A stretch of 38,259 nucleotides of DNA, from the NCBI RefSeq assembly GCF_020103755.1, contig NZ_JAHSQD010000001.1, positions 1-38,259 on the forward strand, given 5' to 3'. This DNA is from Streptomyces sp. LS1784 (GTDB lineage Bacteria; Actinomycetota; Actinomycetes; Streptomycetales; Streptomycetaceae). Positions 1 to 38,259 of this stretch are shown here, piece after piece. The translations under genes were made by a program, and so were the position numbers. How positions within the stretch are numbered: the stretch's first letter is position 1; every line of letters starts with the position of its first letter. Under the pieces are notes generated by a model, which saw nothing but the letters and a program-made list of their open reading frames with translations, did no database searches and was not told the origin of the DNA.

Positions 1-3000
1 CCCGCGCCGCGGGCGGCCAGCAGGTGGGCCAACCGGTTGGCGGCGGCGTCGAGTTCGGCGTAACCGAGGGTGCCGTCGGCGGCGGACACGGCGGGCGCGT
101 CCGGGGTGCGGGCGGCCTGGGCGGCGACCAGCTCGTGCAGCCGGGCGTCGGGGATCGGCGCCTCGGTGCGGTTGACCGGCTCGTCGGCCACGAGTTCGGC
201 GGCGGAGAGCATGGCCAGCTCGCCGAGCGGGCGGTCGGGTTCGGCGACGGCGGCGGCGAGCAGCGCGACCAGGTGGTCGAGCGCGGCGCGCACGGACCGC
301 TCCTCGTAGCGGGAGGTGCGGTACTCGGCGGACAGCAGCGGTCCGTCGGCCGGGAACTCCAGGAACAGCGAGAGGTCGGTCTTCGCGGCGCTGTTGCACA
401 CCTCGCCGACGAACGTCAGGCGCAGGCCGGGCAGTTCGACGCCGGCCACCGGGTGGTTCTGGACGGCGAGCAGCACCTGGGAGATCGGCGAGGCGGTGAG
501 GCCGGCCGAGCCGCCGGAGCGGCGGGCGTGCTCGACGAACGGGTGGCCGCTGTGCTCGGCGGCCTCCAGGACGGTCGGGCGGACCCGGGCGAGCAGTTCG
601 CGGAAGGTGTCGGTGCCGGTCACGTCGAAGCGCAGCGCGACGGTGTTGATCAGCGAGCCGAGCACCGTCTCCAGCTCGGGCACCGGGCGGACGGCGAAGG
701 GGCTGATCACGGCGACGTCGGTGTGGCCGGTGTAGCGGTGCAGCATCCCGCCGAGCGCGGCGAGCACCGCCATGTAGAGGCTGGCGCCCTCCTGGGCGGC
801 CCACTTCTCGACGCCGGTGACGAGGCCGGCGTCGAGCCGGCGGGAGATCCGGCGGCCGGCGACGTCCTGCGGGTTGGGGTGCGGGCGGTCGCCGGGCAGG
901 TGCTGGTCGGCCTCGATGCCGCGCAGCCGCTCGCCCCAGCGCTCGGCGGCCTCGCGGCCGGCCTCGACGTTGCGCTCCTCCCAGCGGGCGACGTCGGACA
1001 ACTGCAGTGCGGGCTCGGGCAGTTCACCGTCGCGGTGGGCGCTGGCGACCTCGGTGAGCAGCAGTCCGGCGGCCCAGCCGTCCATCGCGGCGTGGTGCAC
1101 GGTGAGCAGCAGTTCGTGGCGGTCCTCGCCGGTGCGCACGGCGAGGGCGCGCAGCAGCCTGCCGTCGGACAGGTCGAGCGGGCGGGCGGCCTCGGCGCGC
1201 AGCGCGGCGTCGAGCGTCTGCTCGTCGGGCGCGGCACCGTCGGGCCCGGTGAGGTCGAGCAGCGGGACGTCGACGGCGTACGGGGGGCGGACGTCGGCGA
1301 TGACCGGGTCGTGCTCGGTCGGGATCGGGGCTCCGCGCAGCGCGGTGCGCAGCGCCTCGTGGCGACGGACGACCTCGGTGAGCGCGCGGCCGAGCGCCTC
1401 GCGGTCGAGGGCGCCCTCGGCGCGGATCCGCAGCGGCACGTTGTAGAGCGGGCTGTCGTGCTGCATGGACTCGTGCAGCCACAGTTCGCGCTGGAAGTCG
1501 GTGGCGCGGGCGGGCAGTTCGGCCTGGCGCCGGGGCGGCTCGACGGAGGCCCGGCCGCCGCCGCCGTTGGCGACCCGGACGGCGAGGGCGGCGATGGTCG
1601 GGGCGGCGAAGAACTCGGCGAGCGGCACCCGGGTGCCGAACTCGCGCTCGATCCGGGCGAGCAGGCCGGCGGCGAGCAGGGAGTGGCCGCCGAGGTCGAG
1701 GAAGACGTCGTGGACGCCGACCTCGGGGACGCCGAGCAGGGCCTGCCAGAGTTCGGCAATCCGGGTCTCGACGGGGGTGCGGGGGGCGACGAACAGCTCG
1801 TGCCCGGCGCGGCTGCGGGCGACCGGGGGCAGCGCCTTGCGGTCGGTCTTGCCGTTGGGGGTGAGCGGCATCTGCGCCAGGACGGCGACGGCCAGCGGCA
1901 CCATGTAGCCGGGCAGGGCGGCGGCGCAGTGGGCGCGCAGTTCGGCGGGCGTCGGCTCGGGCGCGCCGGGGGCGGGCTGGACGAAGGCGGCCAGGTAGTC
2001 GCCGGCCTCGTCGCGCTGGACGACCGCGGCGGCGGACTCGACGGCGGGGTGGGTGGCGAGCACTGCCTCGATCTCGCCGAGCTCGACGCGGAAGCCGCGG
2101 ACCTTCACCTGGTGGTCCACGCGCCCGTGGTACTCCAGGTCGCCGTCGGGCAGGCGGCGGACCAGGTCGCCGGTGCGGTAGCAGCGCAGGCCGTCGACGT
2201 GGACGAAGCGCTCCTCGGTGAGGTCGGGGCGGCCGTGGTAGCCGCGGGCCAGGCCCTCGCCGGAGAGGTAGAGCTCGCCGATGCCGCCGTCGGGCACGGG
2301 TATCCGGTGCTCGTCGAGAACGTGGCCGAGGGTGCCGTCGAGCGGGCGGCCGATGACCGGCTCGCCGGTCTCGTCGCGCGGGACCAGCGACCAGGTGGAG
2401 TAGACGGTGTCCTCGGTGGGCCCGTACAGGTTGTAGAGGCGCTCGACCCGGGGCTGGGCGTAGACCTTGTCGGCCAGGTGGCGGGGCAGGGCCTCGCCGG
2501 CCAGGTTGACCACGCGCACGGTGCCCGGCAGACCCCCGCCGCCGGGAAGGCCGTCGCCGCGCAGCAGCGCCGCCATGGCGCTGGGCACGGTGTTGACCAG
2601 GGTGACTTCGTCCCGGGCGGGCAGCTCGGGCAGGGCGAGGACGTTCTCCGCGACGATGATCGTGCCGCCGACGGAGAGCGGGAGGAACAGCTCGTACACC
2701 GAGATGTCGAAGCAGACGGAGGTGCCGAACAGGACGCCGGCGAGGTCGGCGGCGGTGTAGGTGCCGGCGGCCCAGCGGAGCATGGCGTTGACGCCGCGCT
2801 GGGTGACCGAGACGCCCTTGGGGCGGCCGGTGGAGCCGGAGGTGTAGAGCACGTAGGCGAGCGCGTCGGTGGCGGCGTCGCCGGTGGTGGGGCGCTCGGC
2901 GGCCGGGTCGAGCGGAGCGGAGGGGCTCTCGCCGTCGACGTACAGGAGGGTAGCGCCGGCACCGTTCAGCAGGTGCTCGTGGGCGCGGTCGGTGACCACG

Positions 3001-3338
3001 ACGGGGGCCTGCGCGTCGCCGACGACCAGTTCGAGGCGGTCGCGTGGGTACGCCGGGTCGAGCGGCACGTACGCGCCGCCGGCCCGCAGGACCGCCAGCA
3101 GGCTGACCACCAGGTCCGCCGTTCGCGGTAGGCAGACTCCGACCAGTGTCTCGGCCCGGACACCGGCGGCGGCCAGTCGGCCCGCCATCGCCTCGGCCGC
3201 GGCGTCCAGTTCACGGTAGGTCAGCCGGCGCGTGCCGTCGATCACGGCGGTGGCGTCCGGGGTCCGTCTGACCTGCGCGGTAACCAGGGCGGCCAGCGGC
3301 GCGGCCGGCTCCAGCGGGGGAAGTCCCGTCGAACTCAT
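1..3338 (-). CDS. Non-ribosomal peptide synthetase, A-T-C-A(partial), 5' part
   Basis: Multimodular enzyme that activates amino acids and joins them on carrier domains. The ATG at 3338 follows AGGAGAG with good spacing; the frame stays open to the window edge (about 1112 codons). Order seen: an adenylation domain with YTSGSTGRPKG, FDISVYELF, NLYGPTED, YRTGD and LTPNGKTDRKAL; a thiolation domain with LGGHSLLA; a condensation domain with HHAAMDGWA (the HHxxxDG catalytic motif); then the first 50 or so residues of a second adenylation domain. Starting directly with A-T means this is probably a loading or first module with no upstream condensation partner in cis. My hand alignment of the first A domain to GrsA gives pocket residues D-I-Y-N-N-A-L-V-Y, resembling codes I remember for alanine-type domains; this is a weak prediction. 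Rest of the cluster lies to the left of the window. Confidence 0.95.
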   Translation of the reverse strand, partial: MSSTGLPPLEPAAPLAALVTAQVRRTPDATAVIDGTRRLTYRELDAAAEAMAGRLAAAGVRAETLVGVCLPRTADLVVSLLAVLRAGGAYVPLDPAYPRDRLELVVGDAQAPVVVTDRAHEHLLNGAGATLLYVDGESPSAPLDPAAERPTTGDAATDALAYVLYTSGSTGRPKGVSVTQRGVNAMLRWAAGTYTAADLAGVLFGTSVCFDISVYELFLPLSVGGTIIVAENVLALPELPARDEVTLVNTVPSAMAALLRGDGLPGGGGLPGTVRVVNLAGEALPRHLADKVYAQPRVERLYNLYGPTEDTVYSTWSLVPRDETGEPVIGRPLDGTLGHVLDEHRIPVPDGGIGELYLSGEGLARGYHGRPDLTEERFVHVDGLRCYRTGDLVRRLPDGDLEYHGRVDHQVKVRGFRVELGEIEAVLATHPAVESAAAVVQRDEAGDYLAAFVQPAPGAPEPTPAELRAHCAAALPGYMVPLAVAVLAQMPLTPNGKTDRKALPPVARSRAGHELFVAPRTPVETRIAELWQALLGVPEVGVHDVFLDLGGHSLLAAGLLARIEREFGTRVPLAEFFAAPTIAALAVRVANGGGGRASVEPPRRQAELPARATDFQRELWLHESMQHDSPLYNVPLRIRAEGALDREALGRALTEVVRRHEALRTALRGAPIPTEHDPVIADVRPPYAVDVPLLDLTGPDGAAPDEQTLDAALRAEAARPLDLSDGRLLRALAVRTGEDRHELLLTVHHAAMDGWAAGLLLTEVASAHRDGELPEPALQLSDVARWEERNVEAGREAAERWGERLRGIEADQHLPGDRPHPNPQDVAGRRISRRLDAGLVTGVEKWAAQEGASLYMAVLAALGGMLHRYTGHTDVAVISPFAVRPVPELETVLGSLINTVALRFDVTGTDTFRELLARVRPTVLEAAEHSGHPFVEHARRSGGSAGLTASPISQVLLAVQNHPVAGVELPGLRLTFVGEVCNSAAKTDLSLFLEFPADGPLLSAEYRTSRYEERSVRAALDHLVALLAAAVAEPDRPLGELAMLSAAELVADEPVNRTEAPIPDARLHELVAAQAARTPDAPAVSAADGTLGYAELDAAANRLAHLLAARGA

Positions 3339-3711
3339 CACTCTCTCCTGAGGGCTGCTGCTGCATCGACTTGTGGTCGGCGAGAAATGGGCGGTGTGCC
3401 CTGGGAGATGGTGGGGTAAAGATCTACGGATCACCAGCACATTTCCGTCACGCGTTCGATATGCCGGAAAGATCCCCTCCGCCACGCCGATCGGAGCTGC
3501 GCAAGCGTGACGGTTCGTAGGCGATCCCGTACACATTGTCAGCCGTCTTGGCAGGAACAGCGTGGGCCGCTACGTTCTCTTTAGACACCCCGTCAGCCAG
3601 GAGTGTGAGTCCGTAACGGGCAACTGGCTGCGTGGATGTGATCGCCAGTTACCGGCCGTTTTTCCGCGCCTGCGTGCCGGTGGCGGGTGATCTGGCCTGC
3701 CTCCGGGCCGT

Positions 3712-3985
3712 TCAGACGATCGCCGCCTGCTCGCCGGTGGTGTCGGTGCACTGCCGGCGGCATTCCTCGTCCTGGACATGGCGGAAGGCCTTGCGCTTGG
3801 GGGCGCCGGCCTCCGGCTTCGTGCCGTCCAGGGCAACGCGGCCCCATCTTGACCATGCCGAGCTTCTGCGCGAGGTGGAGCAATTGGAGGAACAGGCCGG
3901 CGAGGGCGTACAGATGACGGCGGCGGAACCGGGCGATCGAGCGGAAGTCCGGGGCGCCCGACGTACAACACCAACTGGTCACAGC
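3712..3985 (-). pseudogene. IS1182-like transposase fragment, frameshifted
   Basis: The minus strand reads PDFRSIARFRRRH and LFLQLLHLAQKLGMVKMG, then after a +1 shift near 3842 continues RVALDGTKPEAGAPKRKAF and stops at 3712. This pattern, FRRRH, then a 'lcqkaGlvklG' stretch and VALDGTK, is the familiar N-terminal part of IS1182-family (IS4/IS5 superfamily) DDE transposases. Only about 90 residues survive and the catalytic core is missing, so it is a dead remnant. I saw no terminal inverted repeats around it. The 373 bases between it and the NRPS start show no coding signal. Confidence 0.6.
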
Positions 3986-4124
3986 CCCCAGAGGCTCCCG
4001 CCATATGTTCCAATCACGGGGCCGGCGATACGAGCTGACGGAGCGATTCCCAACCCCTCTCTTTCAGCGTCGGTCATGTACCGCACAAGAACAAGACTGA
4101 AATTTCCAGGCCGAGACCGGGACC

Positions 4125-4817
4125 ATGGCACCCATGGATTCTCCATTCCCGGACACCGCGACCAGCAGAGAACTGACCGATCGACTCGCCCACGTACGCT
4201 GGATCGCCGGTGGTACGGCTGCCGGAAAGACCACGCTGGCCCGCCTACTGGCCGACCGGCACGGCGTCCACGTGTACAACGGCGACCGCGCGGAACACAG
4301 CTGGCTGGCGCGATGCACGCCGCAGCGCCACCCTCACCTGTCCGCCATGCGGGGAGTGCCACCCGGCGGAATGTGGGAGGGCCGCACCCCGCGACAGGTG
4401 TTCCAAGCGATGGCGGGTCTGCACGGAGAGACGATCGGCTTCGTCACCGAAGACCTGCTCGCCATGCCGGCCGATCACATCATCCTGGTGGACTACTTCG
4501 GGATCCTGCCCGGCCATCTCGCACCGCTGCTGCACCGGTCCGACCAAGCGGTCTTTCTCCTGCCCACACCCGGGTTCCGGCAGAACGCACTCCGTGCGCG
4601 CTACGCGGATCCCGCCCGTGCGCAAGCCAACTGGGGCAGCAATGATCCCGCGACCATGCTGACCATGCGCCTCGCCCGCGATGCCCTCTGGGACGAGGAA
4701 GTCCGCCACCAGGCCGACGGTCACGCCCTCGGCATCATCACGGTCGACGGCAGCACTCCCGCCACCGACCTGGCCGGTCAGCTGGCAACGCGCTTCGGAT
4801 TGGGCCGCAGCGCGTAG
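4125..4817 (+). CDS. P-loop NTPase, kinase-like, function unknown
   Basis: A 230-residue soluble protein with a Walker A motif GGTAAGKTTLA at about residues 29-39, followed by a nucleoside/small-molecule kinase-like layout (VHVYNGD, then a hydrophobic strand ending in VDYFGILP that may serve as the Walker B strand). The family is that of AAA-type single-domain kinases often annotated '2-phosphoglycerate kinase-like' or 'hypothetical ATP-binding'; the substrate cannot be told. Two in-frame ATGs (4125 and 4134) are possible starts and no strong ribosome site precedes either. It stands alone, with a strong hairpin terminator right after the stop. Confidence 0.75.
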   Translation: MAPMDSPFPDTATSRELTDRLAHVRWIAGGTAAGKTTLARLLADRHGVHVYNGDRAEHSWLARCTPQRHPHLSAMRGVPPGGMWEGRTPRQVFQAMAGLHGETIGFVTEDLLAMPADHIILVDYFGILPGHLAPLLHRSDQAVFLLPTPGFRQNALRARYADPARAQANWGSNDPATMLTMRLARDALWDEEVRHQADGHALGIITVDGSTPATDLAGQLATRFGLGRSA

Positions 4818-4821
4818 CCGC

Positions 4822-4851
4822 CCGGCCCACGCTCCCCAGAGTGTGGGCCGG
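4822..4851 (+). terminator. Hairpin terminator after the kinase-like gene
   Basis: A 12-bp stem (4822-4833 with 4840-4851; one G-T wobble) closes over a 6-base loop, CCCCAG. It begins five bases after the stop codon at 4815-4817. There is no T tract, as is usual in high-GC actinobacteria. Confidence 0.75.
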
Positions 4852-4923
4852 CTCGGCCACTGGACCACCCACCCGACCTGACCTGTTGGTTACAGCGGCT
4901 ACCGGTCACTGAGACACGTTCCC

Positions 4924-5481
4924 CTAGCGGCGCAGGAAGGTCCCGCCGTCGATGACCCAGAAGCCGGCCGGAACCGCGCCGCACTTGACGACTTCGGTAT
5001 GCATCTGGGGGTTGGTCCGGTTCCAGCCGACCCGGCGCTGGTGCTGTTCGTCGGCCGGGTAGAAGGTGAGACCGGCCTCGGGGTGCCGGCCCTCCTCGAA
5101 GAGGTACGGCTCGCCCCCGATCGGGGTGACCACGGTCTGCGAGATGGGCCCGGTCACGGTGATGGCGCCGCTCCCGTCGACGGTCAGGCAGTCGACGTCG
5201 AACTCGGCCCGGATGGTGCCGCTCTTCTCGAAGACGTGCTGCACCACGGCGTGCCCCCGGGTGTGGCCGTCGACCGTACGGGCGCTGACCTGCGCGGTGA
5301 GCCGCTCGCCCGGGTTGGGGCCCGGGCCGTACTCGTTGAGCAGGGTCCAGCTGTACAGGGCGAGGTGCTGGGCCGGTACGGGGGTGGCCGGCGCGGGTGC
5401 GGCCGCGGCAGTACCGACCGTCCCGGCTGCAAGGGCCACGGCCGCAGTGGTGAGTGCGACGGCGGTGGTGAGCTTTCGCAT
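4924..5481 (-). CDS. Secreted protein of unknown function
   Basis: A 185-residue protein with a clear Sec signal peptide: MRK, a hydrophobic Ala/Val-rich core, and a likely cleavage after TAAAA near residue 28. The mature part is hydrophilic and beta-rich by eye, with two cysteines (in DVDCLTV and VVKCGAV) that could form a disulphide outside the cell. No domain is recognised; similar small exported proteins are common in Streptomyces. It stands alone, convergent with the kinase-like gene. The start has an AGGACTG-like site upstream. Confidence 0.8.
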   Translation of the reverse strand: MRKLTTAVALTTAAVALAAGTVGTAAAAPAPATPVPAQHLALYSWTLLNEYGPGPNPGERLTAQVSARTVDGHTRGHAVVQHVFEKSGTIRAEFDVDCLTVDGSGAITVTGPISQTVVTPIGGEPYLFEEGRHPEAGLTFYPADEQHQRRVGWNRTNPQMHTEVVKCGAVPAGFWVIDGGTFLRR

Positions 5482-5627
5482 GGTCAGTCCTCAGTGGCGA
5501 GAGTGGAGTCGGGCTGTTTCCCGACTGCCTCCAACCTCCCGGCTCACCCCTGGTCGCGGCCTCCGCCGCGGGGAGGGACCGGCTCCCCCCGGCGGGGGAA
5601 CAGCTCCTCCTCCGCCCGACTTACCGA

Positions 5628-5846
5628 ATGCTGTTCACCGCACGGCGTGGCGTATCGCGTCCAGGGCGAGGGCAGCCGCGGCCAGGGCGGCGGCGAGGCC
5701 CGCGACCGCCGGCGGTGCTGCGCGGCGCCGGTCTGGTCACCCGCATCCGTGTCGACCGGGCCGTCCGCTACGAGCACACGCCGCTGGGCGCGGCCCTGGC
5801 GGACAGCCGGCTGCGGCGGCGGCCGGGGGGTCTCCTGCCGGTGTGA
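5628..5846 (+). pseudogene. Remnant of ArsR-type HTH regulator (C-terminal part)
   Basis: Within this frame the stretch VLRGAGLVTRIRVDRAVRY followed by EHTPLGAALADS looks like the end of an ArsR/MarR winged helix: recognition-helix tail, wing, then the 'TPLG.AL' continuation common in streptomycete ArsR-like proteins. The residues before it are Arg/Pro/Gly-rich and unlike a helix-turn-helix, so the N-terminal half is lost. I read this as a decayed regulator; it could also be chance coding potential. The surrounding 5482-6013 region holds no other gene. Confidence 0.35.
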
Positions 5847-6013
5847 GCGGGGTCACGGGAACTCGGGTGCGCGGATGTGACAGAGCCAGGCATGGGCCGG
5901 TCTGGATCATGCCGCCGCGGCCGAGGCCCTCGGGGTGGATTCAGGTTCGGATGTAACGCTCCTGTCGTGCATCACCAAGAGGAGATGGGGGACGGACAGA
6001 CAAGGGAGTCGAT

Positions 6014-6601
6014 GTGAGGCAACCGCCGGACAGCGGCCTGGTCGCGCGGATCGGTGAGGATCCGGAAGCGTTCGAGGCCTTCTACCGCGAGCACGTGCAA
6101 GCGGTGCTGCGGTACGCGACCCGGCGGACCCGGGACCCGCACACTGCGGCCGACCTGGTCGCCGAGGTTTTCCTCGCGGCGATCTCCGCCGCCGGCGGGT
6201 ACCGGTCGGAGCTGGGAACCCCGATCGCCTGGCTGCATGGCATCGCCCGCAACGTGGCCGCGTCCCAGGAACGGCGCGCGGCGCGGATCTGGGCGGCCGA
6301 GGACCGAATAGCCGGCCACCGACTGCTGGACGGCGATGACATCGCACGGCTGGAGGAGCGCATCGACGCCGAGCGCGCCTCACGGCAGTTGCTGGAACGC
6401 ATCGCTTTGCTGCCGCTCGGACTGCGGGAGGTGCTGGAACTGGTGGCGGTTGACGGTCTGAGCGTCGCCGAGGCCGCCAAGGCACTTCGTATCAGCACCG
6501 TGGCTGCCCGCGTCCGGCTGCACCGGGCTCGCAAGGCCCTGAAGCAGCCCGACACCTATCTCGAATCTGCTCCGCCCCCCTCGTCCCTGGTGGAGGCCTG
6601 A
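6014..6601 (+). CDS. ECF-type RNA polymerase sigma factor
   Basis: A 195-residue sigma-70 family factor of the extracytoplasmic-function type. Region 2 spans roughly residues 17-85 (FEAFYREHVQAVLRYATRR, then AADLVAEVFLAA and AWLHGIARNVA). Region 4 spans about 130-180 (LPLGLREVLELVAVDGLS and VAARVRLHRARKAL, the DNA-binding helix-turn-helix). There is no SnoaL-like C-terminal extension. The start is GTG at 6014: the ATG two bases earlier reads straight into TGA, and AAGGGAG lies seven bases upstream. The stop abuts the ATG of the next gene, a membrane protein, so the pair is very likely co-transcribed. Confidence 0.93.
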   Translation: MRQPPDSGLVARIGEDPEAFEAFYREHVQAVLRYATRRTRDPHTAADLVAEVFLAAISAAGGYRSELGTPIAWLHGIARNVAASQERRAARIWAAEDRIAGHRLLDGDDIARLEERIDAERASRQLLERIALLPLGLREVLELVAVDGLSVAEAAKALRISTVAARVRLHRARKALKQPDTYLESAPPPSSLVEA

Positions 6602-7336
6602 ATGAACGCCGAACGCTTCGAGGAGCGGTTGATGCACGAGCTCAAGAACCACGTCCAACAGCGGGCGGACAGCCCGCACCCCGACCAGTCGGCCATTGCC
6701 CGACCCCGCCGCCGCGCCCGCGTGCGCTGGGTCCCGGTCGGCTTGGCCTCGGGCCTGGCCACCGCCGTGGCGGGTGTCGCCCTGACCGCGCTTCCGACCC
6801 AGACCGCGGCCGCCTACACCCTGCAGAACAACGAGAGCGACCTCGTCAAACTCACCATCGTCAACCCGGCCGGCAAGATCGACCTGGACAAGCTGCAGGA
6901 AGACCTGGACCGTATCGGCGTTCACAGCCGCGTGCTGGCCGGTGACCCCGACTGCACCACCACCCCGCGGGGCAACCCCGACCCGTCCGCATCCCCCAGC
7001 CCGTCCACGTCCCCATCCACGTCCCCGTCCACATCCCCCAGCCCGGAACCGCCCCACAGCGAAACGCTGCCCCCGGCACCGTCCGGTTCGGCAAACCCCG
7101 CCCCCGGCGACATCAGTCTGCGCACCAACGGCTGGGACATCGGTTGGGAAGACGGTAAGACCGTTCTCTACATCCGCCCCAGCAAGATCCCCGCTGACAA
7201 GCTGCTCATGGTGGGTTTCCCGCTCGCCAAGACCGACCCCGCCCACGCCTACGGGGCGATCACAGGAGGTCTACTGGACGGATCGGGCCCGGACTGCCTG
7301 CCGGCCCCGCCGCCCGGTACCGTTCACTTCCAGTAG
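6602..7336 (+). CDS. Membrane-anchored partner of the ECF sigma factor (putative anti-sigma or regulatory protein)
   Basis: A 244-residue protein starting immediately after the sigma-factor stop. It has about 40 cytoplasmic residues rich in charge (MNAERFEERLMHELKNHV), one membrane segment (VGLASGLATAVAGVALTAL, about 45-65), and an extracellular part. The latter holds a low-complexity Ser/Thr/Pro linker with repeated S-P-S-T units around residues 128-152, then a C-terminal domain with NGWDIGWEDGKTVLYIRP. No zinc anti-sigma motif (HxxxCxxC) is present. Many actinobacterial ECF factors are paired with single-pass proteins of this shape; a role in holding or tuning the sigma factor is inferred from position only. 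Confidence 0.8.
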   Translation: MNAERFEERLMHELKNHVQQRADSPHPDQSAIARPRRRARVRWVPVGLASGLATAVAGVALTALPTQTAAAYTLQNNESDLVKLTIVNPAGKIDLDKLQEDLDRIGVHSRVLAGDPDCTTTPRGNPDPSASPSPSTSPSTSPSTSPSPEPPHSETLPPAPSGSANPAPGDISLRTNGWDIGWEDGKTVLYIRPSKIPADKLLMVGFPLAKTDPAHAYGAITGGLLDGSGPDCLPAPPPGTVHFQ

Positions 7337-7640
7337 GGCCATGACCGTGCCCACGGGCGTCTCGCAGTCGCGGGGGCTACCCGTGGTGGTAGCGCTCGGA
7401 TCCGCCGGGGTCGGAGAAGGTGAGGCCGCGGCCGCCGGCGGGCGGGCGCCGGGCCGGGGCAGGTGCAGGCACGGTCTCGCCGAGCGGCTGGCGGAAGTCT
7501 CCCCGCCCCGGACGCGCACGACCCTCGGTTTCACAGCGGACGGCCGACGCTCCCGGACCTGTCGGCCGTCCGCCGGGGCACCCGTCCCGAGCTGCCGCTC
7601 CCGCGCTCGTGACCCGACACCCTCATGACAGGAGTTCCTG
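7337..7640. other. Intergenic region without recognised genes
   Basis: About 300 bases between the sigma operon and the acyltransferase operon. Open frames here are Arg/Pro/Gly-rich shadows and I see no convincing gene. A GACAGGAG ribosome site sits at 7627-7634. Confidence 0.5.
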
Positions 7641-7703
7641 ATGCCTGCCCTCACATGCGCAGCCACGCCACCACCCGCCGGGCGGTGCCCCCGATGGCCC
7701 TGA
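7641..7703 (+). CDS. Possible 20-residue leader ORF before the acyltransferase
   Basis: The best ribosome site in this region (ACAGGAG, six bases from ATG) points at this short frame, MPALTCAATPPPAGRCPRWP and stop, and not at either candidate start of the acyltransferase. Its TGA (7701-7703) overlaps the in-frame ATG of the acyltransferase at 7694, so translation could be coupled. It may equally be a chance ORF. Confidence 0.3.
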   Translation: MPALTCAATPPPAGRCPRWP

Positions 7704-8854
7704 CAGCACAGCGAACACAGCCACGATCAACCCCGAAAACCCCGCAGCGGCCCGGCGGTGGTCAGCTGCCGTCGCTGACCGGGATGCGCTGGGTGGCCGC
7801 GTTCACGGTCTTCGTCTACCACGTCCGCAACTTCGGCTACTTCGGGCAGGGCCGGAGCGGCCGCCTGGTGAACTGGGCGTTCGGGGCCGGCGCCGTGGGA
7901 GTGTCGTTCTTCTTCATCCTGTCCGGGTTCGTGCTGGCCTGGTCCGCCCTGCCCGGGGAACGGGCCCGCACTTTCTGGCGGCGGCGCCTGGCCCGGATCT
8001 ACCCGGTCCACCTGGTCACCGCCATCACCGCGCTGGTGCTGGCCTACAGCCTGGTTCCCGGGCTTCGGCCCGGAGGTGCCCGGGAGGCGGCGGCGAACCT
8101 GCTGCTGGTCAGCTCCTGGAAGCCCGAGTGGTGGCAGACCCTGAACCCGGTCAGCTGGTCCCTGGTCTGCGAGGCCTTCTTCTACTCCGCCTTCCCCGTC
8201 CTGTACGCAGGCCTGCGCCGCCTGCCCACCCGCGCCCTTGCCGCCACCGCCCTGGCCGCAGGCACGCTCCTCGTGCTGATGCCGTGGGCGAACACCCGCT
8301 ACGCCCTCGGCTGGACGCTCTACTCCTCCCCGCTCCCCCGGCTCCCGGAATTCGTTCTCGGCGTCACGCTCGGCCTCCTGGTCAAGACCGGCACCTGGCG
8401 CGGCCCCGGACTCGATGTCGCCCTGGCGGCCACGCTGATCGGCTACTTCCTCGTCGCCCAGCTCCCGGGCGAATACGGCTACGCCGCCTGCACCGTGCTC
8501 GGCCTGGCCATGCTCATCCCCGCTGCCGCCAGGGCCGACCTCACCGGCGCCCCCTCATTCTGGCGCCACCCGCGCCTGGTGCGGCTCGGCGAGTGGTCCT
8601 TCGCCTTCTACATGATCCACATCCTGGTCATGCGCACCGGCGAGGCCCTGTTCGGCGACCAGCCCCACCTCGCCACCGTCCCCGCCCTTGCCACCACGGC
8701 AGCGGCCTTCGCCCTCTCGCTCACTCTTGCCTGGGCCCTGTACGCCGGCGTCGAACGCCCCGGCCGACGACTACTGCTCCGATCACAACCCGCATCGCGC
8801 CGCTCCATGACCGCACACACCCACGTGCCCAGCCAGTGGGAAAGAAGGGACTGA
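7694..8854 (+). CDS. Acyltransferase-3 (OafA/YrhL-like) membrane protein
   Basis: Integral membrane O-acyltransferase, about 386 residues, with roughly ten hydrophobic segments. Family hallmarks: the first-helix histidine in LTGMRWVAAFTVFVYHV, the GVSFFFILSGFVLAWS block, RRLARIYPVHL, and WSLVCEAFFY. Members move an acetyl or other acyl group across the membrane onto cell-surface glycans, glycolipids or antibiotics. The start is unsure: ATG 7625 (23 residues longer) has no ribosome site, so I chose 7694, which overlaps a short leader ORF. The next gene, an SGNH hydrolase lipoprotein, starts one base after the stop; this split pair mirrors the fused AT3-SGNH proteins known to O-acylate surface polymers. 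Confidence 0.9.
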   Translation: MALTAQRTQPRSTPKTPQRPGGGQLPSLTGMRWVAAFTVFVYHVRNFGYFGQGRSGRLVNWAFGAGAVGVSFFFILSGFVLAWSALPGERARTFWRRRLARIYPVHLVTAITALVLAYSLVPGLRPGGAREAAANLLLVSSWKPEWWQTLNPVSWSLVCEAFFYSAFPVLYAGLRRLPTRALAATALAAGTLLVLMPWANTRYALGWTLYSSPLPRLPEFVLGVTLGLLVKTGTWRGPGLDVALAATLIGYFLVAQLPGEYGYAACTVLGLAMLIPAAARADLTGAPSFWRHPRLVRLGEWSFAFYMIHILVMRTGEALFGDQPHLATVPALATTAAAFALSLTLAWALYAGVERPGRRLLLRSQPASRRSMTAHTHVPSQWERRD

Positions 8855-8855
8855 C

Positions 8856-9683
8856 ATGCCGACCACGCTACGGATGCGCGCGGGTGTGCTCGTTGTCCTC
8901 CTTGCCACGCAGGCCGCCCTGGCCGGCTGCGACACACCGCCCCCAACCCCGATCCTGCGCACACCCGCTGACAGGCCGACGGCACAGGCTCACACGCCCG
9001 CCCAGCATCCTCCGGCCACGGTCTCGGCTTCCGCTGCCCCAGCTCCGAAGCCCGACGCGGCAGCCGCGAAGTCCATCGTCATCATCGGGGCCTCCGTCTC
9101 CGACGGCTACAAGGCCTCACCCGGCGCATCCTGGCCCAGCGAACTCGCCCACCGCCTGCAGCAGGCCGGCCGGCCGGACCAGGTGGTCAACGCCAGCATC
9201 AGCGCCACCAGGCTGCTCACCGACAACGGCCCCACCATGCCCAGTTCCCTGACCCGCGAGGACAGGGACGCCCTCGACGTTCCCGGAGCGGGCACCATCG
9301 TGCTCACGGACGTCATCAACGACATCCAACAGACCCCCCACCAGTACGATCCGGCCGCGATCATCGCCGGACTGCGATCCTTCGTCGCCAAGGCCCACGC
9401 CAGGGACGTCAAGGTCGTCGGCACGACCATCCCGCCCTACGGCGGCTTCGGACGCTACGAGACCGCCGGCGAACACTGCCGGCAAACCGTCAATGACGCG
9501 ATCCGCCAGGGCCAGCTCTTCGACGGTGTGATCGACTTCGACGCCGCACTCAGAGACCCGGCCGATCCCACCCGCATCCGGCCCGACTACGACTCCGGCG
9601 ACCACCTCCACCCCAACGACACCGGACACCACGCCATGGCCCAGACGATCGACCCCGACCTGTTCACTCCGATGACCCGCTGA
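8856..9683 (+). CDS. SGNH-hydrolase-type lipoprotein
   Basis: A 275-residue lipoprotein: signal peptide with lipobox LAGC (Cys about residue 25), a Pro/Ala/Thr-rich tether to about residue 70, then an SGNH/GDSL domain. Block I reads IGASVSDG (catalytic Ser in GASVSDG; the usual Asp of GDS is Ala), block III is close to DVINDI, and block V reads SGDHLHPND with the catalytic Asp-His pair. The fold hydrolyses or transfers acyl esters. Being one base downstream of an AT3 acyltransferase, it most likely acts outside the membrane as the acyl-handling partner. It lacks the classic GDSL spelling but keeps all the key residues I can find. Confidence 0.88.
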   Translation: MPTTLRMRAGVLVVLLATQAALAGCDTPPPTPILRTPADRPTAQAHTPAQHPPATVSASAAPAPKPDAAAAKSIVIIGASVSDGYKASPGASWPSELAHRLQQAGRPDQVVNASISATRLLTDNGPTMPSSLTREDRDALDVPGAGTIVLTDVINDIQQTPHQYDPAAIIAGLRSFVAKAHARDVKVVGTTIPPYGGFGRYETAGEHCRQTVNDAIRQGQLFDGVIDFDAALRDPADPTRIRPDYDSGDHLHPNDTGHHAMAQTIDPDLFTPMTR

Positions 9684-9712
9684 CCCTGACCGGCCCTGTC
9701 GTCGTCCGCGAC

Positions 9713-9862
9713 ATGCCCGCCGACCCCGAGAACTCGATCACCTCGATCGCCGAGATCCTCGGCGTCAGCCCCGGCACCGTCGACAGCCGCATCCCCGACC
9801 TGCAGGAACTCCGCGCCTCCGGCCGCGTTCCGAGGCAACTCACCACCTCGCGCGAATTGTGA
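9713..9862 (+). pseudogene. C-terminal HTH remnant of a serine recombinase
   Basis: The 49-residue frame MPADPENSITSIAEILG, then VSPGTVDSRIPDLQELR, matches the tail of streptomycete resolvase/invertase proteins, where 'D.SIA.IA.LLGVSR.TIY' forms the HTH_7 DNA-binding segment. The catalytic resolvase domain is absent. No ribosome site precedes it. I regard it as the leftover end of a mobile-element recombinase, inserted next to the SGNH gene. Confidence 0.4.
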
Positions 9863-9864
9863 CT

Positions 9865-12537
9865 TTACGGCGGCTTCATGCTCCGAATGTCGGGTCCGAT
9901 GAAGAACTTCGCGATCACGATCAGTGCGCCCAACTGGGCCAGTACATAGGCGATCTGTGCGGAGAAACCGCGAAGCTGGTAGATCCAGAGCAGCAGTCCG
10001 AAGCGGCTGGGCCACAGACGCCGCTCGGCATGGAAGGTGTCCGCGTCCATGGCGAGGCCGGTGAGGGTCAGTACCAGAAGCATTTGGCAGGTGGCGATGG
10101 CCACGTTGCCGAGCGGCTGGTCGGTGATGAGGTCGCCCAGGGTCCCCATGACGATCAGCAGGGTGTAGACGGCGACCAGGCTCAGGGCGCGTGCCGGACC
10201 GCGGCGTCCGGGCAGCAGGCGCCAGAGCCCGCCCAGGACCAGGCCCGCGCCTGCCGAGGCGAGCTCCAAGGTCAAGAACAGCCTGACCATGTTGGGTGCC
10301 CCGAAGGAGTCCTGCGCGGTGTACATCCACTGGGTCTGCTCCGCCTGGTAGGAGAACCAGAGGATGACGAGAGTGCCCGGAAGGCCGAAGGCGGCCGCCA
10401 ACAGGGCTGCCCGGCGGGCGTTCTCCCACCACCTGGCGTGTGGGCCCCAGCTCAGGGCGACGTCCATGATCGTGTACTGGCCGGGTAGCCAGGCCCGTGC
10501 CGTGTCGGCGGTTCCGGTCGGCGATCGCCAGCGGTGCAGCCCGCTCAGCTCCCGTTCCATCGCGTGCCGTTCCTTCTCCGCCGCATGTCGGCCGGCGGCT
10601 CCCTCGCTCTTCCCCATGTCCCGGAGCTCGTCGGTCAGCTCCCGGTAGCGGCGGGCACGCACGATGAGGCCGGAGCGGCTCGCCTCCGTGATCGCTTCGC
10701 TCAGCCTCGGAGTGTTCCCGCTTCCCTCAAGGTGATGGGCCAGGACCGCCCAACGGCTCCCGACCGCCAGCAGGGCGTAGAGCCCGGCGATGTCCAGGAC
10801 GAGCCAGAGGACAGCCACGGCCTGGCTGCCGGCGAACGAGCCCTGGCGGTAGGCGACCACGACGGCGAAGAACACGGCGAGCAGGAGGCGGTCCAGCCTG
10901 GTGGGATACGCGCGCGGCACGGGGAACGCCAGGTCCCTGGCCCGGAGCAGGGCCACGACGGCGATGCCGGTCAGCACCCAGGTCCAGGAGGCGCACCACG
11001 AGGGGATCTGGGTCGCGTAGGACACCAGACGCTCGTTCAGGAAGGACCGGTGCAGCCAACCGTACTCCGGCATCGCGCGGTTGCTCAGCCAGCTGGCCCG
11101 CTCCCACCCGCGGGCCTGGGTCCACCACTGCCATCCGAGCAGAAGGAGGGTGGCCACGGCAAGTCCCGGTCCGACGCGGCGCAGCCGCCAGGGTGACGTC
11201 GGTGGCCGGATCAGCCCGCCCTCACACGCGAGCCGCCACATCCACAGCGCCAGGCCGGTCAGCCACAGCCACAGGAGCGCCGCGGTCGTGGCCACCAGTG
11301 GGGCGAAGCCGTGGACGGGCCCGGTCCCGGAGAAGGAGAGGCTCTCGGGGAGACTGAACAGGGACGGCCAGGCGGCTACCAGGCCGCCGGCCGCCGCCAC
11401 CAGCGAGGCGGCCAGCAGCACCGACCTCTTCGGACGGGCGGTGGCCGTCAACGCCCAGCCGACCAGAATCCCGGTCAGGATCATCCAGCGTTGGTCGAGG
11501 AGCGCGTACTGCGGTAGCAGGAACGTCAGGATGATGACGGCGCTGGCCACACCCCACTGCAGCAGGACCGTGCTGCTGCGGATCTCGAGCGCGGTGGCCT
11601 CGTCGTGGGCCGGCCGGCGGCGGGCTCGTAGAGCGGCCACCGCGACGATGGCGGAAATGACCACCCACCAGGTGGCCTGCCCGATCTTGTTGCTGACGAG
11701 CAACGGCGCATCGTTGCTGCTCACCGCCGCCCATGCGCGTTGCCATGGGGGAGCCACCTGAACCATCATCAAGGAGCTCGACGCCTGGGGCGGGTCGGGG
11801 TCGCTCCACACCATGCTCCCGTTGCCGGCGGTCGAGGGTTCGGGCGTCATGCTGGATGCCTCCAGGCCGCCAAGATCGACCTTGACCGAGTTCCAGCGGG
11901 CCCCCGCCAGAGCCGTCGGCGGAACGAGGGACAGCTTCCACTGGCCGGGCTGCACATCGATTTCCCACGGCCCGACGAGGAACGTGCCGCCGTGGTCGAA
12001 CCAGAAGATCGTCGGGTACTCGACCTTGACCAAGCCGGGCTCGGTGCTCACCGCCGGGTTGGACGAGCGCCACTCGTATTGGCGCAGGTATTGTTCCGGG
12101 GGCCGCCCCGACTCCTGCTCGTCGCGCAGGAGACAGTGCATCGCGTCGCGGTAGGCAACAGAACTCTTCTGCAGCAGCAGGCCCTCGGCGTACTCCCAGG
12201 ACCTGGGTACGCGGACGGTCATGACTCCCCGGCCCTCGGCCGTGTTGTGGGTGTGGTTGGCGATTGTGAGTTCGACGTCCACCTGGGCGGCAGTCAACTG
12301 CTCCGTATGGCAGCTGCCCGCGGGCGGGGAATCCGCTCGGGCGGACTGTCCACCCCAGAAAATCAGGAGAACCAGCAACGGCACGGCGCACAGTCCCCAC
12401 CGGTACACCGCGGTGCTGCGGACTCTCGGGCTGCAACCGTGCGACGGCGGCGAGGTGTTCGTGTCCGCCTCGCCGCCGTCCTCGTTCTTCAACGCGGTGT
12501 GCTCCTGCTTCCCGGGCACCCGCTGATCGGACTGCAC
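9865..12537 (-). CDS. Large multi-TM membrane protein (DUF6185-like)
   Basis: An 890-residue protein. A signal-anchor (CAVPLLVLLIFWGG, about 49-62) is followed by an extracellular domain of some 200 residues with two or three Cys, which includes YEWRSSNPAV. About twelve or more membrane helices follow, interrupted near residues 640-700 by a charged, coiled-coil-like cytoplasmic loop (RELTDELRDMG and KERHAMERELSGLHRW). I recall this architecture as DUF6185 of Streptomyces, from memory only. The start GTG at 12537 has AGGTGA upstream and lies inside the end of the preceding small gene (49-base overlap), so the two are translated together. Function is unknown; a sensor or transporter role would be a guess. 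Confidence 0.8.
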   Translation of the reverse strand: MQSDQRVPGKQEHTALKNEDGGEADTNTSPPSHGCSPRVRSTAVYRWGLCAVPLLVLLIFWGGQSARADSPPAGSCHTEQLTAAQVDVELTIANHTHNTAEGRGVMTVRVPRSWEYAEGLLLQKSSVAYRDAMHCLLRDEQESGRPPEQYLRQYEWRSSNPAVSTEPGLVKVEYPTIFWFDHGGTFLVGPWEIDVQPGQWKLSLVPPTALAGARWNSVKVDLGGLEASSMTPEPSTAGNGSMVWSDPDPPQASSSLMMVQVAPPWQRAWAAVSSNDAPLLVSNKIGQATWWVVISAIVAVAALRARRRPAHDEATALEIRSSTVLLQWGVASAVIILTFLLPQYALLDQRWMILTGILVGWALTATARPKRSVLLAASLVAAAGGLVAAWPSLFSLPESLSFSGTGPVHGFAPLVATTAALLWLWLTGLALWMWRLACEGGLIRPPTSPWRLRRVGPGLAVATLLLLGWQWWTQARGWERASWLSNRAMPEYGWLHRSFLNERLVSYATQIPSWCASWTWVLTGIAVVALLRARDLAFPVPRAYPTRLDRLLLAVFFAVVVAYRQGSFAGSQAVAVLWLVLDIAGLYALLAVGSRWAVLAHHLEGSGNTPRLSEAITEASRSGLIVRARRYRELTDELRDMGKSEGAAGRHAAEKERHAMERELSGLHRWRSPTGTADTARAWLPGQYTIMDVALSWGPHARWWENARRAALLAAAFGLPGTLVILWFSYQAEQTQWMYTAQDSFGAPNMVRLFLTLELASAGAGLVLGGLWRLLPGRRGPARALSLVAVYTLLIVMGTLGDLITDQPLGNVAIATCQMLLVLTLTGLAMDADTFHAERRLWPSRFGLLLWIYQLRGFSAQIAYVLAQLGALIVIAKFFIGPDIRSMKPP

Positions 12538-12875
12538 TGCAGGATCACCTGGTAGGCGTGGCTCTCGACCTCACCGCTGCCGTGTCCGCTCTTCACGAAC
12601 CGCCACTGCGAGGGCTTGGTGTGACCGGTCGCGTCCGCCTTGTCGACCCGGATCTGGAGCGTGCGTGCCGCGAGGTCATGGGTCTCGACCAGGACCTCGT
12701 CGCACGCGACGGGAAAGTGCTCGTGCAGCAGACACAGGCCAAAACGGTCGAGATTTCCGTGCTTTTCCAGCACATCCACCAGATCGCGCACGAACTGGCC
12801 GTCCTGCGGACCCAGCCCCTTGGCTTCCTCGAACTTCGGAAGTGGCTGCCCGGGAGTGGCCGTCGGATTTCCCAT
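12489..12875 (-). CDS. Small soluble protein coupled to the multi-TM protein
   Basis: A 128-residue cytoplasmic protein with a very good ribosome site (GAGGAG ten bases before ATG). The core stretch DRFGLCLLHEHFP, DEVLVETHD and PSQWRF resembles a small streptomycete family I cannot name. The last 15 residues (PISGCPGSRSTPR region) overlap the start of the 890-residue membrane protein in another frame and look unlike the rest, so the end may be an extension or recent change. Operon with the downstream gene is certain from the overlap. Confidence 0.75.
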   Translation of the reverse strand: MGNPTATPGQPLPKFEEAKGLGPQDGQFVRDLVDVLEKHGNLDRFGLCLLHEHFPVACDEVLVETHDLAARTLQIRVDKADATGHTKPSQWRFVKSGHGSGEVESHAYQVILQCSPISGCPGSRSTPR

Positions 12876-12965
12876 GAAGTGCTCCTCAATGTCATCTGAG
12901 TGGCTTTCGGAAGCCTAGGTGGGGCGACAAACGGCTACAAGCCGACACCCCGGAGGACGGCCGGC

Positions 12966-13040
12966 AACCCGGCGGACGCGATCGAGGAGTGCTTCCGGAC
13001 GGCGAAAGGCCGGGGGCGTGACCGTGCCTGCCTGAGACGT
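12966..13040 (+). pseudogene. Possible transposase C-terminal scrap (IS701/IS4-like)
   Basis: The frame here reads DAIEECFRTAKGRG, close to the 'W.IEE.FQ.AK...GLD' segment that contains the third catalytic Glu of IS701/IS4-type transposases. The match ends after about 15 residues. The rest of 12876-13252, 377 bases, shows no convincing gene; GCAGGAG at its right end serves the monooxygenase. Confidence 0.25.
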
Positions 13041-13252
13041 TCGGGTGCAGTCGACGCGCGGACATGGCGGTCGGCCGTGGGATCAGGAAGATTGATCGCG
13101 GCGGTTCGGGTCCTCGTCGAGGCGGTCATCGAGTCGAAAACGGCATCGGCCGGCCATGGGAACCGGCCGAAATCCCGAGCCGGCAGGGCTGAAGGTCACG
13201 TCACGAAGCGCCCCCATCAGACCCGGCCCGAGGTGAGCAGGAGAAGCTCGAC

Positions 13253-14830
13253 ATGCCCGTAGCAGACACCGAGGTAGCAGTACTGATCGTCGGTGGCGGG
13301 CCAGTCGGGCTCACCGCCCGAGCGCTACTGGAACGCTGGGGCGTGCGGGTACTACTGGTCGAGAAACACCGCGAACTGTCGCCCTTTCCACGGTCCCGGC
13401 TGGTCAACGTGCGCTCGATGGAGATCTATCGCCAACTCGGGCTCTCAGCCGAGATCACGGCCAACGCGTTCGCACCGGAGTACGGCCGCATCCGCTTCCG
13501 CGACACCCTGTGCGACCGTGACTTCGCCACAGCGGCGATGGTCGGGGTCGACGCGCCGGTACCCGAGAGCCCCGTGACCGGCGTGGTCACCTCACAGGAT
13601 CGGCTGGAACCCACCCTGCTCGCCGCAGCAGACGCACAAGTGCGCTTCGGGACCGAGCTCACCTCCCTGGCCGAGGAAACCGACAGCGTCGTGGCCCTGC
13701 TCGTCGACCACCGACGCGGTGACGAGACCCGCGTCCGGGCCCGCCATGTCATCGCCGCCGACGGCGCGACCTCCACCGTCCGGCAACTACTGGGAATCGA
13801 CACCACTGGCCCCGGAGCGATGGGGGGCTTCACCACCGTCGTGTTCGACGCCGACCTCGACCGCTGGTGCGCCCACCAGCCCGCCGGCCTCTACTTCACC
13901 GCGCACGGCCTGTTCGGCCCGCTCTACCCCGAACGAGGCTGGGCCTGGTTCGTTCCCACGCCCGAAAACGCTGCACGCGCCGACTGGTCCGACCTCCTCA
14001 CGCGCGCCATCAGCCCCGGCGCCGGGGTCCGAGCCGACGTCCTGCGGGTTCAGCACTGGGTGATGAACGCGTTCGTCGCCGAGCGCTTCCGCCACGGCCG
14101 GATCCTGCTGACCGGCGATGCCGCGCACGCGGTCCCCATCGTCGGCGGCCTGGGCATGAACGCCGGCATCGCCGATGTGCACAACCTGTGCTGGAAGCTG
14201 GCGGGCGTTCTCCACGGGTGGGCCGAACCGAGTCTGCTGGCAAGCTACGAGACGGAGCGACAACCCGTCGCCCACCGGACTCTCCGTCAAGCGGTGGAGA
14301 ACACCCGGCTCCTGCTCCACGTGCAGAACCGGCGTCGCGAGCAGCGCCGAACCGCCGAAGCGGCGCCGGTCCACGTCGAACTTCCCTGGTCGGAACGGTA
14401 CTTCGCCCAACTCGGTCTCGTGCTCGGCGTCACCTACCACTCCGACGCCGTCCTCGCCGACAACAGCACCCCACCCGAACCATCCGACACAGGCACGGAC
14501 TACATCCCCACCGCAGAGCCGGGCTGTCGCATGCCTCACCTCTGGCTCACACCCGACCGCTCCACGCTCGACGCTCTCGGCGAATGGTTCACCCTGCTCA
14601 CCCCGGACCCCACTCACTGGGAGCGGCAGACCACCGCACCATGGCCACTGCGCATCGAGGCCCTTCCCGACGAGCACACCGACCTCTGCGGCCTCCGCTC
14701 ACACGGCGCACTACTCATCCGACCCGACGGCCACATCGGCGCCCGCTGGCGCGACCGCCCGCCGAGCGACACCGCCCTCCACCACGCCCTCACCACGATC
14801 ACCCGCTCGACACCCCGCGGGGGGCAGTGA
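13253..14830 (+). CDS. FAD-dependent aromatic monooxygenase (PheA/TfdB/PgaE type)
   Basis: A 525-residue class A flavoprotein hydroxylase. Near the N-terminus VLIVGGGPVGLTA binds the ADP part of FAD. Around residue 170 AADGATSTVR is the DG motif contacting FAD and NADPH. GRILLTGDAAHAVPI and GGLGMNAGIADV, about 281-305, form the GD motif and flavin pocket. A C-terminal thioredoxin-like domain ends with LLIRPDGHIGARW. Such enzymes hydroxylate phenols or polyketide-derived aromatic rings with NAD(P)H and oxygen; the substrate here is not shown and no polyketide genes are adjacent. GCAGGAG precedes the ATG. It stands alone with a terminator-like hairpin behind it. Confidence 0.92.
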   Translation: MPVADTEVAVLIVGGGPVGLTARALLERWGVRVLLVEKHRELSPFPRSRLVNVRSMEIYRQLGLSAEITANAFAPEYGRIRFRDTLCDRDFATAAMVGVDAPVPESPVTGVVTSQDRLEPTLLAAADAQVRFGTELTSLAEETDSVVALLVDHRRGDETRVRARHVIAADGATSTVRQLLGIDTTGPGAMGGFTTVVFDADLDRWCAHQPAGLYFTAHGLFGPLYPERGWAWFVPTPENAARADWSDLLTRAISPGAGVRADVLRVQHWVMNAFVAERFRHGRILLTGDAAHAVPIVGGLGMNAGIADVHNLCWKLAGVLHGWAEPSLLASYETERQPVAHRTLRQAVENTRLLLHVQNRRREQRRTAEAAPVHVELPWSERYFAQLGLVLGVTYHSDAVLADNSTPPEPSDTGTDYIPTAEPGCRMPHLWLTPDRSTLDALGEWFTLLTPDPTHWERQTTAPWPLRIEALPDEHTDLCGLRSHGALLIRPDGHIGARWRDRPPSDTALHHALTTITRSTPRGGQ

Positions 14831-14872
14831 GCGGCCCGGACGCCCCTGACCTGCTTGAGGCGTCCCACTGCC
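14823..14872 (+). terminator. Long hairpin at the monooxygenase stop
   Basis: GGCAGTG (14823-14829) pairs with CACTGCC (14866-14872) and GGACGCC (14838-14844) pairs with GGCGTCC (14859-14865), leaving an eight-base bulge on the 5' side. The outer stem overlaps the stop codon. Confidence 0.5.
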
Positions 14873-15022
14873 CGCCGCCGGGGTGAAACGACGAGACTCC
14901 GCTGTGGAACTCGTTTCGCTCCACGGAACGTACTGTCCGCTCACATACAGTAACCCACCGGGTTGCACCCCTTCCGGCATCCCCCGGCGGGCGTCACGCG
15001 GTCGTCTGTCTGCCGAGACGAC

Positions 15023-15055
15023 CGATCCCGGACCGATCCCGGACCGATCCCGGAC
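15023..15055. repeat. Three tandem copies of an 11-bp unit
   Basis: CGATCCCGGAC is repeated three times without change, 40 bases before the start of the cupredoxin gene, in its presumed leader or promoter region. It could be a set of regulator half-sites or simple slippage. Confidence 0.8.
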
Positions 15056-15094
15056 CACACCCGCCCGTGCGGCTGGGGACGCGCAGAAGGAACG

Positions 15095-15622
15095 ATGGCC
15101 ATGAATGCGAGCTCCTCTCCGCCGGCCCGGCGGTCGCGTACGGTGTGTCTGGCCGCTGTCGCCGTTGCCGGAGCACTCGGACTGCTCAGCGCGTGCGGCG
15201 GATCGTCACAGCCCGGACCCACCAGCGCGCTGACTCCCGGACCCGGGCAGGGCCTGGCGGGATTTCCCGGTGCCTCCGGAACGGGCGGTACGGTCTCTGT
15301 CAGCGCACCACCAGGCACCTCCCCGACCTCACCTGCCGGCGGCCAGCCCTCCGCTCCAGCGGCCGCCAACGCGGTGACGATCAAGAACTTTGCGTTCTCC
15401 CCGCCCACACTGACGGTCAAGGCGGGCACGACGGTGACCTGGACCAACACCGACCCCGACGCTCACACCGTCACCAGCAAGCAAGGATCGGGCGGGCCAC
15501 TGCAGTCGGCCGCCCTGGCCACCAACGACACGTACAGCTACACGTTCACCCAACCCGGCACCTACCCCTACTACTGCACCATCCACCCGTTCATGACCGC
15601 CACCGTGGAGGTGACCCCATGA
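15095..15622 (+). CDS. Cupredoxin (type I copper) lipoprotein
   Basis: A 175-residue exported electron carrier. The start is the ATG at 15095 behind AGAAGGA; an upstream in-frame ATG at 14963 would run through the tandem repeats and spoil the signal peptide. Lipobox LSAC puts the lipidated Cys at residue 34. A low-complexity Gly/Pro/Ser tether runs to about residue 92, then a plastocyanin/azurin-like domain with copper ligands His124 (DAHTVT), Cys161, His164 and Met167 (YYCTIHPFM). All four ligands are present, so it should bind copper and carry single electrons outside the membrane. Its stop overlaps the next gene's ATG by four bases (ATGA). Confidence 0.92.
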   Translation: MAMNASSSPPARRSRTVCLAAVAVAGALGLLSACGGSSQPGPTSALTPGPGQGLAGFPGASGTGGTVSVSAPPGTSPTSPAGGQPSAPAAANAVTIKNFAFSPPTLTVKAGTTVTWTNTDPDAHTVTSKQGSGGPLQSAALATNDTYSYTFTQPGTYPYYCTIHPFMTATVEVTP

Positions 15623-16572
15623 CCGAGGACACACACGACTCCGACGGCGGTGGCGGGCACGGCATGACCCGCCGGCAGCTCATGCGGCACGCCGCCTGGT
15701 TCGGTGGTGCCGTGGTCCTGACAGTCACCGCAGGAGAGGTGATCAGCCACATCCCCGGATCGACGAACACGGCCCCGGCCAGCAGCGCGGACCTGCATTT
15801 CGTACAGATCTCCGACAGCCACATCGGCTTCCAGGGCCCGGCCAACATGGACGTCACCGGGACGTTCGCCGCAGCGATCGACCAGGTCAACTCCCTCGGG
15901 TTCCGACCCGACTTCGTCATGCACAGCGGCGACCTCACGCACCTCTCCACCCCCGCCCAGTTCGACCAGGTCAAGCAGATGCTGTCGCAACTGGACACCG
16001 ACCGGGTCTTCACCGTGCCGGGCGAGCACGACTCGATCGGAGACAACGGACCACGCGCCTACCAGCAGACCTTCGGCCACAACACCATCGGCGACGGCTG
16101 GTACAGCTTCGACACCCACGGGGTGCACTTCATCGCGCTGGTCAACACGCTGCACCTGGAACAACTCGGCCACCTGGGCGACGACCAGATCGACTTCGTG
16201 CGCAAGGACATCGCCGGCCTGTCGTCCGACACCCCCATCGTCATCTTCAGTCACATCCCGTTGTTCGCGATGTATCCGACGTGGGGCTGGGGCACCGACG
16301 ACGCGGTACAGCTGCTGTCGATGTTCCGCCGCTTCTCCTCGGTCACATGCCTCAACGGCCACGTCCACCAACTGTTCAGCAAGACCGAGGGCAACATCAC
16401 CTTCCACTCGGCCCGCCCCACCTGCTACCCGTTCCCCCAACCCGGCCAGGGCCCCGCCCCACTTCCCCAGGTGCTGCCCGCCGGACGCCTCAAGGACGCG
16501 CTCGGCATCCGCACCGTCAACTACTGGCAGGGCAAGCACGAACTGGCCGTCAAGGACGAAACGCTCGCATGA
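15619..16572 (+). CDS. Tat-exported metallophosphoesterase
   Basis: A 317-residue calcineurin-type phosphoesterase. A twin-arginine signal, TRRQLMRHAAWFGGAVVLTV (residues 17-36), implies folding with metal inside the cell before export. Metal-site motifs in order: DSH (66-68), HSGD (102-105), GEHD (135-138), SHIP (211-214) and GHVH (247-250). The third motif is normally GNHD; the Asn, which normally bridges metal and phosphate, is Glu here. I have an impression that other bacterial members share GEHD, unverified. It overlaps both neighbours by four bases, so the three genes act together. Substrate is unknown; coupling to a cupredoxin suggests a redox or metal-linked envelope task. Confidence 0.9.
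   Translation: MTEDTHDSDGGGGHGMTRRQLMRHAAWFGGAVVLTVTAGEVISHIPGSTNTAPASSADLHFVQISDSHIGFQGPANMDVTGTFAAAIDQVNSLGFRPDFVMHSGDLTHLSTPAQFDQVKQMLSQLDTDRVFTVPGEHDSIGDNGPRAYQQTFGHNTIGDGWYSFDTHGVHFIALVNTLHLEQLGHLGDDQIDFVRKDIAGLSSDTPIVIFSHIPLFAMYPTWGWGTDDAVQLLSMFRRFSSVTCLNGHVHQLFSKTEGNITFHSARPTCYPFPQPGQGPAPLPQVLPAGRLKDALGIRTVNYWQGKHELAVKDETLA
16429..16500 (+). repeat. Source segment of the captured linker (within the phosphoesterase gene)
   Basis: These 72 bases align without gaps to 17014-17085 with 59 matches (82%). They encode the phosphoesterase C-terminal region here and the interdomain linker, in another frame, in the second copy. Confidence 0.8.
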
Positions 16573-18098
16573 ACACCCGGAGCCTGCCCGCCCTCGCGCT
16601 GCGCCTGGCGCTCGCCGCCACACTCGCGGCCAGCGGATACATCCACGCCCAGCTCTACATCGACGGATACCGCTCCGTCCACGTCATCGGCTCGATGTTC
16701 CTGCTGCAGGCCAGCACCGCCTTCGCCGTGGCCGCACTCCTCCTGCTGGCAGCACCCCTGCTCCTGCGCATCGCCGCCGCCGCCATCGCCATCGGCACGC
16801 TCATCGGGTTCGCCGCATCCCGCACCACCGGACTGTTCGGGTTCTCCGAAAACGGCCTGCAACCCGCCCCACAGGCCCTGCTCAGCCTCATCGCCGAGAC
16901 ACTCACCCTGCTGATCCTCGCGATCTGGCAGGCATCCGAGGCCCGGCGACCCCGCCGGGCCCGGCCAACTGACGGTCCCGACGGGCACGAAGGCGACCCG
17001 GGCCGACAGCCATCCGTTTCCCAAACCCGGCCAGGGCCCCGGCCCCAATCCGCAGGTGCTGCCCCTCCGGCCCCTCAAGCACGCGTGGCTGCCCGGCCGG
17101 TCATCGACGGCGCGGACGCCGAGAACGCCCGGCGCCTGCCCGCCCTCGCGCTGCGCCTGGCGCTCGCCGCCACGCTCGCGGCCAGCGGATACATCCACGC
17201 CCAGCTCTACATCGACGGATACCGCCTCGTCCACGTCATCGGCTCGATGTTCCTGCTGCAGGCCAGCACCGCCTTCGCCGTGGCCGCACTCCTCCTGCTG
17301 GCAGCACCCCTGCTCCTGCGCATCGCCGCCGCCGCCATCGCCATCGGCACGCTCATCGGGTTCGCCGCATCCCGCACCACCGGATTGTTCGGGTTCTCCG
17401 AAAACGGCCTGCAACCCGCCCCACAGGCCCTGCTCAGCCTCATCGCCGAGACACTTACCCTGCTGATCCTCGTGGCCTGGAAGCCCTTGCTGACGGCGGC
17501 GGTGAAATCGAGAGCGGCGGCGGTCGACCACGTGGCGGGCCTCACTCCCCTCGCCGGCCACCGACGGCTCCATAACGTCCTGTGGCTTCTCCTGCCGGTA
17601 GCGGTGGTGGCCGGCCTGCTCTGGTACGGCCGGGTACACACCCCCAACTACGAGACCAGCCTCTTCGGAAATCGCGGCGATGACGCACAACTGCTGAAAG
17701 CCCAACTGGGATCGGCGCTCCTGGGCCTGGCGCTGATCCAACTGGTCCTCGCGCTGTGGATCTACGGCCGCCTGCCCGCACTGCAAACCGCACCGCACCG
17801 GGTCCGTACCACGCACCGCCTCATCGGCCTGACCGCCTTCCTCCTCTCCCTGCCCATCGCCCGGCACTGCATCACCGCCTACGGCGTCCAGTTCACCGAC
17901 ACCCGTGTGGCGCTGCACTCGCTCACCGGGTGCTTCCTCTACGGGGCCTTTGTCGCCAAGGTCATCGTGGTCCGGCACCGCCGGTGGCCCGGCTGGGCAC
18001 TCCCCCTGGCCGGCGGCACCCTCGTCACCGCGATCGCCCTGATCTGGTACGCCGCCCCCCTCTGGTACCTGAACGGCCTCCAGGCACCCGGCCTGTGA
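16569..18098 (+). CDS. Membrane protein with duplicated TM module and DUF6529/cytochrome b561-like C-terminus
   Basis: A 509-residue integral membrane protein starting in an ATGA overlap with the phosphoesterase. A module of about 113 residues with four hydrophobic stretches (SGYIHAQLYIDGYR to LLSLIAETLTLLIL) occurs twice, at about residues 5-117 and 189-301, nearly identical. A hydrophilic linker of about 70 residues joins them. The C-terminal 180 residues form a second domain with four or five helices and conserved-looking histidines (THRLIGL, IARHCITAYG, VALHSLTG), reminiscent of cytochrome b561 or the DUF6529 family, so haem binding and electron transfer are plausible. Together with the lipoprotein cupredoxin it could form an electron-transfer chain. 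The linker derives from the 3' end of the phosphoesterase gene read in another frame. Confidence 0.85.
   Translation: MNTRSLPALALRLALAATLAASGYIHAQLYIDGYRSVHVIGSMFLLQASTAFAVAALLLLAAPLLLRIAAAAIAIGTLIGFAASRTTGLFGFSENGLQPAPQALLSLIAETLTLLILAIWQASEARRPRRARPTDGPDGHEGDPGRQPSVSQTRPGPRPQSAGAAPPAPQARVAARPVIDGADAENARRLPALALRLALAATLAASGYIHAQLYIDGYRLVHVIGSMFLLQASTAFAVAALLLLAAPLLLRIAAAAIAIGTLIGFAASRTTGLFGFSENGLQPAPQALLSLIAETLTLLILVAWKPLLTAAVKSRAAAVDHVAGLTPLAGHRRLHNVLWLLLPVAVVAGLLWYGRVHTPNYETSLFGNRGDDAQLLKAQLGSALLGLALIQLVLALWIYGRLPALQTAPHRVRTTHRLIGLTAFLLSLPIARHCITAYGVQFTDTRVALHSLTGCFLYGAFVAKVIVVRHRRWPGWALPLAGGTLVTAIALIWYAAPLWYLNGLQAPGL
16582..16920 (+). repeat. Intragenic tandem duplication, copy 1
   Basis: This 339-base block recurs at 17134-17472 (offset 552) with only about five differences by eye, about 98.5% identity. 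Two of the changes turn Ser to Leu in DGYR(S/L)VHV; the others are silent. Confidence 0.95.
17014..17085 (+). repeat. Diverged second copy of the phosphoesterase 3' end, now coding linker
   Basis: Counterpart of 16429-16500 at offset 585. The 33-base difference from the main duplication offset means 11 codons were lost between this piece and the TM module. The encoded linker RPGPRPQSAGAAP parallels the out-of-frame reading of the phosphoesterase DNA, RPGPRPTSPGAAR. Confidence 0.8.
17134..17472 (+). repeat. Intragenic tandem duplication, copy 2
   Basis: Second copy of the 339-base TM module; it leads directly into the b561-like domain and is therefore probably in the ancestral position relative to that domain. 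Confidence 0.95.
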
Positions 18099-18105
18099 GC
18101 AGAAC

Positions 18106-18126
18106 GTGGGGGTACCTCTCCCCCAC
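18106..18126 (+). terminator. Terminator of the cupredoxin operon
   Basis: A perfect 7-bp stem GTGGGGG/CCCCCAC with loop TACCTCT begins eight bases after the stop. A second, weaker hairpin (CTTTCC/GGAAAG, 18135-18161) follows and could serve the opposing CadI gene. The rest up to 18317 shows no gene. Confidence 0.7.
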
Positions 18127-18317
18127 TGCGCATGCTTTCCGGCGCGCCGGCCGGCGGAAAGGCCTCTGCCCTGCATCCTGGGGCACGGACAGGAGTCCGG
18201 GCGCCGACACAACCTGGCAGCTCAAGGGCCGGCGCCGCCCAGCCCAGTCGGGCGCTCTCCGCACGCGATGCCCGCTCGGACGTATGGCGGGCCGACCCCT
18301 CCGGGCCGGGTCTGCGG

Positions 18318-18827
18318 TCAGCTGCCGCAGGCGCAGCCCGCGGCAGCCTTCGCCGCAACGGGGGTCCGGGTGAGGTCGATGCTCTGCTCCTCCGGGGTGC
18401 AGCAGGCGGTGGTGCCGCAGCAGGCGTCCGGCGCGCCGTCGGCGCTCTTGCCGAGGGTGTCGGCATCGGCCTTGACCGCGTAGACCTCCCAGGGCTCCTT
18501 GCCCGGGCCGGTGACCCATGTCTTGTCCTGGAGCGCGTAGCAGCAGGAGGTGTCGTTCTCCTCGAAGGTGGCCAGGCCCGCCTCCTGCAGCCGGGCAGTG
18601 GCGGCGGTGACCTGCTCGGTGGTCTCGACCTCGATGCCGAGGTGGTCGAGGCGGGTGTCCTCGCCGGCCTCGCCCTCGATGAGGACGAGCTTGAGCGGGG
18701 GCTCGGCGATGGCGAAGTTCGCGTAGCCGGGGCGGCGCTTGGCCGGCTCGGTGCCGAACAGCCTGGAGTAAAAGGCGATGGAGCCTTCGAGGTCGGCGAC
18801 ACGCAGGGCGAGCTGTACACGGGACAT
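18318..18827 (-). CDS. cadI: ArsI/CadI-type heavy-metal resistance protein (glyoxalase/VOC fold)
   Basis: A 169-residue VOC-superfamily protein of the ArsI/CadI group. ArsI members break the carbon-arsenic bond of organoarsenicals with Fe(II) and oxygen; CadI is the cadmium/arsenic-induced actinobacterial relative. Visible are VQLALRVADLEGSIAFYSRL, PGYANFAIAEPPLKLVLIE, DHLGIEV (His62), the vicinal thiols TSCCYALQDK (Cys95-96) and EPWEVY (Glu114). A Cys-rich tail has CC at 136-137 and 142-143 plus CAC near the end. The first Fe ligand of ArsI (His5) is Gln5 here, so lyase activity is uncertain and metal binding by the thiols may be the main role. The chosen ATG has GGGGAGA upstream. It diverges from arsR. 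Confidence 0.88.
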   Translation of the reverse strand: MSRVQLALRVADLEGSIAFYSRLFGTEPAKRRPGYANFAIAEPPLKLVLIEGEAGEDTRLDHLGIEVETTEQVTAATARLQEAGLATFEENDTSCCYALQDKTWVTGPGKEPWEVYAVKADADTLGKSADGAPDACCGTTACCTPEEQSIDLTRTPVAAKAAAGCACGS

Positions 18828-18887
18828 GGCGGTCTCCCCGATCCTTGGTCTTGTTTCGATGGATGTCGATACAGTGAGCTTGCCTCT

Positions 18888-18906
18888 TTGAATAGACAAC
18901 TGTCAA
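18888..18906. promoter_or_regulatory. Candidate ArsR operator between cadI and arsR
   Basis: TTGA (18888-18891) and TCAA (18903-18906) form outer arms around inner arms GACA (18895-18898) and TGTC (18901-18904), in an AT-richer stretch of the 88-base divergent gap. TGTCAA on the minus strand reads TTGACA, a good -35 towards cadI, but I could not find a well-placed -10. ArsR-family proteins bind such imperfect palindromes and release on metal(loid) binding. Confidence 0.4.
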
Positions 18907-18915
18907 CATAGATGT

Positions 18916-19308
18916 ATGTCGAATTCGGAACTCATGGTGCTCGGGCAGGACGACGCGGTGGCGTGCTGCTCGCCGATGGTCCGCGAGCCGCTCGGGGAAG
19001 AGGCCGCCGCCAGGCTGGCGAAGATGTTCAAGGCCCTGGCCGACCCGGTGCGGCTGCGGCTGCTGTCGCTGATCGCCTCGCACGAGGGCGGCGAGGCCTG
19101 CGTCTGTGACCTCACCGGCCCGTTCGACGTCTCCCAGCCGACCATCTCCCACCACTTGAAGGTGCTGCGCGAGGCCGGCCTGGTCGGCTCCGAGCGCCGC
19201 GGCACCTGGGTCTACTACTGGGTGCTGCCCGCCGCCCTGGCCAAGCTCTCCGCCCTGCTGCAGGCCCCGGCCGGCACCGCCGTCCAGGCTGCGGGGGGCG
19301 CGAGATGA
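18916..19308 (+). CDS. arsR: ArsR-family metalloregulator
   Basis: A 130-residue winged-helix repressor. LFKALADP-type helix (AKMFKALADPVRLRLLSLIA), then EACVCDL with Cys62 and Cys64 in the metal-binding alpha-3 helix, then the recognition helix SQPTISHHLKVLREAGLV and the wing RRGTWVYYWV. The CVC pair is the classic arsenite/antimonite site; an extra CC at 17-18 near the N-terminus could supply a third ligand. The first bases upstream hold no ribosome site, so the mRNA may be leaderless or the start could be slightly different. It overlaps the aquaporin gene by four bases (ATGA) and should repress itself, the operon and cadI. Confidence 0.93.
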   Translation: MSNSELMVLGQDDAVACCSPMVREPLGEEAAARLAKMFKALADPVRLRLLSLIASHEGGEACVCDLTGPFDVSQPTISHHLKVLREAGLVGSERRGTWVYYWVLPAALAKLSALLQAPAGTAVQAAGGAR

Positions 19309-20054
19309 CCGCGCTGGCCCCGCTGGGCCGCCGCACGGCGGTCGAGTTCGTCGGGACCGGCGCGCTGGTGGCCGTCGTGGCCGGCTCCGGCATCCAGGCC
19401 ACCAAGCTCTCCCCGGACGTCGGCGTGCAGCTGCTCGCCGACTCCCTGGCCACCGTGTTCGGCCTCGGGGTGCTGATCACGCTCCTCGGCCCGGTCTCCG
19501 GCGCGCACTTCAACCCCGTGGTCACCCTGGCCGCCTGGTGGACCGGCCGCCGCGGCGGCGAGGGCCCCGGCCTGCGCGAGGTCGCCGCCTACGTGCCCGC
19601 GCAGATCCTCGGGGCGATCGGCGGCGCGGTGCTGGCCGACGCGATGTTCGCCGAGCCGCTGGTGCGCTGGTCCACCCACGACCGTTCGGCCCCGCACCTG
19701 TGGCTGGGCGAGGTCGTCGCCACCGCCGGGCTGGTCCTGCTGATCTTCGGCCTGGCCCGCACCGGCCGCGCGCACTTCGCCCCGGTCGCGGTCGCCTCCT
19801 ACATCGGCGCCGCGTACTGGTTCACCTCCAGCACCAGCTTCGCCAACCCCGCCGTCACGATCGGCCGCACCTTCACGGACACCTTCGCCGGAATCGCACC
19901 CGCCTCCGTCGGCCCGTTCGTCGCCGCCCAGCTCGTCGGCCTGGCCGTCGGGCTCGCCCTCGTCGCCGTGCTGTTCGGCCGCCCCGCCGCGCCCGCCGCC
20001 AAGGACGTTGCGGTCCCGCGGGGCGAACACCACCCGGCCGCCGCCGGCCGCTGA
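19305..20054 (+). CDS. Aquaporin/MIP channel of the arsenic operon (AqpS-like)
   Basis: A 249-residue major intrinsic protein with six membrane helices and two half-helix pore motifs. The first is NPV (residues 70-72, in GAHFNPVVTL) in place of NPA; the second is NPA (181-183, in FANPAVTIGR). In some bacteria an aquaglyceroporin replaces the arsenite pump ArsB: arsenate is reduced by ArsC and the arsenite leaves down its gradient through the channel. The order ArsR-channel-ArsC here, with no arsB or acr3 in view, supports that scheme. Start in the ATGA overlap with arsR. Confidence 0.88.
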   Translation: MTALAPLGRRTAVEFVGTGALVAVVAGSGIQATKLSPDVGVQLLADSLATVFGLGVLITLLGPVSGAHFNPVVTLAAWWTGRRGGEGPGLREVAAYVPAQILGAIGGAVLADAMFAEPLVRWSTHDRSAPHLWLGEVVATAGLVLLIFGLARTGRAHFAPVAVASYIGAAYWFTSSTSFANPAVTIGRTFTDTFAGIAPASVGPFVAAQLVGLAVGLALVAVLFGRPAAPAAKDVAVPRGEHHPAAAGR

Positions 20055-20091
20055 ACCCCGCCCCTCCACTCCTGCCCGAAGGAAGATCCCT

Positions 20092-20514
20092 GTGAGTACT
20101 CCCGCCGCCGTCCCGTCTGTGCTGTTCGTCTGCGTGCACAACGCCGGCCGTTCCCAGATGGCCGCCGCCTTCCTCAGCCACCTCGGCGGCGACCGGGTCG
20201 AGGTCCGTTCGGCCGGATCCGCCCCGGCCGACACCGTGAACCCGGCCGTGGTCGAGGCCCTGGCCGAGGCCGGCATCGACATCTCCGCCGAAGTGCCGAA
20301 GGTGCTGACCGTCGAGGCAGTGCAGGCCTCCGACGTGGTGATCACCATGGGCTACGGCGACGCCTGCCCCTACTTCCCCGGCAGGCGGTACCTGGACTGG
20401 AAGCTGGAGGACCCGGCCGGCCAGGGCGTCGACGCGGTCCGTCCGATCCGCGATCAGATCGAGCAGCGGATTCGGGGCCTGCTCGCCGAGCTCGGTATCG
20501 AGGCCGCCGCGTGA
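20092..20514 (+). CDS. arsC: Arsenate reductase, low-molecular-weight phosphatase type
   Basis: A 140-residue protein. The GTG at 20092 follows GAAGGAAGA. The phosphatase loop is CVHNAGRS with the nucleophile Cys14 and Arg20 (CX5R). The lid-side segment reads MGYGDACPYFPGRRYLDWKL, with Cys92. Thioredoxin-coupled ArsC enzymes need two further cysteines in or near this segment, commonly spelled MGCG..CP; here the first is Tyr, leaving Cys14 and Cys92 only. That fits better with a mycothiol/mycoredoxin-linked enzyme of actinobacteria or with altered recycling. It reduces arsenate to arsenite for exit through the upstream channel. The stop overlaps the acetyltransferase GTG. Confidence 0.92.
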   Translation: MSTPAAVPSVLFVCVHNAGRSQMAAAFLSHLGGDRVEVRSAGSAPADTVNPAVVEALAEAGIDISAEVPKVLTVEAVQASDVVITMGYGDACPYFPGRRYLDWKLEDPAGQGVDAVRPIRDQIEQRIRGLLAELGIEAAA

Positions 20515-21008
20515 CCACCGCGGTGACCGTCACCGGGATGCTCCCCGAGCACGCCGCGCAGGTGCTGGCGATCTACCAGGCCGGGATCGACGGCGGTGAC
20601 GCCACCTTCGAGGAAGCCGCACCGACCTGGGAGGCCTTCGACGGCTCCCGGCTCGCCGAGCACCGCCTGGTCGCCCTGGACGGCGACCGGGTGCTGGGAT
20701 GGGCCGCGGTCGTGCCGGTCTCGGACCGGTGCGCGTACGCCGGGGTGGTCGAGCACTCCGTCTACGTCCACCCCGACGCCCGGGGACAGGGCGTCGGCCT
20801 GGCCCTGCTGCCGGCGCTGCTGGCCTCCACTGACGCCGCCGGTATCTGGACCGTGCAGTCCGGCATCTTCCCGGAGAACACCGCCAGTCTCGCTCTCCAC
20901 GCCAAGGCCGGATTCCGGGTGGTCGGCACCCGGGAGCGTCTGGGCCGCCACCACGGGCGCTGGCGCGACGTCGTCCTGGTCGAACGCCGCAGTCCCGCCG
21001 TCGCTTGA
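20511..21008 (+). CDS. arsN1: GNAT acetyltransferase, phosphinothricin-type (ArsN1-like)
   Basis: A 165-residue GNAT enzyme starting at GTG in a four-base overlap with arsC. Typical of the phosphinothricin N-acetyltransferase group: IYQAGIDGGDATFEE near the N-terminus, VEHSVYVHPDARGQGVG (acetyl-CoA binding, about residues 78-94), then SGIFPENTASLALHAKAGF and a C-terminal WRDVVLVERR. ArsN1 enzymes in ars operons acetylate the natural arsenic antibiotic arsinothricin and related compounds. Position in this operon favours that role over herbicide resistance. The symbol is inferred from context, not from a search. Confidence 0.82.
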   Translation: MTTAVTVTGMLPEHAAQVLAIYQAGIDGGDATFEEAAPTWEAFDGSRLAEHRLVALDGDRVLGWAAVVPVSDRCAYAGVVEHSVYVHPDARGQGVGLALLPALLASTDAAGIWTVQSGIFPENTASLALHAKAGFRVVGTRERLGRHHGRWRDVVLVERRSPAVA

Positions 21009-21103
21009 CCGACCGCCTGTACTCGCAGCGCAACGAGGCCGCCCAACGCGCCCGGGCCAGGACCGCCGCCCGCGTCACGCAGCAGGGAGGCCGCATCTGG
21101 TAG
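21005..21103 (+). CDS. Possible 32-residue ORF at the end of the ars operon
   Basis: A TTG that overlaps the acetyltransferase stop (TTGA) opens MTDRLYSQRNEAAQRARART and ends GGRIW. It is highly basic, helical by eye. It may be a small protein or the N-terminal stub of a lost gene. The following 339 bases to 21442 contain no gene I can support. Confidence 0.3.
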   Translation: MTDRLYSQRNEAAQRARARTAARVTQQGGRIW

Positions 21104-21442
21104 CCGACGGGCGACGGCGCTACGGCCGGTGGTCGTCGACCGCCGGCCGCGGGCCCGGCATGGCTGCGGCGGACGCTTGATCCGTTCGGGCGCAACGCCC
21201 TGCCCCCAGCGAGCGACGGCTCCGGCATGGCGTGAACTCCCGCGCGTCATTCCTGGGAATCATCGACTTCGTTCGAGTGTGCAGCCTGTGCCGGGCAGAA
21301 GGGCTGCGGCCTGATTCCATGAAACCTCCGAAGGCCGCTGAAAGTCGTTCGCAGTGAGATCGCACTGCCAGTGAACCGGTCGGAGAAATTCCTTGGAGCT
21401 GCCGGGCCTGCGTCGCACACCTCCGAGGAAAGGGATTCACGC

Positions 21443-21985
21443 ATGAAGTACGGTTTCAGACGCCTGTCCACGGTGACCGGAGCGGTGGCCGCCGCGATCC
21501 TCCTCGCCTCGCCCGCGGTCGCCCAGGGCAGCACGGGCTCGACAGCTCGAACCGACTCCACCGCTCCCCGACTCCTGTCCGGGCACACGGCGGACCAGAA
21601 GGGCAGCACCGGAGGCAACAAGCACTGCGAGCGGGTACAGCGCGGCTTCAGCTCCGACGTCGTGGACTTCGGAGACTTCTCGGACACCCAGTTCCACCTG
21701 GCTACGGACCGCCAGGGCGAGGCGTTCCTCAATGACAGCCGGAACCCGGGAGCATGGGTTGACATCGACGTCATCCCCGGCGCCCCGAAGTGTGTGATCG
21801 GCACCGACCTGTCCGCCACCGAGAGCGGCGCGAACATCCCCAACAAGCTCTTCCTCAACGTGGAGAGCGAGGACGGGAAGATCTTCCAGGCCGTGTGCAA
21901 CATCACCGGAACGCCGTTCAGCGCGTCGAACCTGGCGGCTGCCTGCGGCCCAGGGTTCGCCCAGATTCCGGGCACCCCGGTGTGA
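21443..21985 (+). CDS. Secreted protein of unknown function
   Basis: A 180-residue exported protein; the ATG at 21443 has GAGGAAAGG upstream, and the signal peptide runs MKYGFRRLSTVTGAVAAAIL to a likely cut after AVAQG. The mature part has a Ser/Thr-rich stretch and four cysteines (KHCERV, PKCVIG, QAVCNI, AAACGP), an even number suggesting two disulphides. No known domain recognised. It stands alone with a strong hairpin terminator behind. Confidence 0.82.
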   Translation: MKYGFRRLSTVTGAVAAAILLASPAVAQGSTGSTARTDSTAPRLLSGHTADQKGSTGGNKHCERVQRGFSSDVVDFGDFSDTQFHLATDRQGEAFLNDSRNPGAWVDIDVIPGAPKCVIGTDLSATESGANIPNKLFLNVESEDGKIFQAVCNITGTPFSASNLAAACGPGFAQIPGTPV

Positions 21986-21996
21986 TGACACTCCGC

Positions 21997-22031
21997 GCGC
22001 CGGCCCCGGTTCTCCCTCCCGAGGCCGGCGC
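21997..22031 (+). terminator. Terminator after the secreted protein
   Basis: A perfect 9-bp stem GCGCCGGCC (21997-22005) with GGCCGGCGC (22023-22031), 17-base loop, then a pyrimidine-rich tail, starting 12 bases after the stop codon. Confidence 0.65.
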
Positions 22032-22061
22032 ACCTCTTCCTTCCCCTCCCCACCCGTCGGC

Positions 22062-22283
22062 ATGGACGAAGTCGGTCCCGCCGCCGACCGGCTCATCGCC
22101 GACCTCGCTCCTCAACGCAGCTGACTCCTCCTCACCGTCGTCGACGGCGTCCTCGCGGGCCGGCTGAACCTCCGCCGTGACCTCAACCCGCTCGTCGCGC
22201 ACTGGGGCACCGTCAACCACGTCCAGAGCCACACGGAACTCCGCAGCCGGCCCATCGGCACCGCCCTGATGAGAGAGCCCTGA
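22062..22283 (+). pseudogene. Possible short gene broken by an in-frame TGA
   Basis: MDEVGPAADRLIADLAPQRS is followed by TGA at 22122-22124, after which the same frame continues LLLTVVDGVLAGRLNLRRDL to a second stop at 22281. Codon third positions look coding throughout. I do not recognise the family. It may be a degraded gene of about 73 codons or chance. Confidence 0.25.
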
Positions 22284-22338
22284 CGGCGACTGACGGCCGT
22301 CCGACTACGGGCCCTTCGCGCCTGGCTGCGCAGTGGCC

Positions 22339-22560
22339 TCAGACGCGAGGCGGCAGGACCTCGATGATTTCGGCGATGCCAGTGGCAGGTTGGGCCTCGT
22401 GCATGGTGATCACATCACCAGGCTGCAGATGCTGCCACTGCTCGGGCTGCAGGGGGGCCAGGCGAACGTCGGCTCTCTCCGGGGCCGAGCTGCAACGCGA
22501 ACTCCACCCGAAGCCGCGCGATGTTCAGATCTTGTTGACGAGCGCGTTGACCTGGACTGA
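22339..22560 (-). pseudogene. Frameshifted fragment with EF-Tu C-terminal-like domain
   Basis: On the minus strand one frame gives NIARLRVEFALQL and another, after a shift near 22500, gives ERADVRLAPLQPEQWQHLQP and GDVITMHEAQPATGIAEIIE. The second part resembles the short beta-barrel proteins of actinobacteria related to the C-terminal domain of elongation factor Tu ('LxPGxxitlhEG..vgtgxIlev'). Two frames and a stop between it and the hydrolase show that it is broken. Confidence 0.4.
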
Positions 22561-23340
22561 TCACGCGGTGATGAGGAAGTCCAGAACGAGCGGGCTCGCG
22601 ACGGCGCGGAACTCCTCGAAGTAGGCGTGCCGTGCGCCGGGAATCAGATGCAGCCGGGCACCGGGGATTCGGTGCGCGAGCAGGTGTGCGTTGGCAGTGG
22701 GGTTGAGCAGGTCGTCGCTTCCGTGCACGACCAGGGTGGGTGCGCTGATTCCCGGCAGGAGGTCCCATGCATCGTGCTGGTTGCTGGCCGCGAGGTGGCG
22801 ACGCCGGGCGTGAGCGGGCATGCCCGGGTCGCCGAGCGTGTGGTAGGGGCCCGAATGGGTCGACAGCCAGTCCGGGGTGTACATGAGCTCCAGGAGGGCC
22901 TGCCGAGCCGCCGTCGGTCGAGGTTGCACCAGTGACCTGCGCACGTCGTTGTCGCGTTCGACGCCGTGCGGACCTCCGGGCGACGTGCAGCCGAGTACCA
23001 GGGCACCCACTCGGTTCGGATGGCGGGCCGCGAGCTGCTGGGCCACACGCCCGCCCATCGACGTGCCGTAGACGTCGGCCTGCTCGATACCGAGTTCGTC
23101 GAGCACAGCGATCACGTCCTGCGTGAAGACCTCGGTGCTGTAGGGCTCGTCGGGCTTGTCGCTCTCCCCCGTACCTCGGTAGTCGAGCGTGATGGTGCTG
23201 CGGACGGCGTGGAAGTCGTCGCGCACCCCGTCCCACCAGTGGTGGTTGTTCGCCTGGCCCGCCAGCAGGACAAGGGGAGCCCCCTCGCCTTGGACCTGGT
23301 AGGCGATACGGACCCCGTCGGGTGTCGTCGTGTGCTTCAT
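22561..23340 (-). CDS. Alpha/beta-fold hydrolase
   Basis: A 259-residue hydrolase of the general alpha/beta superfamily. The nucleophile elbow is GTSMGGR (Ser about residue 98), with an HG-type region at VLLAGQANNHHWW (oxyanion side), the acid in VVHGSDDLLNP and the catalytic His in PGARHAYFEEF. All three catalytic residues are present. The ATG at 23340 has GTGAGGG upstream. Substrate unknown; closest general look is to the 3-oxoadipate enol-lactonase-like group. It diverges from the EamA exporter gene. Confidence 0.88.
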   Translation of the reverse strand: MKHTTTPDGVRIAYQVQGEGAPLVLLAGQANNHHWWDGVRDDFHAVRSTITLDYRGTGESDKPDEPYSTEVFTQDVIAVLDELGIEQADVYGTSMGGRVAQQLAARHPNRVGALVLGCTSPGGPHGVERDNDVRRSLVQPRPTAARQALLELMYTPDWLSTHSGPYHTLGDPGMPAHARRRHLAASNQHDAWDLLPGISAPTLVVHGSDDLLNPTANAHLLAHRIPGARLHLIPGARHAYFEEFRAVASPLVLDFLITA

Positions 23341-23630
23341 CGGACCCTCACCCCCGACGGGCAGGGTACAGCGCGCACGTGGTGAGGCTGTCGGACACCT
23401 GACGGGGCCCTTGGCCGGGCGGAAGCACCCGAGGGCCGAAAGGAGGCGCCGTACCTCGGATGCCGTACGGTGGAGACCATGTTTTCTGCAGCAGTTCTCT
23501 CGCCGCCCGCCCTCTGAGGCGGGTCGCCATCGACACCGGCGCGTAGGCAGGCCACTGGCCGCGACGCGCTGATCGGTTGTGCCCGCAGACGCGAGACCAC
23601 GACCATCTGCTCCGTCTGGAGATTCCTTCC

Positions 23631-24593
23631 GTGTCGAAAACTGCTGTTGCAATGACCCCTGCCCCCGTGGCGGCACCCCGATCAGTGCGCCGCGGCCTTG
23701 CCTGCCTGGCGTTCGCCGGCATCACCTGGGGCACTACCGGAGCCGCCGTGGACATCGTCTACCGGTCCAGCGACTTCGGGCCCATGGCCGTCTCGTTCTG
23801 GCGCTTTCTGACCGGCATGGCGCTGCTGCTCGCGGCCCGCGCCTTCCGCCCTTCCCGTACCGCGCCCAGGACGCGGCAGCCGCTGGGCCGCCGTGTGCTG
23901 CTGTTCACGGGCACCGGCGTCGGCTTGGCGGTCTTCCAGACCGCCTACTTCGCCGCCGTGCAGGACACCGGGCTGGCCGTCGGCACCATCGTCACGCTCG
24001 GGGCGGCCCCGGTGTTCACCGCCGCCGGTGGACGCCTGTTCCTGGGCGAGCGCATCGGACGCGCCGGGCTGCTCGCGGTCGCCGGCGCGCTGGCCGGCCT
24101 CGCGATCCTGGTCCTGGGCAACCAGGCCGGTGCCGTCCACCCTGTCGGCGTGGGGATGGCCCTGCTGTCCGCCGCCGGGTACGCCGCCTCCAACATCCTG
24201 GGCCGGTGGACCGGACGGCACGGCGCCGGAGAGGACCCGTACACCCTCACGATGGGGTCGTTCGCCGTCGGTGCGACCGTCATGCTGCCGTTCGCCTGGG
24301 GCGAGGGCCTCGTGCCGCACACCGCCCACCCGGGCCACGTCGTGCTGCTGATGCTCTACGTCGCCACCATCACGACGGCGCTCGCCTACCCGCTGTACTT
24401 CGCCGGGGCGGGCGCCGTCCGGGCGGCCACGGCGTCGGTGGTGATGCTCATCGAGCCGGTCAGTGCAGCGGTGCTCGCCGTGTTGTTCCTCGGCGAGCGG
24501 CTCACCGCTGCCACGGTCGTCGGCACGGTGCTGATGCTCACGGCCATCGCCGGCCTCGCGGCCGCCGAATCGCGACCGGGCGCGAGGAGCTGA
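23631..24593 (+). CDS. EamA-family (DMT) exporter
   Basis: A drug/metabolite transporter of about 320 residues with ten hydrophobic segments in two EamA repeats. Visible hallmarks are [15 protein letters not shown] in helix 1, [33 protein letters not shown] and [20 protein letters not shown] late in the second repeat. I chose GTG 23631 (GGAG upstream); ATG 23652 is an alternative. Such proteins export amino acids or small metabolites; the substrate is not shown. A perfect hairpin terminator follows. Confidence 0.88.
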
Positions 24594-24620
24594 CCGCTCG
24601 CGCGGTGACATGAAGGCGAT

Positions 24621-24652
24621 GTGGTGCGCCGGACCAGGTTCCGGCGCACCAC
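24621..24652. terminator. Perfect 12-bp hairpin terminator after the EamA gene
   Basis: GTGGTGCGCCGG pairs with CCGGCGCACCAC over the loop ACCAGGTT, 28 bases downstream of the stop. Confidence 0.85.
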
Positions 24653-24843
24653 ACGTACGTCCCCCGGAACACCCGGCCGAGAGAGACGTTTCGTGCAGCC
24701 GAGCCTGGCGGCCGTGACGATGTGCCACTCTCACAATGAACAGTTGCGAGAGTTCTGCGCGATCCCCGGAATGTGTCCGGTGTGTCCAGGTCTCTGACTG
24801 CAGAGAGCCTCTCAGCGGCCGGGTGATGCTCTTCGCACACAAG

Positions 24844-24883
24844 GAGGGGGCAGCCGGGCGGTTGGCCGCTCGGCTGCCCCCTC
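24844..24883. terminator. Perfect 13-bp hairpin terminator at the dehydratase 3' end
   Basis: GAGGGGGCAGCCG (24844-24856) pairs with CGGCTGCCCCCTC (24871-24883), 11 bases past the stop of the minus-strand dehydratase gene. The 240 bases between it and the EamA terminator show no gene. Confidence 0.85.
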
Positions 24884-24893
24884 GTCGTGTTCG

Positions 24894-25949
24894 TCAGTGC
24901 GCGGTGGGCGGGGTCACGAGGTCGGACGGGTCGGTGTTCGCCCCGCACAGCACGACGCAGACCTTCTCGCCGCTGCCGGGCCGGTAGCTGCGGTCCGCGC
25001 TCGCGGGGCGGGTCGGCAGGTCGCGGTCGGCGCCGTGCTGGTCCGGGGCGGTGAGCGCGGCCAGCGCGGTCGCGGCGCCGTGCTCGACCGCGACACGGCG
25101 GTGGTCCCACAGCGCCTGGCGGGCCCGGGCGATCCCGTCGTCCGCCACCAGCACGGAGTGCACGCCGTCCTGGTGGGCGGCGTGCAGGGCCATGGCGGAG
25201 GTACGGCGGGCCCCGAGGGAGTCGGCGGCGATCGAGTCCACCATGACGTCGACCGGGCGGCCGGCCTCGATCGCGGCGTTCAGCGCGCGGCAGTTCTCCG
25301 GCTCCACCGCCACGGTGCGGATGCCGTGGTGCTGGGCGGCGGTGGCGACGCCGGCGAACAGGCCGCCGCCGCCGACCGCGACCACCACGGTGTCCAGGCC
25401 GGGGATCTGCTGGTGGATCTCCTCCAGCAGGGTGCCGGCCCCGGCGGCGATCAGCGGGTGGTCGTAGGCGTGGGAGGCGAGCGCGCCGGTGGCGGCGGCG
25501 AACTCCTCGCAGGCCGCGAGCGCCTCGGCGTACTCCGCGCCGGCCAGGCGGACCTCGGCGCCGTAGCCGTGGAGCTTGGCCACCTTCACCGCCGGAGCGG
25601 TCTCGGGCAGGAAGACGGTCGCCCGGACGCCCTGCTGCTGGGCGGCCCAGGCACACGCCAGACCGGCGTTGCCGCCCGAGGCGATCGTCACCCCGGCGTC
25701 GGGCAGGGTGTCGGCGTCGCGGTGGGCCTGGATGAAGTTCTGCGCGCCGCGGGCCTTGAACGAGCCGGTGTGCTGCATGAACTCCATGGCCAGCCACACC
25801 TCGCACGGCTCGGCCTCACAGTCGTCCAGGGGGTCGAGCCGGGCCGTGCGGATCGCGCCGGGGTCAAGCCGGGCCAGGGCGACGGGGCGGATGCGTCCGG
25901 CGGTGCGGTCGGTGGCGGCCTTGATGTCGCCGTACGTGAGCTGGTGCAC
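24894..25949 (-). CDS. PLP-dependent threonine/serine dehydratase-like enzyme
   Basis: A 351-residue fold-type II PLP enzyme. The Schiff-base Lys65 lies in TGSFKARGAQ; SGGN (91-94) contacts the substrate carboxylate; GGGGLFAG (193-200) grips the PLP phosphate. The C-terminal segment ends KVCVVLCGANTDPSDL, matching the 'vsGGN.d' end of single-domain threonine ammonia-lyases, without the ACT regulatory domain of the biosynthetic enzyme. It probably deaminates L-Thr or L-Ser, or acts as an epimerase-like relative. GTG start at 25949 with CAGGAG. A TetR-type operator and a decayed regulator lie upstream. Confidence 0.9.
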   Translation of the reverse strand: MHQLTYGDIKAATDRTAGRIRPVALARLDPGAIRTARLDPLDDCEAEPCEVWLAMEFMQHTGSFKARGAQNFIQAHRDADTLPDAGVTIASGGNAGLACAWAAQQQGVRATVFLPETAPAVKVAKLHGYGAEVRLAGAEYAEALAACEEFAAATGALASHAYDHPLIAAGAGTLLEEIHQQIPGLDTVVVAVGGGGLFAGVATAAQHHGIRTVAVEPENCRALNAAIEAGRPVDVMVDSIAADSLGARRTSAMALHAAHQDGVHSVLVADDGIARARQALWDHRRVAVEHGAATALAALTAPDQHGADRDLPTRPASADRSYRPGSGEKVCVVLCGANTDPSDLVTPPTAH

Positions 25950-26005
25950 GTCGTTGCTCCTGCGATGAGTCGGTCACGACCAGGCGATGAGCCGGCCGCT
26001 GGTGG

Positions 26006-26116
26006 TCAGGCCGAGGAAGAACGCGAAGGGCGGACGGCCGCAAGAGTGCCGGCCGCGAGGTCGGCCAGGTGCCGGGCGGTGAAGACCGTGCTGTCCACCG
26101 CGCTGAACAGCGACAT
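26006..26116 (-). CDS. 36-residue ORF with strong ribosome site (possibly truncated gene)
   Basis: ATG at 26116 follows GGAGGTGAC, one of the best ribosome sites in the window. The protein begins MSLFSAVDSTVFTARHLADL and ends SRSSSA. If the frame is shifted near 26040 the DNA continues PPFAFFLGLTTSGRLIAW, which looks like a natural hydrophobic C-terminus. So it is either a short protein or a small gene with a frameshift. It sits between the operator and the dehydratase gene and is probably co-transcribed with it. Confidence 0.45.
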   Translation of the reverse strand: MSLFSAVDSTVFTARHLADLAAGTLAAVRPSRSSSA

Positions 26117-26142
26117 GTCACCTCCGTGAGGAGTCGGGGACC

Positions 26143-26155
26143 TACCGTGACGGTA
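26143..26155. promoter_or_regulatory. Candidate TetR operator
   Basis: TACCGT-G-ACGGTA is a perfect 6-bp inverted repeat; a third half-site ACCGT follows at 26162-26166. It lies in the 62-base gap between the small minus-strand ORF and the TetR-like gene, where such a regulator would act on both directions. Confidence 0.5.
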
Positions 26156-26178
26156 CGCTGCACCGTACGCTCACTCGC

Positions 26179-26510
26179 ATGCCGAGGCAATCCACTTCCC
26201 TGGACCGGGCGACTCCCGAACCGATCGCCGAGCAAACCCTGTTGATCGTGGATCAGGACGGGCACACCGCACTCAGCTTCCGCACCCCCGCGTCCGCGCT
26301 GGACATCTCCGTCGCGTCCCTCCAGCGCCGCCGCACCGACCTGGCCGGCCTGCTCGACCTGGTCACCGACCACCTCGCCGCCCGCCTGCCCGAGATCGAG
26401 CCGGGCACCGCCTGGGCGACGCAACGGAGGCACGGTTCGTCGCCCTGTACGAGCTGCTGACGGACCATCCGGGCCTGCCCGCCCTGCGCGGCGACCGGCC
26501 CTGCCCGGGC
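26179..26510 (+). pseudogene. TetR-family regulator, frameshifted and truncated
   Basis: The first frame gives a TetR-like N-terminal domain, EQTLLIVDQDGHTALSFRT then ASALDISVASLQRRRTDL (helix-turn-helix), up to about 26415. The reading then jumps to another frame, DATEARFVALYELLTDHPGL followed by PALRGDRP, the expected start of the ligand domain. After about 26510 similarity is lost in all frames. The DNA-binding domain is intact but the ligand and dimer domain is gone, so it is probably inactive. The 26511-26833 stretch after it contains only unrecognisable open frames. Confidence 0.65.
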
Positions 26511-26833
26511 CGCCGCGGTTCCCGGACCGGCGGCCGAGTAGATCAGCGTGGACAGCGCCCTCGCCTCCTACCGCGGCCAAGCCGCGTGGCCGGAGCTGAT
26601 CCACGGCCGGCCCGCCGTCGTCCACCCGCAGCAGTTCGCCGCCGCTGCGGCGCGCGACAGCGACGGCTGGCCCGGCCAGCAGCAGCCGGAAGGCTGGGCA
26701 CAGCCGCACCCTCCGCCGGACTCCTGCAGCTGTGTGCCGTGAAGCTCACCTTCGTCGGCGACACCTGGTAGGCCGCAGCCTCACGCGCAGGGCCCGGCCC
26801 GAACAGTGCGGATGACTCGGCTGTGGACCGCCG

Positions 26834-27451
26834 TCACAGGTGCAGGAGCAGGCCCTGGAGGGGTGCGGGGACCTGCTCCGGGTCGAGGGCCTCGGTCAGG
26901 AGGCGGCCGTAACGGATCTTGCGTCCCTTCTTCGTGCCGAGGAAGCGCCGCATCCGCTGGTGCGGCGGCCGGTCCTGCTGGGCGGGCTGACGCACGAAGA
27001 TCTGCCAGGCCGGGAGGTCGCCCTCGGCCCGCAGGATCTCCTCGACCCGTGGCACGCCCAGCGCGCGGATGAGTTCGTCCTCCAGGTCCGCCGCGCACAC
27101 GAAGAACCCCTCGCACGGCGCGCCGGCCCGTTCGAGACCGCGCTGGTAGAAGCCCCGTTCGCCCTCGTCGCACAGCCCGACGAGGCGCAGGCCCAGCCCG
27201 GGCGGCCCGAGCAGGCCGGCGAATCGGCCGACGCTCATCGCCCCACCCATGGGGACGACGCACACCCCCTCGGCGGCCAGATCCCGGCCGTGGCGCGCGG
27301 CCAGCGTCTCGACGGCCGCGAGGTCGCTCGGTCCTTCCAGCAGCACCGCCGTCCGGACCCGCAGCCGCCCGGCCAGCTCACCCGCCGGCCCGCCGGGTTC
27401 TCCCGCCGCCCAGCCGATGACCGCCTCCCGGAACGCCCGCATGTCCGTCAT
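26834..27451 (-). CDS. Stand-alone TOPRIM-domain protein (OLD-nuclease-like)
   Basis: About 205 residues. VRTAVLLEGPSDLAAVETLA (34-53) is the first TOPRIM strand with the catalytic Glu39 in LLEGPSD; VVPMGGAMSVGRFAGLL and LVGLCDEGERGFY (about 91-102) carry the Asp/Glu pair of the metal site. The order matches the TOPRIM half of OLD-family ATP-dependent nucleases, here without any ATPase domain. Such short streptomycete proteins are usually annotated as ATP-dependent endonuclease-like; activity is unproven. Basic tail HQRMRRFLGTKKGRKIRYGR could bind nucleic acid. ATG 27451 is chosen over upstream starts, which add only Arg/Pro-rich residues. Confidence 0.8.
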   Translation of the reverse strand: MTDMRAFREAVIGWAAGEPGGPAGELAGRLRVRTAVLLEGPSDLAAVETLAARHGRDLAAEGVCVVPMGGAMSVGRFAGLLGPPGLGLRLVGLCDEGERGFYQRGLERAGAPCEGFFVCAADLEDELIRALGVPRVEEILRAEGDLPAWQIFVRQPAQQDRPPHQRMRRFLGTKKGRKIRYGRLLTEALDPEQVPAPLQGLLLHL

Positions 27452-27643
27452 GGGAGCGATTCTGCCCCGCCCGGGCCGGCACGGCACGGGGTTTTCACCG
27501 CCCGCTCGGCGAGGTGGAGCACGGGCCACCCGCACTGGCCGCCACGATCGACGCCGCTGTGACGGCCGGCGGGAGTTCCTGCCGGGGCGGCGGCGGGCGC
27601 GGCGGATGCCGGCCGTGGGTCAGTGGCGAAAATGCGCTCGGAG

Positions 27644-28390
27644 CTACTTGGGGGCGGCGGCCATGGAGGTGACCGCGTCCGCCACGCTGGACCGGTAGAG
27701 GCCCATCTTGGGGTTCAGGACTCGTACGCCGCTGTCGAGCGGGAAGTTGCGGGTGTTCGCGAGGGGCATGTTGGTGCCGTCCTGGTCGACCAGCACGTTG
27801 ATTTCGTTGATGCCGGGGGCGGTGCCGGTGGTGGCGCCGCTCGGGTCGAGGTCGATCACCGCGTACGCCTTCTGGCCCGCCGGGACCGCGAAGCGCGAGG
27901 TGCCGCTGGCAAGCACCGGCTTGATGTTCTTGCTCTGGTCGGGAGAGGTGGAGTTGCCCAGGTCGACGCCCGGGGAGGAGCTCAGGCTGCAGGCGTTCGC
28001 GCCGGTGTTACGCACCTCGATCACCCACTGGTTGGGCGCCCCGGCGCGGGCCGTCGCCTGGATCGCGAGGTTCTGGATGTCGCAGGGGTGGTCGGCGGCG
28101 GAACCGGTACTCCCACCGCCGGGCCGGGTACCGCCCGACGGGCTCGCGCCGGACGGCTTCTGCGCGGCAGGGTGCGATGCCGTTCCCGCGCCCGGTGCGC
28201 CCGCCGACGGGGCTCCGGAGGCCGGACCGCCGGCCGTCGAGGGCGTGACGGCCGCCGTGGCGGGCGCGGAGGCCGCCGAACCGCCGGCCGAGTCGGAATT
28301 CTCCGGCCCGCAGGCGGTCAACGCGAGCCCCGCAGCGACGACCAGGACGGCGGGGGCGAACAGCGGGCGACGGTGGTGGCGGACGGACAT
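27644..28390 (-). CDS. DUF4232-type lipoprotein
   Basis: A 248-residue lipoprotein with GGGGAGT before ATG. Lipobox LTAC (Cys about 27) is followed by a Ser/Ala/Gly/Pro tether to about residue 98. The C-terminal domain begins HPCDIQNLAIQATARAGAPN, continues VEVRNTG-like (VIEVRNTGANACSLSSSPGV) and ends NPKMGLYRSS, in the manner of the DUF4232 beta-sandwich of actinobacteria with two Cys likely joined outside the cell. Ligand unknown. Monocistronic. Confidence 0.85.
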   Translation of the reverse strand: MSVRHHRRPLFAPAVLVVAAGLALTACGPENSDSAGGSAASAPATAAVTPSTAGGPASGAPSAGAPGAGTASHPAAQKPSGASPSGGTRPGGGSTGSAADHPCDIQNLAIQATARAGAPNQWVIEVRNTGANACSLSSSPGVDLGNSTSPDQSKNIKPVLASGTSRFAVPAGQKAYAVIDLDPSGATTGTAPGINEINVLVDQDGTNMPLANTRNFPLDSGVRVLNPKMGLYRSSVADAVTSMAAAPK

Positions 28391-28771
28391 GATGACTCCC
28401 CGATGGCGGTGTGCGCTGACTGCGTGGACACCTCACATGACGGTCTGCCGACGGCATTTGGTGCCATGAACGGCGTCACAATCGCCCGGACATGACAGGC
28501 ACCGGACTGTGACATTCGGTCGGGTGCAGCACGGTTGACACGGCGTCTCCCCCAGGCTCGCCACCCCGCCACCTCGCACCACTCAGCCACCACTGCCTGC
28601 CCCGACCGGAGGCCGCCGCACCACCGTCTGCTCGCCCCGAACCCGGACGGGATCGACCGTGAGATCCCGCAGACTCCGGCCCCTCGTACGGAGGAAGCTA
28701 CCCCCCCCCCGCATGCGGGGCCGACCGTCGTGACCTGCGAGGTCATCAGCGTGGCTACGAGAACGGGCCCG
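28391..28771. other. Intergenic region with a perfect GC palindrome
   Basis: The stretch holds no convincing gene. CCCCGCATGCGGGG at 28707-28720 is a perfect 14-bp palindrome behind a run of C; it lies 50 bases past the stop of the minus-strand HD gene and may be its terminator. GTCACA (28475) and TGTGAC (28508) are a wider inverted pair in the leader of the lipoprotein gene. Confidence 0.5.
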
Positions 28772-29470
28772 CTACCGGCGGCCGACGTCTGAAGGCGTGC
28801 TCGGTGAATCAGGGCGGTAGTGGTCGTAGTCGTTCCACCCTGAGGATCGGGCAAGCTGTTCCCAGGCTGGCGAGGTCCGGCCGGTCACCTGGCGAACGAG
28901 CTCGCCTTGCATCGTGAAGGGCGGTGCCTTGTGCGGCTTCTCCAGCGCCTGGCTGACAATGCTGTCGTGCAGGACCGCCGCAGCGTGCAGACGGGGCAGC
29001 ACCTGGTGGACGCGGTCCGCGTAGCCGTCCGGGAGTGCGGTTGGGCCGCCGCCCAGATCGAAGCCCGCGCCGAGGGCGACCAGCGCGACCTCCGGCCGCT
29101 TCCGCAGGGCGATCTCACGGTCCATGTGCAGCGCGATCGCGTCCCACACGACGTCCGTTCGCTCCGGTGGCACTCCCTGCTCGGTCAGGAAGCGGACTGC
29201 CAGATCGGCACCGTCCAGCTCGAACCGCTGGTCACCGTTGCCCTCGATACTGAGCCCGCAGTCGTGCAAGACGCAGCCCAAGAAGAGGAGTTCGTCGTCG
29301 TAGTCGCGGTCCGGTTGCAGACCACGTCGCTCGCCGAGGAGGCGTCCGTACAGATAGGTACGCACGCTGTGATTGAAGATCGCCGCTGGGACCAGGGCCT
29401 GTGCGTAGCGCAGTGTGTCGCGCGCAAGATCGGTTGAAGGGAGGGCCAGTTCGCAGTATCTGTCGCTCAC
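28772..29470 (-). CDS. HD-domain hydrolase, cyanamide-hydratase-like
   Basis: A 232-residue protein from GTG 29470. HD-superfamily metal ligands appear in order: FNHSVRTYLYG (His34), CVLHDCGL (His69-Asp70), ALHMD (His115). The spelling NHSVRTYLYG with LHDCGL is typical of the Ddi2/cyanamide hydratase branch rather than nucleotide phosphohydrolases. Substrate is unknown. A longer start (29584) would add 38 atypical residues and lacks a better ribosome site. The GTG overlaps (GTGA) the stop of a short ORF with a strong ribosome site, suggesting coupled translation. Confidence 0.85.
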   Translation of the reverse strand: MSDRYCELALPSTDLARDTLRYAQALVPAAIFNHSVRTYLYGRLLGERRGLQPDRDYDDELLFLGCVLHDCGLSIEGNGDQRFELDGADLAVRFLTEQGVPPERTDVVWDAIALHMDREIALRKRPEVALVALGAGFDLGGGPTALPDGYADRVHQVLPRLHAAAVLHDSIVSQALEKPHKAPPFTMQGELVRQVTGRTSPAWEQLARSSGWNDYDHYRPDSPSTPSDVGRR

Positions 29471-29553
29471 GAGGTGGCCAGTGCGTGGTTGTTCGGTCGT
29501 AGCCGAGGACAGTGCGGTTCCCGCAACCCGTCGGGTGCCAAGCGTTCCATCAT
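29467..29553 (-). CDS. Possible 28-residue leader ORF coupled to the HD gene
   Basis: TTGGAGGTGTGATC precedes two adjacent ATGs; the frame reads MMERLAPDGLREPHCPRLRP and ends ATS, with TGA overlapping the GTG start of the HD gene by four bases. The HD gene has no comparable ribosome site of its own. Confidence 0.45.
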   Translation of the reverse strand: MMERLAPDGLREPHCPRLRPNNHALATS

Positions 29554-29691
29554 GATCACACCTCCAAAGGCTACTTGAGGCCAAAGAGATGACTTCTCAA
29601 TGCCGAGGCATTCGAGCCATCCGGTTGGTTACCCCCTCCGCCCTCCTCCCCCGCCCGACACGGGCCGCGCGCCATCGCTTCGCACACGTGA

Positions 29692-29856
29692 GGGTCCGGG
29701 TGCGATCTCGGTCAGTTGCTCGGTCAGCACGCCGGTGAGCCCCGGCCGCTGATAGTCGGCCGTGCGCGCGAAGCCGTACGCGTACCCCACGGGGTTGCCG
29801 TCGATCTTCCCGATGGCACATCCCGTCGGAGGCGGCTCGCGTTCGTGCTCAACGAT
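29692..29856 (-). pseudogene. Possible GNAT-like fragment
   Basis: The stretch CAIGKIDGNPVGYAYGFART resembles the 'a..dG.pVGya.G' strand pair of GNAT acetyltransferases; flanking parts are not recognisable and no acetyl-CoA motif is seen. It lies in the 588-base gap before the NACHT gene, which otherwise holds only an AT-richer promoter-like area near 30000-30060. Confidence 0.25.
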
Positions 29857-30028
29857 TCGGTGAACCGGGCAATGGGGGCCGATAGCGGTGCCCGGGGTCC
29901 GGCGACCGGCCTCGATCAGTCCCAGGGCACGCCGGTCTGCTGTCCACCAGGACAATCTGGCGTGAGCAGGTCACGCCCGACCTGTGGCATCTATAAGCGG
30001 TTTACATGAGTCTTTTATGTTCTCCACG

Positions 30029-30057
30029 TTGACCGCAGAAACGGCTCAACGCGAAAT
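30029..30057 (+). promoter_or_regulatory. Weak candidate promoter of the NACHT gene
   Basis: TTGACC (30029-30034), 17 bases, then CGAAAT. TTGACCG and CGGCTCAA around 30029-30049 also form an imperfect inverted repeat. The -10 match is poor. Confidence 0.2.
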
Positions 30058-30172
30058 TTCACGATCGTCCGAGGTCATCAGCCTCCACTGGTCCGGACAA
30101 GCCGTCAAAGAGCCGTCACCCGCTCCCCCGGAAGCCCGTCGCCCACACACGCCGGCCTGACAGCATGTCGAG

Positions 30173-32698
30173 ATGACTGGTGCGGTGCACAACGACAACA
30201 AGGGTTCGCCTCGGAACCTGATCCAGGCAGGAAACGTCCGCAACATCTATCTGGGCTCCGACTGCGCCTCCCCTGGCAGACGGTCGGCCTCCGCCGATGC
30301 CGAAAGCGATGTCCTGGACGGGCTGGCCCGCGAGGTCCTGGATCAGTGGCGGGATGAGGCCGGCATCCGCGGTCTGCACCATCGGGTCCCAATGGCGATC
30401 CCCTGGAAGCTGGAGCAGGGGCACTGGAGCGACCCGAACGCGCAGCGCCCTGAACTGGCCGGGCTTGAGGATCTGGTTGCCTGGGTCCGAGCGCTCACGC
30501 CGCACCAGTTGGTGGTGACCGGCCCTGGCGAAGCGGGGAAGTCGTCCCTGGTCGTCCTGCTCGTGGTCGAGCTGCTGAAAGCCAGGGAGCCCAGCTCCCT
30601 GGAGAGCGTGCCGGTCATCCTGTCGATGCCGGACTGGGAGCCGGGGAACAGCGTCCAGGACTGGGTCATCAGGCGCATCAGCGAGGAGTACGGAGGGCTC
30701 GTCAGAGGTCTGGATCAGCCGACCGTGGAGTCCCTGGTGCGGGATCGGCGGATCGTTCCCGTACTCGACGGCTTCGACGAGCTGCTACCGCTGGCTCGCG
30801 AGGACGCGGTGAAGGCGCTGACGCGCGCAATCGGCACGACGGACCCCCTGATTCTGACCTCCCGGCCGGAGGCCTACCAGCGTGCCGTGGACGACTCGCC
30901 GGTGCTGCGCAATGTGCCCGTTCTGCGCCTCTGCCCGGTGCCTCCCGAGGCCGGAAGGGCCTACCTCGCCCAGATGTGTCATCAAGATCGCCTCGGCCCC
31001 TGGCAGTCGCTCTTCGACGCGATGGAGAGCGACCCCGAAGGACCGGTCGCCACTGCCCTCTCCTCGCCCCTGATGCTCTGGCTCGCGGCGACGGTGTACG
31101 CGCCGAAGAACGCCGATCCTCGTGAGCTGCTCGATGCGACGCGGCTGCCCACCCCGAAGGACATCGAGGGGCACCTCCTGGACGAGCTGATCCCGACTGT
31201 CTGCGCACAGGGGCCCCGGCCGTCCTACCTCCCCGGGCCGGCGCGCCGTTGGAGGTCCGACAGAGCGCCCGCGTACTTCCGCTTCCTCGCCGGCGAGCTT
31301 CACCGCCGACGCACTCAGGACATCGCCTGGTGGCAGCTGCGGAGCCTGCTGACCGGGCCGGGCATCTGGGGCACCGTCGTCATCGTCGCCGTAGGCATCT
31401 ACGGCACGTCGGCGAGCTATGCGATCGCGGGGCTGGCCGCCCTCCTGGGGGTCTCTCCCCCGCGGCCCGGGCTCGGGATCCAGGGAGTGGGCCACGTGCT
31501 CGGGGCCGTCGCCGCAGTCGCCATCATCGCAACGGCGTTCGGAAGGATCCTCACAAGGCACCTGTTCAGCGGCTTCGACGATCGCCCACGACGACGGGCG
31601 GCCGGTGTCAGTGGACGGCTGTTCCTGGCAGTATCGGCCGCGGCTACGACGGCCGTCGGCGTGACGCTGCCCGGCAGCACGTCAGCGAACCTGTGCGTCT
31701 TTCTTCTTCCCCTGCTCTCCGGTGTGCTCCTGACCCGGTCGGCCGAGTCCGATACGGCGGCCAGACCCAGGCAACTGCTGCGCGAGGAGCGCAGGATCGC
31801 TCTTGTCGAATCCACAGTGGTCGCACCGGCCATCGCGGGAACCTCACTGGCGTTCTTCCACTGGCTCAACGGCGATCCGCTCCTCATCGCCGGCGGTCTC
31901 GTCATCGGCTGGTCGTGCTCGGCCGCCGTGCTGATCGCCCTCAGTCGATGGGGCCGCTGGACCGCCACACGCCTCATCGTGGCGGGGCGTCGACGTCTGC
32001 CACGCGATGTGCTGGGCTTCCTCGAGGACGGCCGCCAGTTGGGCGTGCTGCGGCGATTCGGCGGGGTCTACCAGTTCCGGCACGCCGGGTTGGGATCACG
32101 GCTCACCGGTGAGGCGCCGGGCTGGATGCCCGGCAGTACCGCAGGACCACGCGAGGTGGTGCTCAGGAGCAGTTCGCGCAGTATCGGAGCCCTGCGGGCC
32201 TTGGCATTCGATCTGTTGGGGCTGACCGCCGTGTTCCTTCTGGTGGTCTCCCCGATGTCCTCGGGGTCAGGCTTTCAGGCCGACCTGCGCCGGACCTGGC
32301 TGCTGACGGTGCGCTGGTGGCCTGCGCTGCTGGGCGTGCTCGGCGTGCTCCTCCTCGGGGCACTGGCCTTGCGGGCGGTCGCGACCCGGCTGCGCATCGA
32401 CAGCGAGGGCGTGGAGCTCAACGAAGGCCGAAAGCTACGGCTGCGGTGGGACGACGTGGCGGAGGTACAGGTGGTCAGGGTCCGATCCCGCAGGAACGTG
32501 GAGCCCGGCTCCCCTGGTCTGAACGTCTCGTACTGCCTCGCCATGAAACCGGTGGCCGGACGGGAAGCGCCGCCGTCCCTCACCGACTCGGACGGCTGGA
32601 TCCGGGTGTGGGAGCTGGGCTCCACCGAAGTGGTTCCGCTCGACCTGGAGGTTGCGCTGACCCGGTTCGCCGCCGACCGCTGGCGCCGTGACGCCTGA
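30173..32698 (+). CDS. NACHT NTPase with membrane segments and C-terminal PH-like domain
   Basis: An 841-residue STAND-type NTPase. Residues 7-27, beginning NDNKGSPRNLIQAGN, match a short 'N..G....vQaG.v..i' motif seen on many actinobacterial conflict and signalling proteins. The NACHT core has Walker A TGPGEAGKSS (116-125), Walker B IVPVLDGFDELLP (194-206) and an ILTSRPEAY sensor region. From about residue 400 there are about six membrane helices, then VYQFRHAGLGSRL, which in related proteins marks the end of the NACHT-TM unit. Two more helices and a last domain of about 100 residues follow (RIDSEGVELNEGRKLRLRWD), looking like a PH-type 'bPH' membrane sensor. A role in anti-phage or stress signalling at the membrane is inferred from the family. 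Confidence 0.88.
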   Translation: MTGAVHNDNKGSPRNLIQAGNVRNIYLGSDCASPGRRSASADAESDVLDGLAREVLDQWRDEAGIRGLHHRVPMAIPWKLEQGHWSDPNAQRPELAGLEDLVAWVRALTPHQLVVTGPGEAGKSSLVVLLVVELLKAREPSSLESVPVILSMPDWEPGNSVQDWVIRRISEEYGGLVRGLDQPTVESLVRDRRIVPVLDGFDELLPLAREDAVKALTRAIGTTDPLILTSRPEAYQRAVDDSPVLRNVPVLRLCPVPPEAGRAYLAQMCHQDRLGPWQSLFDAMESDPEGPVATALSSPLMLWLAATVYAPKNADPRELLDATRLPTPKDIEGHLLDELIPTVCAQGPRPSYLPGPARRWRSDRAPAYFRFLAGELHRRRTQDIAWWQLRSLLTGPGIWGTVVIVAVGIYGTSASYAIAGLAALLGVSPPRPGLGIQGVGHVLGAVAAVAIIATAFGRILTRHLFSGFDDRPRRRAAGVSGRLFLAVSAAATTAVGVTLPGSTSANLCVFLLPLLSGVLLTRSAESDTAARPRQLLREERRIALVESTVVAPAIAGTSLAFFHWLNGDPLLIAGGLVIGWSCSAAVLIALSRWGRWTATRLIVAGRRRLPRDVLGFLEDGRQLGVLRRFGGVYQFRHAGLGSRLTGEAPGWMPGSTAGPREVVLRSSSRSIGALRALAFDLLGLTAVFLLVVSPMSSGSGFQADLRRTWLLTVRWWPALLGVLGVLLLGALALRAVATRLRIDSEGVELNEGRKLRLRWDDVAEVQVVRVRSRRNVEPGSPGLNVSYCLAMKPVAGREAPPSLTDSDGWIRVWELGSTEVVPLDLEVALTRFAADRWRRDA

Positions 32699-32828
32699 AG
32701 CCTGAGACCGCCCCGCGCCAGGAGTACACCGGCCCACCCGTGGAGCCGAGGACGGCTGGAGGTCCTGGATGTCCACACTGATCATTCGCACGGTGCTGTG
32801 CGGCCGCACGGATCACACTGCCCCGCCG

Positions 32829-32880
32829 CCCGTCGGACGCCGCACGATTTTCCGCAGAAAATCGTGCGGCGTCCGACGGG
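32829..32880. repeat. 52-bp near-perfect inverted repeat enclosing palindrome copy 1
   Basis: 24-base arms match exactly around the four-base centre CGCA (only the C/A pair next to the centre fails). The inner part, 32846-32863, is GATTTTCCGCAGAAAATC, copy 1 of the palindrome family. It lies 130 bases after the NACHT stop and could also terminate that transcript. Confidence 0.95.
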
Positions 32881-32977
32881 GGCCAGGGCAGAGGCGCGGT
32901 GTCAGCGTCTCGGGTTCACGCGACCGTATCCATGCAGGCTGAACACGTCGTGGCCGCGGCCGCACCGGGTACGAGGA

Positions 32978-32993
32978 ATTTTCCGCGGAAAAT
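32978..32993. repeat. ATTTTCCGCGGAAAAT palindrome, copy 2
   Basis: Perfect 16-bp palindrome, 131 bp centre to centre from copy 1, in the convergent gap between the NACHT and DUF6939-like genes. Confidence 0.95.
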
Positions 32994-33073
32994 CAGCGGG
33001 TAGTCATCTCCCGGCCGTCGCTGCGGGCCCATGGCACCCACCACACACCCCGTGCTTCCGTCGTCGGACCACT

Positions 33074-33661
33074 TCACGGCATTCGACCGCCGGTGCTGCT
33101 GGAAGCCTCGACCTCCTCTTCGCCAGGCCAGCGCCCCTCTACGTGCAGCTGGATGAGTGCGGCGTGGGAGAGCGGGCTGCCGGGGTCGGTGACGTCCCCG
33201 TTGGTGGTGTAGTCCAGGAGTACGACGTCGTCCTTGTTCCTGATCAGCTCGACCAGGTCGGCGACGCGATGCTCAAGGATCCAGCGATAGGCAGGCAGGT
33301 AGATCCGGCGTCGGGCCGCCTCATAGGGCAGCAGCCGGTCGCCGTGCAGGCCGGTTCGGTGACCGAGGACGGGACCGTATCGACGGACCGTCCGTTTCAA
33401 GCCTTTCATCGTGGTGACCCCGAGCTTCGCGGGATCCACGTCGGAGTCCTGGAAGACCTTGAGGGATTGCCAGATCCCTTCCACCGACTGGCTGGTCACA
33501 CCATCGCTGTAGGGGACCGGGATGCCGCCGTGCGGGTAGAACGGGCTCAACCGCACCCACGGCTCCGGGGCCTTGGAGGTGACGTCGATGATCTCCGCCC
33601 CGGGGAACGCGGCGGTCAGTGACGCCATCGAACGGCGACGGCTGGCAATACGGATCGGCAC
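33074..33661 (-). CDS. DUF6939-like protein of unknown function
   Basis: A 195-residue soluble protein. The GTG at 33661 has AGGGGG nine bases upstream, and starting there gives MPIRIASRRRSMASLTAAFP; GTG 33694 is an alternative. Long upstream open frame to 34042 is Arg/Gly/Pro-rich, runs across two palindromes and is not coding. Conserved-looking blocks include EIIDVTSKAPEPWVRLSPFY, PHGGIPVPYSDG, TMKGLKRTVRRYGPVLGHR, RRRIYLPAYRWILEH and VVLLDYTTNGDV. I recall this as DUF6939, unverified; no activity is known to me. It lies between two palindrome pairs. Confidence 0.78.
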   Translation of the reverse strand: MPIRIASRRRSMASLTAAFPGAEIIDVTSKAPEPWVRLSPFYPHGGIPVPYSDGVTSQSVEGIWQSLKVFQDSDVDPAKLGVTTMKGLKRTVRRYGPVLGHRTGLHGDRLLPYEAARRRIYLPAYRWILEHRVADLVELIRNKDDVVLLDYTTNGDVTDPGSPLSHAALIQLHVEGRWPGEEEVEASSSTGGRMP

Positions 33662-33790
33662 CTGAAGGCCCCCTGACTTGATGACATCAGCCACCGAGCA
33701 TCCACGACGGCACTGACATCGCGCCCCGCCCGTGGAACCGGCAGCGCTCCGGCCACTCCGCACACCGGGCCAGCCCGGGCCCACGCTCGG

Positions 33791-33810
33791 GAATTTTCCG
33801 CAGAAAATTC
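33791..33810. repeat. GAATTTTCCGCAGAAAATTC palindrome, copy 3
   Basis: 20 bases, palindromic except one C/A pair beside the centre, the same imperfection as in copy 1. It is in the divergent gap between the DUF6939-like and HEAT genes. Confidence 0.95.
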
Positions 33811-33921
33811 GTGTCCACCGAGAGCTGCCCGGGCCGGGCGGGACCACAGCTCGACGCAGTCCGATCCGCTGCTCGACCGGCCCGCGCCACCGGCCCAGGT
33901 GAAGCCGGCAGGATCCGCGGA

Positions 33922-33937
33922 ATTTTCCTCGGAAAAT
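33922..33937. repeat. ATTTTCCTCGGAAAAT palindrome, copy 4
   Basis: 16 bases, palindromic except a central T/C change, 129 bp centre to centre from copy 3. Confidence 0.9.
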
Positions 33938-34063
33938 CGGTCGGCCGGGGCGGGACCGGTGACGCCCGGCCCAGGGGAAGCGGGATCGCAGGCGACCGCC
34001 CGGGCAGGGCCCAACACCGCATCCTGCGAACGGTGTCAGCACTGGTGCCTAGAGTTCGCGGAC

Positions 34064-35932
34064 GTGAGATCACCTGAAGAGCTGGACACGATCGACTGGC
34101 CCTCCCTGGGACAGGCCTACGGCAATGGCAGCGACGTCCCCGGCTGGATACGCGCCCTGTACTCCGACGACCGGGACCAGGCGCGCACCGCCGTCTTCGA
34201 GTTCTTCGGCCGAGCGCTGCACCAGGGGTCGGTGTCATCGGCCGCCGTAGCGGCGGTCCCCTTCCTCGCTCACGCAGCCATGCACACCATCCACGAACGG
34301 GTAGCCGTGCTCGCCGCTCTGGCCGGGTGCGGGGGCACCGAAGCGGAGCCGGAGTACGACGACGAGGTGCAAGGGTGCGCCCGAATCGCCGCCGAGGTGA
34401 CAGGGCTGCTGCACCTGCTGCGCGACGACGACCCACTGGTGCGCCGCACCATGGTGCGCGTCGCCCGCCGTGCCACCGGCGAGACCGTCCCCGCGGTGCT
34501 GCGCGAGCTGGCTACCTGCTACGCGTCCGACCCGGCCGCGGCCGTCCGCGCCGAGGCACTGACCGTCCTGACGCTGCTCGACCCGGACGAGAGCGCCGCC
34601 CACCGCCGTCTCCGGTCGGCCCTGACGGATCCGGTGCCGGCCGTCCGCGCCGCCGCCGCTCTGGCCCTGCTGGAACGCTCCGAGGCGCCCTTCCCAGCCG
34701 ACGTGGTCGCCGTCCTGGCCGAGGCCGGAGGCGACCCCGGGTTCGACGTCGGCACCCATGAGTTCGCCCCGGGAATCGGTACCACCGACGAACGCGCCTG
34801 GATCCTGACCGAGGACGCGGACGCCCTCGCGACAGTGGCCCGCGGCTGGATCACCCGAGGGGACCACCAGGGCCGCGGCACGCGCCGCGCCCGACACCTG
34901 TCCGCGATGTGGCGCGACCGCGAGGACGAGACCGTCAGCCTGCTCACCGCCGCACTCCCCCACAAGCACGCCCTCTGGGACCTCGACACCCTGCTCGGCA
35001 CGATCTCCCAGGACCTGCTCGGGGCCTCGCGTCCCGACCCGGCGCTCGGCGACAACCTCCTCCCCCACGTGCACACCGACACCCTCGCCGCCCGCCAAGC
35101 CCAGACGATCCTCGGTCACCTCGGGGATCCGCGCCTCCTCACCGACATCCCCGAGCCGGCCCCGGAGGCACTGGCCGCACTCGCCGTCCGTACCCGCAAC
35201 CCCGAGCATCAGCGCCTCGCCCTGCGACACCCCGACGGCACCCACGTGGACGGCCTCTACAGCACCCTCTCCGCCGAGGAGGCCCGCACCCATCTGCCGG
35301 ACCTCACACAGCTGCTGCGCCACCACCCCACCCGGACCCTCGTCCACCGCTTCGCCGACTGGGCGATCCGGGACACCGAACTCCTCGACCTTCTGGAAGC
35401 CCTCTCCCGCACCACCGGCGACGACGACCTCGCCACCGCCGCGACCGTCACCGCCGCCCGCCTCACCGGCGATCCGAAGACCGCCCTGCACCGCCTGACG
35501 CCCCGACTCGCGGACAGCGGACGGCAGCTGGAGGAGGCCGGACGTCTGGGCAGCGCAGCCGCTCCCCTACTGCCCCTGGTCGAGCGCTACCTCGACAGCG
35601 GCGACGGCTGGACCCGGCTGCACGCCGCCGAGGCCCACTGGCGGATCACCGGCGATCCGTCCGCCGCACTCCCCGTCCTGGCCGCACTGGTCAACCCGTC
35701 CCTCCCGGTAGGTCTACGTGCGCTCCAGGCGCTCCACCGGATCGGTCCGCCGTATCCGCCCGACCTGCAACCGCACCTGCTGCACTGGGCGACCAGCGAA
35801 CGCCGTCTGCTGCACGAGTACGGCATCTGTTTCCCCGCCCAGCGGCACCGCGACGACGAGCTGCGCGAGACGGCACGCCGGATGCTCGGCTGGCGTGGCC
35901 GCCGGGGACGACCAGCGCCGGCGGGGGAGTAG
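34064..35932 (+). CDS. HEAT/armadillo-repeat protein
   Basis: About 622 residues, nearly all alpha-helical repeats. GTG 34064 gives MRSPEELDTIDWPSLGQAYG; the frame is open further upstream but that part crosses palindrome copy 4 and is low-complexity. HEAT-like units are clear around residues 100-210 (LLRDDDPLVRRTMVRVARR, YASDPAAAVRAEALTVLTLL, ALTDPVPAVRAAAALALLER) and again in the C-terminal third (YLDSGDGWTRLHAAEAHWRI, ALVNPSLPVGLRALQALHRI). Such scaffolds bind proteins or nucleic acid; many streptomycete genes like this are unassigned or lie near toxin-immunity loci. No catalytic motif seen. Cytoplasmic. No strong ribosome site. Confidence 0.88.
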   Translation: MRSPEELDTIDWPSLGQAYGNGSDVPGWIRALYSDDRDQARTAVFEFFGRALHQGSVSSAAVAAVPFLAHAAMHTIHERVAVLAALAGCGGTEAEPEYDDEVQGCARIAAEVTGLLHLLRDDDPLVRRTMVRVARRATGETVPAVLRELATCYASDPAAAVRAEALTVLTLLDPDESAAHRRLRSALTDPVPAVRAAAALALLERSEAPFPADVVAVLAEAGGDPGFDVGTHEFAPGIGTTDERAWILTEDADALATVARGWITRGDHQGRGTRRARHLSAMWRDREDETVSLLTAALPHKHALWDLDTLLGTISQDLLGASRPDPALGDNLLPHVHTDTLAARQAQTILGHLGDPRLLTDIPEPAPEALAALAVRTRNPEHQRLALRHPDGTHVDGLYSTLSAEEARTHLPDLTQLLRHHPTRTLVHRFADWAIRDTELLDLLEALSRTTGDDDLATAATVTAARLTGDPKTALHRLTPRLADSGRQLEEAGRLGSAAAPLLPLVERYLDSGDGWTRLHAAEAHWRITGDPSAALPVLAALVNPSLPVGLRALQALHRIGPPYPPDLQPHLLHWATSERRLLHEYGICFPAQRHRDDELRETARRMLGWRGRRGRPAPAGE

Positions 35933-35963
35933 GTCCGGGGTGCCGAATTGCGTACGGGTACTC

Positions 35964-36668
35964 ATGAAGCGGCCGGCCCCGTGGCGCACGGTACAAACCA
36001 TGGTGAACAGTGTTCGGCGGGGTGGTCGGGGACGCGGAGCAGCTCGCGCGTTGGCGGCCTTCGTGGTGGCGGGTGCGGTGGTGTTCGGTGGGGTGAGTGC
36101 CACCGGGGCCTGGGAGGGGGACCCGTTCCCGGGGGCCGATCCGGCCGTCACCGCCGGGCGTCACAATGACCGGACGCTGGCCGTCTACGACGTGCTCGGC
36201 GTGCCGGACGGACTGATGCTCGATCTGCGGAACAGCCACGGTGTCCAGGCCGACATCTACGATTGCCACGGTCGGGGGCTCGTCCACTTCCTCGACGACC
36301 TCAAGGACACCGCTCCTCACGAGCCCCGCACGGCCGCGATCAGCGCGGGCTTCACGCTCACCGGGCTCACCCACTCCCAGGCCGCGGAGGCGATGGAGCG
36401 GGCTCGCCGGGCCCTGGCCGGGCAGGGGTGGACAGCCGGGCTCCGCGACCTGTCCGGCGACATCCAGCTGAAGCTGAAGCCTCCGAGTGCCCGCCCCGGC
36501 AGCGTCTCCGGGAACGTCTTCGTCAACTTCTACGATCGGAGCGGCTTCTTCACCATCGCGGCGTACGCGGAGTGCGCCCGCTACCTCGACGACACGCCTG
36601 TGACCTCTGAGGGGAAGCCTGAGCATCTGGCCTACCTCTCGGTGCCGGCCCGGGTCCGCCGTGGGTGA
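35964..36668 (+). CDS. Exported or membrane-anchored protein of unknown function
   Basis: About 234 residues from ATG 35964 (or 222 from ATG 36000). A basic N-terminus leads into one hydrophobic segment (ALAAFVVAGAVVFGGVSATG), a signal peptide or anchor. The mature region begins WEGDPFPGADPAVTAG and has two Cys (YDCHGRG, AECARYL). It contains an amphipathic helix, QAAEAMERARRALAGQGW. The block NVFVNFYDRSGFFTIAAYAE looks like an extracellular beta-hairpin. No family recognised. It starts 31 bases after the HEAT gene stop, so the two may be one transcript. Confidence 0.75.
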   Translation: MKRPAPWRTVQTMVNSVRRGGRGRGAARALAAFVVAGAVVFGGVSATGAWEGDPFPGADPAVTAGRHNDRTLAVYDVLGVPDGLMLDLRNSHGVQADIYDCHGRGLVHFLDDLKDTAPHEPRTAAISAGFTLTGLTHSQAAEAMERARRALAGQGWTAGLRDLSGDIQLKLKPPSARPGSVSGNVFVNFYDRSGFFTIAAYAECARYLDDTPVTSEGKPEHLAYLSVPARVRRG

Positions 36669-36686
36669 CCACGATCCGCGCGAAGG

Positions 36687-36702
36687 ATTTTCCGCGGAAA
36701 AT
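36687..36702. repeat. ATTTTCCGCGGAAAAT palindrome, copy 5
   Basis: Perfect 16-bp palindrome 18 bases after the exported protein's stop codon. Confidence 0.95.
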
Positions 36703-36806
36703 TCGGGCCCGCCGGCAGTCGGGTTCGCTGGCAGGTGACCGCCGGTGACCGGCTCATTGCGGGCGGGCCCGCACCACCGGGCCGTCCGTGTCCCCCGGCT
36801 CCACGA

Positions 36807-36822
36807 ATTTTCCGCGGAAAAT
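36807..36822. repeat. ATTTTCCGCGGAAAAT palindrome, copy 6
   Basis: Perfect 16-bp palindrome, 120 bp centre to centre from copy 5, in the convergent gap before the minus-strand 266-residue gene. Confidence 0.95.
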
Positions 36823-36911
36823 CGTCCGGTCGCATCCGGGAATCGAATCCGGCAGTCGGCGGGGGAGAGGCCCGGGGGAGTGCGACGCCACGGGCCCTGT
36901 GCTGCTCCTCG

Positions 36912-37712
36912 TCAGTGCGCCCAGGGCAGTCGTACCGCTTCGATCTCGGAGTCGTTCAGCAGCGCTGCGATCAGGTCCGGGGGTCCGGCGACCTTGGTGG
37001 CCCACAGATCGTAGTCGGTGCACAGGACCCATGAGCGGTCCTCGGCCCAGAGGTTCGACGGGCTGTAGTCCGCCTCGGATATGTCGTACAGGATCTCAGC
37101 GTCACCGAGGCGGCTTGCACGCACATGGTGGTTGTCGTAGTCGGCGGCCCGGAGCGTCAGCGGGTTGTAGTAGGCCAGGCAGCGGGTGTCCGGGCCCGCA
37201 GGGCTGTGCTCGGTGAGGACGGCGATCAGTCGGATCCAGGTCTCCCGGTCCAGGCTCCCCTCGGTGGGCGGGATGATGCCGACCGGCCAGCTGCCCTCCT
37301 TCCTGACCGAGGGGAAGCAGTGATAGGAGGGCAACTGCCCGTCGGGCACGACCGGGTCGCCGGTCCGGCGGGCGAGTTCCGCCCAGCGCAGCCGCCGCCA
37401 GCCGGGGCCGGGGTGTTCGGCCCGGCCCAGCCCGCCTCCCGTGGCGACGCCCACGGCGTCGAAGTCGAAGCCCGCGACGATGAGGGGCTGAACGCTCCCG
37501 TCCGCCAGACCCGCCTGGTGGTACTCGTGGTGCGACACCTCGGTCGGCCCCCGCTCGTGCTCGTACATGGCGTTGAGCACCCAGACCGCATCCGGCATCG
37601 CGGGCGGCATGAACCCGGTCAGGCCCTCACCGCACAGCTCCTGCAACCAGTCGGTCACGCCGGACGGGGCGAGCGGCCACAGGTCCGACAACAGGTTCGA
37701 TTCCTCAGGCAT
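36912..37712 (-). CDS. Unrecognised 266-residue soluble protein
   Basis: ATG 37712 begins MPEESNLLSDLWPLAPSGVT. The protein is acidic, with no signal or membrane segment. Notable blocks are PPAMPDAVWVLNAMYEHERG, SYHCFPSVRKEGSWPVGIIP, LAYYNPLTLRAADYDN and SWVLCTDYDLWATKVAGPPD. The last resembles the SUKH/Imm-type 'DYD.....G' segments of immunity proteins, but the match is too short to rely on. The upstream extension to 37799 adds residues unlike the rest. It lies at the right edge of the palindrome-marked group. Confidence 0.7.
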   Translation of the reverse strand: MPEESNLLSDLWPLAPSGVTDWLQELCGEGLTGFMPPAMPDAVWVLNAMYEHERGPTEVSHHEYHQAGLADGSVQPLIVAGFDFDAVGVATGGGLGRAEHPGPGWRRLRWAELARRTGDPVVPDGQLPSYHCFPSVRKEGSWPVGIIPPTEGSLDRETWIRLIAVLTEHSPAGPDTRCLAYYNPLTLRAADYDNHHVRASRLGDAEILYDISEADYSPSNLWAEDRSWVLCTDYDLWATKVAGPPDLIAALLNDSEIEAVRLPWAH

Positions 37713-37949
37713 GCGTTCATGATCCCAGCCACGGCCACAAGCCCCGCGAGGGCTGGTCACCTTGTAGCCGTTCCACCGCGTGGGGACGGTCCGGTCCATC
37801 CGGCCGGGTACTCGGAAGATGTGTCCGACACGAGCAGCAGGGCCGCCGTCACCCGGGGCGTGCCTGGCGCAGGGCTCGTACGGCCGGCTCGCGGACCTCG
37901 TCGGGCCCGTCGGTGTCCGGGACGCCCTGGCGGGACGGTGGTCCTACGG

Positions 37950-38099
37950 TCACTCGTCCTTGGCGAGAGTAGCGAGGGCGGCACCTGCGTCACGGTAGCC
38001 CTCGACGGATGCCAGTGCTTCTGCGGCCTGCAGACGATGGTCGGCGTCAGCGTCGAGCTGGAGGGCGAACTCCACCAGCCCGTTCTCGCCTTGAGTGAT
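37950..38099 (-). pseudogene. C-terminal scrap of a repeat protein
   Basis: The minus frame ends FALQLDADADHRLQAAEALA, SVEGYRDAGAALATLAKDE. This matches a helical repeat ('RL.AAE.LA.vdGYRD.GA.LL..LA.D') found many times in large streptomycete proteins; here barely one and a half units remain. Residues before about 38099 are Gly/Pro-rich and not coding. 37713-37949 and 38100-38259 show nothing else. Confidence 0.4.
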
Positions 38100-38259
38100 C
38101 TGCGGTCTGCCCAGGAAGCGCGGGTGAGCAGGGCTTTGGCCCGGGGCAGCCTTCAAGGGGGAGCCGCGCGGAGAGTGCTGGTGAGCACCATGCGGTGGTG
38201 GGGCCCCGCCCGGGGAGGACCGGGCCCCACCCCCCCAAGACACCGATCAGGCCCGCGGG

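Follow-up and report, generated by a model that had tools for sequence, protein, structure and literature searches.

An ORF for a protein of 509 amino acids in Streptomyces sp. LS1784 contains the same TM module twice, ahead of a DUF6529 domain. Judging by the sequence, the linker between the two copies most likely represents the remains of a second, stand-alone-type operon, which would have come to lie in tandem with the resident one, probably by a crossover, before it was deleted to scraps and the TM cores were homogenised. The doubling had been noticed in an initial annotation of the window, i.e., the whole stretch of 38,259 nucleotides that was analysed. The finding is real and richer than it was described there, and probably not the fresh, simple duplication of its first appearance.

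Layout of the operon and its relatives

The 509-amino acid ORF comes third in what looks like an operon, following a cupredoxin gene and a metallophosphoesterase (PPE) gene, the latter of which shares an ATGA overlap with each neighbour (Table 1). The GC content of the window is 71%. Genes for an ArsI/CadI-type enzyme, an ArsR-type regulator and an aquaporin-like channel (window 18318-20054) adjoin the operon as a group of arsenic/metal genes.

Table 1. Positions of the operon genes and of the parts of the 509-amino acid ORF in the window
Feature	Position	Strand	Evidence or remark
Cupredoxin gene, first in the operon	15101..15622	+	Pfam Copper-bind (PF00127), 45.6 bits (cut-off 21.2); parent type of the cupredoxin scrap in the linker
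Metallophosphoesterase (PPE) gene	15619..16572	+	Pfam Metallophos, 41.2 bits (cut-off 21.5)
Part of the local PPE 3'-end matching the linker scrap	16429..16500	+	Repeat alignment
509-amino acid ORF (TM copy 1, linker, TM copy 2, DUF6529)	16569..18098	+	Single frame without internal stop
TM core copy 1, four predicted helices	16582..16920	+	5/339 differences to copy 2; AlphaFold2 model of the module
C-terminus of TM copy 1, stand-alone type in look, own frame	16921..16966	+	38/46 to L012, 37/46 to L014, 35-36/46 to L005, L101 and L102
Cupredoxin-gene scrap, other frame	16960..17008	+	42/50 with one gap to L101, L102 and L016; resembles the gene two genes upstream
PPE-gene scrap, other frame	17014..17084	+	65/71 to L005, 58/71 to the local PPE
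48 bases before TM copy 2	17086..17133	+	GAG in place of the TM gene's ATG
TM core copy 2, without a start codon of its own	17134..17472	+	Repeat alignment
Joint of the fused type between TM copy 2 and DUF6529	17473..17579	+	Protein like that of the fused-type loci L077 and L007
DUF6529 domain, five predicted helices (low-confidence model, pLDDT 57)	17580..18086	+	Pfam PF20139, 205.9 bits (gathering cut-off 23.3), residues 338-505

Three values of the initial annotation were reproduced, namely a TM module doubled at about 98.5% identity, an attached PPE piece at about 82% and a loss of 33 bases between the copies. The TM cores differ by five of 339 bases, and 13 mismatches were counted in the 72 bases of the PPE piece (16429-16500 versus 17014-17085; 81.9%). 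The two copies are offset by 585 bases in the PPE piece and by 552 bases in the TM core, and therefore 33 bases are missing. With E values of 2.7e-175 (TM repeat) and 1.1e-15 (PPE piece), neither match can reasonably be attributed to chance. The identity is uneven across the unit, being 334/339 in the TM core, 59/72 in the PPE piece and 23/46 at the TM ends; the contrast of 5/339 to 13/72 has a Fisher P of 2e-7. Even identity over the whole unit, as expected of a simple recent tandem duplication, was found in the locus L016 but not in the window. We consider it highly improbable that the assembly joined two operon copies or collapsed a repeat. The genome is a draft of 1294 contigs with 4.07% contamination, but the 339-base repeat, with unique diverged sequence between its copies, lies inside a 79-kb contig, the frame is open, and double modules exist in two other genomes.

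Relatives were collected by a protein scan of GTDB contigs, which gave 20 loci, and by a plasmid search, which gave six records. Two of the latter were examined, one with the operon (L005) and one without it. A motif search in 394 family genomes, including the 70 genomes of the window's genus, disclosed the module in 21 genomes, nine of them in the genus; all 12 from outside the genus were included. DUF6529 occurs in 35 of the 70 genus genomes and the operon, by these searches, in 10. Orthologues with a single module were sought and found in six of these ten genomes (L007, L009, L010, L011, L077 and L079), where the module is fused to DUF6529. Two modules are present in the window, L016 and L008, and none in L015. 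In the latter (L015:5974-6537), DUF6529 directly follows PPE and only the first TM residues are left (MSTRSLRAVHRSLSGVLW). L009 (Saccharothrix sp. ST-888) was placed in the window's genus as G013, and its deposited genus name is probably wrong.

Operons with TM joined to DUF6529 are referred to as the fused type. In the stand-alone type (L012, L014, L005, L101 and L102), TM is a separate gene, which in the first three loci precedes a separate DUF6529 gene, while L101 and L102 have no DUF6529 in the roughly 1.8 kb examined downstream. Other loci of the Streptomyces family and of Catenulispora showed the order cupredoxin-PPE-TM, without DUF6529 in the stretch examined. L006 and L013, which have DUF6529 without the operon, and L112 were left out. 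The stand-alone-type operon L005 resides on a linear plasmid of 674 kb (NZ_CP107961.1), a possible vehicle of exchange. On the contigs of L012 and L014, we also found a second, diverged cupredoxin-TM pair (L091:9363-10321 and L092:9133-10091), in which no PPE was detected and whose TM lies some 6.6 kb away from the TM of the main operon.

Composition of the linker

The linker consists of 66 residues, 12 of which are Pro, 12 Ala and 11 Arg. It contains the residues named in the initial annotation (RPGPRPQSAGAAP) as well as PGPRPQSAGAAPPAPQAR. Downstream of TM core copy 1, we found a TM C-terminus of the stand-alone type, a cupredoxin scrap and a PPE scrap, followed by TM copy 2. By sequence similarity, these parts follow one another as TM end, cupredoxin, PPE and TM would in two tandem operons. 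The capture of PPE DNA was thus recognized correctly in the initial annotation, but not the extent of the captured unit, since the cupredoxin scrap precedes the PPE scrap.

The 46 bases following TM core copy 1 match those of eight other fused-type operons with TM at 24-28 positions, and those following copy 2 at 23. The two tails are of different types. The DNA behind copy 2 matched every type poorly in its first 46 bases (best 30/46).

The cupredoxin scrap gave a score of 56, compared with 40 for the best of 3501 control segments. The controls comprised 1000 dinucleotide shuffles (maximum 39), 1380 natural segments of the window (40) and 1121 segments of the flanks (40), the natural ones overlapping each other. 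The fused-type L016 ties with the stand-alone-type L101 and L102, and the scrap gives no type call. At the joint, the TM end and the scrap have the sequence CCCGGCC in common, which is what a deletion between short matches would leave.

The PPE scrap matches L005 best. The other stand-alone types match it at 64 of 71 bases (L101 and L012) or 63 (L014 and L102), the fused types at 62 (L010), 60 (L011 and L016) or 56 (the sister locus L077). Its core agrees with L005 and L101 at 48 of 49 bases versus 42 of 49 for the local PPE. At the eight sites that split L005 from the local PPE, the scrap has the L005 base seven times and the local base once, although at one of the eight it is the local PPE that deviates from the rest. 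Thirteen random changes would give seven of eight L005 bases with a P of about 4e-9 (uniform model, best of 14 references). The same test yielded P values of 1e-7 to 2e-6 for the other four stand-alone types, of about 1e-4 for the fused-type L010 and L011, and of 0.008 to 0.36 for the seven remaining fused-type or TM-less operons. Over all 92 bases of the PPE tail, the scrap matches L005 at 75 and the local PPE at 71. When plasmids were searched with the linker, one record was retrieved, with the PPE part in NZ_CP107961 at 91.5%.

In front of TM copy 2, the 48 bases 17086-17133 are probably the eroded PPE end and the TM start. A genus-wide DNA search revealed no convincing source for them. G001 matched 46 query bases at 84% and was rejected, as the match lies in a long open stretch that shows no connection with the operon. 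About three dozen further short matches outside the operon were likewise not used as a source.

The initial annotation had explained the doubling by a recent tandem duplication of the local PPE tail and TM, with, as one of two suggestions, a linker that relaxes fast. In this form, the explanation is improbable. Duplication, PPE capture and the new frame were borne out, and the two TM copies of the window are sisters in the TM tree (100/98; 36 rows, without L025, of which only 198 bases are available, and without two duplicate copies). The AU test on the 92-base tail did not reject a clade of both window tails either (p 0.139; 0.177 with L077 added), while the tail tree itself placed the scrap beside L012 (84/32; 33 rows, L018, L091 and L092 left out). 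A recent duplication is disfavoured, however: the PPE scrap has seven of eight diagnostic bases of L005. Furthermore, the cupredoxin scrap and the stand-alone TM end are left unexplained by this model, and the divergence of the tail is far above the synonymous divergence of the TM core.

Simple tandem doublings have nevertheless happened. In Kitasatospora sp. GP82 (L016) and in MAA19 (L008), the same TM module is doubled in frame in the same fused gene, and the second copy brings along a PPE piece as in the window, there 24 bases of the PPE 3'-end in the TM frame. Unlike the window, both are plain tandem duplications of one continuous unit and contain no cupredoxin piece. The unit of L016 (6116-7123) has 504 bases with two mismatches (99.6%), and by its sequence this doubling is very young; the unit of L008 has 477 bases and 94.6% identity. 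Both units start 24 bases before the PPE stop, and their ends are 27 bases apart. In the TM tree, the L008 copies are nearest to the single-module L079 (95/92) and not to L016. The two doublings are likely separate events, one shared doubling with later loss being a possible alternative. Both genomes keep an RBS-like AAGGAC and the ATG before copy 2, whereas the window has GAG. The RBS-like sequence and the ATG of copy 2 are lost in the window, and its second module therefore depends on translation of the linker, unless a weak internal start is used (e.g., GTG at 17085).

Flanks, TM cores and the origin of the doubling

The genes flanking the doubled module were compared with those of the relatives. 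Relative to L077, dS was 0.104 for cupredoxin, 0.137 for PPE and 0.140 for DUF6529; in cupredoxin, L016 (0.095) and L010 (0.099) are as near to the window as L077. The window and L077 are paired in the PPE tree (93/88; 31 rows, without the partial L018, L025 and the duplicate loci L091/L092) and in the DUF tree (96/96; 13 rows, duplicates left out). The fused and stand-alone groups of the PPE tree are weak clades (80/73 and 84/74), and the fused-type L011 falls outside both. By these comparisons, the flanks look like the fused type, sister to L077, and the middle looks like another type.

The TM cores of the window are separated by a dS of 0.031 only, while TM copy 1 differs from L077 by 0.164 and from the five stand-alone types by 0.21-0.29. 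The edges of the core are sharp (matches per 30-base window of 4, 27 and 29 on the left and of 30, 25 and 8 on the right). Hence the copies are closer to each other than to their orthologues and end abruptly, as known from concerted evolution. A gene conversion of the TM module, considered already in the initial annotation, is corroborated by these data at least with regard to homogenisation, and we assume that gene conversion, or an exchange of a similar kind, made the cores alike at a later time. The other suggestion of the initial annotation, fast relaxation of the linker, fared badly, as relaxation can hardly account on its own for 18% divergence when the core differs by about 3% at synonymous sites. 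A linker under neutral decay would not be expected to diverge about six times as far as synonymous sites in the core. This leaves homogenisation of the core or a linker that was divergent to begin with, and the sequence evidence points to both. Throughout their length, the two cores are of the fused type in look, an outcome to be expected from a crossover inside TM only if homogenisation followed.

We propose that the resident operon was of the fused type and that the incoming DNA contained a stand-alone-type operon. A single crossover within the TM gene would have created tandem operons with resident flanks and a middle of the stand-alone type, so that a second cupredoxin-PPE-TM operon once lay between TM copy 1 and the fusion of TM copy 2 with DUF6529. 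Deletions would then have removed most of the inner cupredoxin and PPE genes, leaving about 50 and 70 bases, respectively. The frame of these leftovers happened to be open, which would have yielded one protein with the order TM-linker-TM-DUF6529, and a later homogenisation of the TM cores would make the doubling look younger than the linker. Points against this proposal are the shortness of the scraps and the result that, with one exact motif, no intact double operon was found in the 394 family genomes.

It is also conceivable, but unlikely, that the doubling is old and arose within the lineage. A stand-alone-type ancestor would then have doubled its whole operon, and the window would have kept both TM modules; the scraps would preserve ancestral bases, the TM cores would evolve in concert, and recombination between the two TM modules would have deleted the middle in the single-module fused relatives. 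In agreement with this, many stand-alone-type bases of the PPE scrap are also the bases of outgroup Streptomyces, and the haplotype is partly present in the fused-type L010 (four of six diagnostic bases) and L011 (five of ten). The stand-alone-type haplotype, in part ancestral, may therefore have been retained rather than imported. The six single-module operons and the one without a module also demonstrate that module number changes. On the other hand, an old duplication would require that the other fused-type relatives, among them the sister L077, lost the scraps in parallel, and 48 of 49 core bases shared with L005 and L101 is a high value for DNA long without selection, although the six differences in 71 bases are not decisive. 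We thus prefer the collapse of a tandem operon acquired by crossover. The complete scenario, in which a foreign stand-alone-type operon recombined with the resident fused one, the double operon collapsed and its scraps became a linker, while module number changes repeatedly between 0, 1 and 2 and domain gain by operon collapse perhaps recurs, is put forward tentatively, at somewhat under even chances.

Reading frame, predicted protein and known systems

The initial annotation had pointed out that no stop occurs in the linker frame. The frame is indeed open across 16569-18098, but this is no special event, since nearly all relatives are open as well. Upstream of the TM ATG, the TM frame is free of stops over 318 codons in the window and over 90-348 codons in 25 of 26 other loci, the exception being L100 with nine (L021 and L094 lie on the same contig, and L005 was measured from the start of the match). 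An open frame is ordinary in GC-rich DNA, and the new reading needed no special luck. PPE DNA is read in a new frame, as had been annotated (phase 1 in the linker, 0 in PPE), and the same holds for the cupredoxin DNA (0 and 2, respectively). The linker is thus predicted to be new coding sequence made from DNA with other, older frames.

AlphaFold2 modelled the single TM module with good confidence as four helices, a bundle of a widespread kind (pLDDT 86.2, pTM 0.81), while the model of the full 509-amino acid protein was poor (pLDDT 57.4, pTM 0.34). As each module has four helices, i.e., an even number, an extra copy need not invert DUF6529 in the membrane. According to the positive-inside rule, the Pro/Ala/Arg-rich linker would be a disordered cytoplasmic tether. 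Foldseek with the single-module model gave no hit at an E value of 0.001 or better (best 0.48). A second structural comparison retrieved mixed four-helix bundles, the best being 3dby (Z 12.0), and copper storage proteins with Z of about 10-11, values too low for a helical bundle to deduce a function from the fold. By sequence, no solved relative was found at E 0.1; Pfam gave only one weak match in 29 members of the module, and NCBIfam no match to the 509-amino acid protein. A literature search by name disclosed no mention of DUF6529, which in Pfam is a family of unknown function. Read by eye, the cupredoxin has a lipobox-like and the phosphoesterase a Tat-like start. Judged by its gene content, the operon may encode a copper or redox system of the cell surface.

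The data indicate that a domain repeat can come from the collapse of a duplicated operon and not from a neat internal duplication. Leftovers of other genes are usable as a linker because more than one frame is often open in GC-rich DNA. The data also call for caution, as near-identical repeats may look young although the intervening sequence tells a different story. With its three doubled forms and one lost module, a single genus offers a small natural series. The proposed mechanism combines known processes, and it is their combination, together with the repeated change of module number, that is of interest. Judged by titles and the start of abstracts, the literature retrieved on overprinting, gene conversion and Streptomyces contained no like case.

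Two known systems may be compared with the window. An example of bacterial overprinting is nog1 in citC of E. coli, where, as in the window, a gene's DNA has a second frame that is open (PMC4683798). While nog1 is a separate gene over a living one (PMC4683798), dead gene pieces extend an existing protein in the window, whose upstream part still has the parent genes in intact form. For M. tuberculosis, gene conversion has been reported between repeats within a genome (PMC12046097). In the window, two copies remained or became similar, but these are parts of one reading frame, and diverged DNA separates them.
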